From Pengzhenrongella sicca (lineage in GTDB: Bacteria > Actinomycetota > Actinomycetes > Actinomycetales > Cellulomonadaceae), in the NCBI RefSeq assembly GCF_017569225.1, contig NZ_CP071868.1:1736001-1800000 (forward strand): a stretch of DNA of 64,000 bases, written 5' to 3'. Shown piece after piece: positions 1 to 64,000 of the stretch. The position numbers were made by a program, and so were the translations under genes. Numbering within the stretch: the stretch's first letter is position 1; each line of letters starts with the position of its first letter. The notes beneath the pieces are model-generated. The model saw only the letters and a list, made by a program, of their open reading frames with translations. It was not told the origin of the DNA and searched no databases.

Positions 1-2
1 TG

Positions 3-68
3 GCCGGGATCCTGGCGGCCGCGCTCGCGTGGTGGGGCATCTCCCAGCGAGTCGAGGAGTACCGATGA
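3..68 (+). CDS. C-terminal end of a membrane protein (probable GlnX)
   Basis: Only the last 21 residues of this gene are in the window. They form a hydrophobic segment (AGILAAALAWWGI) followed by a short charged tail ending in a TGA at 66-68. The stop overlaps the first possible ATG of the next gene. In mycobacteria and corynebacteria the gene before glnH-pknG encodes GlnX, a membrane protein that couples amino-acid sensing to PknG. The identity here is inferred from position only. Confidence 0.5.
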   Translation, partial: AGILAAALAWWGISQRVEEYR

Positions 69-84
69 GTCGAGGAGTACCGAT
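49..84 (+). repeat. 18-bp tandem duplication over the glnH start site
   Basis: The 18 bases at 49-66 are repeated exactly at 67-84. Each unit carries the same GAGGAG-type ribosome site and an ATG, so the downstream gene has two in-frame starts, at 65 and 83, each with its own identical ribosome binding site. The upstream stop codon overlaps the first start. Confidence 0.9.
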
Positions 85-1048
85 GAGCGCGCGCCGTGGT
101 CCCGTCCTGGTCGCGCTGGCCGGGCTGCTGCTCGCGGGCTGCTCGGCATCGGCCTACGAGGACACGCCCCTGCCGAGCCCGACGACGGCGCCCACCGCGG
201 ACGCGCCGAGCGCCCCGGCCGCCGCGGCGGCCCAGTGCGCCGACCCGCTCGCGTCGTACGCGCCGCAGGGCGCACTGCCCGCCGCCGGCGCGATGCCGGC
301 CGGCTCGACCATGGAGACGATCGCGCAGCGCGGCCGGCTGATCGTCGGGGTCTCGGCCGACACGCTGCTGCTCGGCGCGCGCAACCCGATCAGCGGCCAG
401 ATCGAGGGCTTCGACATCGAGATGGCCCGGCTGGTCGCCGAGGCGATCTTCGGCGACCCCAGCCGGATCGAGCTGCGGGTCCTCACGGCCGCCCAGCGGA
501 TCCCCGCGCTCGAGGACGGCAGCGTCGACCTGGTCGCCCGCGCGATGACGATCAACTGCACGCGCTGGGAGCAGATCGCGTTCTCCGCCGAGTACTACCG
601 GGCCGGGCAGAAGGTGCTGGTGCCGCTGGGCTCCACGGCGACGTCGCTCGCGGACCTCGCGGGCCAGCGTGTGTGCGCGCCCGCGGGCTCGACGAGCCTG
701 GACACGCTCGAGGACTTCCCCGACGTCGTGCCGGTGAGCGCCAGCACGCACTCCGGCTGCCTCGTGCTGTTCCAGGAGGGCGAGGTCGACGCGATCACCG
801 GCGACGACACGGTGCTCGCCGGCCTCGCCGCGCAGGACCCGTACGCGCAGGTCGTGGGCGACGCGTTCACGTCCGAGCCGTACGGGCTCGGCATGAACCA
901 GGACGACGTCGACCTCGTCCGGTTCGTGAACGGCGTGCTCGCGCAGGCCGAGGCGGACGGGCGCTGGACCCAGGCCTACGACCGCTGGCTCGCCGACGCC
1001 CTCGGGGCCGCGCCCGTAGCCCCGACCCCCGTGTACGGGAGGGGCTGA
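83..1048 (+). CDS. glnH: GlnH-like amino-acid-binding lipoprotein
   Basis: Predicted 321-residue extracytoplasmic solute-binding protein of the SBP_bac_3 (glutamate/glutamine type) family. The N-terminus is a lipoprotein signal with lipobox LAGC (Cys20), a Ser/Pro/Ala-rich linker follows, and the binding domain starts near the RGRLIVGVSAD segment. It is followed with a TGATG overlap by the unknown gene and then pknG. In mycobacteria GlnH senses Asp/Glu in the periplasm and signals through GlnX to PknG; the same role is inferred here. ATG 83 gives a standard signal peptide; ATG 65 would add six residues (MSRGVP) in front of it and is equally well spaced from its own ribosome site. Confidence 0.85.
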   Translation: MSARRGPVLVALAGLLLAGCSASAYEDTPLPSPTTAPTADAPSAPAAAAAQCADPLASYAPQGALPAAGAMPAGSTMETIAQRGRLIVGVSADTLLLGARNPISGQIEGFDIEMARLVAEAIFGDPSRIELRVLTAAQRIPALEDGSVDLVARAMTINCTRWEQIAFSAEYYRAGQKVLVPLGSTATSLADLAGQRVCAPAGSTSLDTLEDFPDVVPVSASTHSGCLVLFQEGEVDAITGDDTVLAGLAAQDPYAQVVGDAFTSEPYGLGMNQDDVDLVRFVNGVLAQAEADGRWTQAYDRWLADALGAAPVAPTPVYGRG

Positions 1049-2211
1049 TGAGCTCGGCGCCGGTCGTCGCGCCCGACGCCCCGGCCCGGATGGGTCAGGC
1101 CGTCGAGCCGACCGAGATGCTGCGCTACCTCGAGAAGCTCGGCGCGTGGTGCGACGGGCGGCGCGCGGAGCTCGACGAGCTCGACCGGACGGCGCTCGCG
1201 GCCCCCGACTCGGCCGCGCTCACGGGCGACGTGCTGCTGTCGATGGCGCTGTGGCAGGCAGTGTCGGCCCGGTACGCGGAGCTGCTCCGGGTCTGGGACA
1301 GCGGCCGCGTCGGCCCCGTCGAGCAGCTGCGGCTCTCCGCGCTGGTGTGGGGCCGCCTCGACGCCGACGCCGGGCCGGGCGCCGCCTCGCTCGCGGTGTC
1401 CGTCCCCGAGGCGTGCCGGCTCTCGGACGCGCTGGCGACGCAGCTGGGCTGGCGCTTGTCGCTCGATCCCGTCGGCGTCGACCTCGCCGCGCACCTGCGG
1501 TCGCTGCGCGCGACCCTCGAGCGGGTGCGCGACCTGATCCCGGCCGAGCCGAGCGGTCCGGCGCGCGACGGCGCGGGGGAGCGGCTGCACCGCCTGGACC
1601 GCCGGCTCGAGGACGCGACGGCGCGGGCCCAGCGCGGCGCCGACGTCGGCGGTCTCGTCGGGCCGCTCGAGTCCGAGGCCGCCCTGATCGAGCGCGACCT
1701 CATCGTCGCCGCGGCCACCCGCCGCGACGACGAGCGCGACCGCAAGCGCGCGCACGCGCTGCGCGGGGAGCTGATCGCCCGCGCCGAGCGCGTGAACCGC
1801 GTCGTCGACGAGTGCGTGGCGCGCGTGCGCACGGCGCCGACGCTCGCGGTGCCGCGCGTTGAGGCGCTCGGGCCCGTGCCCGACGAAGCGCTTGCGGTGG
1901 ACGCGTACCTCGTCCGGCTCGCGGCGGTCGCGCGCGCGCTCGCGCTGGCCGAGCAGGCCTACGGCGGCCCGCTCGCCGAGCTCGCCGACCTGCGCGCCCT
2001 CCTGGACGTCTACCACGCCAAGGCGGCGGGCACCGGGCGCGCCGAGCACCCCGAGGTCGCCGAGATGTACAAGCAGGCGCTCGCCGTCGTCGGCGAGCTG
2101 CCGGCCGACCTGCCCCGGGCGCGCGCCGTCGTCGCCGCCTACCAGACCCTGCTCTCGGACCCGCTGCCGGGCCCGACCGCGGGACCCGCCTCCTCAGGAC
2201 GGACCTCATGA
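1048..2211 (+). CDS. Conserved hypothetical protein of the pknG operon
   Basis: A 387-residue protein that I do not recognise by family. It starts with an ATG overlapping the glnH stop (TGATG) and its own stop overlaps the pknG ATG, so it is translationally coupled on both sides. It has no signal peptide, membrane segment or cysteine cluster. It is rich in Ala, Arg, Leu and Glu with long charged helices in the middle (around residues 150-270), suggesting an all-helical, possibly coiled, cytoplasmic scaffold. Its position suggests a role in GlnH-PknG signalling; this is inference. Confidence 0.8.
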   Translation: MSSAPVVAPDAPARMGQAVEPTEMLRYLEKLGAWCDGRRAELDELDRTALAAPDSAALTGDVLLSMALWQAVSARYAELLRVWDSGRVGPVEQLRLSALVWGRLDADAGPGAASLAVSVPEACRLSDALATQLGWRLSLDPVGVDLAAHLRSLRATLERVRDLIPAEPSGPARDGAGERLHRLDRRLEDATARAQRGADVGGLVGPLESEAALIERDLIVAAATRRDDERDRKRAHALRGELIARAERVNRVVDECVARVRTAPTLAVPRVEALGPVPDEALAVDAYLVRLAAVARALALAEQAYGGPLAELADLRALLDVYHAKAAGTGRAEHPEVAEMYKQALAVVGELPADLPRARAVVAAYQTLLSDPLPGPTAGPASSGRTS

Positions 2212-4481
2212 CGACCGTTGCGTGCAGCCAGCCGGGGTGCACCGGCACCATCGTGGACGGGTACTGCGACGTCTGCGGCTCACCGGGCGGCGCGGGCGGG
2301 AGCACCGGGGCGGCGAGCGCCGCCGCCGCGAGCACCTCGACCGCGACCCGCGCGGGCGGGCCGGCGCGCGTCGGGCCGGCGGGCGTCGACTCGGCCGTGT
2401 CGACCGTCTCGCGCGCGTCGAACCGCCTGGCGTCGACGGCGATCGGCTCGGCGCGCGCGGGCGGCACCCAGGTGACCCAGCGCAAGGGGACGTCGTCGGT
2501 GCGCCTGCGGGCCGCCCGGCTCGGCGCGGGCCTGACCACGATCCCGCCCCAGCCGCCGATCGACGCCCGCTCCGCGCTGATGACGAACCCGGAGGTGGCC
2601 GAGGAGAAGCGGGTCTGCCCGAACTGCGGCTCGCCGGTCGGTCGCTCGCACGACGGGCGGCCCGGGCGTACCGAGGGCTTCTGCCCGAAGTGCCGGAGCC
2701 CGTTCTCGTTCACCCCGAAGCTCCAGGCGGGCGACCTCGTCGGCGGGCAGTACGAGGTCGCGGGCGCGCTCGCGCACGGCGGGCTCGGCTGGATCTACCT
2801 CGCGCAGGACCGCAACGTGTCGGACCGGTGGGTCGTGCTCAAGGGCCTGCTCAACGCGGGCGACGCCGACGCCCTCGCGGCCGCGATCGCCGAGCGCCAG
2901 TTCCTCGCGCAGGTCGAGCACCCGCTGATCGTCGAGATCTACAACTTCGTCACGCACGAGGGCGCCGGCTACATCGTCATGGAGTACATCGGCGGCACGT
3001 CGCTGAAGTCGCTGCTCAAGGATCGGATGAAGGCCGCGGGCCACTACGATCCGCTGCCGCTCGACCAGGCGATCGCGTACGTGCTCGAGATCCTGCCCGC
3101 GTTCGGGTACCTGCACGACCTCGGGCTCGTCTACTGCGACTTCAAGCCCGACAACATCATTCAGGTGGGCGACGACGTCCGCCTGATCGACCTCGGCGGC
3201 GTCCGGCGCCTCGCCGACGTCGACTCCGCGATCTACGGCACGGTCGGGTACCAGGCGCCCGAGGTGCCCGACGTCGGCACGACCGTCGCGTCGGACATCT
3301 ACACGATCGGGCGGACGCTGCTCGTGCTCGCGATGGAGTTCCGGGGCTACCAGTCGACGTACCTGACGTCGCTGCCGTCGGTCGCCGACACGCCGCTGTT
3401 CCAGCGGTACGACTCGTTCCACCGCCTCGTCGTCAAAGCCTGCGCGCCGGACCCGGCGGACCGGTTCGCGTCCGCGGCCGAGCTGCGGGTCCAGCTGCTC
3501 GGGGTGCTGCGCGAGGTCGTCGCGATGGACCGGCCCGGCGACGCGGCCGCGCGGCACGCAGCGCCGTCGCTGCTGTTCGAGACCCCGAACGTCTCGGACG
3601 CGGTGCTCACCTGGCAGGGCCTGCCAGGGCTGCTCGTCGACTCGGGGGACCCGCAGGTCGGGTGGCTCGCGACCGTGAGCGTCGAGGAGCCGGCGGCCCG
3701 GCTCGAGGCGCTCCGGCAGGCGCCCGACCGGTCGCCCGAGGTGCTGCTCCAGATCGGCCGGACCGCACTGGTGGCCGGTCACCCCGAGCTCGTGGACGCG
3801 GTGGCGGACGAGTTGCTCACTGGCGACCCGTGGGAGTGGCGCGCGGTCTGGCTGCAGGGCCTCAAGGCCCTCGCGGCCGACGACGGCGCGGGCGCCCGCT
3901 CGGCGTTCAACGCCGTGTACGGCCAGGTGCCGGGGGAGCTCGCGCCGAAGCTCGCGCTCGCCCTCGCGTGCGAGACGAGCGGCGAGCTCGACATCGCGGA
4001 GGCCCTGTACTCCATCTGCGCGCGCAGCGACGCGTCTTACGCCGCCCCGGCGGCGCTCGCGATGGCGCGGATCCGAGCCTCGCGGCAGGACACGGAGGGC
4101 GCGGTCGCGGCGCTCGACCTCGTCTCGCCGACGAGCCGCGCGTACACCGAGGCGCGGCGCCAGCGGGCCGGGCTGCTCGCGGCGTCCGGAGGCGGGCTGC
4201 CGGCCCTGGCGGCCGCGATGGCGAGCGTCGACGGCGTCGGGATCGACGAGCTCCAGCGGGCGCGGCTGACGGCGAACGTGCTCTCGAGCGCGCTCCGGCT
4301 CGTGCTCGACCACGGCCCGCAGCCCGCACTGCGGATCGGCGGCGTCGAGGCCGCGGAGCCCGCGCTGCGCGACGGGCTCGAGGGCGCGTACCGGCGCCTC
4401 GCCACGATGGCGTCGACGCGCGACGAGCGCGTCGCGCTCGTAGACGCCGCGAACGGCGTGCGCCGGTGGACGCTCCGATGA
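2208..4481 (+). CDS. pknG: PknG-type serine/threonine protein kinase
   Basis: A 757-residue soluble kinase. An N-terminal zinc ribbon (Cys6, 11, 20, 23) precedes a Ser/Ala-rich linker. A rubredoxin-like pair of CPxC knuckles follows (Cys137/140 and Cys159/162), as in mycobacterial PknG. The kinase domain starts near residue 180 with ATP lysine 212, catalytic loop YCDFKPDN (Asp311) and DLGG (Asp328) in place of DFG. The C-terminal third is a helical TPR-like region. In known systems PknG phosphorylates a small FHA protein (GarA/OdhI) to control 2-oxoglutarate flux. The extra N-terminal ribbon is unusual and is echoed in the phosphatase and FHA protein downstream. Start ATG overlaps the previous stop. 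Confidence 0.93.
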   Translation: MTTVACSQPGCTGTIVDGYCDVCGSPGGAGGSTGAASAAAASTSTATRAGGPARVGPAGVDSAVSTVSRASNRLASTAIGSARAGGTQVTQRKGTSSVRLRAARLGAGLTTIPPQPPIDARSALMTNPEVAEEKRVCPNCGSPVGRSHDGRPGRTEGFCPKCRSPFSFTPKLQAGDLVGGQYEVAGALAHGGLGWIYLAQDRNVSDRWVVLKGLLNAGDADALAAAIAERQFLAQVEHPLIVEIYNFVTHEGAGYIVMEYIGGTSLKSLLKDRMKAAGHYDPLPLDQAIAYVLEILPAFGYLHDLGLVYCDFKPDNIIQVGDDVRLIDLGGVRRLADVDSAIYGTVGYQAPEVPDVGTTVASDIYTIGRTLLVLAMEFRGYQSTYLTSLPSVADTPLFQRYDSFHRLVVKACAPDPADRFASAAELRVQLLGVLREVVAMDRPGDAAARHAAPSLLFETPNVSDAVLTWQGLPGLLVDSGDPQVGWLATVSVEEPAARLEALRQAPDRSPEVLLQIGRTALVAGHPELVDAVADELLTGDPWEWRAVWLQGLKALAADDGAGARSAFNAVYGQVPGELAPKLALALACETSGELDIAEALYSICARSDASYAAPAALAMARIRASRQDTEGAVAALDLVSPTSRAYTEARRQRAGLLAASGGGLPALAAAMASVDGVGIDELQRARLTANVLSSALRLVLDHGPQPALRIGGVEAAEPALRDGLEGAYRRLATMASTRDERVALVDAANGVRRWTLR

Positions 4482-5611
4482 GCGCGCCGACGGGAGCGGT
4501 CGCCGGCGGCGGGCTCCTGACCTGCGCCGAGTGCGGCGCCGCCGCACCCGCCGACGCCCGGTTCTGCGAGGCGTGCGGGCACGAGTTCCCGCAGGTGGCG
4601 GCGCCAGCGGCGGCAGCGCGAGCGGAGTCGTCAGCGGCGTCGTCGGCGGTCGACGCCGCCGCGGCGGCCGCTCCCGACGGCCCGATCCCGTGCGCGGAGT
4701 GCGGCGGCGTCGTCGACCCGGACGGATACTGCTCGCTCTGCGGGGCGAAGGCCCCCGTCCCGCGCGACCACCTCGTCGAGCAGCCGCAGCCCTGGGTCGG
4801 CGCGGTGAGCGACCGCGGCGTGCGGCACCGCCGCAACGAGGACGCGATGGCGACCGCGGCAGACGAGGCCCCCGGCGGGCGCGCGATCCTCGTCGTGTGC
4901 GACGGCGTGTCGAGCTCCGAGAACTCCGACGTCGCGAGCCTCGCCGCGGCGCGGGCCGCCCGGGAGGTGCTGGTGCACTCGCGCGCGCAGGGCCTGGGCA
5001 CGGACTCGACGCTGCTCGCGGTGCTGAGCGACCGGATCGAGGCGGCCGCGGACGCCGCGAGCCGCGCCGTCGCGCAGTCGACCGCCGCCGACCACGGCGC
5101 CAGCCCGCCGTCGTGCACGTTCGTCGCCGCCGTCGTCGAGCGCGACCGGATCGTCGCGGGCGTCGTCGGCGACAGCCGGGCGTACTGGTTCCCCGACGGC
5201 GGCGAGCCGCTCGCGCTCACGGTCGACGACTCGTGGTCCGCCGAGCAGATGGCGCTGGGCGTGCCGCGCGCCGAGGCCGAGTCCGGCCCGCACGCGCACG
5301 CGATCACGCGCTGGCTCGGCGTCGACGCGCCCGACCACACGCCGCGGATCACGACGGCGGCGGTCACCTCGCCTGGGTGGCTGCTCGTGTGCTCGGACGG
5401 GCTGTGGAACTACTGCTCGGCGGCCGACGACCTCGAGGCCCTGCTGCGGCGGACCGCGGCCGACGCCGCCGGCGAGCCGCTCGCGACGGCGTCGGCCCTG
5501 GTTGACTGGGCGAACGCGCAGGGCGGACATGACAACATCACGGTGGCGCTCGCCAGGCTGGGCACAGCGGCGCCGGACCGGCAGGGCACGGCCACGAGCG
5601 GGGAGAGCTGA
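4478..5611 (+). CDS. PP2C-family protein phosphatase with zinc ribbons
   Basis: A 377-residue metal-dependent Ser/Thr phosphatase, predicted to reverse PknG phosphorylation. Two zinc ribbons come first: Cys16/19/30/33 and Cys72/75/85/88. The PP2C domain runs from about residue 108 with the expected motifs: SDRG (Asp112), NED (120-122), CDG (Asp142), GDSR (Asp232), SDG (Asp307) and DNIT (Asp352), so the metal-binding acidic residues are intact. No membrane segment. The ATG overlaps the pknG stop, which fits co-translation of kinase and phosphatase. Confidence 0.92.
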   Translation: MSAPTGAVAGGGLLTCAECGAAAPADARFCEACGHEFPQVAAPAAAARAESSAASSAVDAAAAAAPDGPIPCAECGGVVDPDGYCSLCGAKAPVPRDHLVEQPQPWVGAVSDRGVRHRRNEDAMATAADEAPGGRAILVVCDGVSSSENSDVASLAAARAAREVLVHSRAQGLGTDSTLLAVLSDRIEAAADAASRAVAQSTAADHGASPPSCTFVAAVVERDRIVAGVVGDSRAYWFPDGGEPLALTVDDSWSAEQMALGVPRAEAESGPHAHAITRWLGVDAPDHTPRITTAAVTSPGWLLVCSDGLWNYCSAADDLEALLRRTAADAAGEPLATASALVDWANAQGGHDNITVALARLGTAAPDRQGTATSGES

Positions 5612-5613
5612 CG

Positions 5614-6894
5614 ATGACGGAGTTTGCGGCACAGGTGTTCCAGAACGAGTTCCTCGCGGACGGCGGGACGGACGTGCACGCGATCGTCACGGTCACCTGC
5701 ACCGGGGCGGGGCAGGCCGGTCAGTCCGGCGGCGGCGAGGCCGCCGAGATCGTCATCGTGGACACCTCGGGGTCGATGGGCCTCGGCATCCGGGATGCGC
5801 AGATCGCGGCCGTCGCGGCGCTCGACCAGGTGATCGACGGGACCTGGTTCGCCGTCATCGCCGGCAACCACCTCGCCCGGCTGGCCTACCCCACCGACTC
5901 GCGCGAGCTCGGCATGACCCGCATGGACCCCGCCGCGCGCGCCGAGGCCCGCGCCGCGATCGGCACGTTCACCGCCGACGGCGGCACCGCGATGGGCACC
6001 TGGCTCGAGCTCGCGAGCGCGGTGTTCGACTCCGTGCCGGCGGCGACGCAGCGGCACGCGATCCTGCTCACGGACGGCAAGAACCAGCACGAGACGCCGG
6101 CCGAGCTCACCCGCCGGATCGCCGCGGCGAGCGGCCGGTTCCAGTGCGACTGCCGCGGGGTCGGCGCCGACTGGGTGGTCGGCGAGGTCCGCCGCATCGC
6201 GACCGCCCTGATGGGAACGGTCGACCTCATCCCGACGCCCGGCGAGATGGCCGGCGAGTTCGAGCGCCTCATGCGCGCCGCGATGTCGCGCGGCGTCGCC
6301 TCCGCTGACCTGCGGGTCTGGGCCCCCCAGGGTGCCCGAGTGCTCTTCGTGCGCCAGGTCGCCCCGGCCGTCGAGGACCTCACGGGCCGCCGCCGCGAGG
6401 TGAACGCGCTCACGGGCGCGTACCCCACCGGCAGCTGGGGCGACGAGTCCCGCGACTTCCACGTCGCGGTGCGCCTGCCCGCGGCGAAGGGCGTTGGGCA
6501 GGAGCAGCTCGCGGCCCGCGTCCAGCTCGCCCTCGGCGACGCCGTGCAGGCCCAGGGCATGGTCAAGGCCTTGTGGTCCGACGACGACGCGCTCACCGCC
6601 CGCATCAACCCGGAGGTCGCGCACTACACGGGTCAGACCGAGCTTGCCGAGGCGATCCAGGACGGCCTCGCGGCCAAGGCGATCGGCGACACCGCGACCG
6701 CGACCGCGAAGCTCGGCCGGGCCGTCCAGCTCGCCGCCGAGACCGGCAACGAGGAGGCGACCTCGAAGCTGCGCAAGGTCGTCGACATCGAGGAGCCCGG
6801 CACCGGCAAGGTGCGGCTGCGCAAGAGCGTGGACCGGCTCGACGAGATGGCGCTCGACACGGCGTCGACCAAGACGACGCGGGTCAAGCGATGA
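5614..6894 (+). CDS. von Willebrand factor A domain protein
   Basis: A 426-residue cytoplasmic protein with an N-terminal beta segment, then a VWA domain. The MIDAS metal site is complete: DTSGS at 50-54, Thr125 in a GGTAMG turn, and Asp154 in LLTDGK. The C-terminal part is beta-rich and ends in a charged helix with a lysine/arginine tail. It has no transmembrane anchor. It lies two bases after the phosphatase stop and overlaps the FHA gene by ATGA, so it is part of the same operon. VWA proteins usually act as metal-dependent protein-binding modules; a role as scaffold or effector of PknG signalling is inferred. Confidence 0.9.
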   Translation: MTEFAAQVFQNEFLADGGTDVHAIVTVTCTGAGQAGQSGGGEAAEIVIVDTSGSMGLGIRDAQIAAVAALDQVIDGTWFAVIAGNHLARLAYPTDSRELGMTRMDPAARAEARAAIGTFTADGGTAMGTWLELASAVFDSVPAATQRHAILLTDGKNQHETPAELTRRIAAASGRFQCDCRGVGADWVVGEVRRIATALMGTVDLIPTPGEMAGEFERLMRAAMSRGVASADLRVWAPQGARVLFVRQVAPAVEDLTGRRREVNALTGAYPTGSWGDESRDFHVAVRLPAAKGVGQEQLAARVQLALGDAVQAQGMVKALWSDDDALTARINPEVAHYTGQTELAEAIQDGLAAKAIGDTATATAKLGRAVQLAAETGNEEATSKLRKVVDIEEPGTGKVRLRKSVDRLDEMALDTASTKTTRVKR

Positions 6895-7730
6895 CCGACC
6901 CGGGTGGTTCGGCGGGCACGGTGACCTGCCCGAACGGGCACCAGAGCGTGGCGACCGACTACTGCGACGTCTGTGGCGAGCCGCTCGCCGCGGTGCTCGC
7001 CGGCGGTGCCGGTGGCGGCGCTGGAGCTGGAGCGGGAGTCGGTGCGGGCGCCGCGGGGGGCGCTCCGACCGGCTCGGCTCCGACCGGCTCGGCGTCGACC
7101 GGCCCGGCGTCGCAGACCTGCCCGAACTGCCAGACGGAGAACGTCGCCGACGCGCTGTTCTGCGAGGCGTGCGGGTACGACTTCACGACGGGCGCGATGC
7201 CGCGGGTGCCGGCTCCGGCGTCGTCGCTCGACCTCGGTGCGCCGGACGCGAGCCCCGCAGGTCCCGCGAGCCCCGCGGGCTCCGCGAGCCCGACGCCGCT
7301 CGCGCCGCGCGTGCCGCTCGAGTGGGTCACGGAGATCTGGGTCGACCCCGACTGGTACGCCGAGCAGGACAGCACCGAGCCGTGCCCGTCCCCGGGCCTG
7401 CCGGCGATCGTGCCGCTCACGGTCCGGAGCGTCCTGATCGGTCGCGTCTCGAAGAGCCGGAACATCCACCCGGAGATCGACTGCGACGGCGACATCGGCG
7501 TCAGCAGGCGGCAGGCCCAGCTCACGACGGACGGCACGCGCTGGTGGGTCGAGGACCTGCAGTCGTCGAACGGAACGTACGTGGGGCCGGACAGCGGACC
7601 GCTGCCGACCGTGCCGCTCACGCCCGGCCAGCGCCGGGAGCTGTCGGAGGGCGACCGCGTGTACGTCGGCGCGTGGACGAGGATCGTCGTGCGCCGGGCG
7701 ACCGACGAGGAGAAGGCCGGGGCCGCCTGA
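6891..7730 (+). CDS. FHA domain protein with two zinc ribbons
   Basis: A 279-residue protein. The N-terminus has a ribbon CPNGH...YCDVCG and a second one with CPNC and FCEACG, separated by a Gly/Ala stretch. The C-terminal FHA domain has the phosphothreonine-binding residues: Gly184-Arg185, Ser205-Arg206-Arg207 and Asn227-Gly228 in SSNGTYV. FHA proteins GarA and OdhI are the PknG substrates in other actinobacteria, so this protein is a good candidate for a phosphorylation-controlled partner. It lacks an obvious N-terminal ETTS-type phosphosite. It ends the operon. Confidence 0.9.
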   Translation: MTDPGGSAGTVTCPNGHQSVATDYCDVCGEPLAAVLAGGAGGGAGAGAGVGAGAAGGAPTGSAPTGSASTGPASQTCPNCQTENVADALFCEACGYDFTTGAMPRVPAPASSLDLGAPDASPAGPASPAGSASPTPLAPRVPLEWVTEIWVDPDWYAEQDSTEPCPSPGLPAIVPLTVRSVLIGRVSKSRNIHPEIDCDGDIGVSRRQAQLTTDGTRWWVEDLQSSNGTYVGPDSGPLPTVPLTPGQRRELSEGDRVYVGAWTRIVVRRATDEEKAGAA

Positions 7731-7743
7731 GTCGGCAGCTCAG

Positions 7744-7823
7744 CCCGCGAGGGATTCGAACGGCCCGCGAGAGATCACAACGGCCCTCGAACGATCAGAA
7801 CGGCCCTCGAACGATCAGAACGG
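7744..7823. repeat. 20-bp degenerate tandem repeat between convergent genes
   Basis: About four units of 20 bp, the last two nearly identical (CTCGAACGATCAGAACGGCC). It lies in the gap between the FHA operon and the convergent DUF222 gene and includes that gene's stop codon. Function unknown; similar short tandem repeats occur at two other convergent ends in this window. Confidence 0.85.
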
Positions 7824-9596
7824 CGGAGGGTCCTCGAACGGGTCGGTCGCCGGATCGCTTGCCGGGTCGGTCGCCGGATCGGTTGGTGGCTTGATCAGCG
7901 GATCGTCGCCGTCCGGCATGCCCACGACGTCGGGCGGTGTGTACCTGTAGATGTGACCTGTCGGCGTGGTCCAGGTGAGCGAGCCGCACGCGGGATCCTT
8001 GTCCAGGGCCCAGTTCGCGTGGGTCTTGAGCAGGTGATCTCGTCGGCACAGCGAGCCCAAGTTCTCGTCGGACGTCGCGCCGCCCGTGCCGTCGGGGCGG
8101 AACGGCACCCGATGATCGAGGTCGCACGATCGAGCCGACGCGTTGCAGATCACCGAGAGGCAGAAGCGGTCGCGGGCCCGAACGATCTCGGCGAGGTCGT
8201 CGGGTGGACGGTAGCGGCGGCGACCGACGTCGAGCACCGCCCCGGTCGTGGGATCGGCGATGAGCCGCCGCCAGGTTCCTTCGGCGGCGAGGCGACGCGC
8301 CGTCTGGGCGGTGATCGGACCGTAGCCGGCCAGCTCGGCCGAGTTCTCGTCGAGCCCGAGCAGCGTGGTCAGAGCGACCGTCACGGTGATCAGGGCCGGC
8401 CCGGCCGAGGGCGCCGGGACGGGCGGCTGAGCGGCGGTACCCAGCCCGAAGGCAGCGCCGGATCCAACGCCGGTGTTCGAGCAGGTGCCGAGCCCCGCGC
8501 CGGTGCCGAATCCGACCCCAGTCCCAGCCCCGATCCCGGTCCCGGTCCCGCCACCGGTCTCGACTCCGACGTCAGCCCACGCGCCCGCGCCGGTGTTGCC
8601 GGCCGTCGCCGATCCGCGCCGGTGGTCCGCCAGCAGGGTCGCGCTGAACGCATCGGCCCGGAGCTGGTCGATCGTGCGGACATCGCCCACCCGCTTGGCC
8701 AGGCGGGCCCGCCCGCTCAGGCCGGCGTCGATCGCGGCCGCGATCGCGGCTGGCAGCACGGCCCAGATCCCCGCCATGCCGTCGGGCAGGACCTTCGGGT
8801 GGCACACACGGCGTTCGTCGACGGCGCGCGTGGTGCGCAGCTCGGCGTCGGTCGGATCGATCTCGATGAGGGCCCGCTGCAGAGCGGCGCGGAGCTGCGT
8901 CGGGGTGCGTTTACCTGCGCTAGGCAGGACGCGGGCCTGCACGGCGTCGGCCACCTGACCGGCGGCGTTGCGCAGCGCGGCGACGACGATGCGCGCCTTC
9001 GTCCAGTCGATGGCACCGGCGTCGAGCGCCTCGGCCGTCGGGGCGAGCGGGCCTGCGAACAGCCGGGCGGTCTCGACGAGCTCGCGTCCGGTCTGGCGCG
9101 AGGTGCCCAGTCGCGCCGCGATCTCCTCGGCGGCGATGTTCGGGTGGGTGACGCGCACCGGCCAGCTCGGATTCATCGAGGGCCGGTCGGCGAGCACGGA
9201 GATCGCCGCGAGCTGATGGGCCCGGGCCCAGGAGATGACCCCCTCGAAGGCCGCGACGTGCTCGACGAGCGCGAAGTCTCCCGTGATGCCGGCGGCGACG
9301 GGTCCGACGGCGTCGGTGCCTCCGGTCGGCAGGGGATCGCCGTAGGACGCGTCGATGAGGTCCCACCACGCCTCCAGCTCTGCCGGCGGTTGCACCCGGG
9401 GTGCCACGGGAAGCTCCTCGGGTACGGGCTCGGCGGCCCAGACGTCGGTGGTCCACTCCTGCCCAGCTGCGTCGCGAACCGAGGCTGCCGCACCCGCACC
9501 CGCACCCGCACCCGCACCCGCACCCGCACCCGCGCCGGGCGCCGCCGTGACTTGCGGCATCCCGGCCGCTAGGTCTGCTGCGAAGAGTTCGAACAT
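7815..9596 (-). CDS. DUF222 / HNH endonuclease domain protein (13E12 type)
   Basis: A 593-residue protein of the actinobacterial 13E12-repeat family: an N-terminal DUF222 helical region and a C-terminal HNH nuclease motif at about 484-530 (cysteine-flanked DLDH, SDENL, CRRDHLLK). Two low-complexity inserts are present: a (GA)n run near residue 30, from GCACCC hexamer repeats at about 9488-9540, and a Gly/Thr/Ala-rich stretch near residue 350. Start MFELF at 9596 is preceded by AGGGTAG. Such genes are multicopy in actinobacteria and their function is unclear. Confidence 0.88.
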   Translation of the reverse strand: MFELFAADLAAGMPQVTAAPGAGAGAGAGAGAGAGAAASVRDAAGQEWTTDVWAAEPVPEELPVAPRVQPPAELEAWWDLIDASYGDPLPTGGTDAVGPVAAGITGDFALVEHVAAFEGVISWARAHQLAAISVLADRPSMNPSWPVRVTHPNIAAEEIAARLGTSRQTGRELVETARLFAGPLAPTAEALDAGAIDWTKARIVVAALRNAAGQVADAVQARVLPSAGKRTPTQLRAALQRALIEIDPTDAELRTTRAVDERRVCHPKVLPDGMAGIWAVLPAAIAAAIDAGLSGRARLAKRVGDVRTIDQLRADAFSATLLADHRRGSATAGNTGAGAWADVGVETGGGTGTGIGAGTGVGFGTGAGLGTCSNTGVGSGAAFGLGTAAQPPVPAPSAGPALITVTVALTTLLGLDENSAELAGYGPITAQTARRLAAEGTWRRLIADPTTGAVLDVGRRRYRPPDDLAEIVRARDRFCLSVICNASARSCDLDHRVPFRPDGTGGATSDENLGSLCRRDHLLKTHANWALDKDPACGSLTWTTPTGHIYRYTPPDVVGMPDGDDPLIKPPTDPATDPASDPATDPFEDPPPF

Positions 9597-9708
9597 GTGT
9601 TCTACCCTATTCCGAGGCACTGACACGCACCCCGCCCGACGGGTGCCGAGCCACACGGCCCTCTCGCCGACCGATCGGGCCCGCTGCCGGGGCCCTACGC
9701 TGTGCGGC

Positions 9709-10338
9709 GTGAACCTCAGCGCCCACGCACCGGCCGCGTATCTCGCCGCGGACGACGTGATCGACGCGGACCACCCGGCCGTGCGCGACGCGGCCGCGAC
9801 CCTGCGGGCGGCCCACCCCGGCGACGTGCCGTTCGCCCGGGCGGCGTTCGAGCTCGCGCGGGACGAGATCCGGCACTCCTGCGACGCGGCCGACCCCCGC
9901 GTGACGCTGCGCGCGTCGGACGTGCTGCGCGACGGCGTCGGCCTGTGCTTCGCGAAGTCACACCTGCTCGCCGCGATGCTCCGCGCCGAGGGCGTCCCGG
10001 CGGGACTGTGCTACCAGCGGCTCACCGACGATGGCGAGACGTTCGTGCTCCACGGCCTGGTGGCGGTGCACCTGCAGGATGGGTGGCACCGGCTCGATCC
10101 CCGCGGCAACAAGCCCGGCGTGGACGCCCAGTTCTCGCTCACGAGCGAGCGGCTCGCGTGGCCGGTCCGGGTCGACCTCGGCGAGCGCGACTACCCCCAG
10201 GTGCTGGTCGCGCCCGACCGCGACGTCGTCCGTGCGCTGCGCGGTGCGACGAATGTGCTCGAGCTGTGCCGCGGCGGGCTGCCGTCGGACCTGTCCACGG
10301 GCTCCGGGGCCGACGCCGCGGACGTCACATCCCGCTGA
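9709..10338 (+). CDS. Transglutaminase-like domain protein
   Basis: A 209-residue soluble protein with a transglutaminase-like catalytic triad: Cys80 in GLCFAKSH, His115 in FVLHGLV and Asp130 in HRLDPRGN. The family includes cysteine proteases and amidases, so the substrate cannot be told from sequence. The chosen GTG at 9709 begins NLSAHAP; no clear ribosome site is visible and it may be leaderless. It is transcribed away from the DUF222 gene. Confidence 0.8.
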   Translation: MNLSAHAPAAYLAADDVIDADHPAVRDAAATLRAAHPGDVPFARAAFELARDEIRHSCDAADPRVTLRASDVLRDGVGLCFAKSHLLAAMLRAEGVPAGLCYQRLTDDGETFVLHGLVAVHLQDGWHRLDPRGNKPGVDAQFSLTSERLAWPVRVDLGERDYPQVLVAPDRDVVRALRGATNVLELCRGGLPSDLSTGSGADAADVTSR

Positions 10339-10363
10339 GGTCGCCGCCCCCGCGACGCCAACC

Positions 10364-11284
10364 TCAGCCCGCCGTTCGCTGCGCGATCCGCAGCAGGTCG
10401 AGCGCCGGCCCGCCCGGGCGCTGCCCGCGCGGCCAGACCGCGCGCAGCGACCGCGCGAGGCGGATCCCGTGCACGGGGACCTCCACGAGTCGCCCCGCCG
10501 CGACGTCGCCGCGCACCGCGAGGTTGCTGAGCACCGCCGGCCCCGCGCCGGCGGCGACCGCCGAGCACACGGCGCTCGTCGTCGACAGCTCGAGCAGCGG
10601 CGCCGCGAGCGGGCCGACCGACGCGAGGGCCGCCTCGAGGAAGGTGCGCGTCCCCGACGTCGGCTCGCGGTGCACGAGCCGCGTCGCCGCGAGCTCGCGG
10701 GCGTCCAGCCCGCGGCCAGGGTGGGTCCACGGATGTCCGGGGGGTACGACGACGACGAGCTCGTCCCGCGCGACGACGCGTGAGCTGAGCGTCGCCGGGA
10801 CGGCCGGCCCCTCGACGAAGCCGAGCTCGGCCCGCCCGGCCAGCACGGCCCGCTCGACGTCGGTGGAGTTCATCTCGTCGAGGCGGACGGCGGTCTCGGG
10901 CCGGTCGGCGGCGAGCCGCACCAGCCAGCCGGGCAGAAGGTGCTCGGCGACGGTCAGGCTCGCGGCGACCCGCAGTCGCGTCTCGGCGTCCGCGCGCAGC
11001 GCGGCGATGCCGGCCTCGAGCGACGCGGCGGCCCCGAGCACCTCCCGAGCCCAGTCGGCCACGAGCGCGCCCTCGGGCGTGAGCGACGAGCCCCGGGCGG
11101 TGCGCGCGACGAGGGGCAGCCCGACCAGCCGCTCCATCCCACCGATCCGGGCCGAGACCGCCGGTTGGCTCAGGCCGTGCGCACGTGCGGCGCGACCGAG
11201 GCTGCCGAGCTCGGCGACCTCGAGCAGGAGCACCAGCGAGTCGAGGTCGGGGATCCGCGCGAGGTTCGCCCGCGACGTCGTCAT
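10364..11284 (-). CDS. LysR-family transcriptional regulator
   Basis: A 306-residue regulator. The N-terminal winged helix-turn-helix (residues about 12-70) has the family pattern LxxFxxVAELGSLGRAA...SQPAVSARI. The remainder is the periplasmic-binding-like effector domain. It is divergent from the YeiH-type membrane protein, the usual arrangement of LysR regulators with their target. The effector is unknown. Confidence 0.92.
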   Translation of the reverse strand: MTTSRANLARIPDLDSLVLLLEVAELGSLGRAARAHGLSQPAVSARIGGMERLVGLPLVARTARGSSLTPEGALVADWAREVLGAAASLEAGIAALRADAETRLRVAASLTVAEHLLPGWLVRLAADRPETAVRLDEMNSTDVERAVLAGRAELGFVEGPAVPATLSSRVVARDELVVVVPPGHPWTHPGRGLDARELAATRLVHREPTSGTRTFLEAALASVGPLAAPLLELSTTSAVCSAVAAGAGPAVLSNLAVRGDVAAGRLVEVPVHGIRLARSLRAVWPRGQRPGGPALDLLRIAQRTAG

Positions 11285-11446
11285 GGCGCGACGGCCGCCG
11301 TGGTCGGTGGTTGCTGAGGCATAGCCCCACTCTATGGCCTGACATCAGCACGGCGGATGAGGTCATCACGGCGTGGTCCCTACTGCGAGCGCTCCACCGG
11401 GTCCAGGCTGGTGCCAGCACCCGACCGCCGAGCAGGAAGCCAACCC
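11285..11446. promoter_or_regulatory. Divergent LysR/YeiH promoter region with inverted repeat
   Basis: A 162-bp gap between divergent genes. It contains a small inverted repeat GATGAGGTCATC at 11356-11367, a plausible LysR-type site, and an AGGAAG ribosome site at about 11433 in front of the YeiH GTG. Confidence 0.45.
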
Positions 11447-12487
11447 GTGACCCGCGACACCCTGGCCTTGCCACGTCGAGCTCCGGAACCGGGGCTCGAG
11501 CCGTCCGGGTCGGCCCGGGCCGCGGTGCCGGGCCTCGCGGCCGTCGCCGGCGCGACCGCGCTCGCGTTCGCGGTCGCGCACGTCGTCCCGGCACTGAACG
11601 CGGCGACGGTCGCCGTCGTCCTCGGCGCGCTGGCGGCGAACCTCGGGCTGCACCCGCCGGTGCTCCGGCCCGGCACCCACGTCGCGACGACCCGGCTCCT
11701 GCGCATCGCCGTCGTGCTGCTCGGCCTGCAGCTCGCCCTGCCCGACCTCGTCCACCTCGGCCTCGGCGGGCTGGCTGTCGTGCTCGGGACGGTGGCGGTG
11801 ACGTTCACCGGGACGCAGTTGCTCGGCCGGGCGCTGGGCCTGCCGCCCGCCCGGTCGCTGCTCGTCGCGACGGGCTTCTCGATCTGTGGCGCGTCGGCCA
11901 TCGCGGCGATGCGGGAGGTGGCCGGCGGAGAGGAGGAGGACACCGCCGTCGCGATCGCGCTCGTCACGCTCTGCGGGAGCCTCGCGATCGTCGTGCTGCC
12001 CGCGCTCGCGGGCCCGCTCGGCCTCGAGCCGGCCGCGTTCGGCGCGTGGGTCGGGGCCAGCGTGCACGACGTCGGCCAGGCCGTCGCGACCGCGAGCCGC
12101 GTCGACGGCGCGCTCACCACCGCCGTCGTGGTCAAGCTCAGCCGCGTCGTGCTCCTGGCGCCGCTCGTCGCCGCGGTCGCGCTCACGCGCCGGACCCGCC
12201 GCGGCGCGGCGGCAGGCGGGCGTCGGCCGCCGATCCTCCCGCTGTTCGTGGTCGGCTTCCTCGCCGCGATCGCGCTCCGTAGCGCCGAGCTCGTGCCGGA
12301 CTCGGCGCTCGCCGTCGCCGCCGGCGCGCAGCACGTGCTCATGGTCGCCGCCCTCGCGGGCCTCGGCACCGGCATCGACCGGCGCACGCTCCGGGCGACG
12401 GGCGGCCGCACGCTCGGGCTGGGTCTCGCGTCCTGGCTCCTCGTCGCGGCGACGGCCTACGCGGGCGTGCGCCTCTTCCTAGCCTGA
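11447..12487 (+). CDS. YeiH-family (UPF0324) membrane transporter
   Basis: A 346-residue integral membrane protein with about ten hydrophobic segments. It carries the family-typical LLRIAVVLLGLQL stretch, the GFSICGASAIAA loop and an SVHDVGQAVA segment. Members are called putative sulfate exporters and are commonly controlled by a neighbouring LysR regulator, as here. GTG 11447 is preceded by AGGAAG at good spacing. An in-frame ATG further upstream at 11357 would add a non-membrane Arg-rich extension and is less likely. Confidence 0.85.
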   Translation: MTRDTLALPRRAPEPGLEPSGSARAAVPGLAAVAGATALAFAVAHVVPALNAATVAVVLGALAANLGLHPPVLRPGTHVATTRLLRIAVVLLGLQLALPDLVHLGLGGLAVVLGTVAVTFTGTQLLGRALGLPPARSLLVATGFSICGASAIAAMREVAGGEEEDTAVAIALVTLCGSLAIVVLPALAGPLGLEPAAFGAWVGASVHDVGQAVATASRVDGALTTAVVVKLSRVVLLAPLVAAVALTRRTRRGAAAGGRRPPILPLFVVGFLAAIALRSAELVPDSALAVAAGAQHVLMVAALAGLGTGIDRRTLRATGGRTLGLGLASWLLVAATAYAGVRLFLA

Positions 12488-12509
12488 CGCCCGCCGTCAC
12501 GGGCGGGCG
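12488..12509. terminator. Bidirectional hairpin at convergent gene ends
   Basis: Perfect 8-bp stem CGCCCGCC / GGCGGGCG with a 6-base loop, placed just after the YeiH stop and over the stop of the convergent M28 gene. No T-run follows. It probably ends transcription from both sides. Confidence 0.7.
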
Positions 12510-13876
12510 ATCGTCCCGCCGAGCGTCTCGAACCCGCCGGGCGACGGCTGCCACCCGGCCCCCTCCCACCACGTGTGCTGCAGCGTCGAGTCCGTGCCGA
12601 CGACGAACACGTCCAGCCGCCCCGGCCCCCAGGAGACGGCCGACCCAGCGGGGCGCGGCGCGCCGGACGTCGAGCCGAGCCAGCCCGCGAGCGCGGCGAG
12701 GTTCATCCGCAGGATGTCGAGCGCGAAGGCGTGGTCGATGAAGGCGAGCGTGTCGTTCGCCGAGTGGATGTGGCCGTTGGCGCTGTCGGCGCCCTCGATC
12801 GTCAGGACCGCGGGCAGGCCAGCGGTGATGAACGGCACGTGGTCGCTCGCGAACGGCGACAGCGAGGTCTCGACCCGCAGGCCCGTGTACGTCGCGGCGG
12901 CCGTGGCGAGGTCCGCGATGAGGCCCGCCGACACGGTCGCGCCCTCGAGCAGCACCGTCGGGGCGGGGGAGTTGCGCGTCGCGATCATGTCCATGTTCAG
13001 GACCGCGCGCAGGCGGGCGCGGTCGGCACCGGGCAGCGCGGCGACGTACTGCTGGCTGCCGTGCAGGCCCTGCTCCTCGCCGCCGAACAGGATCAGCCGC
13101 ACGTCGGCGCGCCACGCGTGGGCCGCCAGGACGCGAGCGAGCTCGAGCACGCCCGCCGAGCCGCTCGCGTTGTCGTCGGCCCCGGGCGCGCTCGCGGCTG
13201 GCCCGCCGGCGAGGTTCACGGAGTCGAGGTGCGCGGTGATCAGGACGAGGTCGCGCGGTCCGCTGCCCACCCCGGCGCGGTCGCCGATCACGTTCTCGCT
13301 CGTCCCGGCGCCGACCGTGATCGGGACGCGGGTCGCCGCGAAGCCGAGCGCGGTCATCCGGGCCGCGGCCCAGCCGGCCGCCGTCGCGAAGTGCGTGCTG
13401 AGCGAGTGGCGCGTCGGCAGCCCGGCGAGCCAGGCGACGTCGGCGGCGTAGAGCGGGCTCGAGAGCTCGCCGAGCAGGCCGGCGATCGCGGGGTCCACCC
13501 GGGCGGGCGGCGCGGCCGGTAGCCCGACGACGACGGCGTCGGCCGGCAGGGGCTCGACCCGCCAGTGCGCGTGCTCGTCGGCGCCGGGCTCGGCGTCGGG
13601 CGTGACGGCGAGCAGGGACGGGTCGGTGTCCGCCACGACCAGGTGCCGGCCGTGCTCGAGCACCGGCGTGAGGTCGGGGTGCGCGTCCTGGAACGACCGG
13701 CCCACCTGGGTGATGAGCAGCAGTCGGTCGGCGGTCCGCGCGCCGCGGCCGAGGCGCGCGGGCTCCGGCGCCCAGGTCACGACGCGGTCGGCGAACCGCG
13801 CCCAGTGGGTGCCGCGCGGCGCGACGTCGTCGGCCCTGCCCGAGCGTTCGTCCGGGGCGACGACGTACCCGGTCAT
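12497..13876 (-). CDS. M28-family zinc peptidase with one lectin-like repeat
   Basis: A 459-residue protein. The peptidase domain has M28 (aminopeptidase Y/glutaminyl-cyclase-like) metal motifs: HLDS, GADDNASG, GGEEQGLHGS, the NMDM segment and a late histidine in HSANDTL. The last 45 residues are a single WGPxRLDVFVxGTD-type repeat (DUF346/PLL lectin-like), the same unit found seven times in the metalloprotease upstream. No signal peptide is visible. The start ATG overlaps the stop of the small gene before it (ATGA), so the two are coupled. Confidence 0.87.
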   Translation of the reverse strand: MTGYVVAPDERSGRADDVAPRGTHWARFADRVVTWAPEPARLGRGARTADRLLLITQVGRSFQDAHPDLTPVLEHGRHLVVADTDPSLLAVTPDAEPGADEHAHWRVEPLPADAVVVGLPAAPPARVDPAIAGLLGELSSPLYAADVAWLAGLPTRHSLSTHFATAAGWAAARMTALGFAATRVPITVGAGTSENVIGDRAGVGSGPRDLVLITAHLDSVNLAGGPAASAPGADDNASGSAGVLELARVLAAHAWRADVRLILFGGEEQGLHGSQQYVAALPGADRARLRAVLNMDMIATRNSPAPTVLLEGATVSAGLIADLATAAATYTGLRVETSLSPFASDHVPFITAGLPAVLTIEGADSANGHIHSANDTLAFIDHAFALDILRMNLAALAGWLGSTSGAPRPAGSAVSWGPGRLDVFVVGTDSTLQHTWWEGAGWQPSPGGFETLGGTIARP

Positions 13877-14205
13877 GTCGGGCCCCCCGCCGGGGTGTCC
13901 ACGGCGCGGACCTCCAGCACGTCGGGTGCCGTCTGGACCGCCCGCAGCGCGGTGCCGCCGACGGCGCCGCGCGCCACCGCGCCGCCCGCGGGGTCCGGCT
14001 CCCAGCGGCCCGGCCTGGCCTCGGACCCGTCGCCGCGGCCGATCGCCCACTCGACGAAGCTGCCGTCGGCCCCGAACTCGAGCCCGCGCCTGCCTCGCGC
14101 CGGGGGGAAGTTGAACTCGGGACGGCGGTAGACGGCGACGCCGTCGTGGTCGTCCTCGGACGAGTGCACCCAGCGTCCGAGCAGCTGGACCTCCGGAGCC
14201 GGCAT
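13873..14205 (-). CDS. Small hypothetical protein coupled to the M28 peptidase
   Basis: A 110-residue protein of unknown family. It has no signal peptide or membrane segment; its repeated Gly-Arg-Trp turns (GRWVHS, GRWEPD) suggest a small beta-rich fold. It starts at ATG 14205 and its stop overlaps the peptidase start. It could be an inhibitor or chaperone of the peptidase, but this is only suggested by the coupling. Confidence 0.7.
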   Translation of the reverse strand: MPAPEVQLLGRWVHSSEDDHDGVAVYRRPEFNFPPARGRRGLEFGADGSFVEWAIGRGDGSEARPGRWEPDPAGGAVARGAVGGTALRAVQTAPDVLEVRAVDTPAGGPT

Positions 14206-14224
14206 GGCGGCCTCTCTCTCGTGC

Positions 14225-14268
14225 CCGGGTGGTGGCGGGCCGGCCGGAACCGGCCCGCCACCACCCGG
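14225..14268. terminator. Strong 19-bp perfect hairpin
   Basis: Two 19-base arms (14225-14243 and 14250-14268) are perfectly complementary, with a 6-base loop CCGGAA. It lies between the end of the metalloprotease gene and the start of the small gene. It is a good candidate for a factor-independent or pausing terminator in a GC-rich genome, though no T-run follows. Confidence 0.75.
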
Positions 14269-14306
14269 ACTCCTGTGTCGTGCGTCGGCTGCGGCTGCGG
14301 CTGCGG

Positions 14307-16697
14307 CTACGAGCGCGCCGCGGCCGACATCTCGCCCTGCTGCGGCTGCTTCATCGCCGGGAACGCGGGCCGGGGCGGCCCGCTCTCGATCGCCGCCGCG
14401 GGCTGGCCCTGACGCAGGTCGCTGACGACGCCGCCGAGCGACTCGTACCCGGAGACCGACGGGCCCCAGGCGTTGCCGTCCCACCACTTGTGGAACAGCG
14501 CACTGTCGGTGCCGGTCACGAACACGTCAAGCCGGTTCGGGCCCCACGCGGTGACCCGCGGCGCCGAGGTGATGACGCCGCCGAGGGACTCCCAGCCGGT
14601 GACCGACGGGCCCCAGGCGTTGCCGTCCCACCACTTGTGCCACAGCGCGCTGTCCGTGCCGGTGACGAACACGTCGAGGCGGTTCGGGCCCCACGCGACC
14701 ACGGTGGGCGCCGAGGTGCAGACGCCGCCCATGTACTCCCAGTCGGTCACCGACGGGCCCCAGGCGTTGCCGTCCCACCACTTGTGGTAGAGCGCGCTGT
14801 CGGTCCCGATCACGAAGACGTCGAGCCGGTTCGGGCCCCACGCCACGACCGTGGGCGGGCTCGCGCAGACGCCGCCCAGGTACTCATAGTCGGTGACCGA
14901 CGGGCCCCACGCACTGCCGTCCCACCACTTGTGGTAGAGCGCGTTGTCGGTGCCCAGGACGAACAGGTCGAGCCGGTTCTCGCCCCAGGCCACGACCTCG
15001 GGCGGGCTCATGCAGGTCCCGCCGAGGTACTCGTAGTCGGTGACGCCCGGTCCCCAGGCGTTGCCGTCCCACCACTTGTGGTAGATGGCGCGGTCGGTGC
15101 CGAGCACGAACGCGTCGAGCCGGTTCGGCCCCCAGGACGCCACGCGCGGCGGGCTCATGCAGATGCCGCCCATGTACTCCCAGTCGGTGACCGACGGGCC
15201 CCAGGCGTTGCCGTCCCACCACTTGTGCCACAGCGCGCGGTCGGTGCCGAGGACGAACGCGTCGAGCCGGTTCGGCCCCCAGGCCGCGACCTCGGGTGCA
15301 CTCATGCACACACCTCCCATGTACTCGTAGTCGGTGACGCCCGGTCCCCAGGCGTTGCCGTCCCACCATTTGTGGTACATCGCCGTGTCCGTGCCGAGCA
15401 CGAACGCGTCGATCCGGTTGGCGGCCCAGGACACGACGGGCCCGGCCGGGACCGGCGTCTGCTGCGCCGAGATGAGCGGGCTGCGCGTGCTGTCGAGGCA
15501 CGCCTCCATGCGCGCGGCCTGGCCGTGCGTGAACATCACCATGACCGGGTCGTCGACGTAGTCCATGTAGTTGACGAACAGGTCGCCGTTGGGCGCGTTG
15601 GTGCAGGACACGTGCGGGAAGGTCGGCACGCCGGTGTTCGCGCCGCCCTGGTTCGGGGTGTCCGCGACCTCGTCGGAGCCGCTGCAGCCGCTGCCGTCGT
15701 CGCCCCAGATGTGGAACAGGTTGAGGTAGTGGCCGATCTCGTGCGTCGCCGTCCGGCCGAGGTGGAACGGGGGAGCGGCGGTGCCGGTGGTGCCGAAGCC
15801 GGAGTGCGTGATCACGACGCCGTCGGTCGCGGCCGCGCCCCCCGGGAACTGCGCGTAGCCGAGCAGGCCGCCGCCGAGCGGGGCGACCCACATGTTGAGG
15901 TATCGGTCGGCCGGCCAGGCGTCGGCGCCGCCCGTGGCGGCGGACTTCACCGCGTCGTCGTGCGTGAACGACGTCGTCGCCGTGTTGGTCCGCGTGATCC
16001 CGGTCGTGGGTGCGCCGTTCGGGTCCACCGACGCCAGGAAGAACTCGACCCGCGAGTCCGCGACGAGCGGCTGGAACGGAGCCGGCACCGTCGAGACGTC
16101 CGGGTTGGTCGCGCGGAAGTCGCGGTTGAGCACGTCGATCTGGCTCTGGATCTGCTCGACCGAGACGTTCTGCTCCGGGGAGTTCCACACGACGTGCACG
16201 ACGACCGGGATCCGGGCGATGCCCGGGAACCGCTGCGACGCGTCGCGGGCGAGGAACATCCGCGTCCGGTTCTCGATGGCGGTGCGGTTCGCGACGTACT
16301 CGGGCGAGGTGGACAGCAGGCGCCGGTGCACCTCCATCGCCCCGCATCGGCGTTCGGTGGGTGTCGCCGCGCCCGCCCCGCCAGCCGTCGCGCCGCCCGC
16401 GCCGCCCGACCCGCCCGCGCCGGCCGCGGATCCTGCGCCGGCCGCGCCGGCCGCGCCCATCCGAGGTCCCGTGGACTCCTGTGCCGCGGGCGCGCCGTCG
16501 GCGGCTGCCGACATGGCGTTGCGGGACATCGACCGCGGCGCGGAACCCTTCATCGCCGAGCTGTCGGCGGCGCCCGAGCGCATCGCCGAGCCCGGCATCG
16601 CGCCGCCGGTGGCCGGGTGCATCGCGTCGCCGCTGCGTGCGGCGCCCGGCGACTCCGCCTTCTTCTTGTCTGCTCCCCCGTTGGACTGCTTGGTCAT
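14307..16697 (-). CDS. M43 (pappalysin-like) metalloprotease with seven lectin-like repeats
   Basis: A 796-residue protein. The first 120 residues are low-complexity (Ala, Gly, Met, Ser) with no classical signal peptide. The catalytic domain has the zincin motif [11 protein letters not shown] and a Met-turn NYMDY, typical of M43 cytophagalysin/pappalysin peptidases. From about residue 420 there are seven 49-residue units of the form WGPNRLDxFVxGTD...[11 protein letters not shown], a DUF346/PLL-like beta-propeller that binds sugars in known relatives. ATG 16697 has AAGGGG at good spacing; ATG 16703 is too close to that site. Confidence 0.87.
14406..15442. repeat. Seven 147-bp coding repeats (lectin-like units)
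   Basis: The DNA for the seven 49-residue units is highly similar between copies, especially the segment encoding [11 protein letters not shown]. The last two units diverge at GWESLGGV and GYESLGGV. The high identity suggests recent expansion and makes the locus prone to copy-number change. Confidence 0.85.
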
Positions 16698-16703
16698 GTC
16701 CAT

Positions 16704-17183
16704 CCCCTTCGTCGAGCGGGGCCCGTGAGCGGTGAGCGGCTCGCGCGGCCCCGGTCCGCGGCGGCGAACGACGCCGCGCGGACACCTGACTTCTCGCGTG
16801 AGCAGGCGGCATCTTTGCCCCTGCCTGTCGTCATGCTCAGTTGTCATGCTGCCCCCGCAAGGGGACGTGCACAAGGGGCGCAGATACGTGCGAATCGGAT
16901 GTGCGGCCCGCGCCCGCGCCCGGGCCGGGACAGCCGGGCGGGCGCGGGGCCAACGTCGCTCTGAGCAGCGCGGATGCCCCTGCGCACGGGCCGGCGTGAG
17001 CGGGTACGGCGTGGGACCGACGGCGGCCGGGCTCGCGCCGCTGAGGAATCGCGGGTGATGAGCGTCGGGGGAGGAGCTGCGGGTGAGATTCACCCCCCGA
17101 CCTCGCGCGCAAAGGTTCATTGCGCCGCCCCGGTGGCCGATAGGGGGGACGCCAGCCTGCCCGCCGACCCGCTGCGAGGACCG
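16704..17183. promoter_or_regulatory. Divergent intergenic region before the GGDEF-EAL gene
   Basis: A 480-bp gap with no convincing gene, separating divergent promoters. About 45 bases before the GGDEF-EAL start is GCCGATAG (near 17139), which resembles the -10 element of flagellar sigma-28 promoters. The -35 match (AAAGGTT) is weak and too far away, so the call is tentative. Confidence 0.35.
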
Positions 17184-19193
17184 ATGAGCGCCGACCACCA
17201 GGAGCCCACGGGCCCGCGCGGGCGCGCCCTGAGCGTCGCCCTCGTCCTGGTCCTGCTCGTGCTCGGTGGGCTCGTCGTCGGCTCGTCGCAGATGACCGCG
17301 CGGGCTGCGCGGGAGGTGGCGGTCGCCACCCGGCTGTCCGACGCCTACACGCACGCGGTGAGCGCGGCGGCGGCCGAGCAGTCCCGGGCGCACACCTACC
17401 GGCTCGAGCCGGTGCCGGCGGCCCGCGCGAGCTTCGACGCGGCCGCGGACGACCTCGTCCGGGCGCTCGCCGCGGCGGCCCGCGCCGGCGGGGCGCCCGA
17501 TCGGGAGAGCGCCGCGCAGATCCTGTTCGTGCACGAGGACTACCTCGCGGCGGCGGACCGGCTCTTCGCGGCGATCGAGGCGGGGGACGGCGCGCTGGCG
17601 CTCGCGATCGAGACCGACGAGGCCGGCCCGCTGTCCGCGCAGCTGGGCGCGATGGTCGGCGCGGCCGCCACGGTCCACCTCCGCAACGCCCAGGTCCAGC
17701 TCCGGCAGCTCGAGCGGTCGGAAGGCGTCGACGGGGCGCTGACCCCGATCGTCTTCCTCGTCGGGCTCGTGCTCGCGGCGGCGCTGGCCTACGTCTCGCG
17801 CGGCGATCGCCGCGCGCTCGAGGTGGCGCGCGAGCGGGCGCTGCACGCGTCGCGGCACGACCTGCTCACGGGTCTGCCGAACCGGGCGTTCCTCGCCGAG
17901 CGGTGCGCGGCGGACCTGCTCGCGGCGCGGGTCACGGGGCTGCCCGTCGCGCTGCTGCTCATCGACATCGACAGGTTCAAGGAGATCAACGACACGTTCG
18001 GGCACCACTACGGTGACCAGCTCCTGGCGCAGGTGGGGCCGCGGCTGCGCGCAGCGCTGCGCGACGGCGAGACCATCGCGCGCCTGGGCGGGGACGAGTT
18101 CGCCGTCCTGCTGCCCGCCGTCGGCGACCTCGCGGCCGCGGTTTTCGTCGCGGGCAGGCTACGGTCGGCGCTCGAGCAGCCGTTCCAGGTCGACGGCGTG
18201 GCCCTGGACGTCGAGGCCAGCGTCGGGGTGGTGCTCTCCGGCCTGCACGGCGACGACGCGACGACCCTGCTGCGCCGCGTCGACATCGCGATGTACGTCG
18301 CGAAGACGCAGAGCCTCGGCGTGTTCGTCTACACGTGCGCCGTCGACGGGCACAGCCCCCAGCGGCTCGCGCTGTTCGGTGACCTGCGCCGCGCCCTCGA
18401 CCTCGGCGAGCTGGAGCTGCACTACCAGCCGCAGATCTCGACGGCCACGGGTGCCCTCGTCGGGGTCGAGGCCCTCGTGCGGTGGCAGCACCCCGCGCGC
18501 GGCCTCGTGTTCCCGGACGAGTTCATCCCGATGGCCGAGCACACGGGGGTCATCGGCCCGCTGACGCGCTACGTCCTCGGGGCGGCGCTCGCGCAGGCGC
18601 GGCGCTGGCTGGACGCCCGGCAGGCGCTGCTGGTCTCGGTCAACCTCTCGGCACGCAACCTGCTGGACGAGAGCCTGCCGGGGCAGGTCGCGGACCTCCT
18701 GGCGGTGCACGGGGTTCCGGCCGAGCTGCTCCAGCTCGAGGTGACCGAGAGCGCGATCATGATCGAGCCGGCGCGCGCGCAGCGCGTGCTCACGGCCCTC
18801 GCGGGGCTCGGGGTTCGGCTGTCGATCGACGACTTCGGCGCGGGCTACACGAGCCTCAGCCAGCTGAAGACGCTGCCGGTCAGCGAGCTCAAGATCGACC
18901 GCTCGTTCGTGCTGACGATGGCGACGAGTCCCAGCGATGCGCTGATCGTGCGCAGCATCGTTGACCTTGGGCACAACCTGGGCCTGTCGATCGTCGCCGA
19001 GGGCGTCGAGACGGCGGCGGCGCTGGCGACGCTGACCGGGTTCGGCTGCGACACCGCGCAGGGGTACCTCCTGTCCAGGCCGGTCCCCGCCGGCGCCTTC
19101 GACCTGTGGCGTGCCGAGCGTCAGCTCCTGCCTACCCAGGCGTCGCCGGCGTCGGCCCGCTCGCGCCTGGGCCGACCTGCTCGCCTGGGCTGA
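17184..19193 (+). CDS. Membrane GGDEF-EAL protein (cyclic-di-GMP turnover)
   Basis: A 669-residue protein. Two membrane segments (about 15-37 and 190-210) bracket an extracytoplasmic helical sensor region. The GGDEF motif is intact at 302-306, but the inhibitory RxxD site is RDGE, so product inhibition may be lost. The EAL domain has its motif at 429-431, the Asn of VNLS, Glu of VTES, DDFG (Asp549-Asp550) and Lys570, so phosphodiesterase residues are also intact. It could make or degrade cyclic-di-GMP. Start ATG 17184 follows GAGGA at short spacing. Its 3' end overlaps the convergent helicase gene by 62 bases. Confidence 0.9.
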
Positions 19194-21369
19194 CCTGCTC
19201 GCCTGGGCTGACCTGCTCGCCTGACTCGACCCGCTCGCCCGGCGCCACCTGTGCGACGGGCCACGCGAACCCGCCCGGCACGGACGCGAGGTACAGCGGG
19301 ACACCCGCGTCGAGGAACCACGCGTGCGCCGCGGCGTTGACGAAGAACTTCATCCCGGGCCGTTGCGTGCCGCGCCACGCGTCGAGCAGCAGGCGGGCGT
19401 TGTGGCCCGGTGTCCCCGCGCTCGAGTCCTCGGTCGCCAGCTCGCTGCCGTGGGGCCCGCGCCGCTCGATGACGCCGCCGTGGCGCTGGCGGAGCTTGTA
19501 GGCGCCGCCGGCCTTGTCGAGCGAGCCGGGGTACGGCGCGCCGGCGCGCAGCGCGCCCACGTCGACCGCCGCGCCCGCGGCCGGGCCGGTGCCGAGCAGC
19601 TCGAACGCCTCGGGCGCCTGGCCGACGACGTACGAGACCGGCGGACCGTCGTTCTCGACGTAGAACACCAGGACGAGGCGGTGGCGCGGCGTGAGCCGGA
19701 ACCGGCCGCCGGGCGCGCCGCGCAGCGCCGCGATCATCGCCGGTACGCCCTGCGGGTTGCGGATCACCTCGCCGGCCGGCGTCAGGACGGTGCCGCGGGT
19801 GTCGACGGAGTAGTCCAGGTCGGGCAGGACGCCGTGCCACCGCTCGGCCGCCGCGGGCGGGGCCTCGCCGAGGCGGAGCCACTCCATCTCCTCGGTGGGT
19901 CGGGGCGTGCGCGGCGGCTCGTCGGCCGTGACCGGCTCCTCGGAGTCGAGCGGCCACGTGAGGTACTCGTTGGCGCCCTCGCCCGTGAGGTCGGACCAGT
20001 CCTCCTTGGCGTAGATGAGCTCGTCGACCGTGTCGCAGACATACACGATGTGCATGTCGGCGTGCTTGACCTGGCCGTCGAAGCGGCGGCGCAGCACCCG
20101 GCCGAGGCTCTGCACGCGCTGGCGCACGCTCGACGACGACGCGACCGAGATGCCCAGGTCGGCCGACGGCACGTTCAGCCCCTCGACGAGCGATTTGACG
20201 CTCACGAGCACCGCGGCCCGGTCGGCGGCGAAGTCCTCGAGCGCGGCGCGCCGCGCCGCGGGGCTCAGCTTGGAGTGCTCGAGGGTCGAGGTCACCGGCA
20301 GGCGGTCGACGAGCACCGCGTGCAGCGCGGCGGCCTCGTCGACGCGCTCGTGGAACAGCAGCGCCTTGCGCGCCGGGTCGGCCGCGAACGTGCGCTCGAG
20401 CACGGCTGCCGTGACGCGCCGGCGCTCGCGCGCGCGGTACAGCAGGTCCTTGCGCTTGGCGGTCGTGGCGACGTACCGGCCGGCCGTGATGCCGACGTCG
20501 CCGGGCCGGGACGCGAGCCGGCGTGCCTGCCCGGGCTCCTTGCCGAGGCTGCGCAGCTGGTCGGCGAGGTCGTCCACCTGCCGGCTCAGGCGGTCGTACT
20601 CGCGCCGCTCGGCCGCGTCGAGCTGGACCCCGTGGTGATGGATCGCGTACTCGGGGAGCCAGCCCACCTCGCGCGCGCGGCGCAGGTCGAACGAGAAGAC
20701 GACCTCGCCGAGGCGCCGGCCGAGCACCTGGTCGTCGTACGCGACGAGCTCGCCGCGGTCGTCGATCTCGTCGCGGTCCGGCGTCGCGCTCAGGCCGAGG
20801 CGAAAGTCGGCGGCCGTGTCGAGCACCCGGGAGAACTGCGGCGCGCCCGCGCGGTGGCACTCGTCGATGACGAGCATGAGCGTCGCGGGGTCGACGCCGC
20901 GGCTCAGGTCGGGCAGCGTCCGCGCGGCGGTGTTGAGCACCGCGATCAGGACGCGGCGGCCGGACCAGTCGTCGTGGTGGCCACCGCCGACCCGGCCGAT
21001 GTCGGCGCGACCGAGGTCGGTCTGGCGCTGCAGCTCGGCGAACCACTGGGTCTGGAGCGCCTGCGTGGGCACGACGATCCCGACCCGGAGGCCGGGCACG
21101 AGCGCCGACGCCGCGGCCGCCGCGGCCAGCGCGAGCAGGGTCTTGCCGCCGCCCGTGAAAACCTCGAGCGTGCCGCGGTGCGGGCCGCGCGAGTCGCCGG
21201 CCACCCAGGCCGCGACCGCCTCGTCCTGCCAGGGGGCGAGGACCGGCCCGGTGTAGGTGATGCGTCCCGGCACGATCGGCTCGCTCTCTGCTGTGCTGGC
21301 GAAGACTGGTGCGCCTGCGATGGCTGCTGTGCTGGCGGACACGCGCGCGGGGTGCGGCGTTCGGGTCAC
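19132..21369 (-). CDS. SF2 DEAD/DEAH-type helicase
   Basis: A 745-residue superfamily 2 helicase. Motif I is TGGGKT (Lys76), motif II DECH (169-172), motif III SAT near 196, with conserved helicase-C residues in VSVKSLVEGLNVPSADLGI and QRVQSLGRVLRR. The C-terminal 250 residues are a less conserved extension that ends in SPGEQV hexapeptide repeats. The start is GTG 21369. Such XPB/RadD-like single proteins take part in DNA repair, but the exact role is not clear here. Confidence 0.88.
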   Translation of the reverse strand: MTRTPHPARVSASTAAIAGAPVFASTAESEPIVPGRITYTGPVLAPWQDEAVAAWVAGDSRGPHRGTLEVFTGGGKTLLALAAAAAASALVPGLRVGIVVPTQALQTQWFAELQRQTDLGRADIGRVGGGHHDDWSGRRVLIAVLNTAARTLPDLSRGVDPATLMLVIDECHRAGAPQFSRVLDTAADFRLGLSATPDRDEIDDRGELVAYDDQVLGRRLGEVVFSFDLRRAREVGWLPEYAIHHHGVQLDAAERREYDRLSRQVDDLADQLRSLGKEPGQARRLASRPGDVGITAGRYVATTAKRKDLLYRARERRRVTAAVLERTFAADPARKALLFHERVDEAAALHAVLVDRLPVTSTLEHSKLSPAARRAALEDFAADRAAVLVSVKSLVEGLNVPSADLGISVASSSSVRQRVQSLGRVLRRRFDGQVKHADMHIVYVCDTVDELIYAKEDWSDLTGEGANEYLTWPLDSEEPVTADEPPRTPRPTEEMEWLRLGEAPPAAAERWHGVLPDLDYSVDTRGTVLTPAGEVIRNPQGVPAMIAALRGAPGGRFRLTPRHRLVLVFYVENDGPPVSYVVGQAPEAFELLGTGPAAGAAVDVGALRAGAPYPGSLDKAGGAYKLRQRHGGVIERRGPHGSELATEDSSAGTPGHNARLLLDAWRGTQRPGMKFFVNAAAHAWFLDAGVPLYLASVPGGFAWPVAQVAPGERVESGEQVSPGEQVSPGEQVGPGASGPTPATPG
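19165..19235. repeat. 18-bp tandem repeat in overlapping gene ends
   Basis: About four units of 18 bp (unit CGCCTGGGCTGACCTGCT, the middle two identical). The repeat lies where the GGDEF-EAL and helicase genes overlap tail to tail. It encodes the C-terminal SPGEQV repeats of the helicase and holds the stop codon of the other gene. Confidence 0.9.
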
Positions 21370-21429
21370 ACCCGGGCCGTTCCGGTCGATAGGCAGGACG
21401 TACCTTTCGTCGCGAGATCAGGAGCCGCC

Positions 21430-21987
21430 GTGGACGCCATCGCCGCCACGACCGCGCGGGTCGTGGAGATTCAGGGCACGATCGCCGGCCTCGCCGCGCG
21501 GTCCGCGACGCCGTCCGCCACCAAGTCTGCGGCATCCTTCGACGCGGTCTTCGCCACGGCGGTCGCCGCGGCCGATCCGACCGGCGCGGCCGGCGCCTAC
21601 GGCGCCGAGCAGGTCGCCAACGCGGCCACGATCGTCGAGACCGGGCGGGCGATGGGCCTGTCCGTCCGGGACCAGACGATCGCCGTGATGACCGCGATGG
21701 GCGAGTCATCGCTCACGGTCGCCGACCACGGCGACGTCGCCGGTCCGGACAGCCGCGGGCTCTTCCAGCAGCGCGCGAACGGCGCCTGGGGCAGCCTCGC
21801 CGACCGCATGGACCCCGCGACGAGCGCGGCCAGCTTCTACACGGCGCTCGCGAAGGTCGACGGGCGCAACGCGATGGAGCCGACGCTCGTCGCGCACGCC
21901 GTCCAGCGCAACGCCGACCCGTACCACTACACGAAGTACTGGGACGCCGCCGTCGCGATCGTCGCCCAGGTGTCCGCGGCCAACTGA
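21430..21987 (+). CDS. Lysozyme-like domain protein
   Basis: A 185-residue protein without signal peptide. The N-terminal 45 residues are helical, and the rest matches a goose-lysozyme/lytic-transglycosylase-like fold: MTAMGESSL (candidate catalytic Glu) and DSRGLFQQR. Similar domains occur in actinobacterial cell-wall and flagellar muramidases, so a role in local peptidoglycan opening is possible. GTG 21430 has AGGAG at good spacing. CGATAGG lies about 40 bases upstream and faintly recalls a sigma-28 -10 box. Confidence 0.7.
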   Translation: MDAIAATTARVVEIQGTIAGLAARSATPSATKSAASFDAVFATAVAAADPTGAAGAYGAEQVANAATIVETGRAMGLSVRDQTIAVMTAMGESSLTVADHGDVAGPDSRGLFQQRANGAWGSLADRMDPATSAASFYTALAKVDGRNAMEPTLVAHAVQRNADPYHYTKYWDAAVAIVAQVSAAN

Positions 21988-22008
21988 CCGGGCGATCGAT
22001 CTGCGACG

Positions 22009-22689
22009 ATGACCCGCATGACGACGCCCGCCGTGCTGACCGTGAACGTCGCCGCGATGCGCCTCGACCCGTCGCGACACCCGCGCCCGACCGGCATCGA
22101 CAAGCGGCCTCTCTCGGGGCCCGCCCGGGTCGAGGTGCCGGGGCCGAAGGGGAGCGGCGGCGTCGGCCTCGTGGGGGACCGGGTGGGCGACGCGACCCAC
22201 CACGGCGGCGTCGACCAGGCCGTCTACGCCTACGCGCGCGCGGACCTCGACCGGTGGGAGGTCGAGCTCGGCCGGACGCTCGGCAACGGCAGCTTCGGCG
22301 AGAACCTCACGACCGCCGGCCTCGACGTGACCGGCGCCCTGATCGGCGAGCGCTGGCGGGTCGGGAGCGATGTCGTCCTCGAGGTCTCCAGCCCGCGGAT
22401 CCCGTGCTCCACCTTCGCCCGGTGGCTGGACCGGGCCGGCTGGGTCCCGCAGTTCACGCAGGCCGCGCTGCCGGGGGCCTACCTGCGGGTCGTCGAGGCG
22501 GGCGAGCTCCGCGCGGGGGACCCGATCGAGATCGTGCACCGGCCCGATCACGACGTCAGTGTCGGCGTGTGCTTTCGCGCGATGACGCTCGAGCCCGAGT
22601 TGCTGCCGGGGTTGCTCCGCGCGGCCGCGCTGCCGCTCGAGATCGCGGAGCGCGCGCGCCGTCGCACCGGGGCGTCAGCCCCGCGCTGA
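22009..22689 (+). CDS. MOSC-domain protein
   Basis: A 226-residue MOSC protein of the YiiM type: it has the early DKRP segment, GDRVGDATHHGGVDQAVYAY, GENLTT, and the conserved cysteine in PRIPCSTF. MOSC domains transfer or bind sulfur at molybdenum cofactors; YiiM-type members reduce N-hydroxylated compounds. ATG 22018 (MTTPAV) is an equally good start. Confidence 0.9.
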   Translation: MTRMTTPAVLTVNVAAMRLDPSRHPRPTGIDKRPLSGPARVEVPGPKGSGGVGLVGDRVGDATHHGGVDQAVYAYARADLDRWEVELGRTLGNGSFGENLTTAGLDVTGALIGERWRVGSDVVLEVSSPRIPCSTFARWLDRAGWVPQFTQAALPGAYLRVVEAGELRAGDPIEIVHRPDHDVSVGVCFRAMTLEPELLPGLLRAAALPLEIAERARRRTGASAPR

Positions 22690-22738
22690 CCCGCCGAGCG
22701 CGTCGGGCTCGGCCCGCCGCGGCGCCTACCCTTGAGGC

Positions 22739-24172
22739 ATGCGGGGTTCGGAGCGGTTGCGTCAGTTGGCCCGCCAGGTGATCGCCGGGACGCACCCGGG
22801 CGATGTCGGGCTGCGCGCCCGGGACGCGGGCCTCGACGAGGTCGTCGCGCGGGGCGCGCTCGAGCTCGCGCTCCGGTTCGGCGAGGCCATGTTCTCCCTC
22901 GGCGCCTCCGCCGCCGACGTGCGGACGACCATCAACCGGACCGTGCGCGCCTTCGGCCTGGACGCGTGCCAGGTCGAGGTCGGCTTCAGCGCCATCACGC
23001 TCGCGTACGACCCGGGCGGCTCGGCGTACCCGATGACGCTCATGCGGGTGATCCGGACCCGGAACGCCGACTACGGGCGCCTGGCCAGCATCCTCGAGCT
23101 CGCGACGCAGACATACGGCGTGAAGGTCGCCGCCGAGGACGCGCGGGACCGGCTCGACGACGCGCACGCGGCGCTCGACGCCATCGTCACGGCCCCGCGT
23201 CCGTACAGCCGGTGGGTGGTCACGCTCGTCCTGTCGGTGCTCGCCGCGGGGGTCGCGTTCCTGCTCGGCGGCGGCCCGGCGGTCGCGGTCGTCGCGGCGG
23301 CGACGACGGCGCTCATCGACCGCGTGCTGTGGGCGCTCGATCGGTTCGGGCTGCCCCCATTCTTCCTGCAGGGCATCGGCGCGGCGATCGCGACCCTGGT
23401 CGCGGTCGGGCTGTTCCTGGCCGCGCCCACCTTCCCGGGCGCGCTCGCGGCGCTGCCGCCGTCGCTCGTGGTGGCCTCGGGCATCGTGGTGCTGCTCGCC
23501 GGTCTGTCCCTGGTCGGCGCGGCGGAGGACGCGATCAGCGGGTTCGCGGTCACGGCGGGCGGGCGCACGTTCGAGGTCGTCGTGCTGACGCTCGGCATCG
23601 TCGTCGGGATCGGTGGGGTGCTCGACGTCGCTCGCCGCGCCGGGGTGCCGCTCGAGGTGCTCGACATCCCTGCGAACACGGCGCCGCTGATGGTGCAGGC
23701 CGCCAGCGCCGCCGTCGTCGCCGGGGCGTGGGGGGTTGCGTCGTACGCGCGGCCCCGCGCCGCCGTGGCGGCCGCCGTCGTCGGCGGGCTCTCGTGGGTC
23801 ATCTACGTCGTTGCGGGCGACCTCGGCCTCGGCCCGGCCGTCGCGAGCGCGCTCGCGGCGCTCGTCGTCGGCTTCCTCGGCGTCTTCGTCGGGCCGCGGC
23901 TCGGCGTGACCCCGATCGTCATCTCGGTGTGCGGGATCGTGCCGCTGCTGCCCGGTCTCGCGATCTACCGGGCGCTGTTCCAGCTCATCAACGAGCACTC
24001 GATCGGCATCATCGCTGGCGCCAGCGGTCTGCTCGGCGCGGCGCTGATCGGCCTCGGGCTCGCCGCGGGAGTCACGCTCGGTGAGTTCCTGGCGGCGCCG
24101 CTGCGTCGCGGCAGGCGACCCCGCCGCGAGAACCCGCTGCTGTGGCGGCGACGGGCCGTCACGGCGAGTTGA
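22739..24172 (+). CDS. ThrE-like threonine/serine exporter family protein
   Basis: A 477-residue membrane protein. A cytoplasmic N-terminal DUF1212 part (residues about 1-150, ELALRFGEAMFSLGASAADV) is followed by about ten membrane helices; the second half (from about 300) is the DUF3815/ThrE_2 part with LGVTPIVISVCGIVPLLPG. This is the one-gene layout of Corynebacterium ThrE, which exports threonine and serine. Its 3' end overlaps the convergent ATPase gene by 14 bases. Confidence 0.85.
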   Translation: MRGSERLRQLARQVIAGTHPGDVGLRARDAGLDEVVARGALELALRFGEAMFSLGASAADVRTTINRTVRAFGLDACQVEVGFSAITLAYDPGGSAYPMTLMRVIRTRNADYGRLASILELATQTYGVKVAAEDARDRLDDAHAALDAIVTAPRPYSRWVVTLVLSVLAAGVAFLLGGGPAVAVVAAATTALIDRVLWALDRFGLPPFFLQGIGAAIATLVAVGLFLAAPTFPGALAALPPSLVVASGIVVLLAGLSLVGAAEDAISGFAVTAGGRTFEVVVLTLGIVVGIGGVLDVARRAGVPLEVLDIPANTAPLMVQAASAAVVAGAWGVASYARPRAAVAAAVVGGLSWVIYVVAGDLGLGPAVASALAALVVGFLGVFVGPRLGVTPIVISVCGIVPLLPGLAIYRALFQLINEHSIGIIAGASGLLGAALIGLGLAAGVTLGEFLAAPLRRGRRPRRENPLLWRRRAVTAS

Positions 24173-24884
24173 GCACGTGGTGCAGGTACCGGCCGGGGTC
24201 GTCGAGGAAGCCCCGCCAGCGCCGCACGAGGTCCAGGTCCGCCCACGCGCTCGGGCGCAGCCCCCACTCGCCGACCTCCCAGATCTGCGCGCCCGGCAGG
24301 CCCGCAAGCAGCGGCGAGTGGGTCGAGACGATCACCTGCGAGCCGGCGTCGGCGAGCGCGTGCAGGTGGGCGAGCAGCGCAAGGCAGCCCGTGAAGGACA
24401 GCGCGGACTCGGGCTCGTCGAGCAGGTACAGCCCGGGCTTGCGCATCCGCTCGGTCGCGAGCGCGAGGAACGACTCGCCGTGCGAGAGCTGGTGGAAGGC
24501 GGGCTCCGGCCGCGCCCCGGGGTTCTCCTCGAGGTACGTGTAGAACGAGTGCATCGTCTCGGCGCGCAGGAAGAATCCGCGCCGCGGCGCGCCCACGTCC
24601 CGCAGCAGGACGAGATGGCGCCACAGCTGCGACTCGGTCACCCGGGTGGAGTGGCGCGACCCGGTCGAACCGCCCTCGGCGCCCATCCCGACCGCGAGGG
24701 CGATCGCCTCGACGAGGGTCGACTTGCCGGCGCCGTTCTCGCCAACGACCACCGTGACCTGGGCCAGCTCCCAGCCGTCGGCGAGCACCTGGGCGACCGC
24801 GGGCACCGCGAGGAACCACTCGTGCGGCTCCGGCGGGTGCTCGCGGTCGGCGTCGAGCCGGCGCAGGATGGGCGCAAAGGTCAT
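24159..24884 (-). CDS. AAA/ABC-type ATPase
   Basis: A 241-residue single-domain ATPase. Walker A is GENGAGKST (48-56), followed by an LSHGE signature-like motif, Walker B LYLLDEPESAL and a VIVSTHSPLL switch region. No membrane partner lies next to it. It belongs to the AAA_21/OLD-like group of stand-alone ATPases; function unknown. Confidence 0.85.
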   Translation of the reverse strand: MTFAPILRRLDADREHPPEPHEWFLAVPAVAQVLADGWELAQVTVVVGENGAGKSTLVEAIALAVGMGAEGGSTGSRHSTRVTESQLWRHLVLLRDVGAPRRGFFLRAETMHSFYTYLEENPGARPEPAFHQLSHGESFLALATERMRKPGLYLLDEPESALSFTGCLALLAHLHALADAGSQVIVSTHSPLLAGLPGAQIWEVGEWGLRPSAWADLDLVRRWRGFLDDPGRYLHHVLNSP

Positions 24885-24941
24885 CGCAGAGGCTTAACAC
24901 ACGCCCCACCTCGACGGGGCCGATCCGGGCTACCGTGAGGC

Positions 24942-25745
24942 ATGGGTGCAAAGCAGCTCGCCTGGCGGGCGTGCTACGAGCTCCTGGCGGCGCGGGTTCG
25001 CGAGCCGGGCTGGGCGTTCATGAACTACGGCTACGCGCCGGTCGGGGCCGGAGCCGGGCTGGGTGCGTCCCCGCAGGTCGAGCTCGACCCGCGCGACGAG
25101 CCGGACCGGTACTGCATCCAGCTCTTCCGGCACGCCCTGGCGGGCACCGAGGTGCGGGGCGCCGACGTGCTCGAGGTCGGCAGCGGGCGCGGCGGCGGCG
25201 CGGCGCACGTGAGCCGGTACCTGCACCCGCGGTCGACGACGGGGCTCGACTTCTCCCGGCGCGCCGTCGAGCTCTCGCGTCGGCACCGGCGCGGCCCCGG
25301 CCTGAGCTTCGTCGCGGGGGACGCGCAGGCGATGCCGTTCGCGGCCGAGAGCTTCGACGTCGTGGTCAACATCGAGTCGTCGCACTGCTACGCCTCGATG
25401 GACGCGTTCCTGGCCGAGGCGCACCGCGTGCTGCGGCCCGGGGGAGTGCTGGCGTGGGCGGACCTGCGCGACGCCGCCGGGCTGGCCACGCTGCACGCCC
25501 AGCTCGCCCGGTCACCCCTGCGCTGCGAGGCGGAGCTCGACATCACCGCGAACGTGCTGCGGGCCATGGAGCTCGACAACGAGCGCAAGCTCGCGCTCAT
25601 CGACGCCTGGATCCCGCGCGGGTTCCAGCGCGCGATCCGGCCGTTTGCCGGGATCCGGGGCACGCGCAACCACGAGGGCCTCGCCCGGGGCGACGTGCGG
25701 TACCTCAGCGCCCGGCTGGTCAAGCCCGAGGCGCCGCCACCCTGA
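24942..25745 (+). CDS. SAM-dependent methyltransferase
   Basis: A 267-residue class I methyltransferase. SAM-binding motif I is VLEVGSGRGGGA, with the acidic residue in TGLDFS and post-motif GDAQAMPFAAESFDVV. The N-terminal WAFMNYGY segment recalls the phthiotriol/phenolphthiotriol methyltransferase-like group. Substrate unknown. Confidence 0.88.
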   Translation: MGAKQLAWRACYELLAARVREPGWAFMNYGYAPVGAGAGLGASPQVELDPRDEPDRYCIQLFRHALAGTEVRGADVLEVGSGRGGGAAHVSRYLHPRSTTGLDFSRRAVELSRRHRRGPGLSFVAGDAQAMPFAAESFDVVVNIESSHCYASMDAFLAEAHRVLRPGGVLAWADLRDAAGLATLHAQLARSPLRCEAELDITANVLRAMELDNERKLALIDAWIPRGFQRAIRPFAGIRGTRNHEGLARGDVRYLSARLVKPEAPPP

Positions 25746-25748
25746 AGC

Positions 25749-25812
25749 GCGACCTCACCGGGTCTCGACCTCACTGGGGCTCGACCTCACTGAAGCTCGT
25801 CACTGAAGCTCG
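25749..25812. repeat. 16-bp degenerate tandem repeat between convergent genes
   Basis: Three to four units of about 16 bp (CGACCTCACTGGGGCT type), starting just after the methyltransferase stop and running into the 3' end of the convergent transglutaminase-like gene. Confidence 0.8.
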
Positions 25813-26606
25813 ACGAGCTCTGACCAGTCCTCGATCGGAAGGTCGCCGTCGACGGTCGCGGTGACCTCCTGCGAGAGCAGGTTCGCGCGGCCGTGGTGGG
25901 TGGACAGGAACGCGGTGTCGGCGGCGTCGCGCCCCGTCGAGATCCGCAGCATCGAGCGGCGCGGCGCGAGGTGCGTCGCGTCGACGACGTGCCAGACGCC
26001 GTCGAGCAGCGCCTCCGCGACCGCGTGGAAGTCCATCGGCATGAGACCCGGCGCGTATACCGCGACCAGGCGCGCGGGGACGTCCATGCTGCGCAGGAGG
26101 CTCACCGTCAGGTGCGCAAAGTCGCGGCAGACCCCGGCGCCGCTCAGGAGCGTGTCGACGGCGCCGTCGGTCGGCGCGCTGCTGCCCGACACGTAGGCGA
26201 GGTGCGACTCGACCCACTGACCAACGGCGGTGAGCAGCGCTCGGCCCTCGAGGCCCGCGAACTCGACGTTCGCGAGCCCGATCAGCCGGTCGGACTCGGC
26301 GTACCGGCTCGGCCGCAGGTAGCTGATCGCCTCGCGCTCGCTCGCCAGCGGCGGCAGGTCGGTGCCGACGACGCTCGCGTGGTAGTCGACGAGCACCCGG
26401 CCCACCGGCGCCTGCACCCGGTGCAGCCGGGTGCCGTGCGGCTCAGCGAGCTCCGTTAGGTCGAGCGCCCGGCCGTCGCACGTGACCTCGAGCCGTTCGG
26501 TGCGTTCGTAGGCGCCGTCGGCGACGGCGACGAGCAGGGCGAGGACGGCCGGCTGGAGCACGTCGAGCTCGAGGTGGGCGGAGACGGTGCGGCGCATGCT
26601 GGTCAT
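25800..26606 (-). CDS. Transglutaminase-like protein with N-terminal beta domain
   Basis: A 268-residue protein with a bacterial transglutaminase-like N-terminal region and a C-terminal catalytic domain. The triad is Cys160 (GAGVCRDFAH), His194 (MDFHAVAEA) and Asp209 (WHVVDATH). It is longer and of a different subfamily from the protein at 9709-10338. Probably a cytoplasmic cysteine peptidase; substrate unknown. Confidence 0.87.
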   Translation of the reverse strand: MTSMRRTVSAHLELDVLQPAVLALLVAVADGAYERTERLEVTCDGRALDLTELAEPHGTRLHRVQAPVGRVLVDYHASVVGTDLPPLASEREAISYLRPSRYAESDRLIGLANVEFAGLEGRALLTAVGQWVESHLAYVSGSSAPTDGAVDTLLSGAGVCRDFAHLTVSLLRSMDVPARLVAVYAPGLMPMDFHAVAEALLDGVWHVVDATHLAPRRSMLRISTGRDAADTAFLSTHHGRANLLSQEVTATVDGDLPIEDWSELVELQ

Positions 26607-27027
26607 CGTCGCAGCCGGCGGGTCTGTTGTCTGGCGGACGGCCCGCGGTCGGGTCGGCGGTCGGACCCTCCGCGCCGGACGTAGCAGCCTCGGGCCCCGG
26701 CTGGTCTTCGAGGACCCGACCGGATGTGACCGCGTGGCTGTGACCGGCGGGACCCACTGGTCGGTGATTGCGCCCAGGATTGCCTTGCCGTCGCCGCCAA
26801 AAGACGTCCGGATGCAGCAGCACGACGGGGCGGCCCTTCGGCAACCGGAGGAAGACCCGGACGCGCGTGCGGCTCCGGGCAGCGTGGTCGTGCCGTACCA
26901 GCCGGAGAAGACGGGCGCTCCCGTGGACCGCAGTCTTCGCTGCCACGCCGTGCCGATGACCGCGCCGGCAGTTCACCAGCCGCTACGGACTAAGAGGACT
27001 GCAGGCCAGGATGTCCGGTCGCCGAAG
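26607..27027. other. 421-bp region without a recognised gene
   Basis: Open frames exist on both strands but none has a ribosome site, family motif or believable start. It may hold promoter sequence for the transglutaminase-like gene and degraded coding sequence. Confidence 0.5.
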
Positions 27028-27951
27028 TTACCGCTCGAGGCGCGGGGCAGGGATAGTGAGTCGGCGCGCTTCGTGCAGCGTGTCCTCGAGCACGGCGCGC
27101 GCCTCTGGGGCCTGCGGGTCCGTGTGAGCTGCGAGGCTCCTGCGAGCGATCGGAATCAGCACCGTCGTCCGTGCGAACGCCGCAGCGACCATGAGGGGGA
27201 ACCGGTACGGCAGCGTGGCGCTGCGGTGCAGGCGGAGGTCGACACCCCGAGCCTCGAGAATGGGCAGCAGTTCGCGCGTCGTCAAGAGTGCGTCGCGGAA
27301 CGCTCGACGGTCTCCGATCATGTTCGCCAGCGACCCGCTTCGGACGGCCTGGTCGAACATGCCGGCGTCGGCGATGAAGTGCAGCCACAGCCACCCTCGC
27401 ATGTCCTTCTCCTGCCGAACAGCGAGGCCCGCCTGCCGAAAGGCCGTGAACACCTCCTGCTCCCGCCGTGTCGGCGAGGCGTCGGTCGTGCCGATGATGA
27501 CGGATGGCAACAACCCGCCCCACAGCACACCGTCGTCCCCGAAGCCGCCGCCCGCTTGCGGGAACCCGAACACGACCTGATCGGCTGGAAGCGGCGCGAC
27601 TGCGGTGAGCGGCTCCTCCCAGATATTGCCGAACACCAGCACTGTTGCCGTGCCCAGTCGGGGAGCCAAGAACGCGGATGCCTCTGCGAGACGATGGTGC
27701 CCGACGCTGAGCACGACCAGATCGAAGTTGTTGCCCGGGTCGATGGATTCTCGCAACGGAGTTCGGAACGATTCACGAACTCGCCGGCCTACCGGCTTGC
27801 GGCGCCCGTCGATCCAGTCCAGTTGCACCTCATCCCCGTACTCCGCAGCGCGACCCGGACGCACGTAGAACTCGACGTCGTGCCCGGCGGCGTCAAGTAC
27901 GCGACCGTAGATCGTCGCTATCACTCCGCGACCAAACATCAGAATGCGCAT
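27028..27951 (-). CDS. Ketopantoate reductase-like (ApbA/PanE) protein
   Basis: A 307-residue NAD(P)-dependent reductase-like protein. The N-terminal nucleotide-binding turn is MFGRGVIATIYG, which departs from the strict GxGxxG. The C-terminal helical ApbA_C domain contains the WLWLHFIADAGMFD segment. ATG 27951 is preceded by GAGGGA. It is divergent from a TetR regulator, so it is more likely a regulated detoxification or secondary-metabolism enzyme than housekeeping PanE. Confidence 0.82.
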   Translation of the reverse strand: MRILMFGRGVIATIYGRVLDAAGHDVEFYVRPGRAAEYGDEVQLDWIDGRRKPVGRRVRESFRTPLRESIDPGNNFDLVVLSVGHHRLAEASAFLAPRLGTATVLVFGNIWEEPLTAVAPLPADQVVFGFPQAGGGFGDDGVLWGGLLPSVIIGTTDASPTRREQEVFTAFRQAGLAVRQEKDMRGWLWLHFIADAGMFDQAVRSGSLANMIGDRRAFRDALLTTRELLPILEARGVDLRLHRSATLPYRFPLMVAAAFARTTVLIPIARRSLAAHTDPQAPEARAVLEDTLHEARRLTIPAPRLER

Positions 27952-27969
27952 GAGGGGCTCCCTCGAGTA

Positions 27970-28020
27970 AGATGGAGCTAGTCTCCAGTTATGAGAATAT
28001 GGAGACCTTCTCCAGTTGTC
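27970..28020. promoter_or_regulatory. TetR operator: four alternating TGGAGA half-sites
   Basis: Between the divergent genes are half-sites TGGAG (27973-27977), CTCCA (27983-27987), TGGAGA (28000-28005) and TCTCCA (28009-28014). They build overlapping inverted repeats, including GTCTCCA(27981)...TGGAGAC(28006) with a 12-base spacer. This is a strong candidate operator for the adjacent TetR protein controlling both genes. Confidence 0.8.
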
Positions 28021-28035
28021 AACGGGGGTCTCAGC

Positions 28036-28596
28036 ATGGCTGAAGTAAGGGCACTGCGAGCGGATGCGCGCCGCAACCGGGATGCGATCATGGCAGCTGC
28101 CCGGGACGTGTTCGATCAGGATGCGCACGTGCGCTTCGACGACTTCGCGGCCCGTGCCGGCGTCGGGGTCGGGACGCTCTATCGGCACTTCCCCACACGC
28201 GAATCGCTGGCCGCGGCGGTGTACGAGGGCGAGGTGGCCTCGCTCTGCGACCAGGCCCACGACCCGTCGAGGTCCTCGAGCGAGAACCTCGACGCCTTCC
28301 TGCGCGGGTTCGTCGAGTACGAGCTGGCCCACGCGGGCCTCGCCCGCACTCTCGCACTAGTCGCAGACCCGGCAGTACTAGCCGAGGGCGGAATCGAACT
28401 CGAGCGCACCGTCGCGGACCTTCTGGCTCGGGCGGCCGTCGACGGTGCTATCCGCAGCGACGTGAACGTCGGGGCGGTGATGATCGTGTTGCACGGCATT
28501 GGGGCTGCGATCGACCGGCCGCTCTGGGCATCGGAGTCGCGTGCAGCTGTGGAGCTACTGCTGGCCGGGCTAAGGCAACCCGACTTCTCTCGCTGA
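28036..28596 (+). CDS. TetR-family transcriptional regulator
   Basis: A 186-residue regulator. The helix-turn-helix is at about residues 15-60 (RDAIMAAARDVFDQ...VGVGTLYRHFPTRESL). The C-terminal ligand domain is of the SbtR-like group. ATG 28036 follows GGGGG at good spacing; the in-frame ATG at 27991 lies inside the operator and is less likely. This is the last gene before the first array repeat. Confidence 0.9.
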   Translation: MAEVRALRADARRNRDAIMAAARDVFDQDAHVRFDDFAARAGVGVGTLYRHFPTRESLAAAVYEGEVASLCDQAHDPSRSSSENLDAFLRGFVEYELAHAGLARTLALVADPAVLAEGGIELERTVADLLARAAVDGAIRSDVNVGAVMIVLHGIGAAIDRPLWASESRAAVELLLAGLRQPDFSR

Positions 28597-28602
28597 GCCC
28601 GA

Positions 28603-28653
28603 CCTCTGTGCGAACAACATTGGGCGCCAAGCGGTATTGAACGACAGTTAGGC
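28603..28653 (+). repeat. Array site 1 (left edge of the cassette region)
   Basis: Core TGAACGACAGTTAGGC at 28638-28653. The left arm CCTCTGTGCG plus CAA pairs with TTG..CGACAG..AGG of the core with small bulges, and TTGGGCGCCAA forms a tip. It is the first copy in the window and marks the change from core to accessory DNA. This copy contains a GTTAGGC box identical to a classic integron attC R' box. Confidence 0.8.
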
Positions 28654-29025
28654 GGCGGTGCGGTGCTTCCAAGCAGGGCGGTCGTCAGCGCCGGATCTAG
28701 CGCTGATCACGAACACGACCGCGGACGTCAGCGTTGCAGCGACGCCACCAAGCAGGCCAATGCTGGCGGCCAGGTCGTAGTTCGTCGTCGTGACCGTTTC
28801 GCCCGATGCCGTGGCCCAGGTGCACCGCTCGCCGACTAGAATCCAGGTGCGTTGTCCGTCGAGAGTGCCCTCACCGATTACCTGAGGATCTACGGGAGTT
28901 GGCGCGTCGAGGCAGACGAGCTCATGCGTGATCGCGGTCCATGCCGTCACGGCAAGCAGCGCTGATCCTGCAAGAATTGCCGGGGACGCGAATATGCCGA
29001 TCGTGGCGATGGTGGACCTGCGCAT
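28648..29025 (-). CDS. Small membrane protein, two segments
   Basis: A 125-residue hypothetical protein with a membrane segment at about 8-35, an extracytoplasmic loop holding two cysteines, and a second segment at about 88-110. ATG 29025 has GAAGGGAAG upstream. Its stop lies inside array site 1, so gene and site were probably acquired together. Confidence 0.75.
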   Translation of the reverse strand: MRRSTIATIGIFASPAILAGSALLAVTAWTAITHELVCLDAPTPVDPQVIGEGTLDGQRTWILVGERCTWATASGETVTTTNYDLAASIGLLGGVAATLTSAVVFVISARSGADDRPAWKHRTAA

Positions 29026-29231
29026 GATTCTTCCCTTCGCGATGACCCGCGAACCTACCGCGGCGGACGTCGCGGTTCGGCCAGGGTTTTTCGGGGACCT
29101 GCTCGTCGCATGGCACGACGACGGTGTCGACGGTCAACAGGCGCTTGCGTTGGCTGCCGCGGTCGTCGGGATGTCGCCGAAGTGAATGACGCGAGATCGG
29201 CGGTCCGCCGTTCGTGGCAGCGATCGTGGCG

Positions 29232-29435
29232 TCAGATTCGTCCCGTGATGAGGAGAAACGCGACGATGAGGACTACCGGCACTAGCCCGATCAACAGGCT
29301 GCGCACGGGATGAGTGTCTGGCGTGCGTCGTGGGCCTTCACGGAAGCTGGGTCCAACAGAGCTCCCGTTGATTCCGGGCATTTGACCGAACGGCGTCTCT
29401 GACTCGTTCGGCTCGTCACGGCGTTTGGCGCCCAT
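29232..29435 (-). CDS. Small single-span membrane protein
   Basis: A 67-residue protein with a charged N-terminus and one C-terminal hydrophobic segment (SLLIGLVPVVLIVAFLLI). A strong ribosome site GGGGAGG precedes ATG 29435. No family recognised. Confidence 0.65.
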   Translation of the reverse strand: MGAKRRDEPNESETPFGQMPGINGSSVGPSFREGPRRTPDTHPVRSLLIGLVPVVLIVAFLLITGRI

Positions 29436-29461
29436 GTGATCTGCCTCCCCTCGATGTGAAG

Positions 29462-29577
<116 letters not shown>

Positions 29578-29788
29578 CGTGGGCGAGGGTCGCGGACTCG
29601 TGTGAGTACCAAGTGGGCTCAGGGCACGCGCCCGAACTGTTCGGACCCGCAGGCGCGCCGCGCCTGCCGGTGCCGCGCGTTTTCGGTCTGTGACTTCGTC
29701 TGCGCCGCACCCAGTCGCGGCGCCGAGGGAGTCGCGTGGCGCTGGCGATCGGGCGCCTCGCCGGCGTTCGTGAACATTCTCGGCTGGG

Positions 29789-30937
29789 GTGCGCGATGCT
29801 CGTCTGGTGACAGAACCGAGTGTTCACCCCCTGCCTCGCGGTCTCGTTCAAGCTTTGCAGCTGATATATGGAGATGCCGAGCCTGACTTTCGATGGGAGA
29901 CCCTCCAACGCTGGGACGAGGGCGGGCCAGATCCGCTCGACGAAGTCCTTGTGTTCGCCCGGCATGAGCCGGTGCCGCATTGGCACTACGTCGGCGTCGG
30001 CCTGACCGCGACGTCTGGCCCAAATCCGCCACTCGCGACCAGACATGGCACCTCCGAGGAAGATGACGTCGATGACGGCCGTGGGTGGAGTTTCGAGCTG
30101 ACGGCTCGCCTGTCTCGTGCGGACCACGAGGACGAGCCACCAACCTTCATGGCGAACGTCCTGCAGAATCTCGCCCGCTACGTAGCCGAGACAGGCAACG
30201 CGTTTGGGCCTGGGCACACCATGGATCTACACGGGCCCATTCAGTCGACATCGACGACACCGGTGGGGCACGTGCTGTGCGTCGAGGACCCGGAACTGGG
30301 ATTTGCGCAGCGCTCCGAAACGGGCGCCTTGGACGAGGGGGTCGACTTCCTGCAGATCGTCGGGCTGACCGCGGACGAGGCCGCCGCGAAGAAGAGTTGG
30401 ACCGCCGAAGGCTTCAGCGACCTCTTCGTGCAGTACTACCCGCTACTCACTACCCACCTCAGCCGAACCTCGATCTTCGCCGCTCCGGACGCAGTCGCCG
30501 CGCTCGAGACAGGGCGCACGCGCGACGGATCCTCCACGGCAGGACTAGCCCTCGACGTGCTGACGGTGCGGGACACCACCGCAGTGTTGGATCGGCTGCG
30601 GCGCCGCCGGCGGGCGGTGACTATCACGATCGGCGCCCACATGGTCAACACGTTCTGCCTGCTGCTTCCGCTACGCATCGGCGCCGGATGCTCGTTCTAC
30701 CTCGAGGGCCCGGAAACCCGGGCCACCTTCGTCCCCGAATCCGACGTCAAAGTACATGAGCACGAGCCAGCGGACTGGGTGATCGGACTTTCACCCGATC
30801 AGGCGCGGGCATTGTCGGACAAGCTCCTCCCTCAGGCGGGGACATACCGCGTGGGCGAGTTGCCTGATCTGCTCTTCGAGGTCCGCGCGACCGTGGTACG
30901 CGACGTCGCGGGCGGAGTCATCGAGACCATCGGCTGA
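29789..30937 (+). CDS. Suppressor-of-fused (SUFU) domain protein
   Basis: A 382-residue protein from GTG 29789 (GTG 29807 is also possible). It has the bacterial SUFU pattern: HYVGVGL, NLARYVAETG, GPGHTMDLHGP, DPELGF and VDFLQIVGLTADE. Bacterial SUFU proteins are common immunity proteins against polymorphic toxins, but no toxin gene is adjacent. The gene forms a single cassette between array sites 2 and 3. Confidence 0.8.
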   Translation: MRDARLVTEPSVHPLPRGLVQALQLIYGDAEPDFRWETLQRWDEGGPDPLDEVLVFARHEPVPHWHYVGVGLTATSGPNPPLATRHGTSEEDDVDDGRGWSFELTARLSRADHEDEPPTFMANVLQNLARYVAETGNAFGPGHTMDLHGPIQSTSTTPVGHVLCVEDPELGFAQRSETGALDEGVDFLQIVGLTADEAAAKKSWTAEGFSDLFVQYYPLLTTHLSRTSIFAAPDAVAALETGRTRDGSSTAGLALDVLTVRDTTAVLDRLRRRRRAVTITIGAHMVNTFCLLLPLRIGAGCSFYLEGPETRATFVPESDVKVHEHEPADWVIGLSPDQARALSDKLLPQAGTYRVGELPDLLFEVRATVVRDVAGGVIETIG

Positions 30938-30941
30938 CATT

Positions 30942-31026
30942 CGAACGACGAACCGATGCCGTAGCCCTCACGATCGGTGACAGAGCCCGAACCACACACC
31001 GCTGAGCGACAGTCAAGTGGTGTTCG
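30942..31026 (+). repeat. Array site 3
   Basis: Core TGAGCGACAGTCAAGT at 31003-31018. The candidate outer arms are CGAAC (30942-30946) and GTTCG (31022-31026); inner pairing is imperfect. It starts five bases after the SUFU stop codon. Confidence 0.6.
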
Positions 31027-31101
31027 GCTGGCATGGCGATCCACCCTGCGTGCCGGAGAAAACTGCATCGAGCCACGCGCAGACGCCTCGCATCACGTCG
31101 G

Positions 31102-31326
31102 TCACCGCGAGCCCGACGCAGAAGCGTGGTCAGAGCAGCATGCTCCAGGGGTAGACCGCCAACGCAGCGAGTATGACGACCAGGGGGGAACTGCTCGATG
31201 CAACCGGCGTGCATCGTGTGGGTGCCTGCCGAGGTCGCCGCTCCTCAGAGCAACGACCTGGAGGGCAACGAAAGCGAACATGAGAAGGATGAATGCGAGC
31301 ATCTGCATGCGCTCGGTGCTGCTCAT
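31102..31326 (-). pseudogene. Frameshifted small membrane protein
   Basis: The frame from ATG 31326 encodes one membrane segment (MLAFILLMFAFVALQVV) and then loses sense. After a run of six C residues (about 31185) another frame gives a second hydrophobic segment (VVILAALAVYPWSMLL) ending at 31130-31132. One extra C would join the two into a two-span protein of about 65 residues. The cause may be phase variation, decay or a base-calling error. Confidence 0.6.
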
Positions 31327-31341
31327 CGCATGACCTCCAGA

Positions 31342-31405
31342 GTCGACATCACCTTAGGCCCCCGCCGAGATCCGCAGCTCTGAACGACAGGTAAGTACTG
31401 TCGGC
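31342..31405 (+). repeat. Array site 4
   Basis: Core TGAACGACAGGTAAGT (full consensus) at 31381-31396. Outer arms GTCGACA (31342) and TGTCGGC (31399) pair with one G-T wobble; inner ACCT/AGGT also pair. Confidence 0.85.
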
Positions 31406-31669
31406 GGTTTCGGTGGCGTCGGTAGTTGGTGCAGATCCCTGCAGGCTTCACAGGTGGTGATCTCCTCTACGCCTGATCGCCTGCCCCGGTTGTCGTCGAC
31501 ACCTGGTTCTGCGGCGCGATGGCACCGTGGCCTCGTAGAGGTGAGTGGGCTGTTGGTTCCCAACGACGATCGCGCTGCAGTTCCAACACGAGTATCAACT
31601 CCTGGCGGAATACAATCGCGCTGTCGATGCGGATGTCAGATCAGCCCAATTCCGGAGTGGAGCTCGTTC

Positions 31670-32104
31670 GTGCTGTTCTGGAGAGCGAGGGCCAAAACGG
31701 TAGCGACTCTCGATAAATACGAAGACGAGATCCGAGCGCGAACTCTCCTCTGGCTAGGTCTGGAGCCGACCGGCATCACCCGCCGGACGGACGGGGTGCA
31801 CATACATTTCAGAACCGAGTGGGGAACCCTCGAACGCTGGATAGAGGCGCGAGACCAGCTCATCGCGGACACAGTGCACGCAGACGACCAGCACAAGCTC
31901 TGCCTGCCGGCGGCCATCGCAGAGCAAGGCGCTGTGTCGACTTACGACGTACGACTCGACCCCCTGATCGGTGACGCTGCGCCCAGGGCATTCGCGCAAC
32001 GGATTCAGAAATGGACCGAGGTCGAACAGTCTCGCGGGATCGATGCGTCAGAACTGCGCGCCAAGTGGATCATTGACCGGATCGAACCGATCTTGCCCCG
32101 ATAA
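31670..32104 (+). CDS. Hypothetical protein
   Basis: A 144-residue soluble protein of unknown family, rich in charged residues and Trp. The open frame extends upstream to 31454, but GTG 31670 has a well-spaced GGAG. A different frame just upstream (about 31573-31665) reads LQFQHEYQLLAEYNRAVD, which looks like real protein, so the gene may be longer and frameshifted. Single gene between array sites 4 and 5. Confidence 0.6.
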   Translation: MLFWRARAKTVATLDKYEDEIRARTLLWLGLEPTGITRRTDGVHIHFRTEWGTLERWIEARDQLIADTVHADDQHKLCLPAAIAEQGAVSTYDVRLDPLIGDAAPRAFAQRIQKWTEVEQSRGIDASELRAKWIIDRIEPILPR

Positions 32105-32167
32105 CAACCGACTTTCCCATCCGCAATGCCAGGCAACCTCGTCATCGATCGCGCATGCGCCCGTCAC

Positions 32168-32250
32168 GAGACCGGCCGCCATGTGATGCTGGAGTGACTC
32201 GGATGCCGAGACGGCCGGCGCCCGGCTTTGAACGACAGGTATGCGGTCTC
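32168..32250 (+). repeat. Array site 5
   Basis: Core TGAACGACAGGTATGC at 32229-32244. The outer arms GAGACCG (32168-32174) and CGGTCTC (32244-32250) are a perfect 7-bp pair; inner CC/GG and GT/AC pairs continue the stem. Confidence 0.85.
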
Positions 32251-32360
32251 CGCAGAGTCGACCGCTCGTGTCGCCTGGCGCGATCTGGGGGGTGGGCTCG
32301 CTCGGTGAGGTCGACGAATGCGCGCACGGGACGGGACCCGAAGTGGACAAGTCGGAACCG

Positions 32361-32522
32361 TCAGGTTCGCTCCATCGCGTCCGCGATCCGGGCCAGGGAT
32401 GCTGCGATCGAGATGTTCGCAAGTGTGTTGGCGGCCTCGTATGTCCCCGGCTTTAGCTTCGCGACCACGGCCGCGGCCTTCTCTGCATACTCGACGCTTA
32501 CGCTCAGGTTGGGGTTGGTCAC
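32361..32522 (-). CDS. Small helical protein (53 residues or slightly longer)
   Basis: This frame encodes 53 residues ending AANTLANISIAASLARIADA plus a short tail, with alternating Val/Ser and Ala-rich amphipathic helices. It starts at GTG 32522, though the sense frame continues upstream for about 18 residues without a start codon. No ribosome site is clear. It is the only coding candidate in the 0.38-kb cassette between sites 5 and 6. Confidence 0.5.
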   Translation of the reverse strand: MTNPNLSVSVEYAEKAAAVVAKLKPGTYEAANTLANISIAASLARIADAMERT

Positions 32523-32546
32523 GCAGCCGAGTATGAGGGCTGGACG

Positions 32547-32627
32547 CCCATCGCGCGCCCGGAATAGAACACATCGTCACGAACTCTTGCCGAGCCGACT
32601 GGCAAAGAACGACAGTTAGGTGATGGG
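32547..32627 (+). repeat. Array site 6
   Basis: Core AGAACGACAGTTAGGT at 32606-32621. Outer arms CCCATC (32547-32552) and GATGGG (32622-32627) are perfectly complementary. An alternative inner left arm (CATC..AACT, from 32572) also pairs with the core. Confidence 0.75.
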
Positions 32628-32674
32628 TTGTTGGGTGGCTCGACGGTGGTTGTCGTCCGCGTACGGTCGTCAGC

Positions 32675-33215
32675 ATGGTCGCGCTCGAGTTCCCGACGCC
32701 ACCGCTATTCGACGCCGTGGTGCATCTGCGTCCCTGGCGTATTCAGGACGTCCCAGAGAAGCTGATGGCGTTCAACGACCCGGTCATTCGTCAGTTCGCC
32801 TGGTCTCGGACCGAGCCGTACAGCGAGGCGCATGCGCGGGAGTACTTCGTCGAGCAGGAACAGGCCCGCCGGACCGGCTCTGCGCTGACTGTGGCGATCG
32901 CTAGCCCCGCGGACGAGGCCGCCATTCTCGGGGGCGCATCCCTGTATGACGTCGACCTCAACCAGGCGCGCGCTGGGATCGGGTATTGGTTGGCTCCCGA
33001 CGCCCGCGGGCGCGGCCACCCACACTGTGCGGCTTCTCGCCGGCTGGGCCTTCTCGACGTTGGGCCTGCAGCGGATCGAGCTGACCTGCGGGCCGGACAA
33101 CGACGGCTCGCAGCGGGTGGCTGAGCGCTGCGGGTTCGTGCGCGAGGGGTCCTTCGCTCGCACCTCGTATTCAAAGGAGGCCGGCGCGACTCGGTGATCT
33201 TCTCGCTCCTGCCCG
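32675..33215 (+). pseudogene. GNAT acetyltransferase (RimJ/RimL type), two frameshifts
   Basis: The first frame (32675 to about 33015) encodes the N-terminal half of a GNAT enzyme through GIGYWLAPDARGRG, the start of the acetyl-CoA-binding motif. The next part (WAFSTLGLQRIELTCG, VAERCGFVREG) is in a second frame, and the end (SHLVFKGGRRDSVIFSLLPG) in a third. Joined, they give a full-length enzyme of about 180 residues. Either the gene is inactive or the sequence carries indel errors. Confidence 0.75.
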
Positions 33216-33393
33216 GGGGAACTGCGGTAACGCGGTCCCCAGCCCCGACGAACCCCAGCGCCACCACGCCCAGGTGGGCATCCGCGCGGCGGACATCTCC
33301 GACGTCTCGCGTGCGGACCACAAAATGAACGAGCGCCGCATGTGGTGAGGTTCCCTGACCGGGGGATACCCGAGGAACCACCGCCTCGACCTA

Positions 33394-33705
33394 CTAGCCG
33401 GGCCGTCGAGGCTTGAAACTGCCGGGGATGGGGGTCTCGCCTCGGCGCTTCGCGCGGTAGAACTGCACGAGCCCGATCAGCCAGACAACCACGCCAATCG
33501 GGTAGATGAAGACGAACCTCTGTCCCCTCGAGAGCCCAATGCCCTCACCCGACTTGAGTTGCGCCCAGAACAGGAAGGCGCCTCCGATCACGAAGATCGG
33601 CATTAACCAGAATAAGAACAATCGGAATCCGAAGTGGTATTGCGTCTGGTCAGGGTCGTCGCCGGGACGACCATCGTCCTTCGCGGGGTCACTCACGTCA
33701 GGCAT
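33394..33705 (-). CDS. Small membrane protein, two segments
   Basis: A 103-residue protein with a charged N-terminus, membrane segments at about 28-48 and 66-84, and an Arg/Lys-rich tail. ATG 33705 has a strong AAGGAG. The frame is open upstream to ATG 33924 with a plausible protein start (MPRSAELERAWANPGKGEEF), so a longer 176-residue form or a fused neighbour is possible. Confidence 0.7.
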   Translation of the reverse strand: MPDVSDPAKDDGRPGDDPDQTQYHFGFRLFLFWLMPIFVIGGAFLFWAQLKSGEGIGLSRGQRFVFIYPIGVVVWLIGLVQFYRAKRRGETPIPGSFKPRRPG

Positions 33706-33934
33706 GGATCTCCTTCCCAATGCCCGATCTTGGCCTCGAGTCTTCTGCGGCGCACGGCCCAGGCGATGCACCATCCGATCGGGTGACGGCACGGAGTGGT
33801 CCTCGATCCTCGAGTCCTTCGGGCGTATCGCGGCATCGACGACCTCGAAGTAGCGAGCGAGCACGAACTCCTCGCCCTTTCCGGGGTTGGCCCACGCCCG
33901 CTCGAGTTCCGCTGAGCGCGGCATCAGATTCGTG

Positions 33935-33975
33935 ACCTGACCGACGCCATCGGCGCTGCTAAGCGACAGGTAAGT
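33935..33975 (+). repeat. Array site 7
   Basis: Core TAAGCGACAGGTAAGT at 33960-33975. ACCTGAC (33935-33941) pairs with G-CAGGT of the core with one mismatch; CGCC/GGCG forms the inner stem. It is one of the shortest copies (41 bp). Confidence 0.8.
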
Positions 33976-34049
33976 GATGTGCGTTGTCGACGCCGCCGTG
34001 GATTCGCGCGATTCCCCGCCAGATCGCCGGGAGGGGGGAGGATGCATGC

Positions 34050-34583
34050 ATGGCCTCGACTCCGCACGAAGGACATGCGATCAGGCGTGACCGACTTGAA
34101 ACGTCCTCAATTTGGGCGCGGTGCGGCCTGGTCGTGGTGATCGTCGCGCCCTGGATGCTCGCAATTTCCCCTGCCCTCTTTGATGGACGAAGCAGTTCGG
34201 GTCCTGCGATCGGCAGCTTGATCGGCGTGCTTGTCGGCAGTTCACTCCGAGACAGGAAGTTCTTGAAGCTGTCCGGCTCGGCACGGCGCAGGGTGATCGC
34301 GGTGCAGCGCTCAGGTCAGCGCAGCGGCGATCCGCTCCTGGACAAGATCGCGCTTGAACGATTGCAGCGGGCTGTCCTCGGGTTCCGGTCAGATCGGATC
34401 GTGATGCCGATTCTGCTCGCCATACTCGTGGCCATTCCAGTCATCGCTGCAGTCCGAGACGGCGGCTGGTGGCTGCTCTGCTTGCTGCCCGGTGCGGTCG
34501 TTGCTGTGGTGCTCCCAGCGCCGTGGGCTCGGCTAGATCCTCGGGTCCAACGGGACCTGCTCCTGCGAACCGCTGCCTCATGA
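34050..34583 (+). CDS. Membrane protein, hypothetical
   Basis: A 177-residue protein with two hydrophobic segments near the N-terminus (about 23-45 and 50-68), a charged cytoplasmic middle, and a hydrophobic hairpin at about 115-155. ATG 34050 follows GGGGGAGG. Single gene between array sites 7 and 8. Confidence 0.7.
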   Translation: MASTPHEGHAIRRDRLETSSIWARCGLVVVIVAPWMLAISPALFDGRSSSGPAIGSLIGVLVGSSLRDRKFLKLSGSARRRVIAVQRSGQRSGDPLLDKIALERLQRAVLGFRSDRIVMPILLAILVAIPVIAAVRDGGWWLLCLLPGAVVAVVLPAPWARLDPRVQRDLLLRTAAS

Positions 34584-34588
34584 GCTCA

Positions 34589-34702
34589 ACGCGTGAAGGA
34601 ACGCGGGCGTAGGACGGGCGAGCGCGGTCGCCCGCAGTGTCCGGGACATGAACGAGGTCGTCAATGCCGACCCAGCACTGAGCGACAGTTACCGTGCGTC
34701 GC
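34589..34702 (+). repeat. Array site 8
   Basis: Core TGAGCGACAGTTACCG at 34679-34694. The left arm starts just after the stop codon with ACGC (34589) pairing with GCGT (34696); GGAAC pairs with GTTACC imperfectly. GCGAC/GTCGC can also fold locally around the core. Confidence 0.6.
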
Positions 34703-34900
34703 ACCCCTTGTGAGCTAGGAACAAGACTGGGTGGCCGACGCCATCGCATGTTAGGCGGCCTTGCTGCGAGAACCATCCATATGTGCCGCTGGTCGCTCAC
34801 AAGCAAGCGGTGGCCGGGTGGATTTCCGGAGTTTCGCTGCGTATGTTCGATCCAGCTCGATGCCGCCAGAGGTATTCCGCTCGTGGAGCGCTCGTTTCGG
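34703..34900. other. 198-bp spacer without a recognised gene
   Basis: Lies between site 8 and the end of the XRE regulator gene. No supported frame. Confidence 0.4.
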
Positions 34901-35743
34901 CTAGATCGGTGTCGCCGTGAACCGCTGCAGTCCGGTCACCCGTAGGAGGTCGAGCCGTGTCTCATCCACGCTGTGGGGCGCCACCGTGTAGACCACGATC
35001 CGCAGGTCGCTGCCGGGCACTGTCAACACGTCGCAGTCGACGACGATCGGGCCAACCGTCGCGTTCGTCACGGTCTTGCGACTCGATCGGTGCTGGGCGA
35101 CCCGGGCCTGCGCCCATCGGCGTTCGAACTCCGCGGATTCTGTGCGCAGCCGTGACACGAGCTGCGCGAGCGGGACGTCTTCGGGGTAGCGGCCCACGGC
35201 CGCGCGTAGGTCTGCCGCCAGGTCATTGGCGAAGTCCTCCTCGTGCTGGTCGTCGTACTGCGTCCCCGGGTGACCGGATGTGAAGTACCGCCACACGAGA
35301 TTTCGTTCGATGCCGACGTGAAGGGACGGATCTCCCGTCAGTGCGGCCCACAAAGGGTTCCAGAGCACGATGTCGTGGGCGGCGGTGAAGACCGCCATCG
35401 GCACATCGGACAGCCGGTCGACGATTCGCTGCACTCCGGGGCCGATGTGCTGCGGCACGCTCTGCGCGGACGGTGGTGCCACCCCGGCTACCTGGTAGAG
35501 ATGGTCGCGCTCGTCGTCGGTGAGGCGTAAGGCGATGGCCAGAGCCCGAAGCACGGAGGGTGAAGGGTTGCGTGCCCGACCCTGCTCGAGGCGCACCAGG
35601 TAGTCCACGCTGATCCCCGCCAGGGCCGAGAGCTCCTCGCGTCGCAGCCCCGCCGCGCGCCGTCCCGCGATGGCGGGCAGCCCGACGTCTGCCGGGCTGA
35701 CCCGATCGCGCCATGACCGCAACACGCTGGCGAGCTCGCTCAT
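34901..35743 (-). CDS. XRE-family regulator with MmyB-like ligand domain
   Basis: A 280-residue regulator. The N-terminal helix-turn-helix spans about 8-75 (GRRAAGLRREELSALAGISVDYLVRLEQGRA). The rest is the MmyB-like domain typical of actinobacterial regulators, with VFTAAHDIVLWNPLWAALTGDP and RNLVWRYF. It is divergent from an SDR gene, the common arrangement for this family, and probably represses it. Confidence 0.9.
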   Translation of the reverse strand: MSELASVLRSWRDRVSPADVGLPAIAGRRAAGLRREELSALAGISVDYLVRLEQGRARNPSPSVLRALAIALRLTDDERDHLYQVAGVAPPSAQSVPQHIGPGVQRIVDRLSDVPMAVFTAAHDIVLWNPLWAALTGDPSLHVGIERNLVWRYFTSGHPGTQYDDQHEEDFANDLAADLRAAVGRYPEDVPLAQLVSRLRTESAEFERRWAQARVAQHRSSRKTVTNATVGPIVVDCDVLTVPGSDLRIVVYTVAPHSVDETRLDLLRVTGLQRFTATPI

Positions 35744-35844
35744 CTGGACATCGTGCCTCACCCCTGTCCACGGACCGTGGTACTGGCAGTCCCACGGACC
35801 TACGGTGCCTGGATGACCGGCCGCGCAGGACGCAGCATGTACGC
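35744..35844. promoter_or_regulatory. Divergent XRE/SDR promoter with palindromes
   Basis: CCACGGACCGTGG at 35768-35780 is a perfect 6-bp palindrome about a central A. A second related half-site, CCCACGGACC, follows at about 35791. This is the probable operator of the XRE regulator. Confidence 0.65.
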
Positions 35845-36525
35845 ATGACCACAACATTGATCACCGGCGCCAACAAGAGCCTCGGTCTCGAGACCGCCCG
35901 TCGACTCATCGAGGCGGGACACACCGTCTACGCCGGGATGCGCGATCTCGCGAACGGCGACGCGGCCCGTGCACTGGGTGCCCGCGCGATACAGTTGGAC
36001 GTCACCGATCAAACCAGCGTTGACGCCGCACTCGCCTCGCTGCCAGAACTGGACGTCCTCGTCAACAACGCGGGCATCCTGGGCTCCTCGTTCGGCGTCG
36101 ACGACCTGAACGCGGAAACCATGCAGGACGTGCTCGACACCAACGTCCTCGGCATCGTCCGCGTTGTTCAGGCGGCTTTGCCCCTCTTGCGGCGATCCGC
36201 TCACCCCGTCGTCGTCAACGTCTCTTCCGGGGTCGGTTGGCCGCGCTTCCTGAGCACCGAAGGGCACGACGAGTTCCCCGTGCCCGCCGTCCCGTACGCG
36301 GCCTCCAAGGCGGCGGTCATCGCGCTCACCGTCCAGTACGCGAAGAACCTGCCCACTTTCCGCATCAACGCCAGCGATCCGGGCTACACCGCCACCGACT
36401 TCAACGGCCACGGCGGACACCAGACAGTGGTCGAGGGCACCGATGCCACGGTGGCCCTTGCGCTCGTCGCGCCTGACGGCCCGACGGGCGAGTTCCACAA
36501 CCGGTACGGACGGATCGAGTACTAG
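35845..36525 (+). CDS. Short-chain dehydrogenase/reductase
   Basis: A 226-residue SDR. The nucleotide-binding motif is TGANKSLG, the NNAG motif is present, and the catalytic residues are Ser in VNVSSG with YAASK. Substrate unknown. Paired with the divergent XRE regulator. Confidence 0.9.
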   Translation: MTTTLITGANKSLGLETARRLIEAGHTVYAGMRDLANGDAARALGARAIQLDVTDQTSVDAALASLPELDVLVNNAGILGSSFGVDDLNAETMQDVLDTNVLGIVRVVQAALPLLRRSAHPVVVNVSSGVGWPRFLSTEGHDEFPVPAVPYAASKAAVIALTVQYAKNLPTFRINASDPGYTATDFNGHGGHQTVVEGTDATVALALVAPDGPTGEFHNRYGRIEY

Positions 36526-36687
36526 CTGGCCCGCTGTGGCGACGACGTCGACGACGCGGGGAAGGCCCAGCATCGGGCCGATCCGCCGACGGGTGGCGGT
36601 CGGCAACCGTCCGCCCGTCTACCTCGACCAGGCAGCCTCCGAGGGTCGATGGGCCTATGGCATGGGATCAGGCACCGCTTAGGCGCA

Positions 36688-36735
36688 CGTAGACGCGGTC
36701 ACGATCGCCGCTTGACGACAGGTAGGTCGTCTACG
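36688..36735 (+). repeat. Array site 9
   Basis: Core TTGACGACAGGTAGGT at 36712-36727. Outer arms CGTAGACG (36688-36695) and CGTCTACG (36728-36735) are a perfect 8-bp pair; GTCA/TGAC pair inside. One of the clearest palindromes. Confidence 0.9.
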
Positions 36736-36827
36736 ACTAGCGTCGGAAGATCCGCGCCGAAAGTACCGGCGGCCCGTCACGCGATTTCGAGGTCCGTCCA
36801 CCCTTTGTCGACAGGTTGCGCAGTTGG

Positions 36828-37403
36828 TCACGGCACGGCGTCGATGAGATCCCAGATGGACGGATTGTCTTGAGCTGCGATGTACGCGGTCGCTGCAGCG
36901 GTGGCGCCAGCCTCACTCGAGTAACCAGCTCGTTCGTGGTCGCCGGCTGCCTTTAGCGCCGGCCGGCTGGCCTGCCACACCGGAGCTCTCATGGACATCA
37001 CTCGAAACACGATGATCGCGTGTCGTCCGGTCGCATCGACTCGACTCTGAGCGTTCTGAAGCTCTTCGACGATCCTGACGGGAACGTCGTTGCCCGTGAA
37101 TTCTGCCGCGACGGGTGCTGCGATGTCGACCTTGACCGATTCCGGCAGGGCGGTATCCGTACGGACCAGGACGTGCGTCCCGTCGTTCATCTCGAACGCG
37201 ACCTCCCCGGGGGCGATCCCAGTCGCCTGCTCCGCCGTGAGGACATCGCCGACGGCGAGAGCCGGAAAGCTCGGTGACACCGCTGTGGCGAGCGGAGCGT
37301 TCGACGGGCTGGAGCTCGGGGCACGGTCCGGGGCCGAACACCCACCCAGCATCCCCATGGTCAGCAACACCGGGAGCGCAGCGGCAAGATATCGAATATT
37401 CAT
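36828..37403 (-). CDS. Lipoprotein, hypothetical
   Basis: A 191-residue predicted lipoprotein with lipobox LGGC after a hydrophobic signal. A Ser/Pro linker is followed by a soluble domain of unknown family. Single gene between array sites 9 and 10. Confidence 0.75.
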   Translation of the reverse strand: MNIRYLAAALPVLLTMGMLGGCSAPDRAPSSSPSNAPLATAVSPSFPALAVGDVLTAEQATGIAPGEVAFEMNDGTHVLVRTDTALPESVKVDIAAPVAAEFTGNDVPVRIVEELQNAQSRVDATGRHAIIVFRVMSMRAPVWQASRPALKAAGDHERAGYSSEAGATAAATAYIAAQDNPSIWDLIDAVP

Positions 37404-37582
37404 GGCCCCAATATCGACCCTGATCAGCCTCATCGTCTGGGACTAGGCCATGACGGCCCGTCCCGTCAACGCGCGCCGTCGATCGATTGAGCCCGTCCCG
37501 GTCTCGTCCAGGACGGCGCCCGCCGGGGAAGCCGAGCCGTCAGCTTTGCGCGGTCCACCCACTCAACCCCTGGGCGCTCAAA
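37404..37582. other. 179-bp region, no gene
   Basis: Promoter-side sequence of the lipoprotein gene up to array site 10. No supported coding frame. Confidence 0.4.
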
Positions 37583-37664
37583 CGGGTACGAGTCGTGAGT
37601 GCGGTCATGGCCAGTTCTCGACCGCGTTGTCCGCGCCTGGGCGGGGGTGAACGACCGTTACCCG
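37583..37664 (+). repeat. Array site 10
   Basis: Core TGAACGACCGTTACCC at 37648-37663. The left arm CGGGTACGAGTCGTGA (37583-37598) is complementary to the right arm over nearly its whole length with two small bulges. This is the longest near-continuous pairing in the set and shows extrahelical bases like those of attC hairpins. Confidence 0.9.
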
Positions 37665-37715
37665 CTACTGAGCGAATTGTCGATGCTGCCCTTGACGGGA
37701 TAGTGGCGGCGAACA

Positions 37716-38258
37716 TCAGCCGCCGTTCAGCAACTCGAACAGGCGAGTGGTCGTGCGCCAGTTGCGCACGGCCATCTGCCGGAAGACGGGCAAGCTCATG
37801 AGGCGGGTTACGCGGGTTCTGGATGCCTGCGCCGCCACCCGCGAGAAGTAGAGCGCGCCGGGGCCAGGCGCCACCGAATCGACTCCCGCACGCAGTTCCG
37901 GCAGCTGCGCATACGCCAATTCGGCGGTGAGTGGAGTCTTCAGGAAGAAGACGTCGCTCCGAAGTTCGTCGGCGCCGTGGTTTGCGGGGGCCGCGGTGAT
38001 CGTCGCGGCAAGCTCTTCGCGGGATCGGACCACGACGAGGACCGGGAGCTGGAACCGCTCCTCAATAATGCGCTCGACCTCGGCCTCGAGTGCCGGCCCG
38101 GACGCGTGATCTGCCGTGAACAGGACGTTGCCACTCTGGATATCGGTGCGGACGTCCGCATAGCCGGCGTCACGGAAGCACGCGGCCAGGTCCGGCATGC
38201 CAATCAGATTCTTGCCGCCCACGTTGATACCGCGCAGCAACGCTACGGACGATGTCAT
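37716..38258 (-). CDS. DUF1697 family protein
   Basis: A 180-residue protein with the DUF1697 pattern: VALLRGINVGGKNLIGM at the start, DVRTDIQSGNVLF, and a C-terminal NWRTTTRLFELL. The family is widespread and has no known function. The ATG at 38258 directly begins MTSSVALLRG. Confidence 0.88.
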   Translation of the reverse strand: MTSSVALLRGINVGGKNLIGMPDLAACFRDAGYADVRTDIQSGNVLFTADHASGPALEAEVERIIEERFQLPVLVVVRSREELAATITAAPANHGADELRSDVFFLKTPLTAELAYAQLPELRAGVDSVAPGPGALYFSRVAAQASRTRVTRLMSLPVFRQMAVRNWRTTTRLFELLNGG

Positions 38259-38292
38259 CCCTGACCTCTGCGTTCGGGTTGTGTCCACCGCT

Positions 38293-38697
38293 TCATCGCA
38301 GCACGGCGGCGATCGCGCTGATCTCGACGAGCGCGCCCGGCACGCCCAGGCCGGCGACGCGCGCAGCGGTTACCAGAGCCGGTTCGTCGGACGTGAGCTC
38401 CGATGCGATCGCCTTGTACCCCGCTGCGGAGTCGACACCGTCCACGAAGAGCACGGTCCAATGAGCACGTCGCCGAGGGTCGCTCCGGCGGCGGCGAGCG
38501 CTGTCTTCGCGTTCTCCAGGGCGCGGGCAGACTGCACGGCCACGTTGCCCGCGCCGACGAGCGAGGCCGTCGGCGTCGACGCCGTTCTGACCGCCAACGT
38601 AGATCGTGGTCGCGCCGGGCGGCACGATTGCCACGTGACTGAAGGCAGGGCTCGAGACAAGCCCTGGTGGACGGATTCGCTGGAAGCGGACCGTTCC
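38293..38697 (-). pseudogene. RidA family protein with two frameshifts
   Basis: Pieces in two frames make up a RidA (YjgF/UK114) protein: RFQRIRPPGL...TIYVGGQNGVDADG, then in another frame NVAVQSARALENAKTALAAA and GATLGDVL, then back to HWTVLFVDGVD...GALVEISAIAAVLR. RidA removes reactive enamine/imine intermediates. No start codon is visible at the expected place (GTC instead). Decay or indel errors. Confidence 0.75.
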
Positions 38698-38760
38698 AGA
38701 GCCTGGCGGGACGGTCCGTTCCGGCGCCGTCCCATGGATGCACGCGGACGAGGGCGCAGT

Positions 38761-38823
38761 GTCGCCCGCCCTCCGACCGTTCTTGACGCGTGCGCAATCG
38801 CCGCTTGACGACAGGTAGGCGAC
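38761..38823 (+). repeat. Array site 11
   Basis: Core TTGACGACAGGTAGGC at 38805-38820. Outer arms GTCGCC (38761-38766) and GGCGAC (38818-38823) are perfectly complementary; CCT/AGG and CG/CG pair inside. The sequence just left of the core (ATCGCCGC) is shared with sites 9 and 14. Confidence 0.9.
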
Positions 38824-38827
38824 GTGT

Positions 38828-38921
38828 GCGGCCGCCTGCGACCGCACGAGTTCAACTCTGATCGCTGCCGATTTCAGACGCGCGTCGTGACGCCGGCCTT
38901 CGGCTGCCAGCTAGGTGCCGC
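38828..38921 (+). repeat. Array site 12 (diverged copy, directly after site 11)
   Basis: Diverged core CGGCTGCCAGCTAGGT at 38901-38916. Outer arms GCGGC (38828-38832) and GCCGC (38917-38921) pair, and CCT/AGG follows inside. Site 12 begins five bases after site 11, so no gene lies between them. It overlaps the stop codon of the next gene. Confidence 0.55.
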
Positions 38922-39435
38922 TGCGGCCGCCGGTTAGTTGCCGCGCTCGGTCCTGTGCCTGGCGGCGGACCTTGCTGGTATTCGCTTGGGCCGAGAGCCG
39001 CCGGAGCAATTCGGGGTCGCTACACTGCTCCGCGACCCGCCTTTGCAGCCAATCAGACCACTTCCCGAGCGCCTCGTCGGGCCCAACGTGCTGGCCGGCA
39101 AGGACATCAAGCAAAACCCGAAGGTCCCCGGCGCGCTGTGCGACGAGCTCTGCCTGACGAGAGTCGCCGGGAAGTGCGGCAATCCAGCGCGAGGGGCTCT
39201 CGTCCGGTCGCGCCACCATGTCCATAGAGACGCTGCTGGCCACGGAAAGATCAGGTTCGAGCTGGACGGCTTCGAGTAGCAACTCGCGAACCGACGCATC
39301 ATCGAGAAGCTCGCTGTAGAGCCACCAGCGCTCGTGCTCGTCGGACCAATCGGACACCACGCGCTCGCGCGGCCTGAACTTGGTCAAGCGAGACAGCACC
39401 GACGCAAGCTCAGTGCCGATCTGTTCTTGGGACAC
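38911..39435 (-). CDS. Hypothetical protein next to the IS21 insertion
   Basis: A 174-residue soluble protein of unknown family with many Trp, Glu and Arg residues. GTG 39435 begins SQEQIGTELASVLSRL. The IS21 element inserted about 10 bases upstream of this start. The frame is open through the insertion point, so the original protein may have started further upstream and been truncated. Confidence 0.6.
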   Translation of the reverse strand: MSQEQIGTELASVLSRLTKFRPRERVVSDWSDEHERWWLYSELLDDASVRELLLEAVQLEPDLSVASSVSMDMVARPDESPSRWIAALPGDSRQAELVAQRAGDLRVLLDVLAGQHVGPDEALGKWSDWLQRRVAEQCSDPELLRRLSAQANTSKVRRQAQDRARQLTGGRSGT

Positions 39436-39525
39436 CGACCAAGTTGTCGGCGACGCCTGAAGACTGATCAGGGATCGACGGCTGAAATCTGACCACCTGC
39501 CGCGATCCTGTGGAGGGTGATCGGT

Positions 39526-40743
39526 ATGGAGGACTGGGCAGAGGCCCGTCGGCTGCGTCGCGTCGAGGGCATGGCGATCTCGGCGATTGCGCGCCGGCTC
39601 GGGATCGCGCGGAACACGGTCAAGAAGGCGCTGGCCTGTGATCGGCCGCCGAAGTACGAGCGGCCAGCTCGCGGCTCGGTGGTCGATGCGGTCGAGGCGC
39701 AGGTTCGTGAGTTGCTGGTCTCGTGCCCGACGATGCCGGCCACGGTGATCGCGGAGCGAATCGGGTGGGAGCACTCGTTGACGGTCCTGAAGGACCGGGT
39801 GCGGGTGCTGCGCCCGTACTACCTGCCGCCGGACCCAGCCACCCGCACCCAATACGACCCGGGCGCCCGAGTGCAGTGCGATCTGTGGTTCCCCCCAGTC
39901 GAGGTCCCGCTCGGTGCCGGGCAGGTGGGTTCACCGCCGGTGCTGGTGATGGTCTCGGGGTACTCGCGGATGATCTTCGCGATCATGCTGCCCTCGAGGC
40001 AGGGTCCGGACCTGATCGCCGGGCACTGGGCCTTGTTGACTTCGATGGGCGCGGTCTCGCGCGAGCTGGTCTGGGACAACGAGGGGGCGGTCGGGTCCTG
40101 GCGGGCCGGCAAACCCAAGCTCACCGACGACTTCGAAGCGTTCCGCGGGATCCTCGGAATCGGGATCCACCAGTGCCGCCCACGCGACCCGGAGTCCAAG
40201 GGGTTGGTCGAACGCGCGAACGGCTACCTGGAGACCTCGTTCCTGCCCGGGCGCACCTTCACCGGCCCCGGCGACTTCAACACCCAGCTGGTCGACTGGC
40301 TGAAACTGGCCAACGCCCGCCAGCACCGGGCACTGGGCTGCCGCCCGAACCAGCGGTGGGAGGCCGACCGGGCGGCGATGCTCACCCTGCCGCCGGTGGC
40401 CCCCCAGCTCGGCTGGCGCACCCGAGTGCGGCTCCCGCGCGACCACTACGTGCGCCTGGGCTCCAACGACTACTCCGTCGACCCGTCCGCAGTGGGCCGG
40501 TTCGTCGAGGTCATCGCCGACCTCGAGCAGGTCACCGTCCATCTAGGCGCCAAGGTCGTCGCGACCCACCCGCGTTGCTGGGCGCGCTGGCAGACCATCA
40601 CCGACCCCGCCCACCGGGCCGCGGCATTGGCAATGTCCACCACAGCGGCCGACCGCCCAGCCCCCAGCCAGCCAGCCGACGACGTCGAGCAGCGTGACCT
40701 GGGCACCTACGACGCCGCGTTCGGTCTGACGGACGTGGCCTGA
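39526..40743 (+). CDS. istA: IS21 transposase IstA
   Basis: A 405-residue transposase. The N-terminal helix-turn-helix (MAISAIARRLGIARNTVKKA) is followed by a DDE integrase core with candidate acids in QCDLWF, VWDNEGAVG and SKGLVERANGYLE. ATG 39526 has GGAGGG at good spacing. Its stop overlaps the istB start (TGATG). Confidence 0.95.
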   Translation: MEDWAEARRLRRVEGMAISAIARRLGIARNTVKKALACDRPPKYERPARGSVVDAVEAQVRELLVSCPTMPATVIAERIGWEHSLTVLKDRVRVLRPYYLPPDPATRTQYDPGARVQCDLWFPPVEVPLGAGQVGSPPVLVMVSGYSRMIFAIMLPSRQGPDLIAGHWALLTSMGAVSRELVWDNEGAVGSWRAGKPKLTDDFEAFRGILGIGIHQCRPRDPESKGLVERANGYLETSFLPGRTFTGPGDFNTQLVDWLKLANARQHRALGCRPNQRWEADRAAMLTLPPVAPQLGWRTRVRLPRDHYVRLGSNDYSVDPSAVGRFVEVIADLEQVTVHLGAKVVATHPRCWARWQTITDPAHRAAALAMSTTAADRPAPSQPADDVEQRDLGTYDAAFGLTDVA

Positions 40744-41534
40744 TGGGCGCCGCGACCAAGACCAGCACCCGGGACGTGTCCGCCGAGCTCGCGTTCTTGA
40801 CCCGGGCGCTGAAAGCCCCGACCCTGCGTGAGGCCGTCGACCGGCTCGCCGAACGCGCCCGGACCGAGTCCTGGACCCACGAGGAGTTCCTCGCCGCCTG
40901 CCTGCAGCGTGAGGTCTCCGCCCGCGAAGCCCACGGCGGTGAGGGCCGCATCCGCGCCGCCCGGTTCCCGGGCCGCAAGTCGTTGGAGGACTTCGACTAC
41001 GACCACGCCCGGGGCCTGCCCCGCGACCAGATCGCCCACCTGGGCACCTTGGACTTCGTGGCCGCCCGCGAGAACGTCGTCTTCCTCGGCCCGCCCGGCA
41101 CGGGCAAGACCCACCTCGCGACCGGGATCGCGGTCCGCGCCTGCCAGGCCGGGCACCGAGTCCTGTTCGCGACCGCATCGGAGTGGGTCGACCGCCTCGC
41201 GACCGCGCACCACGACGGGCGCCTGCAAGACGAGCTACGACGCCTGGGCCGCTACCCGCTGCTCGTCATCGACGAGGTCGGCTACATCCCGTTCGAACCC
41301 GAAGCGGCGAACCTATTCTTCCAACTCGTCTCGGCGCGCTACGAACGCGCCTCACTGATCGTCACGAGCAACAAACCGTTCGGCCGGTGGGGAGAAGTCT
41401 TCGGCGACGACACCGTCGCCGCCGCGATGATCGACCGCCTCGTTCACCACGCCGACGTCATCGCCCTCAAAGGCGACTCCTACCGGCTCAAGAACCGCGA
41501 CCTCGGCCGCCCACCCGCGGCCAGCACCGACTGA
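40743..41534 (+). CDS. istB: IS21 helper ATPase IstB
   Basis: A 263-residue AAA+ ATPase that assists IstA in target selection. Walker A is GPPGTGKTH and Walker B LLVIDEVGY; the conserved LVTSNKPFGRW-like segment is present. Intact. Confidence 0.95.
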   Translation: MGAATKTSTRDVSAELAFLTRALKAPTLREAVDRLAERARTESWTHEEFLAACLQREVSAREAHGGEGRIRAARFPGRKSLEDFDYDHARGLPRDQIAHLGTLDFVAARENVVFLGPPGTGKTHLATGIAVRACQAGHRVLFATASEWVDRLATAHHDGRLQDELRRLGRYPLLVIDEVGYIPFEPEAANLFFQLVSARYERASLIVTSNKPFGRWGEVFGDDTVAAAMIDRLVHHADVIALKGDSYRLKNRDLGRPPAASTD

Positions 41535-41664
41535 ACAACCAGGCAAGGTGGTCAACATTCACCCGTCGATCCATGATCAACTTTCAGCCGTCGTTGACAC
41601 AAGTATCGCCTTCGCCGCAGGCCCTTGCCCGCCTCCCGAACCCGACCCCTGGCCCGAGCACGCC

Positions 41665-41733
41665 GTGACAGCGGCATATCCGCAACGCTGCGTAGACACG
41701 TGATCGCTGCTGAGCGACACCTATCTGTCGCAC
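41665..41733 (+). repeat. Array site 13
   Basis: Core TGAGCGACACCTATCT at 41711-41726. GTG-ACAG (41665-41671) pairs with CTGT-cg-CAC (41725-41733) with a two-base bulge. A local fold GCGACA/TGTCGC is also possible. The minus strand carries a similar core (GCGACAGATAGGT), so this copy is the one whose direction is least certain. Confidence 0.7.
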
Positions 41734-41852
41734 GTCATTCCGCGCACCTGGGAGTACCGCTTCGGTCGAGCGCAGTCGGAAAGGTCAATGGCTTAAGCGG
41801 GCCAGACTCGGAGTGGTCAAACGGGGGTGGGGCAGCGACTAGCGTCATTGCT

Positions 41853-42665
41853 ATGGAGCGAACCAACGGCGGCCGGAGGCGTGCGGCATCTGCAGTGCTG
41901 GGTGCGACGTTGATCGCCGGTTTGACCGGATGTGGTGCCGCCCCGACTTTAGGCGCTGGCGGTACGGAAGCACAGGACAGCGTGGTCCGGCTGCTGACAA
42001 CCACTGCGATGGCCTCCTACACGGCCGACATCGACGGCTTCGCCCGCTCGGCGGTCGCTTCATCGAGTGGAGTGCAGTTGATCGATATCGGCAGGGCGGG
42101 TGCAGGAGAGGGAGACGTCGTCGGCACTTTGACCCTCCGAGTCGACTCTCCTGCACAGAGCAACTCTTCGGACTTTGGGCTACCGGAGAGCGAAAGTGAC
42201 CAGGGCCCGTACTGTTTCGAGGTCGTGTTTGACCACTGGGGCAAGCAGGGTGAGTTCGGTACCGCCGAGGGAGTGACGCACATCGAATGCCCGCCGGACG
42301 CCAGCCCGATCACCCCGCCGCCTTCGGATCTGCCGGTCGTGGCTGAGAACGCACGGGAGGCTGCACACGAGGTCCTCGCGGGACTGCCCGCATCTGGACT
42401 ACCGTCCGCGGACGAAATCGCCAGCAAGGTGGCTGCGTTGCTTCGCGACGGCGAGGTCGGTGGCCCTCCGGTTGCCGAGGTGAGTGCCGTGGTAGAAGGT
42501 GCCGACGTTGGCATCGCGACCGGGGGTGCAGACGACTGCGTTCTTGTCGCTCGAAAGGGAGACGCGATCATTGATGTCTACCCTCCGTCCGTCTACCTTC
42601 AGCCCGGCGAGCTCGGTTGCGGCCCATACACCGCGCTCTCCGATGATCTGCGCCCGCCACATTGA
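41853..42665 (+). CDS. Lipoprotein, hypothetical
   Basis: A 270-residue predicted lipoprotein (lipobox LTGC near residue 27). A domain with paired cysteines (YCFEVVFDHWG...IECPPD) follows, then a helical part and a C-terminal domain with two further cysteines. No family recognised. Single gene between array sites 13 and 14. Confidence 0.75.
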   Translation: MERTNGGRRRAASAVLGATLIAGLTGCGAAPTLGAGGTEAQDSVVRLLTTTAMASYTADIDGFARSAVASSSGVQLIDIGRAGAGEGDVVGTLTLRVDSPAQSNSSDFGLPESESDQGPYCFEVVFDHWGKQGEFGTAEGVTHIECPPDASPITPPPSDLPVVAENAREAAHEVLAGLPASGLPSADEIASKVAALLRDGEVGGPPVAEVSAVVEGADVGIATGGADDCVLVARKGDAIIDVYPPSVYLQPGELGCGPYTALSDDLRPPH

Positions 42666-42808
42666 ACCGGTCGTGTCGCCGGGCGCCCATAGGGTCTGAC
42701 GACCGGGAACCCCGCGGCGATTAGCCGGACTCGGGCGTTGGACGCGTCGCGGGAGGTGAACCCGGCCTCGAACAACGCGCGCAGGACCGTCTCGGAAGCT
42801 CCCGCAGC
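42666..42808. other. 143-bp region, possible coding remnant
   Basis: No complete gene. On the minus strand one frame reads ASETVLRALFEAGFTSRDAS and on into RVRLIAAGFPV, which looks like part of a real helical protein but has no start. Left unassigned. Confidence 0.3.
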
Positions 42809-42875
42809 CCTGTCCCGACACCGTTCAGCTGTCTACGAGCCGACCAAATCGCCGCTGTACGACAGGTAAGCGGCG
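42809..42875 (+). repeat. Array site 14
   Basis: Core TGTACGACAGGTAAGC at 42856-42871. CCTGTC (42809-42814) is a perfect complement of GACAGG in the core, and ACA pairs with TGT. A second fold, CGCCGCT (42850-42856) with AGCGGCG (42869-42875), is also perfect over 7 bp. Confidence 0.85.
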
Positions 42876-43021
42876 TGGACTGGCGACGGTCGACATGGCC
42901 TCTTCCGGTTGGTCGGCATGGGGGCGTGTTCCCGTCTGTTGGCGAGATCTTCGCTATACGGTTGCGACTCCAGATCCGCCGGGGCCGAAGGCCTCTTTTC
43001 TCGAGCCTGGCTCGAGGACGT

Positions 43022-43534
43022 ATGCACTCATCGCAAATCAGGTCGGTCGTCGAGGGGGATGCCACGAACCAGGATCAGTCACCCACAGCGTGCGCACTGC
43101 ATCGGCTGGTGGAGGTGATCGCTCGTCTCGAGTACCGCAACGCGTCCCTCAGCGTCGAAATGTTTGAGCGCCACTGGGAGCTTGGGATCGACGCGGGGGA
43201 CACCGTTGAGGATTTGCTTAAGTGGAGCGGAACTGATCTGGAAGTACTGCTTGAGGATGCCGCCACCTATTTGGCGATCCGTCCAGTTGCTGCGATGGAC
43301 TCGGGTGTCGTCTCCGGCAGCATCGACGACCTTCCGGAGTTCTTGAAAGTACTCTCGAGCCTAAGAGCCTCGCCGTTCGAGCTTCCCGTCGACGTCGCCT
43401 ATGTGCCGCACTCCCAGGTCTCACCCGAGGCGCCCTGGGAGGTGGTTCTCAGCACGGACGGCGAGATGGTCGTGTCAGGTGGCCTGACTGCGCTCGAAGC
43501 TCTCGCCGGAGCCGTCGAGTTCCGCCATACGTAG
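43022..43534 (+). CDS. Hypothetical protein
   Basis: A 170-residue soluble acidic protein of unknown family. The first half is helical (HRLVEVIARLEYRNASLSVE) and the second has a beta segment (APWEVVLSTDGEMVVSGG). ATG 43022 is preceded by GAGGA; the frame is open to 42875 but that extension has unlikely composition. Single gene between sites 14 and 15. Confidence 0.65.
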   Translation: MHSSQIRSVVEGDATNQDQSPTACALHRLVEVIARLEYRNASLSVEMFERHWELGIDAGDTVEDLLKWSGTDLEVLLEDAATYLAIRPVAAMDSGVVSGSIDDLPEFLKVLSSLRASPFELPVDVAYVPHSQVSPEAPWEVVLSTDGEMVVSGGLTALEALAGAVEFRHT

Positions 43535-43618
43535 GCAGACGGACCGACGCCCTCGCCCTCCGAGAGACGAGAACCGCCGGTTGCAGCAAATAGCTCCAAG
43601 CTCTCGGCAAAGAACTGC

Positions 43619-43645
43619 ACTGAACGACAGGTAAGTACTCGTTCG
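43619..43645 (+). repeat. Array site 15
   Basis: Core TGAACGACAGGTAAGT (full consensus) at 43621-43636. A local inverted repeat GAACGA (43622-43627)/TCGTTC (43639-43644) encloses the core; I found no convincing distant left arm. Confidence 0.75.
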
Positions 43646-43826
43646 CAACGTGGTGCCGGACCGTCGGCCGGTCGCGCCTCTCGCCACTCGCCGAAGATCT
43701 GCGCCGCGTGGGCTACACGAAAGTACTCGGCGTGTCTGAACTCGGTCGAAACTCCACCGACATCTGGACCGGGTGCGAAGGCGCCAGAATGAATTCTTCG
43801 GTAGTATTGACATTTTACGGAATCAC

Positions 43827-43866
43827 CCGAGCATCGGCGGCCACGTGGTCACCGGTGCTCGGGTGT
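43827..43866. terminator. 10-bp perfect hairpin
   Basis: CACCCGAGCA and TGCTCGGGTG pair perfectly across a loop of about 20 bases; CGG/CCG extend the stem. It lies just downstream of the convergent small membrane gene and probably ends its transcript. Confidence 0.6.
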
Positions 43867-43889
43867 TGCGCATTCGTTGGGGCTGCCAG

Positions 43890-44099
43890 CTAAGTGGGCT
43901 TGTTCGCTTCATTGTGCCAGCGAAGGTTGGCGAACGTTAGCGCCACCAATGGAACCCAGGCAACCGTAGCCTGCCATCCGATCGGCGGAGCTCCGGCCGT
44001 ACCCACGAGCCACAGTGCCACTCCGCTCCCCAGCCCAACGACCTGGGCCAGCGCGCGGTGCCACGGAACGAACTTGGCTTTCAAGGATGTGCTAGCCAT
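43890..44099 (-). CDS. Small membrane protein
   Basis: A 69-residue protein with two hydrophobic segments (about 18-36 and 41-60). GAGGGAAACC precedes ATG 44099. Its stop codon lies in GGCTGCCAGCTAAGTGG, which resembles the diverged core of site 12. It follows the damaged gene at 44116 and may have been its partner. Confidence 0.65.
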   Translation of the reverse strand: MASTSLKAKFVPWHRALAQVVGLGSGVALWLVGTAGAPPIGWQATVAWVPLVALTFANLRWHNEANKPT

Positions 44100-44115
44100 C
44101 GGTTTCCCTCGTTCG

Positions 44116-44846
44116 CTACTTGCAGCGACTGTCCTTGTAGGTACCCGCCCACACCCCAGTCGGACCTGGCGCCACGATGCTGACATAGAAGCACTTCTTC
44201 GGGGACGAGGTCTGGGCAATGCCAGCCGAGTGGATAAGTGTTGCTGCGACGACGCCGCACGAGCCCCCAGCGACGGCGGCGACGATCGGGCCACCGAGTC
44301 CACCGAGCGCGGCGCAAGCGCCGCCGGCCAGACCGATCCCACTCACACCGTAGCTTGCCCACGTTGCCGTCTCGGCCCTGTTGAAGTGCCCGTATACCCC
44401 TAAGCCGCCAGACCACACCGGGTCGGCCACCACTGGGTACTGCACACCCGACGCATCGTGCCGCACGACCTGCACGATCGAGTCTGCGGTCACCTCGTAC
44501 CACGTCTCGACCAGTTCGCCCGCGGCATCGAACGCCCACTGAGCGCCAAGGCTGCCGACCTCGACGATGATCGACTCATCGCCGGTCTCGAGCGCGTGGA
44601 CGACCACGTCGGTCTTGCCGTCAGTACCCTCATACACAACGGCGTTGTCGTCCGCGATGCGTGCCGGCTTTGACTGTGCTTGGAGTGGCAAGCCCACGCT
44701 CAGTTGGACTTCATTGGAGACGTCTGAATCGATATTGATCCAACCGTCGACCGTTGACGGCGGAGTCGCGGTGACCTCATCGGAATTGGCCGTGATCCCC
44801 GTCGGCGAAACCTCGGGGGCAACAAGCGGTCCTCGGGCTCAGCGGA
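44116..44846 (-). pseudogene. Secreted-type protein lacking its start
   Basis: The frame reads sensibly from about 44846 (VAPEVSPTGITANSDEV) through DADV-type beta segments and YPVVADPVWSGG to a Gly/Ala-rich hydrophobic stretch and Cys-containing end. No ATG or GTG with a ribosome site lies at the start; a likely continuation (EPEAGASSTRQSAEPEDR) is in another frame. Probably a truncated or frameshifted exported protein. The GTG at 44697 gives a 193-residue fragment. Confidence 0.55.
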
Positions 44847-44880
44847 TTGGCGAGTGGATGAAGCGCCCGCCTCAGGTTCC

Positions 44881-46503
44881 TTAGTAGGTAAAGGCGGAGA
44901 CCCGCTCGCGCAGGTCAGCGGCCATCCGGGCGAGCTCGTCCACGGACGACCCCATCTGCACGAGCACTTCACTCGAGGACGCGGCGCCGGTCGCGACACC
45001 TGCGATGTTGCCCGCGATCTCGCCCGAACCGGTGGCAGCTTCAGCGACCGATCGGGACATCTCGTTGGTCGTTGCCGTTTGCTCCTCCACCGCCGAGGCG
45101 ATTGTCATCTGGTAGTCGTTGATCGAGGCGATGATGACGCTGATCTCCTTGATCGCAGCAACAGCCCCGAGCGTCTCAGCCTGGATCGACTCGACCCGGC
45201 GAGTGATCTCTTCCGTCGCCAGTGCTGTCTCCCGGGCGAGGTCCTTGACCTCACCGGCGACCACCGCGAATCCCTTTCCCGCTTCACCCGCCCGCGCCGC
45301 CTCGATGGTCGCGTTCAGCGCGAGCAAATTCGTCTGCTCAGCGATCGAGGTGATCTGCTTGACCACGGTGCCGATCTCCTGGCTACTGACCCCGAGCTTG
45401 GCGACCGTGTCGTTGGTCGCAGAGACGACCGCGATCGCGGTGTTCGCTACCTTGGCGGCCTGGTTGGCGTTCTGCGCGATTTCGCGGATCGATGCGCCCA
45501 TCTCTTCGGCACCTGCTGCGACGGTCTGCACGTTTCGGCTGACCTGTTCAGACGCTGCGGCGACCACGCCGGCCTGAACGCTTGTCTCCTCCGAACCGGC
45601 CGCAACCTGCGTGTTCGCGGCCGAAAGTTCCTCTGCGGCTGCCGAGACAGTTTGCGCTGACTCGACGACACCCGCGACTAGCTCCTGAAGTTTGGCCTGG
45701 GCAGCGCCCAGCGATGATGCGAGTTGCCCGAGTTCGTCCCGCGAGTCCACCGCGAGGTCATGTGTGAGGTCGCCGTCGCCGAGTGCAGCGAGGCTCGCGG
45801 CCACGCGCGCGAGTCGGCGGGAGATCGAGCGGGCGACGAGCAACGCGAGGGTCATGGCCAACAGGGCGCCGGCGATCCCGATGATCAGGATCTGCAGCAG
45901 TGCTTCCGAGGCTTGCGTGTCCGTCGTGTCTCGCAGCGCCGACGACGTCTCGCCCTGGGCGGTGGTCTCGACCTGAATCGCGTCCATGACCGCCGTCGTC
46001 AGGGGACGGATCGACTCCTGGAAGTACGCGCCGAATCCGGTCAGGTTGCCCGAGTCAGCGAGGGGGAAGAGTTCGTCCTCGGCCGCGGTGTAGTAGACGT
46101 CGAGCGCCGCCGCGAGGGCGTCGACGTTCGCCGGGTCGACGGCGGCGGAGCGGTACGTCTCGAGCTGATCCATCAGTTCTGCTTGCCGCTCGGTCAGCTC
46201 GGTGCTCAACACACCGCGAGTCTCCGCATCGGCCACGCCATACTGGATCACCCTGGCGCGATCGCCTTGGTAGGACCGCTGGATCTCAGTGAGCTGCTGC
46301 AGCGGAACGATTCCGTTGTCGTACATCTCCTGGTTCGCGGACTTGAGCGAGCTGACGGCGCGCAGCGCGACGGCGCCGACGACCAGCGTCGCCACCACCA
46401 TGAGCATCACCGTGACCAGAATCTTCACCAGCACAGACCGGTCCGCCCAAGGACGGCGCGGCAAAGTTGCCAGGTCCGCGCGCAGAGTTGACGACATACT
46501 CAC
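44881..46503 (-). CDS. Methyl-accepting chemotaxis protein
   Basis: A 540-residue chemoreceptor. Membrane helix 1 is at about 27-50, a four-helix-bundle ligand domain ([18 protein letters not shown]) follows, and helix 2 lies near 195-215. A HAMP domain leads to the signalling domain with hairpin tip [20 protein letters not shown]. No C-terminal CheR/CheB pentapeptide. GTG 46503 has GGAG five bases upstream; ATG 46497 is the alternative. Confidence 0.92.
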
Positions 46504-46668
46504 AGTGGCTCCAATGAACGAGAAGTGAATCTGTCCTGCACCATCGACCCGACACGAACCATCATGAGGAGTTTCGGATCCGAGCAGGCACGGGTCCCGA
46601 GTGGCGGTGCACCCGGAAAATAGCGCGGCGGTTCGCTGCGTTACAGCAGGCGGCAGGAGAGCAAAGAG

Positions 46669-46815
46669 GTGCAGCTCGAGAAGTACCGGCGCCGAAGCTT
46701 GAAGAAGGCCGCCACTGCTGATGGAGCCTGGCCGCACTGGCGGACGCTCATTGCTGAGGACCGGCCCGGGGGCACGATCCGTTTCGACGAGGTCGTCCAT
46801 GGGGCCAAGGATTGA
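46669..46815 (+). pseudogene. Fragment of an unknown protein
   Basis: A 48-codon frame from GTG 46669 encodes a charged segment ([12 protein letters not shown], then [15 protein letters not shown]) that reads like genuine protein. It ends just before the IS3 remnant. Probably the surviving end of a gene broken by insertion. Confidence 0.35.
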
Positions 46816-46825
46816 ATCGCTTCGG

Positions 46826-46930
46826 GTCTGATGGATGCTCGGGCTAGGAGATCTCGACCAGGTGCCGGTCGCTGCCGTGGGTAGCGTTGAACGCGGTCGG
46901 GTACTCCTTCGCGGGTATGTCATCGCCGGG
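46826..46930 (-). mobile_element. IS3-family transposase remnant
   Basis: About 105 bp matching the end of the IS3-family element at 62347: the frame on the minus strand ends ...[13 protein letters not shown], against ATHGSDQILVEIP in the intact transposase. Also shared is the outer GGGTCTGATGGA sequence. Only the transposase C-terminus remains. Confidence 0.8.
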
Positions 46931-47015
46931 TGCGGGTACACCTCGATAGACACGGAGCACCCCTGCAAGGGCGCCGACGCAGGGTCCGGGTCCCACCCAA
47001 CCGCGCCGCGAGGAC

Positions 47016-47321
47016 CTAGGCGCGCGGCGGGTCGAACAGCGGTCGGGACCGGTTCGATGGGTACGCACCGCGTCGTACGGGACGAACTCGGCGGGAGACC
47101 AGCGCCTCGTAGCCGCGCCGGCCCGTGGCGTTCGGGACGATCAGCGGCGCGTCGATCTCCGTGACCAGCTCACCGGGTGTGTGGGTCGCGACGAAGGCGG
47201 CGATCTCGTCGTCGGTGTGGACCGAGGTGGACGCGACCAAGCGGCCGGACGCGTCGAGCGCGGCGAGGCCCGTCCGCCCGTTCTGGCCCCACGCGAGGTC
47301 GATGCCGAGGTGGGCGGTCAC
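47016..47321 (-). pseudogene. DUF429 protein, truncated
   Basis: The first 75 residues match the start of DUF429 (RNase H-like fold): [36 protein letters not shown]. The frame then continues as [10 protein letters not shown] and stops at about 101 residues, where full proteins have about 250. The missing part is replaced by the IS3 remnant. Confidence 0.7.
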
Positions 47322-47342
47322 GCCGCGCCGCGCAGCGTCGCA

Positions 47343-48866
47343 CTACCCGGCGTCGGCCGCCGGCTCCGCGTGCGGCGCCTGCGCGAGGTCGCCAAAGCCC
47401 TTCAGTATGCCGACGACGTCGACCCCGGTGGTCCGGCGCACCGTCTCCAGCGTCTCCTGGAGGTTGTTGGCGACGGACCGGGAGAGCGCCCCGGCGCCGT
47501 CGTTCGAGATCACCGTGAGGTCCTTGATCGACCCGAGCGGTGCGGCCAGCGCTTTCGCCATCTCCGGAAGCACCTCGACGACCAGCTGGAGCCGCGCGGC
47601 CTCGCCATACTGCTCGAACGCCGCCGCGGACTCCTTGCGGGCCTGCGCCTGCGCGTGGCCGAGCGCCTGGACCGCGGCGGCCTCGGCCTCGCCCTCGAGC
47701 TGGGTCGCGCTGGCCTGGGCTGAGCGACGCGCGAGCTCGGCGTCGGCTCCGACGCGCACGGAGGCGGCCTCGGCCTCCGAGCTGATCCGGACCCGCTCGG
47801 CGTCCGCGAGGGAGGTCAGGCGGACACGCTCGGCCGAGGCCTGCGAGTCGGCAACCGAAGCCTTGGCGCGGCCCTCGGCTTCGAACTGAACGGCGTTGCG
47901 GTTGGCCTGCGCCTCCTGCTCCTGCTTGTACCGCGCCGCGTCGGCCGGCTTGCGGACGTCGGTGTCGAGGGTGCGCTCGGTGAGCGCGGCCTGGCGCTCG
48001 GCGACCCGCTCCTGCGCGGTGAGGACCTCCTGGTCCTGGTCGGCCTTGGCGAGGTCGCCCGCGGCGGCGGCGTTGGCCTGGGCGCGGTCGGTGTCGGCCT
48101 TGAACTCGGCCTGACGCAGGGCGAGGTCGCGCTGCGACTCGGCGATGAGCACCTGCGCGACCGACTCGGCCTGCGAGGACTCCTGGCTCGCGCGCGCCTC
48201 GGCGATCGCGGCGTTACGCGCGGCGGCGGCGGCCTCGGGGCGGCCGAGGTCGCGCAGGTAGTTGCTGTCGTCGGAGACGTCCTGGATCTGGAAGGTGTCG
48301 AGCACCAGGCCCTGGTTGTTGAGGCTGGTCACGGACTCGTCGGCGACCTGGCGCGCGAAGGCGGCGCGGTCGCGGATGATCTCGTCGACGGTGAGGGTGC
48401 CGACGATCGAGCGGAGCGAGCCGGCCAGGACCTCCTGGGTGAACGCCTCGATCTGCTCCTGCTGGTGCAGGAACCGCTGGGCGGCGGCGCGCACGGCGGC
48501 CTCGGCCCCGCCGACCTTGACGATCGCGACGGCGTCGAGGTTCAGGCGGATGCCTTGCTTGGAGACGGCGCCGCGGATCTGCACGCGAATCGACCGGCTC
48601 GCGAGCGAGAGGGGGTAGGACTGCTCGACGAACGGCTTGACGAACACGCCGCCGCCCATCACGACCTTCTGCCCGGACAGGTCCATCGAGGACTCGCCGG
48701 TCTCGGGGTTGAGCACCGGCTTCCCGCCCTTGCGCCCGACGACGATCAGCGCCTCCGACGGGTTGGCGATCCGGTAGCGGCGGACCCCGACCCCTGCGAC
48801 GATCAGCGCGACGATCACCGCGAGGACGATCCCTGCGAGGCCGGCGAAGTCCTTGAGGTTGTCCAC
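47343..48866 (-). CDS. Flotillin-like SPFH/band 7 protein
   Basis: A 507-residue protein with one N-terminal membrane segment (about 8-30), an SPFH domain (residues about 40-220, including SLASRSIRVQIRGAVSKQGI) and a long Ala/Glu/Arg coiled coil (230-430) typical of flotillins. It organises membrane domains in other bacteria. GTG 48866 has CAGGGGAT upstream. Confidence 0.88.
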   Translation of the reverse strand: MDNLKDFAGLAGIVLAVIVALIVAGVGVRRYRIANPSEALIVVGRKGGKPVLNPETGESSMDLSGQKVVMGGGVFVKPFVEQSYPLSLASRSIRVQIRGAVSKQGIRLNLDAVAIVKVGGAEAAVRAAAQRFLHQQEQIEAFTQEVLAGSLRSIVGTLTVDEIIRDRAAFARQVADESVTSLNNQGLVLDTFQIQDVSDDSNYLRDLGRPEAAAAARNAAIAEARASQESSQAESVAQVLIAESQRDLALRQAEFKADTDRAQANAAAAGDLAKADQDQEVLTAQERVAERQAALTERTLDTDVRKPADAARYKQEQEAQANRNAVQFEAEGRAKASVADSQASAERVRLTSLADAERVRISSEAEAASVRVGADAELARRSAQASATQLEGEAEAAAVQALGHAQAQARKESAAAFEQYGEAARLQLVVEVLPEMAKALAAPLGSIKDLTVISNDGAGALSRSVANNLQETLETVRRTTGVDVVGILKGFGDLAQAPHAEPAADAG

Positions 48867-49067
48867 GTGATCCCCTGAGCAGCTGTGAGCCGCGACCGTG
48901 CGGGCGCGTGCTGTAGAGGGTACGGGCGGGGGATGCGTCGGGCGGCCAAATGGCCTTCGGGAGACCGTGGTACCCAACGGCGAGAACCGGTGCGCACGGC
49001 GGTGCATCCGGTCCCACCGGCGCGCGAACACAGAAGTCGAACACGTGTACTGCCTACCCGTTTGAGT

Positions 49068-49155
49068 CAAGTATCTCGGAGGCCGTCTGATTCAGCGGAC
49101 GTAACCGGCCGACTCTCGAACCATCGCCGACACGCCGCTGAACGACAGCTAGTTG
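49068..49155 (+). repeat. Array site 16
   Basis: Core TGAACGACAGCTAGTT at 49139-49154. TTCAGCGG (49091-49098) is a perfect 8-bp complement of CCGCTGAA (49135-49142); the outer CAAGTA/TAGTTG pair has one mismatch. Confidence 0.85.
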
Positions 49156-49235
49156 CGTTGGTGCGGATGGAGATGCTCCTCGGTGTGCCGACCTGGGCCA
49201 CCCACGGTGCGGACCGACGCTGATGGACTCGCGTT

Positions 49236-49916
49236 CTAGCCGAAGGTTCGGCGACCCTTTTCAGCATCCTTCTCGCCCGACGGGCACGGATGAGCGAGTT
49301 CTTCCCCACTGACGTAAACGGGTTGAGTAGCACGAGCAGGTGCATCTCCTGACCCCGACGGGTGTGCACGGGCGCTCGCCCAGCGAAGCACCTGGTCGAC
49401 CGCGAGTCCGATCACGACGCCACTTACGATCCCCGCTGAGACGGCTAGCAAGGGCCTTCCCGGGAACCAGGCCCCAGCAGTGACGCCGAGAACGGCTGAG
49501 TACGCAGACCAGCCCACGGCCCCGATCGCAGTGAGCACGGAGAACTTGGCTCGCGGGTAGCCGACGGCTCCCGCGGTCACGTTGACCGCGACCCGTGCAA
49601 CGGGCAGGTACCGCGCCGCGAGGATGACGGCTGGCCCGCGGCGGGTGAGAGCTGCCCCGGCCCACGCGACGGTGCGCCGGCCGCGCGTGGTGCGCAGGAA
49701 TGGAAGCCGGCGTGGGTTGATCCTGCGTCCTACGACATAGGCGACCTGGTCGCCAGTGAAAGCGCCCGCCGCCGCGACGAGCAGAACGAGGACGAGGTTG
49801 GTGCCGCCGCCTGCGGACGAGAGAGCTGCGAGCGTGATCACCGCGGACTCGCTCGGGACCGGCGGGAAGATCCCGTCGAGCGCGACGAGTAGGTAGAGGG
49901 CGACGTACGCAATCAC
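49236..49916 (-). CDS. DedA-family membrane protein
   Basis: A 226-residue DedA/SNARE-associated-type membrane protein, with the FPPVPSES motif, the GDQVAYVVGRRIN segment and RYLPVARVAVNVTAGA re-entrant region. DedA proteins move lipid carriers and support envelope integrity. GTG 49916 overlaps the DUF4097 stop. Confidence 0.88.
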   Translation of the reverse strand: MIAYVALYLLVALDGIFPPVPSESAVITLAALSSAGGGTNLVLVLLVAAAGAFTGDQVAYVVGRRINPRRLPFLRTTRGRRTVAWAGAALTRRGPAVILAARYLPVARVAVNVTAGAVGYPRAKFSVLTAIGAVGWSAYSAVLGVTAGAWFPGRPLLAVSAGIVSGVVIGLAVDQVLRWASARAHPSGSGDAPARATQPVYVSGEELAHPCPSGEKDAEKGRRTFG

Positions 49917-50803
49917 GGCGTGGTGCCCACATCGATCGATCCTTCGCGGGCCCGGAGTTCGATGCTCCGGTCCGACCTGCTGTCCGCCGGTACGGTCACG
50001 GTGCGCCGGCCGTCTCCGCCGACGTCGGCGATGACCCGATACGCGTCACCGTCGTTCGGCACGATGACCCGGATCGACCCGTCGTCAGTTTGTGCGGTCA
50101 CCGAGATCGGCGCCGCCGCGAAGTCGAGCCGGACGTCGCCGTCGGAAGTCTGCGCGTCGACGCGAGTCGACCGTAGGCCAGTCAGATCGACCGATCCGTC
50201 GCTGGTGCGGACGGTGAGACCGCCCGCGAGGTCGGTGCCGGTGATGTCGCCGTCCGACGAGGTGACGTCGACCTCGCCGCTGAGCGCCCGCAGAATGGTC
50301 CTCCCGTCTTCGACGTTCAGAGTTGTCGGCCCGCTCATCTCGCCGACCTGCACCGTCCCGTCGCTGGCGAAGAGCTGGACGGCGACGCCGGCCGGCACGA
50401 CAAGGATGATGTGTCCCGAGCAGCCGAGCCCGACCGGGAGCTGGCAGCGGGAGCTGATCACCAGCCGGTCTCCGTCGAGGCGCTCGGCGATCACCGGTTT
50501 GAACAGCGACCAGGCGGCCGCGCGGTCCATCGACACCGACGTCGCGGTCGCCGAGCCGGTGAGCTCGACATCCTCGAACCCGGCATGGATCTCGACCGTT
50601 CTGATCCCGGCGTAGCTGCCCGTGTGGTGTTCGCTCAGCCGGGACAGCAGGCTGACGACGGACAGTGCGCTGACGAGGACGAGCAGCAGTGCAGTGGATA
50701 CCCCGACGACGCGCAGCGCGCGGCGCCCATCGGGAGCCCGACGTGCGGCGGGACCGGGCGCCACAGGGTCTGCGGTGGCGGGGGTGGTGGTCTCGTTCGT
50801 CAT
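49913..50803 (-). CDS. DUF4097-type beta-helix membrane-anchored protein
   Basis: A 296-residue protein with an N-terminal cytoplasmic tail, one membrane segment (about 30-52) and an extracytoplasmic DUF4097 beta solenoid with repeated VxxxxSDGDV/DGSVDL turns. Such proteins accompany envelope-stress two-component systems (LiaFSR-like). It lies between the regulator and DedA. Confidence 0.82.
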   Translation of the reverse strand: MTNETTTPATADPVAPGPAARRAPDGRRALRVVGVSTALLLVLVSALSVVSLLSRLSEHHTGSYAGIRTVEIHAGFEDVELTGSATATSVSMDRAAAWSLFKPVIAERLDGDRLVISSRCQLPVGLGCSGHIILVVPAGVAVQLFASDGTVQVGEMSGPTTLNVEDGRTILRALSGEVDVTSSDGDITGTDLAGGLTVRTSDGSVDLTGLRSTRVDAQTSDGDVRLDFAAAPISVTAQTDDGSIRVIVPNDGDAYRVIADVGGDGRRTVTVPADSRSDRSIELRAREGSIDVGTTP

Positions 50804-50812
50804 CGTGCCTCC

Positions 50813-51457
50813 TCAGCCGTTCAGCCAGCGCAGGACGGCCAGCACTCGTCGATGGTCTTGCTCAGCTGGGGGAAGGCCGAGCTTGCTGAAAATAGAGCTC
50901 ACGTGCTTCTCGACGGCGCTCTCGCCGACGACCATCTCGCTCGCGATGCCGGCGTTGGACCGCCCCTCCGCCATCAGGCCCAGGACCTGGCTCTCGCGCG
51001 GCGTCAGGGTCTTCATCGGGTCGTGCCGGCGGCTGCGGACGAGCAGCTGCTGAATCACCTCGGGGTCCAGTGCCGTGCCTCCGGTCGCTACCCGCCGGAC
51101 GGCCTCGACGAACTCCGCGACGTCCGCCACCCGGTCCTTGAGCAGATACCCGAAGCCGCGCGGGTTCGACGCGATCAGGTCGAGGGCATAGCGCTCCTCG
51201 ACGTACTGGCTAAGCATCAGCACGGCGACCTCGGGGTGCTGCGCCCGAATCACGAGTGCAGCGCGAACCCCCTCGTCGTTGAACGTCGGTGGCATCCGGA
51301 TGTCGATGACGCAGATGTCTGGCCCGAGCTCGTCCACACCGCGCAGGAGCCTGTCAGCGTCATCGACGGCGGCGACCACCGTGAGGCCGGCGTCGGTGAG
51401 CAGGTGCACCAGACCTTCGCGCAGCAGCACCGAGTCTTCGGCGATCAGGACGCGCAC
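50813..51457 (-). CDS. NarL/LuxR-type response regulator
   Basis: A 214-residue response regulator with acidic pocket EDS (7-9), phosphoacceptor Asp52 in VIDIRMPP and Lys in YLLKD. The C-terminal LuxR helix-turn-helix spans about 148-210 (LTPRESQVLGLMAEGRSN). It overlaps the histidine kinase gene by 13 bases. Confidence 0.93.
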   Translation of the reverse strand: MRVLIAEDSVLLREGLVHLLTDAGLTVVAAVDDADRLLRGVDELGPDICVIDIRMPPTFNDEGVRAALVIRAQHPEVAVLMLSQYVEERYALDLIASNPRGFGYLLKDRVADVAEFVEAVRRVATGGTALDPEVIQQLLVRSRRHDPMKTLTPRESQVLGLMAEGRSNAGIASEMVVGESAVEKHVSSIFSKLGLPPAEQDHRRVLAVLRWLNG

Positions 51458-52722
51458 GGTACCTCCACGGTCACTGCGGTCCCGCCACCCGGCGGGCTGT
51501 CCACTCGAAGCGAGCCGTCGACAGCGGCGACCCGGTCCCGCAGTCCGGCAAGTCCCCCGCCGGGCGTCTCGGCCGCACCGCCCCTGCCGTCATCGGCGAC
51601 CTCGACGCGCAGTTGGTCGCCCGCGCGCTCGATCCGCACGGCGGCGTGGGCCGCACCCGAATGCCGAGCAATGTTGGTGAGCGACTCGCTGACCACGAAG
51701 TAGGCGACGGCCTCGACCGTCGGGCTCGGCCGCTGCGCCACATCGACGTACACGCGCACCGGAACGGGTGACCGGGCCGCGAGGGCCGACAGCGCCGCGT
51801 CGAGGCCCCGATCTGTCAGGACTGCGGGGTGCACGCCGCGCACGACGTTGCGCAAGGTAACGATCGAGTCCTTCGCCTCCTGGTGCGCCTGGTTGACGAG
51901 CGCGCGAGCCCCCTCGGGGTCGGTGTCGAACTTGAGCTGTGCGCGACCGAGATTCATCGCCAGCGCGACTAGGTGCTGCTGCGCGCCGTCGTGCAGATCC
52001 CGTTCGATCCGGCGGCGTTCAGCGTCAGCCGCGTCAACCATGCGGGATCTCGTCTCGGTGAGCCGGGTCACCTCCCCGCGCAGGGCGTCCTTCTCGGAAG
52101 GGGAAAGCAGGGCTTCCGCCAGCGCGAGATGCGCAGCGGCAACACCACCCGTGAGCACCCGGGCGAGCAGCGCAACGACGACCCCCAGTGCAAAGCCCGT
52201 GACGATCTCGGCCCCGTTCGACCAGTGCAACCAGGTGACGACCCCGTCCCCGGGCAGGAAGCCCGCGTACGCGGGCAGCGCCACCCCCGCCAGTGCAACG
52301 GCCCACGCGGAAATGACCAGCGTGCCTGACAACATTCCGAGGGGAAGCAGCAGCAGGCAGTAGACCGCCTCCTTCCAGAACTCGGCGGAGCGCACTCTGG
52401 CGAGCGCTCGACGCACCATGCCACGTCGCCCGAGTGCGTTCCCGCCGAGGCTCGGCATCGGCCGCGGCCGGAGCGTGACGTCCAAGAACAGGCCGGCGCG
52501 CTTCAGTTCGATGATCGCCAGGGCGTGGACCACGTAGGAGACCGCGACGAGCACCGGAACGCCGAGCAAGAACACCGGCAGCAAGCCCACACCGACGGCA
52601 AGTCCGGCCACCGTCACCGTTCCAGCGACCAGCCCCAGGAAGAGGCTTCCCACCACGTACGCGAGCTCGAGCATGGGTTGGCCGACCCAACGGCCCAGCC
52701 AGCGTGCCCCGGGGGTGCTCAT
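51445..52722 (-). CDS. Sensor histidine kinase (HisKA_3 type)
   Basis: A 425-residue kinase. The N-terminal half has about five membrane segments (sensor-type, DUF... unknown). The HisKA_3 dimerisation helix contains RRIERDLHDGAQQH (phosphoacceptor His244), and the ATPase domain has NIARHSG, DDGRGG and GGGLAGLRDRV boxes. It is the first gene of the kinase-regulator-DUF4097-DedA operon, likely an envelope-stress sensor. Confidence 0.9.
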   Translation of the reverse strand: MSTPGARWLGRWVGQPMLELAYVVGSLFLGLVAGTVTVAGLAVGVGLLPVFLLGVPVLVAVSYVVHALAIIELKRAGLFLDVTLRPRPMPSLGGNALGRRGMVRRALARVRSAEFWKEAVYCLLLLPLGMLSGTLVISAWAVALAGVALPAYAGFLPGDGVVTWLHWSNGAEIVTGFALGVVVALLARVLTGGVAAAHLALAEALLSPSEKDALRGEVTRLTETRSRMVDAADAERRRIERDLHDGAQQHLVALAMNLGRAQLKFDTDPEGARALVNQAHQEAKDSIVTLRNVVRGVHPAVLTDRGLDAALSALAARSPVPVRVYVDVAQRPSPTVEAVAYFVVSESLTNIARHSGAAHAAVRIERAGDQLRVEVADDGRGGAAETPGGGLAGLRDRVAAVDGSLRVDSPPGGGTAVTVEVPCAS

Positions 52723-52982
52723 GGCATGGTGCCCAGATGGTTGATCACCTGACGAGGCTAATGATCGCGATCGGGCCTCCACGAACCGGCTGGCCACCGG
52801 ATCCACCGGGGGGTAACCCCACCGTCTCGGTTTCGGCTCCCGTCAGGCCGTCCGAGTCGTCAAGGCCGACCGCAACGAACCAGCACTTCGCGACCGCTAG
52901 TGCCGGGCACGAACACGCGTGGTGGTACGGATCCGTGCTCAGGTGAGCGCTCCCCGACTGTGACTGACCAGGCGCTATGACG
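52723..52982. promoter_or_regulatory. Promoter-side region of the kinase operon
   Basis: 260 bp upstream of the histidine kinase with no supported gene; expected to hold the operon promoter. No clear operator seen. Confidence 0.35.
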
Positions 52983-53026
52983 GACCACCAACCGGACCCG
53001 GACCGTAGCCGTCAGGTTAAGTGGTC
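52983..53026 (+). repeat. Array site 17 (diverged copy)
   Basis: Diverged core CCGTCAGGTTAAGT at 53009-53022. GACCAC-AACC pairs with GGTT-GTGGTC over ten bases with a bulge on each side. It overlaps the stop of the metallo-hydrolase gene. Confidence 0.65.
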
Positions 53027-53830
53027 GAATTCTCCGCGCACCCAGCCGATATGCCGGTCGACAGATCGGCGCAGCACGGCTTTGGCGTCGCGGGTGATGG
53101 CGTTGCCGAAGTTGGAGTAGAGCGTGTCGAACTCGAGGCGATTGAGCGCCGCGGCGATGCGCTCGACCACCGGCCCCGACAGCGGGATCCGGTTCGGGTA
53201 GCTGCGCATGAACGACACCGAGGTCCGGTCGGGGTTGGCCATGACCGTGTCGCCAGCGAGGATCACGCCGCGTCCCCGCCTTCCCGCTGCCCAGTGCGCC
53301 ACCGCGCTGCCCGGGAAGTGCCCGCCAACCTGAACCAGCGACAACCCCGGCGCGATGTGCTCGACGGCGCTCCACAGCCGGATCGCCGGGTGCGGTCGGG
53401 CCACCCATTCGCGATCGGCTTCGGAGACCAGCACCGGCACCCCGCCCAGCGCCATGCTCCAGGCCACCTGCACGCCGAACATGTGCGGGTGGCTGGCCGC
53501 CACTGCAACCACCTCACCGAGCGCGAGGACCTGGTCGACGAGGGCGTCGTCGACGTAGCCCAGCGGATCCCACAGCAGGTTGCCGGCCGGGGTGCGGACC
53601 AGCATGCAGGTCTGCCCGATCCCGACGCCAGGGGTAGCCGTGACCGCGTACAAATCACTTTCGAGCTCGACGACCGCACCCCGGTGTCCGGACTCGACTA
53701 GCTCCTCCAGTGTCGTCCAGAGCTGGCCCTCAGCAGGGACCCACTGCCGCTCGTCTTCGCAGATCCGGCACTCGACCCGCGCAGCGTGCTCAACCCCGCA
53801 GGTCGCGCAGATCCAGAACGTTTCACTCAT
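53012..53830 (-). CDS. Metallo-beta-lactamase-fold protein with zinc knuckle
   Basis: A 272-residue protein. A rubredoxin-like knuckle (CATC, CRIC) at the N-terminus precedes a beta-lactamase-fold domain. Metal motifs are partly degenerate: SHPHMFG in place of HxHxDH, then GGHF and AGDTVMAN, and the last histidine region is SNFGN. Catalytic activity is uncertain. Lies between sites 17 and 18. Confidence 0.78.
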   Translation of the reverse strand: MSETFWICATCGVEHAARVECRICEDERQWVPAEGQLWTTLEELVESGHRGAVVELESDLYAVTATPGVGIGQTCMLVRTPAGNLLWDPLGYVDDALVDQVLALGEVVAVAASHPHMFGVQVAWSMALGGVPVLVSEADREWVARPHPAIRLWSAVEHIAPGLSLVQVGGHFPGSAVAHWAAGRRGRGVILAGDTVMANPDRTSVSFMRSYPNRIPLSGPVVERIAAALNRLEFDTLYSNFGNAITRDAKAVLRRSVDRHIGWVRGEFDHLT

Positions 53831-53866
53831 GGCAGCCACCTTCCCCCGCCACTCGGGGGGCAAGTC

Positions 53867-54098
53867 AAGGGGCGATCCGTCCGCGCTCGGCATTGAGGTC
53901 CTCGACCTGCCGGTTCGGACCCATGCGAGCGAAGACCATCCGTGCGTAGCCAGCGACCATCACCAACACCGGCCGCCTGTCCATGTGACCAGACCTGTGG
54001 CCTTGATCGCCATCACCTCGACCGGGTGAAGCCGGATCAAAGTCCAGTCGTCCACGCTCATCACGCTCGACAGCGTCGTGCAGGGGGTCCGCTTTCAT
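53867..54098 (-). pseudogene. IstA fragment (IS21 remnant)
   Basis: The minus-strand frame includes RRPVLVMVAGYARMVFARMG, matching SPPVLVMVSGYSRMIFAIML of the intact IstA at 39526; about 40 codons are recognisable. Both flanks are unrelated to IS21. A leftover of an older insertion. Confidence 0.75.
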
Positions 54099-54101
54099 TC
54101 A

Positions 54102-54203
54102 AGCCAGTGCGTGGGTCCTTATCCGTCGACACGGCGGGGACTCTCATGGCACGGACACTGTTCGCGCCGCTCGCCCTCGTTAAGCGACCGCTACGTGCTG
54201 GCT
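54102..54203 (+). repeat. Array site 18
   Basis: Core TAAGCGACCGCTACGT at 54181-54196. Outer arms AGCCAG (54102-54107) and CTGGCT (54198-54203) are perfect; CGT and GGTC blocks pair inside. Confidence 0.8.
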
Positions 54204-54307
54204 CCGCCGGTCAGCCGGCCAGTGTTCGGGGATGGTCTCGAGTCGGAGCGGAGGCGCACCGCGCCGGATACTTGCCAAACCGGAAAGTATGATCCATACT
54301 TTCCAAC

Positions 54308-54886
54308 ATGGAAAACACGAGCGGTTCCCCGACCCCAGAAGAGGCCGCAGCCGAACTGGTCGACGCCGAGGCGTCACGCACGTCGCTGGCCCGTCGCCTC
54401 GTCGTGCCCTCGTTCTTCTACATCTCGATCGGGACGGCCATAGCGGTGCAGATCGCCACGACCGCCGTCGGGGTAGCCGACGTCGGCCACCGGGGGGTGT
54501 GGAACCCGGCTGGCTGGTTGATGGCAAGCGGCCTGGTTTCGGTGGCCGCAGTGGCGACGATTCAACTGATCCGGTTCCGACGCCTGAACGGCCTGTGGCT
54601 CGGCGGTTTCGCCAGCCGTGTCGTCGGCGGAACAGCGGCGGCCGCATCCCTTTCGTACGCGCTGACCTTCGGTGCTGCGATCTGGGCTGCGTTTGCCGGA
54701 GCGTGGTGGCTGGTGGCTCTGTGCTCGCTCGTCGGGGGAATGGCGTATGCGATGAGCGGTCGCCGCTGGTTGCGGATCTATCGCGGAGAGCCCGCGGCGC
54801 ATGCCCGGGGTGAATCAGGTGCGTGGCTGGCCACTATGGGCGCGCTTGCGCTTGCTGGCTTGGCGTTCTTGATGATCGGCCGCTGA
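54308..54886 (+). CDS. Membrane protein coupled to a winged-helix regulator
   Basis: A 192-residue protein with four or five membrane segments (about 32-54, 69-88, 102-125, 130-150, 170-190) and a charged N-terminus. Its stop overlaps the start of the regulator (TGATG), an arrangement seen in small regulator-membrane pairs. Function unknown. Confidence 0.78.
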   Translation: MENTSGSPTPEEAAAELVDAEASRTSLARRLVVPSFFYISIGTAIAVQIATTAVGVADVGHRGVWNPAGWLMASGLVSVAAVATIQLIRFRRLNGLWLGGFASRVVGGTAAAASLSYALTFGAAIWAAFAGAWWLVALCSLVGGMAYAMSGRRWLRIYRGEPAAHARGESGAWLATMGALALAGLAFLMIGR

Positions 54887-55173
54887 TGCCCGATCTTGAT
54901 TCGCACCTTCAGGCGCCGGCCAGACTGAGGCTGATGACGACGCTGACCGCCGTATCCGAGGTCGAGTTCTCGACCCTTCGCGACAACCTCAACGTCAGCG
55001 ACTCCGTACTCTCCAAGCATCTGGCGGCACTTGGGGAAGTTCGCTACATCAAGAGCCGCAAGGGCGTTCATCTCGGTCGGCGGACAACCTGGATCTCCAT
55101 GACCTCCACAGGCGGCAAGGCGCTCCGTGAGCACGCTGCGGTGCTCAGGGAACTGATCGCTGGGGTGGAGTAG
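54886..55173 (+). CDS. Winged-helix transcriptional regulator
   Basis: A 95-residue DNA-binding protein of the small MarR/ArsR-like 'winged helix DNA-binding' group: RLRLMTTLTAVSEVEFSTLR then SDSVLSKHLAALGEVRY and a wing with RTTWISMTSTG. No effector domain or metal-binding cysteines. Probably controls its own operon with the membrane gene. Confidence 0.85.
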   Translation: MPDLDSHLQAPARLRLMTTLTAVSEVEFSTLRDNLNVSDSVLSKHLAALGEVRYIKSRKGVHLGRRTTWISMTSTGGKALREHAAVLRELIAGVE

Positions 55174-55289
55174 CGCAACTGGCTGCGACCCGGCTACTGG
55201 TGTCCGCGCTTGCCTACGTGCGGTGGTTCGAGGTGCTGACCGCCACTTTGGCTGCCGACGCCCCAGAGATTGGCGACAGCTAGGTTGCG
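55174..55289 (+). repeat. Array site 19
   Basis: Core TTGGCGACAGCTAGGT at 55270-55285. CGCAAC (55174-55179), directly after the regulator's stop codon, pairs perfectly with GTTGCG (55284-55289); GGCTG-CG pairs with CG-CAGCT next to it. Longest copy together with site 2 (116 bp). Confidence 0.88.
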
Positions 55290-55563
55290 GTCTGGTCTGT
55301 CGAGGCAGCAGCGCTGGCGCTGCGGTATGCGAGCCATGCTTTCGGAACTTGAGCGGACGAGGGGGTTCACCGTGTGGGAATGGACTCTCCAGGTGCTCGG
55401 TGTTCTGATCGGGGGATCGGCGGGCGCGTACCTCTACGGACGGGTCCGCCGACGTAAGGCGGCTGCGGCCTTCACAGCAGGGCGTGATGCGATCGGGTCT
55501 GCTGCACGAATAGGTGACACCTGACCTGTGGTGCCGGAGGGCACCGCTGGAAGGATGTGCACC

Positions 55564-55851
55564 GTGCCCAGACCCCACCCCAAGGAGTTCCGCGACGACG
55601 TCGTGGCCGTGGCCCGCCGCGGTGATGCTCCGATCAAAGAGATCGCGAAAGACTTCGGAATCAGCGAGTCGTGCCTGCGCAACTGGATGCAGGCCGCCGA
55701 CGTCCAGGACGGCAACCGTCCCGGCGTAACGGTCAGCGAGTCGGCCGAACTGCGCGAGATGCGTCGCCGCAACCGGCTCCTCGAGCAGGAGAACGAGATC
55801 GTGCGTCGCGCGGCGGCGTACTTCGCCCAGGCGCACCTGCCGGGAAAATGA
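55564..55851 (+). CDS. IS3 OrfA
   Basis: A 95-residue helix-turn-helix protein (IKEIAKDFGISESCLRNWM) with C-terminal leucine zipper (LREMRRRNRLLEQENEIV). Its stop overlaps the orfB ATG in GGGAAAATGA, where an A-run could support programmed frameshifting. Confidence 0.88.
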   Translation: MPRPHPKEFRDDVVAVARRGDAPIKEIAKDFGISESCLRNWMQAADVQDGNRPGVTVSESAELREMRRRNRLLEQENEIVRRAAAYFAQAHLPGK

Positions 55852-56719
55852 TGTACCCGCTCGTGAGTGAGCTCGCTAGCGACGGGATCCCCGTCGCGGT
55901 GACGTGCCGGGTACTCAAGCTCGCCAGACAGCCCTACTACCGCTGGCTCGCCGCGCCGATCACAGCTCGTGAACTGGACGAGGCGTACCTGGCGAACGTG
56001 CTGTTCGATGCCCACGTCGACGATCCCGAGTTCGGGCACCGGCTGCTGGCCGACGAAGCCGACAAGGCCGGCCTGCGCGCCAGTGACCGGCGGGTCTGGC
56101 GGATCTGCCGGGACAACCAGTGGTGGTCGGTGTTCGGCAAGAAGCGCGCCAAGAACGGCAAGAAGGCCGGCCCGCCAGCCCACGACGACCGCGTGCTGCG
56201 GATCTTCCGCGCCGACGCACCCAACCGGTTGTGGCTCTGGGACATCACCGAGCACCCCACCGCCGAGGGCAAGCTCTACCTGTGTGCGATCAAGGACGTG
56301 TACTCCAACCGGATCGTGGGGTACTCGATCAGCGACCGCATGACCTCCACGGCGGTGAACGCCCTGGCCAGCGCCGTGCAGCGCGTCGTGACGTGGCCGG
56401 CTGCATCGTCCACTCGGACCGGGGCAGCCAATTTCGAAGCCGAAAGGTGCTGCGCGAGCTGGACCGACACACCCTGGTCGGATCGATGGGGCAAGTCGCC
56501 TCGGCCGGGGACAACGCGGCGATGGAGAGCTTCTTCTCGTTGCTGCAGAAGAACGTCCTGGACCGGCGCCGCTGGGCCAACCGCGACGAGCTCCGCCTGG
56601 CGATCATCACGTGGATCGAACGGACCTACCACCGCCGCCGACGCCAGGCCCGCCTGGGTCGACTGACCCCCATCGAGTACGAGACCATCAACACCCCTCA
56701 GGTCGCACTCGCCGCCTGA
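55848..56719 (+). pseudogene. IS3 OrfB transposase with frameshift
   Basis: The rve-type DDE domain begins in one frame (WLWDITEHP, IVGYSISDRM) and changes frame at about 56385-56400, continuing as GCIVHSDRGSQFRSRKV and the C-terminal acidic region AMESFFSLLQKNVL. One base is missing relative to an intact gene. Confidence 0.85.
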
Positions 56720-57034
56720 GACCGACTGTCACCTATTCGTGCAGCAGACCCATCTTCCCTGGATGGGTAGTGGGTAGCCGGTCGTACTGCAGAGCCCCCG
56801 GTGGACTGCTTGTCATAACGCAGAACGACATCTATCACGTCGTCGATCGCGGGATGCCCATCACTCGCCACGACTTACCCACCGATCGACTTGAAATTGT
56901 TGCGGTCCGACGAGGCACGCGGGCCGACCACAAGCACATGCCAGCCGGCTGGCAAGTCATGGAGTGCTTGGACGACTACGAGAAGGTCTGGATCGCGTGC
57001 CACGAGAGCGAGATGCGCTTCGTGGAACAGGCAT

Positions 57035-57122
57035 TCGCGCGTTCGTCACAGCCGCCTCGATCGACATTGCCCTAACCACAGACTCGTGAACCGAACGACG
57101 CTTGACGACAGGAAGAGCGCGA
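57035..57122 (+). repeat. Array site 20
   Basis: Core TTGACGACAGGAAGAG at 57102-57117. TCGCGC (57035-57040) and GCGCGA (57117-57122) are perfect outer arms, though the left one lies inside the end of the preceding gene. Confidence 0.7.
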
Positions 57123-57126
57123 CTCA

Positions 57127-57426
57127 TCACCGAGTAAGTCGTGTCTTTGCGTGCGACTCGAGCCGCCGTACCGATGTCTGTGGGGTGCTCGGTGTCGGTG
57201 TCATGGCGCTCCTCGCCCCGAACATGGCGAGCGTGGGCGCGTTCACGAATCGAACCAGCCCGGCTCCGTCGACAAGGAGAATCGAATCCGGCAGCGCGCC
57301 CAGGGGCCCAACGATCACGCCGCCGATACGGGGGTCTGCTGCGGTTCTGGGCCAGTCAAGCAACGATACGTATAGGTCCGCGGCATGCCGATGACCGGTG
57401 CTCAGCACCTTCCACGAACTTCTCAC
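57127..57426 (-). CDS. Possible PAS-domain fragment
   Basis: A 99-residue frame whose middle reads LPDSILLVDGAGLVRFVNAP, the typical start of a PAS sensor domain. No clear ribosome site and no downstream output domain. Could be a remnant of a PAS-ANTAR or diguanylate-cyclase gene. Confidence 0.35.
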   Translation of the reverse strand: MRSSWKVLSTGHRHAADLYVSLLDWPRTAADPRIGGVIVGPLGALPDSILLVDGAGLVRFVNAPTLAMFGARSAMTPTPSTPQTSVRRLESHAKTRLTR

Positions 57427-57453
57427 CCGTCATTTTCAGTGTTGGAGGATGCC

Positions 57454-57927
57454 ATGATCGACGGAGAAGACATACCGACCTTGATCGAGTGGGCGGGTGG
57501 CCCTGTCGCCATCACCCGACTCATCAATTCGTTCTACGACAGGGTGGAGGCTGACGAGCTGCTGAGCCCGTTCTTTCCTGGCGGAGTCAGCCAGACTCAT
57601 CGCGAGCACGTCAGCTCGTGGTGGATCGAGGTCCTCGGCGGGCCCGCCCGGTACACCGAACGGCTGGGCGGGTACGAGGCGATGCTCACCCACCATCGCG
57701 GACTAGGCATCACCGGCGAACAGCGACTGCGGTTCGCTACCACGATGAGCCAAGCAGCCGACGACGCAGACCTGCCCGCCGATCCTGAGTTCCGCGCGGC
57801 AATGATCGGCTACCTGGAGTGGGGGACTCGCCTGGCTATGGCCAACTCCCAGCAGGACGCCCAACCCATCGCCCACGCACCGGTCCCACGGTGGGGCTGG
57901 GGCGTTGCCCCGCCATACCAGCCATAA
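57454..57927 (+). CDS. Group 2 truncated haemoglobin-like protein
   Basis: A 157-residue globin. It has the start TLIEWAGGPVAITRLINSFYDRVEADELLSPFF with the Phe-Tyr pair of helix B, the proximal region MLTHHRGLGIT (heme-ligand His) and a late ALxxW-like segment. These proteins bind O2 or react with NO. ATG 57454 has TTGGAGGA upstream. Confidence 0.88.
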   Translation: MIDGEDIPTLIEWAGGPVAITRLINSFYDRVEADELLSPFFPGGVSQTHREHVSSWWIEVLGGPARYTERLGGYEAMLTHHRGLGITGEQRLRFATTMSQAADDADLPADPEFRAAMIGYLEWGTRLAMANSQQDAQPIAHAPVPRWGWGVAPPYQP

Positions 57928-58221
57928 AACAAGAACTCAGATCTTCCCCGATTGGTTGCATCGGGCACGGGCAAAGGCGAAAAAGCCAACGCCACGTAAC
58001 ACCAACTAAGTGGAATCCGACCAGCGTCGCTCTTCTGGTCAGGGCCAACTTGCCTCGTGCGGTCTCGGCGTTTGGCGGAGGCGTCGGCATTGGCGGACGC
58101 CGATACAACTGCTGGCCAGAGCCCGTTCGTGAAAAGCCTGGACCTGGACCTCAGCGGCGGCGATGGCTTTGTCGCAACAGGCAGTTTGCTGACTGGGCCC
58201 CCACTACCCAATCGAGACGTG
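57928..58221. other. 294-bp region, no gene supported
   Basis: Downstream of the globin gene and of the damaged gene that follows on the minus strand. No clear frame. Confidence 0.4.
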
Positions 58222-58646
58222 TCAGCCGGGTAGGCGGAACGCGGCATCGCGCGGAGGCGCGGTCCGCTGCCAACCGCGAGACTCCAACTTGAGGATGACC
58301 TGTTGCCTGAGTCCGTCCCAGTGATTTGGATCTTGGAGTGGATAGAGGCTGTCCAGTGCGTGCCAAAGGCCCGGTTGTCCGGAGAAGTACAGGCGCCCGT
58401 CACGACGTTCCGCGTTATCGCGCCCCAAGCGGCGAGCAAATCGGCAAGAGAATTAGGGTGCCCGATGGGGATAGATCGTGTCGAGTCAAACCGCCCACCG
58501 GCATTTCCCACCAGCTCTATAAGGGCGCCTTGCGCAATGGCCTGGACCGGGTTCAGATCGCGAGGGACAGGTGGAACCTCGTCTCGACGTCGGCGTCCTC
58601 TTCCGAGATTCCCACCTTGTTTACCCATGGAGTCGATACTGCCATG
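58222..58646 (-). pseudogene. Hypothetical protein in three frames
   Basis: Segments in three successive frames read as one protein: VSTPWVNKVGISEEDADVET at the start, then NPVQAIAQGALIELVGNAGG, then RLYFSGQPGLWHALDSLYPL with an end near AAFRLPG. The whole would be about 140 residues. No family recognised. Two frameshifts suggest a decayed gene or indel errors. Confidence 0.5.
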
Positions 58647-58707
58647 GCGCCCCGTAGGTTCGAATGTGCGGCGCCCGCCGCATCCGCATTCGGCGTAGGG
58701 AGCCCCC

Positions 58708-58997
58708 ATGTTCGTCGCCATCCGTGACCTCGGCACGCACCTCGAGGTCGACACCCTTCTGATCCCCCCACCACCACTTCCTGCTGGTCGTGGCCCAGTC
58801 GCGCGTTGACCTCGAGGCCGCCTACGGGTTCCCGGACGAGTCCGGCCCCCACACGCAGTTGCTCGGTTGGGCGTCTCTCACATTGGGAAGTGAAAACCGC
58901 TCCTCTCGCGGAGATGGTTGCCACCTTCCGCGAAGTAGACCAGGGTGCGCAACTACAACCTTCGCTCCTCGACGTGCGTCGGTCAAAGCCTGACTAA
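58708..58997 (+). pseudogene. Hypothetical protein, frameshifted
   Basis: ATG 58708 begins MFVAIRDLGTHLEVDTLLIP; after a run of C residues another frame gives HHHFLLVVAQSRVDLEAAYG and a third ends APLAEMVATFREVDQGAQL. The parts fit one small protein of about 95 residues. No family recognised. Confidence 0.45.
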
Positions 58998-59224
58998 TGA
59001 CAGGCGTGAAGTTGCACCCATGGGTCTCGGATCGTGAGCCCGCCCAGGTAGCCACGCTCTCCAGACGTCGTCGCAATGTGGGTGGGCATCGTTCGCCAGC
59101 ATCTGAATCGTTGAGTCGCTGGTCGGCAGGGATCGGCTTGGTCGGTGAACAGCACACAGGACGAGTTCCTGGAAGACGATCCGTAAGACACGAGGAAGTC
59201 GACGAACTCAAGTGCGACGTTGAC
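58998..59224. other. 227-bp region, no gene supported
   Basis: Contains a minus-strand frame with a plausible stretch (ALEFVDFLVSYGSSSRNSS) but no start; left unassigned. Confidence 0.35.
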
Positions 59225-59920
59225 TCAGCCCCGCATCTTCGTGATATCGAACACGAAACGGTGCACCTTGGGATTGTTGCGGCACACCAGCAAACGCTCG
59301 GTGATGTCTTCGTGCTCGACGTACTTGGTGCCGTCTGACTTGGTCTTGTCGACTGGTTTCTGTCCCGTGACGACCGACTTCAGGAACAGATTTCCGGCGC
59401 AGTCTGGACACACGCCAGAAGGGCGGGTTCGGAGTAGTCGCCCTTTGCGCCACTCCAAGATTGACCTGCGGCCGACCGGAAGGAACTTGTGGGACTTGAG
59501 CGTCGCGACCAGGACCCAGGGGCCGAGGATCAGCAGCGCCGAGATAGCCATTATCAGGAGCACGGACATGGGGAGTTGGACTTCTTCGGTCGGTGCTCGC
59601 CGGTAGTCGTAGAGCGTTGCCTCGCCGAGGACGCTGATACCTGTGACCTGCGCTATGCTCGCGAGGATGCCAAGTAATGTCACAACCGCGAAGGTGAAGC
59701 GAGAGCCGAGAGTTACGACCTTGGTCCGCACAGGCGCAGGGGTGATCGCGCCATAATTGATGGTGGCATTGTCGCCGATCGTCACGGGCGATTGATATCC
59801 GTGCGATTCGACAGGCCCGACATAGCGACCTAGTGGCTGAGTTCCGCGCTGCATATGTGCGCCGCATTCGGGACAGAAGTTGGACGTCCCGACATGACCA
59901 CATACGGGGCAGTTGTTCAT
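59225..59920 (-). CDS. Zinc-ribbon membrane protein
   Basis: A 231-residue protein. An N-terminal zinc ribbon (CPVCG, CPECG) is followed by a linker, two membrane segments (about 76-98 and 118-140) and a cytoplasmic domain with a further CPDC motif. ATG 59920 has GGAGGG upstream. Function unknown. Confidence 0.8.
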   Translation of the reverse strand: MNNCPVCGHVGTSNFCPECGAHMQRGTQPLGRYVGPVESHGYQSPVTIGDNATINYGAITPAPVRTKVVTLGSRFTFAVVTLLGILASIAQVTGISVLGEATLYDYRRAPTEEVQLPMSVLLIMAISALLILGPWVLVATLKSHKFLPVGRRSILEWRKGRLLRTRPSGVCPDCAGNLFLKSVVTGQKPVDKTKSDGTKYVEHEDITERLLVCRNNPKVHRFVFDITKMRG

Positions 59921-60611
59921 CACGGCACCCTCCATGTCGCGCGATCGATACACAGGCCAGACCATCTCGCGCTGAGCAGTGCGGGTTCGGGCTTGCCGCG
60001 GCGCGTCAGCCGACGTTAGCGCGCCAATGTCTCCATTGGCTGCAAAATGCGGGCCACCGGTACAGGCCAAGCGCAGCCTGTACGGGTCAGCAGCCACGTT
60101 GCCGGGCCTTGCCTTGCCGGGAGTCGTCTGTGGGGTGGGCTACTTGATGCGCACCGCTGCACCCGGTTCTTGCGTCAGCGGGGCGCCCGCGGGCGAAACT
60201 TCGGGTGAGTTCAGCCGCCGTCGAGGAGGAAATGGCGGGCGAGCTGACTGCGAGACGGATAGGGACTGCCTCGCTCAGCCGCGGCGCCGGAAGCGGTGCC
60301 GCCTGGCGGGTTCCGTTCTGGTTGATGCGACCGGGTGGCGAGTTCCTCCGGCGCGACCGTGACCCCCCGCCAGCTCGGCAGCGGTGCCCGGAATTCCTCG
60401 CCTGCGCACGCGCTCGGCAGACTCTCCGAGTCGCGGCAACTGCGACCGGCGTCGATCTGGAGCGGGCGCGCAGGCTACGTCCTGCGCGACGCGGTCACCG
60501 ATCCCCAGTGCTTTGCCCCAGCCCGTGGTGTGGAGGCCGCGTGCACGGTTCGTTTCGTCTGGTCCGACGATGCGGCTTGGGTCGAGCTAAAGCCCATTGG
60601 GCGCCGAGCTT
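59921..60611. other. 691-bp region without a supported gene
   Basis: Several open frames but no recognisable family or ribosome site. A plus-strand frame ending at 60613 (YVLRDAVTDPQCF, FVWSDDAAWVELK) may be the end of a lost gene. Confidence 0.45.
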
Positions 60612-60915
60612 AGTTGGACGGGCGAAAGGCGCGTCTCCAAGGGGGCCTTGGAGTCGCTGGCTCGTTCCCAGGCCGAGGCGTGGTCGGCGCACGGCGTCAC
60701 CTGCAACACGCTCGTGCCGGGTTTCGTGATGACGCCGCTCAACGCGCGGCTCGTCCGATCCCGAGAGGGTGGCGGCGCTGGCTGCTCGGACGATGGTCGG
60801 CCGCAACGGTCTGGCCGAGGACTTCGCGGGTGCAGCAGTGTTCCTGGCGAGCCGCGCGTCTAGTTACGTGACTGGGCAGGCGGTCTTCGTCGACGGCGGG
60901 TTCTCCATTCACTGA
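60612..60915 (+). pseudogene. C-terminal fragment of an SDR enzyme, frameshifted
   Basis: KGALESLARSQAEAW and GVTCNTLVPGFVMTPLNARL are in one frame and RNGLAEDFAGAAVFLAS and SYVTGQAVFVDGGFSIH in another; together they form the last 95 residues of a short-chain dehydrogenase. The N-terminal NAD site is missing. Confidence 0.7.
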
Positions 60916-61243
60916 GCCCAACGCTGGGCGTCCTGTGAATCGCCTGTAAGTGTTCGTGGTGGCTGGCCTGGGGCTGGCTGGCAGGGTTGGTGTCGTCGCT
61001 CGGCGGCGGGTGTGACCCCTGAATCGCCTGACCCCCTTGGGGTGTCATGCCCGGGATCTGTCCGCTCGGCGCTGGGTGCCGACGCCGACCCTGGCCCACC
61101 ACGATGGCTTGATCAGAAGCATGTCCGTTGCGGAGATGCCGTCCCCACAACGTGGCTCATTACAGGCCTGCCTCGTAGTGACTTCTCGCCCCGGGCCGAC
61201 GCCGGCAACGACGTCCGTCCCAACGAGTGAGGAGAACATCGTC
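60916..61243. other. 328-bp region upstream of the IS110 transposase
   Basis: Probably holds the left end of the IS110-family element; GAATCGCCTG occurs twice (60937 and 61020). IS110 elements lack clear terminal repeats, so the boundary cannot be fixed. Confidence 0.4.
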
Positions 61244-62329
61244 GTGTCCAGTTTGCAGGCCATCGTGGCTGGCATCTACCAGTTCGTCGTCGGGGTAGAT
61301 ACCCACGCCGCTACCCACACCTTCGCTGTCGTCGCCGCCCCGAACGGTGCCCTGGTGGATCAGGTCACCTTCCCGACCTCGCCGGCAGGGTTGCGTCGCG
61401 CGCTGGCGTGGATCGCGCGGCGCACCGGCGGTGACCTCGACGCCGTGCTGGTCGCCGCAGAGGGCACCGGCTCCTACGGTGCTGTCCTGAGTGATGTGCT
61501 CGGCCAAGCGGGCTACCGAGTTGTGGAGGCACCGACACCCAAGCGTGAGCGGGGCCGGGGCAAGACCGACGCCCTGGACGCGGTACTCGCGGCCCGCGCG
61601 ACGATGGCGACGCCCGTGACGATGCTGCGTGATCGTCGCGCGGGCCAGGTCCAGGCCGCGTTGGCGGTGCTGACCGTGGCGCGTGACCAGCTCAACGCCG
61701 ACCGGCTGCGGTGCATCAACGCGCTCACCGCGATCGTGCGCAGCCACGACCTCGGTCTCGACGCACGGCGCGCCCTGACCGCACCCCAGGTCGCTGCGAT
61801 CGCCGGCTGGCGGCGGCGCGACGAGGGCCTCGGCCAGGCGACGGCGCGGGTTGAGGCCGTCCGCCTCGCCAAGCGGATCGTCGACCTCACCGCCGAGCTC
61901 GGCCACAACCGCGACCAGGTCACCGAGATCGTCGTCCAGCAGGCACCCGAACTGCTCGACCTGCCTGGCGTCGGCCCGGTCACCGCCGCCGTGATCCTGA
62001 CGGTCTGGTCCCACCCCGGCCGGGTCCGGACCGAGGCCGCATTCGCTCAGATCGCGGGCACCTGCCCGATCCCGGCATCCTCCGGCAACACGGTCCGCCA
62101 TCGACTCAACCGCGGCGGCGACCGTCGACTCAACCGGGCGTTCAACACCATCGTGCTCACCCGCATGCGCATCGACCCTGACACCCGCGCCTACATCGAC
62201 CGGCGCCGGGCCGAGGGCAAGACGACCAAGGAGATCCGCCGATGCCTCAAGCGCTACACCACCCGGCAGATCTACCGCACCCTGGCCGTCGCGCACCCAA
62301 CTCCCGAGATGATCACCTCAGCGGCTTGA
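61244..62329 (+). CDS. IS110-family transposase
   Basis: A 361-residue DEDD transposase. The N-terminal catalytic part has VGVDTHAATHTFAVV (first Asp), EGTGSYG and GKTDALDA acids; the C-terminal transposase_20 part has LLDLPGVGPVTAAVIL and FAQIAGTCPIPASSG. GTG 61244 has GAGGAG upstream. These elements use a bridge RNA in related families; the flanks were not resolved. Confidence 0.92.
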   Translation: MSSLQAIVAGIYQFVVGVDTHAATHTFAVVAAPNGALVDQVTFPTSPAGLRRALAWIARRTGGDLDAVLVAAEGTGSYGAVLSDVLGQAGYRVVEAPTPKRERGRGKTDALDAVLAARATMATPVTMLRDRRAGQVQAALAVLTVARDQLNADRLRCINALTAIVRSHDLGLDARRALTAPQVAAIAGWRRRDEGLGQATARVEAVRLAKRIVDLTAELGHNRDQVTEIVVQQAPELLDLPGVGPVTAAVILTVWSHPGRVRTEAAFAQIAGTCPIPASSGNTVRHRLNRGGDRRLNRAFNTIVLTRMRIDPDTRAYIDRRRAEGKTTKEIRRCLKRYTTRQIYRTLAVAHPTPEMITSAA

Positions 62330-62368
62330 CGCGACATAGAAGCATCCTGGGTCTGATGGAGGCTCGGG

Positions 62369-63268
62369 CTATGGGATTTCGACCAGGATCTGGTCGCTCC
62401 CGTGGGTAGCGTAGAACGCGGTCTCGAACTCCGTCGGCGGGATGTCGCCGAGGTAGCCGTGTAGGCGTTGGGTGTTGTGCCAGTGGACCCAGCCCAGGGT
62501 GGCCAGCTCGACGTCCTCGACGCTCTTCCAAGGTCCGGTGCGGGCCGGCCCGCGGATCAGCTCGGCCTTGTAGTAGCCGTTGACGGTCTCTGCCAGGGCG
62601 TTGTCATACGAATCGGCGACGGTCCCGATCGAGGGGACCGCGCCGATCTCGGCGAGGCGCTCGCCGTACCGGATGGACGTGAATTGAGCTCCGGCATCGG
62701 AGTGACAGGTCAGCCCCTCCAGGCGCGTCCCGCGGGACCAGCGGGCCATCTCGATCGCGTCCAGCACCATCTCGGTGCGCATGTGGGATGCGGCCCGCCA
62801 GCCCACGATCATCCGGGAGTAGACGTCGACGATGAAGCACACGTAGGCGACCCCGGCCCAGGTCGGCACGTAGGTCAGGTCTGTGACCCACAACCGGTTC
62901 GGCGCGAGCGCGGTGAAGTCCCGGCGGACCAGGTCCGGGTGACGCGCCGCGACCGGGTCCGCCCGCGTGGTGCGGACCCGCTTGGAGCGCCGGACGCCTT
63001 CGATGCCCTCGCCGCGCATCAGCCGGGTGACCTGGTCACGGCCCACGTCCCAGCCGGCCCGACGTGCGGCCTTCCACAGCTTGCGGGCCCCGTAGACGCA
63101 GTAGTTGTCCTCCCACAGCTGGCGCACCACCGGGCGCAGGACCGTGTCGCGGGCGGCACGGGCCGACGGCGGGCGGGTCTTGGCCGCGTAGTACGTGCTC
63201 GGGGCCACCTGCAGCGCGGTGCAAATGGGCTCGACCCCGAGCTCTCGGTTGGCGTCGATGAACGCCAC
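62369..63268 (-). CDS. IS3 OrfB transposase
   Basis: A 299-residue rve-type transposase with DDE residues in LWVTDLTYVP, CHSDAGAQFTSIRY and DNALAETVNGYYK. The GTG start overlaps the orfA stop (TAGTG), so it is made either by reinitiation or by frameshifting from orfA. Confidence 0.93.
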   Translation of the reverse strand: MAFIDANRELGVEPICTALQVAPSTYYAAKTRPPSARAARDTVLRPVVRQLWEDNYCVYGARKLWKAARRAGWDVGRDQVTRLMRGEGIEGVRRSKRVRTTRADPVAARHPDLVRRDFTALAPNRLWVTDLTYVPTWAGVAYVCFIVDVYSRMIVGWRAASHMRTEMVLDAIEMARWSRGTRLEGLTCHSDAGAQFTSIRYGERLAEIGAVPSIGTVADSYDNALAETVNGYYKAELIRGPARTGPWKSVEDVELATLGWVHWHNTQRLHGYLGDIPPTEFETAFYATHGSDQILVEIP

Positions 63269-63612
63269 TACTTCCTGTGTTGGCGGTCGAGCTCCGCCCC
63301 GAAGAAACTCGCAGCCATCTTCAGGATCTCGTTGGCCCGGCGCAGCTCACGGTTCTCCTGCTCGAGCTCACGCATCCGAGCTGACTCGCTCGTGCTCACC
63401 CCCGGCGCATGGCCGTCGTCGATCTCGGCCTGACGCACCCACAGGCGCACCGACTCGGTCCCATACCCCAGCTGGGTCGCGACCCGCTGAACGGTGCCGT
63501 GCTCGGTACCCAGCTCGACCCGTAGGGCACGAACCATCCTGACCGCTGCGGCCTTCTCCTGATCGGAGTACCGACGCGTCGTCGGCCTCCCCTTCGATAG
63601 ATCTCTCGGCAT
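63268..63612 (-). CDS. IS3 OrfA
   Basis: A 114-residue DNA-binding protein with helix-turn-helix (RVATQLGYGTESVRLWVRQ) and a C-terminal coiled coil (MRELEQENRELRRANEIL). ATG 63612 begins MPRDLSKG. Confidence 0.92.
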   Translation of the reverse strand: MPRDLSKGRPTTRRYSDQEKAAAVRMVRALRVELGTEHGTVQRVATQLGYGTESVRLWVRQAEIDDGHAPGVSTSESARMRELEQENRELRRANEILKMAASFFGAELDRQHRK

Positions 63613-63759
63613 GGCCCCATCCTCGTTTCCAAGGTCAAGAGCCTCCAAGCAACCCAGGGCGATTCACTGTGAGCCGGCCCGGCCATCTTGGCCCGCCGCA
63701 GAGCGCCGAAGTAGGAGCCGTTTGAAGGGGCGTCTTGCCCCGCTCCTTCGAACTTCGTG

Positions 63760-63813
63760 CTTACCTGACATTTGCGTTGACGCGACGATGCTGAGCGATA
63801 GTTTTGTGTCGCT
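63760..63813 (+). repeat. Array site 21
   Basis: Core TGAGCGATAGTTTTGT at 63792-63807, the most diverged of the standard copies. CTTACCTGAC (63760-63769) resembles the left arms of sites 2 and 7, but pairing to this core is poor; AGCGA/TCGCT fold locally. It suggests the array continues past the window. Confidence 0.5.
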
Positions 63814-63947
63814 GGATCGGGGCTCTTCACGATGGTGGCCGCATGTTCGGCGTCTGCATGGTGCGAATGCGGTTGGATGTTAGATAGGGTGTTGCCCTAT
63901 AGAAGCAGTCACGAGCAGATGACGCGATTCAAGGACGTGGTTATTCG

Positions 63948-64000
63948 ATGGCGAACTCAGCCGTGACCGTCACCGTCATACTGAATGGCACACCCGTGCC
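63948..64000 (+). CDS. Start of a gene, cut by the window end
   Basis: ATG 63948 begins MANSAVTVTVILNGTPV and runs off the window. AAGGA lies about 13 bases upstream. Too short to identify. Confidence 0.5.
   Translation, partial: MANSAVTVTVILNGTPV

Follow-up and report, generated by a model that had tools for sequence, protein, structure and literature searches.

An IS3-family element inside a cassette gene of Pengzhenrongella sicca, with an uninterrupted copy of the cassette in a second array of the same genome

The window, by which we mean the whole analysed stretch of 64,000 nucleotides, occupies positions 1736001-1800000 of a genome that consists of one contig of 4,395,128 bases (G+C 70%). 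It contains a small gene cut in two by an IS3-family insertion sequence, and the gene in turn lies in a unit bounded by two short direct repeats, here called array sites (Table 1). A first-pass annotation had given 55327-57075 for this arrangement; that interval covers the split gene together with the element, the element proper is the shorter interval listed in the table. Both halves of the gene are open and in the same frame, with 53 codons upstream (55336-55494) and 107 codons downstream (56752-57072, the shared ATC counted). Rejoined over a single ATC they encode 162, 159 or 147 amino acids, depending on whether translation starts at ATG 55327, ATG 55336 or GTG 55372, thus the previous estimate of about 165 residues was slightly high. 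The codon corresponding to ATG 55327 is ACG in the intact copy described below. GTG 55372 seems the likelier start codon, because it is directly preceded by GAGGGGG and the intact copy has ATG at the same codon. With the element present, the 5' frame stops at 55524, inside the element, which gives 62 residues from ATG 55336. The stop codon of the gene (57073-57075) is 29 nt ahead of the array site at 57104, in agreement with the earlier statement that the gene ends just before a site. The numbering of that site as site 20 was not reproduced; counting strong sites from 28640 we arrive at number 16, or at number 17 with the weak site at 37650 included.

Table 1. Features of the interrupted cassette and of a second cassette shared between the arrays (positions in the window)
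Feature	Positions	Strand	Basis or counterpart
Whole cassette, one site-to-site unit	55273..57115	+	503/589 columns identical (element left out) to G000:C1 ~2047784-2048369, minus strand
Array site at the 5' end of the cassette, with its CGACAG core at 55274	55264..55289	+	
Interrupted gene, 5' half (apparent membrane segment, basic linker)	55336..55494	+	membrane segment judged by eye
ATC target duplication, left copy	55492..55494		
IS3-family insertion sequence, 1257 bp	55495..56751	+	25/25 inverted ends, sibling copies, NF033516 best NCBIfam match, HTH_Tnp_1 and rve over Pfam cut-off
Left inverted end of the element	55495..55519	+	
OrfA, 95 aa, GTG start, HTH_Tnp_1	55564..55851	+	
OrfB, ATGA overlap with OrfA, frameshifted near 56348-56383	55848..56666	+	
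Right inverted end of the element	56727..56751	-	
ATC target duplication, right copy; single ATC in the intact cassette	56752..56754		
Interrupted gene, 3' half and stop	56755..57075	+	
Array site at the 3' end of the cassette, with its CGACAG core at 57106	57096..57121	+	
Second shared cassette, sites at both ends	36716..37660	+	L012 13727-12743; 98.4% identity (917 columns) and, in a further piece of 35 columns, 97%

The perfect 25-bp ends and the flanking ATC target duplication reported from the first inspection were both found again: the two termini are complementary at 25 of 25 bases, and ATC stands directly outside each of them. OrfA and OrfB correspond to an IS3-type transposase, with an HTH_Tnp_1 domain in the former (34.9 bits, Pfam cut-off 24.1) and an rve (DDE) domain in the latter (41.2 bits, cut-off 32.6). 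For both ORFs the top NCBIfam match was NF033516 (transpos_IS3), with scores of 42.7 and 120.7 bits; these are below the whole-protein cut-off of 160, which we put down to the protein being in two parts and frameshifted. The two ORFs, the inverted ends, the 3-bp target duplication and the presence in multiple copies are all features of the IS3 family, in which the target duplication is 3 bp or slightly longer and the outermost bases are usually TG...CA. The window element differs from this picture in that its OrfB is frameshifted and its outermost bases are GGGTC...GACCC. The ends read GGGTCTGCTG...CAGCAGACCC across the copies, with one change in the sibling L004, and a TG...CA frame begins 5 bp inside them.

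A search in which 40 of 325 first-look candidates were scored found at least seven near-full-length copies of the element in the genome. The siblings are 1259-1261 bp long, and the window element (1257 bp) lacks four bases. It differs from them at 8 to 28 of 1261 alignment columns, the nearest being L002 with eight. A 3-bp direct duplication is present at four of the seven copies and absent at three. OrfB of the window copy runs out of frame near 56383 and has 272 residues, versus 291 in the other six of the seven copies, and the end of its catalytic domain is missing; therefore this copy should not transpose unaided, and would be expected to move only where a sibling supplies the transposase. 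The defective OrfB also means that the window copy is not pristine, it either broke after arrival or arrived broken. OrfA and OrfB overlap as ATGA in the window copy; in the sibling L007 (G000:C1:2573580-2574838) the OrfA frame continues, via a 2-base difference, for 385 residues into OrfB. DNA related to the element was detected in 64 of 99 genomes, this one included (E <= 0.001, four candidates scored per genome), and full-length matches beyond the own genome had 70-84% identity.

Searching the genome with the 3' half of the gene led to a second locus on the minus strand (2047829-2048149), 85% identical and free of stop codons. It is part of an uninterrupted copy of the cassette, about 255 kb from the window copy, which has an open frame of 163 codons. 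At the junction this copy carries a single ATC and reads ...GRDAI/FPGWVV..., identical to the rejoined window gene. The proposal, made from the window sequence, that removal of the element and one ATC would join DAI to FPGWVV in frame is thus borne out. The two cassettes are 85% identical at the DNA level, with a dS of 0.28 and a dN/dS of 0.31 over 148 codons (stop counted). The dN/dS value is 0.255 for the 3' half and 0.49 (from GTG) or 0.665 (from ATG 55336) for the 5' half, which would fit purifying selection during most of the divergence, weaker in the 5' half.

Other homologues are rare: one was found in 98 other genomes in the search with the 3' half, and two in 395 others in a further search, of which we credit one. 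In a genome of another genus (G058) there is a 32% identical protein, collinear across the junction and with no gap there. A third candidate (G409, E 5.4e-4) was dropped, as it is antisense to a 647-residue open frame that we take to be an acetolactate synthase. In the named-genome collection, from which the own genome was possibly excluded, scanning with the 3' half confirmed no homologue. Comparison with homologues had been suggested as a check on the junction; the close relative has the identical junction, and the distant one is collinear across it. As homologues are rare, the evidence for the intact form of the gene comes from one close relative, in the same genome, and one distant relative.

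The product is apparently a small membrane-anchored protein of no known family; in this respect we keep the description of the first-pass annotation, the membrane segment having been judged by eye. A weak match in a Pfam scan had raised DUF2550 (PF10739) as a candidate family. DUF2550 is an actinobacterial family, which is over the cut-off in this genome and in 35 of 38 relatives, and the own genome has a separate member over the cut-off at 3402356; like the G+C content of 70%, this accords with an actinobacterium. We rejected the assignment: the intact copy scored 16.9 bits and the 3' half 16.0 bits against a cut-off of 27, and a profile comparison with three canonical members gave a probability of 16% (E 0.0016, single comparison). 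Modelling of the 3' half by itself gave a structure of seven strands with a helix at the C-terminus; at a mean pLDDT of 52 its resemblance to a PH-like domain is of low confidence, and we draw nothing firm from it.

The cassette belongs to a row of similar sites. A regular expression for the core had 22 matches, 13 in the window (all on the plus strand), eight at the second-array locus L012 (all minus) and one at L013 (minus). A weight matrix was built on 31 sites, with the weak sites at window 37650 and L012 7604 and the L013 match (11743, minus) excluded. It recognised 17 strong sites in the window, all plus, between 28640 and 63794, and five weaker ones, also plus; at L012 it found 13 strong sites, all minus, and three weaker ones, two minus and one plus. 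The second array spans G000:C1 ~2035600-2049100 on the minus strand, its orientation is opposite to that of the window array. It must be noted that, the sites being chosen by motif, their scores and the conservation of the core are inflated, the strand bias is not.

Outside the core the arms of the sites lean to CGCCGCTGAA and GTAAGTSGYG. The best dyad axis passes through the middle of CGACAG with 4.39 of 10 expected matches, followed by an axis with 3.71, the mean of the axes being 2.56 (sd 0.53). Single sites had given the first impression of attC-like hairpins. This interpretation was rejected, because there were no stems beyond what the consensus yields: among the 31 sites arm complementarity was 5.42 of 13 within sites versus 5.40 between sites, and the hairpin stem score was 4.48 versus 4.50 after permutation, with 170 of 300 permutations at or above the observed value. 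Among 30 of these sites (the L014 site left out) no attC-type partner of the 14-nt motif was found either downstream (8.27 vs. 8.26) or upstream (8.33 vs. 8.29). Judged by their sequence, the CGACAG sites appear to resemble a folded attC less than they do a recombinase site that is double-stranded and has an exchange region of 6 bp. A strict site pattern was found at seven places in the own genome and at none in 98 relatives. In the named-genome collection another strict pattern, which by eye fits two sites of the own genome, matched once, in an Acidimicrobiaceae MAG (L016); the match scores 23.0, like some array sites, has no second site within 8 kb, and is probably due to chance. As the patterns were strict, looser arrays elsewhere may have been missed.

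The homology between the two copies of the interrupted cassette starts at 55273 and ends at 57115, within array sites on both sides. When the window was compared with 32 kb at the second array (blastn, E 1e-5), the only other shared segment was the second cassette of Table 1. Because both segments start and end within sites, the mobile unit appears to extend from site to site. The second segment is far closer to its counterpart (98%) than the interrupted cassette is, so copying of units from one array to the other seems to have happened at different times. A minus-strand ORF in it (36828-37433) has no Pfam match.

The best match to the integron integrase profile (TIGR02249) in the own genome reached 75.2 bits, against a cut-off of 265; all 14 control genomes had matches, none of them over the cut-off. 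The genome has nine tyrosine recombinase (PF00589) matches, one of them with an internal stop and two of which we take, by score, for Xer, and two serine recombinase matches. Neither kind was found within the window or within the 32 kb at the second array. These negative results, together with the missing attC-type partner and a CGACAG near-invariance that is partly built in by picking sites on the motif, speaks for an explanation in which the repeats are no recombination sites and the cassettes were copied by homologous recombination or by some other route. We consider that unlikely, since only two stretches of homology link the window with the second array and all four of their ends fall within sites, the strong ones making up about 1-2% of the region, and since the seed matches keep to a single strand in each array (13 of 13 and eight of eight).

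Some further observations concern the contents and surroundings of the arrays. Four of the eight ORFs scanned in the second array had a Pfam match: NERD, SMI1_KNR4 (SUKH-1), and two bPH_10 matches below the cut-off, in ORFs that share 71% DNA identity with each other. A tRNA-Leu gene lies at the edge of this array (L012 19459-19533, minus), and its end with the flank (L012 19405-19533) recurs as a 91% direct repeat at L012 2029-2116, on the opposite side of the array (G000:C1 ~2032029-2049533). Because the tRNA gene and the direct repeat flank it, the second array may be part of a genomic island, some 17 kb long, inserted at tRNA-Leu. No tRNA gene was found in the window. An ORF with a SUFU domain lies among the sites of the window (29789-30937). 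The SUFU and SUKH-1 families have immunity-like roles, and these two genes hint that some cassettes carry immunity-like genes. The window array also contains an IS21-type transposase and IstB pair (39517-41534). At 61037-63313 there is an IS110-type transposase and the OrfB of a second, different IS3-family element (NF033516, 311 bits), with an ALIL frameshift pseudoknot at 63200-63313. Between 43623 and 55272, with one further site at 49141, the units measure 5.5 and 6.1 kb, which is large for cassettes; they hold ordinary-looking minus-strand genes (chemotaxis receptor, flotillin, histidine kinase, metallo-hydrolase). Long open frames at 14225-15437 contain internal direct repeats of about 79-84% identity.

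We regard it as very probable that the locus arose by insertion of an IS3-family element into a cassette gene that existed before and had already been copied. The element would have been copied out of a sibling into the coding sequence of the small membrane-anchored protein, in a cassette with an array site at either end, the two in direct orientation. The insertion would have duplicated three base pairs (ATC), ended the protein inside the element and severed the downstream domain, probably with loss of function. The cassette would have been a site-to-site unit before that, already copied between the two arrays of the genome, probably through site-specific recombination, and the copy in the second array, remaining intact, would display the empty site. 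The three element copies that lack a duplication count against this explanation, as do the defective OrfB of the window copy and the rarity of homologues.

Because the copies match from site to site and stop there, the insertion probably postdates both the cassette unit and the divergence of its copies. This supports the earlier view that it followed cassette assembly. The accompanying claim that it is recent holds in a relative sense: the element is eight columns in 1261 away from a sibling while the cassettes are 85% identical with a dS of 0.28, yet a frameshift is already present in its transposase. The word is best taken to mean long after the cassette had been copied, assuming that gene conversion among the element copies hid no older differences. 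Gene conversion between siblings could make the window element appear younger than its real age.

It is very unlikely that the split gene still yields working products, either a short membrane peptide from the 5' half or a protein from the 3' half started within the element; a frame of 154 aa from GTG 56611 in the element does extend across the 3' half as far as 57075, but it has no membrane segment and starts in element sequence. Likewise very unlikely is that the second cassette copy once bore the element and lost it by precise excision, the insertion being older than the duplication: such a loss would produce an equally clean junction with a single ATC, but IS3 elements move by copying and their precise loss is rare, the element is near-identical to L002 (8/1261 columns) while the cassettes differ at 15% of columns, and there is no clear sign of relaxed evolution in the two halves of the gene (dN/dS 0.255 for the 3' half, 0.49 for the 5' half from GTG).

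With insertion into an already copied cassette as the preferred explanation, the presence of a damaged and an undamaged copy in two arrays of one chromosome serves as a control both for the empty site and for the order of events (cassette, copying between arrays, insertion). The pair also pins the ends of the mobile unit to about 10 bases around CGACAG. The pinned ends support the view that the repeats are recombination sites, in a phylum, the Actinobacteria, in which integrons are reported to be extremely rare and no complete one is recorded in the relevant part of a large survey (PMC9024848).

A plausible reading of the arrays, to which we give somewhat less than an even chance, is a cassette system other than an integron: two arrays of opposite orientation (17 and 13 strong sites), direct double-stranded dif-like sites with CGACAG as the exchange core, units copied between the arrays, and a recombinase apparently encoded elsewhere. 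If this is true, the second array is a natural record of the cassette before it was damaged. As in integrons, the mobile unit runs from site to site between direct repeats, as seen in the two shared units only; an integrase and attC sites (paired R''/R' boxes or folding) were not detected in the searches described above. Compared with the integrons and CALIN elements of the survey, as far as the sections concerned describe them (PMC9024848), the window array is similar in its direct sites, the single strand used in each array, units that are often about 0.4-2 kb, and, as in CALIN, the lack of a nearby integrase, and it differs in having no R'/R'' partner, no within-site hairpin signal and no integrase match above the cut-off.

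This type of array was not found among the matches listed in the open-licence literature. The dif-module islands of Acinetobacter chromosomes come near to it: according to the part of the report that deals with them (PMC12907356), modules stand in rows separated by 28-bp sites, each with a 6-bp centre between two inverted arms, and some modules carry insertion sequences. The apparent likeness lies in bounding sites of similar shortness, about 26 bp in the window, and in a possible arrangement of inverted arms on either side of six central base pairs. The Acinetobacter sites alternate between C/D and D/C, whereas those of the window are direct repeats whose core and arms are unlike those of the printed Acinetobacter site, and with no linked recombinase (PMC12907356, same part).

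The closest counterpart of the insertion itself is in the chromosomal integron of V. cholerae, where, in the passages of the report concerned (PMC11023631), a 1261-bp IS3-family element with two overlapping ORFs lies inside a cassette coding sequence of a large array. There a target duplication was found at neither copy, as described in those passages, whereas the ATC duplication of the window element is intact; an integron integrase and attC sites accompany the V. cholerae array, and neither was detected for the window array (PMC11023631, same passages). Because IS3 elements within cassette genes are already known from that example, the event described here is an ordinary IS3 insertion, and it is the array around it that is less ordinary.
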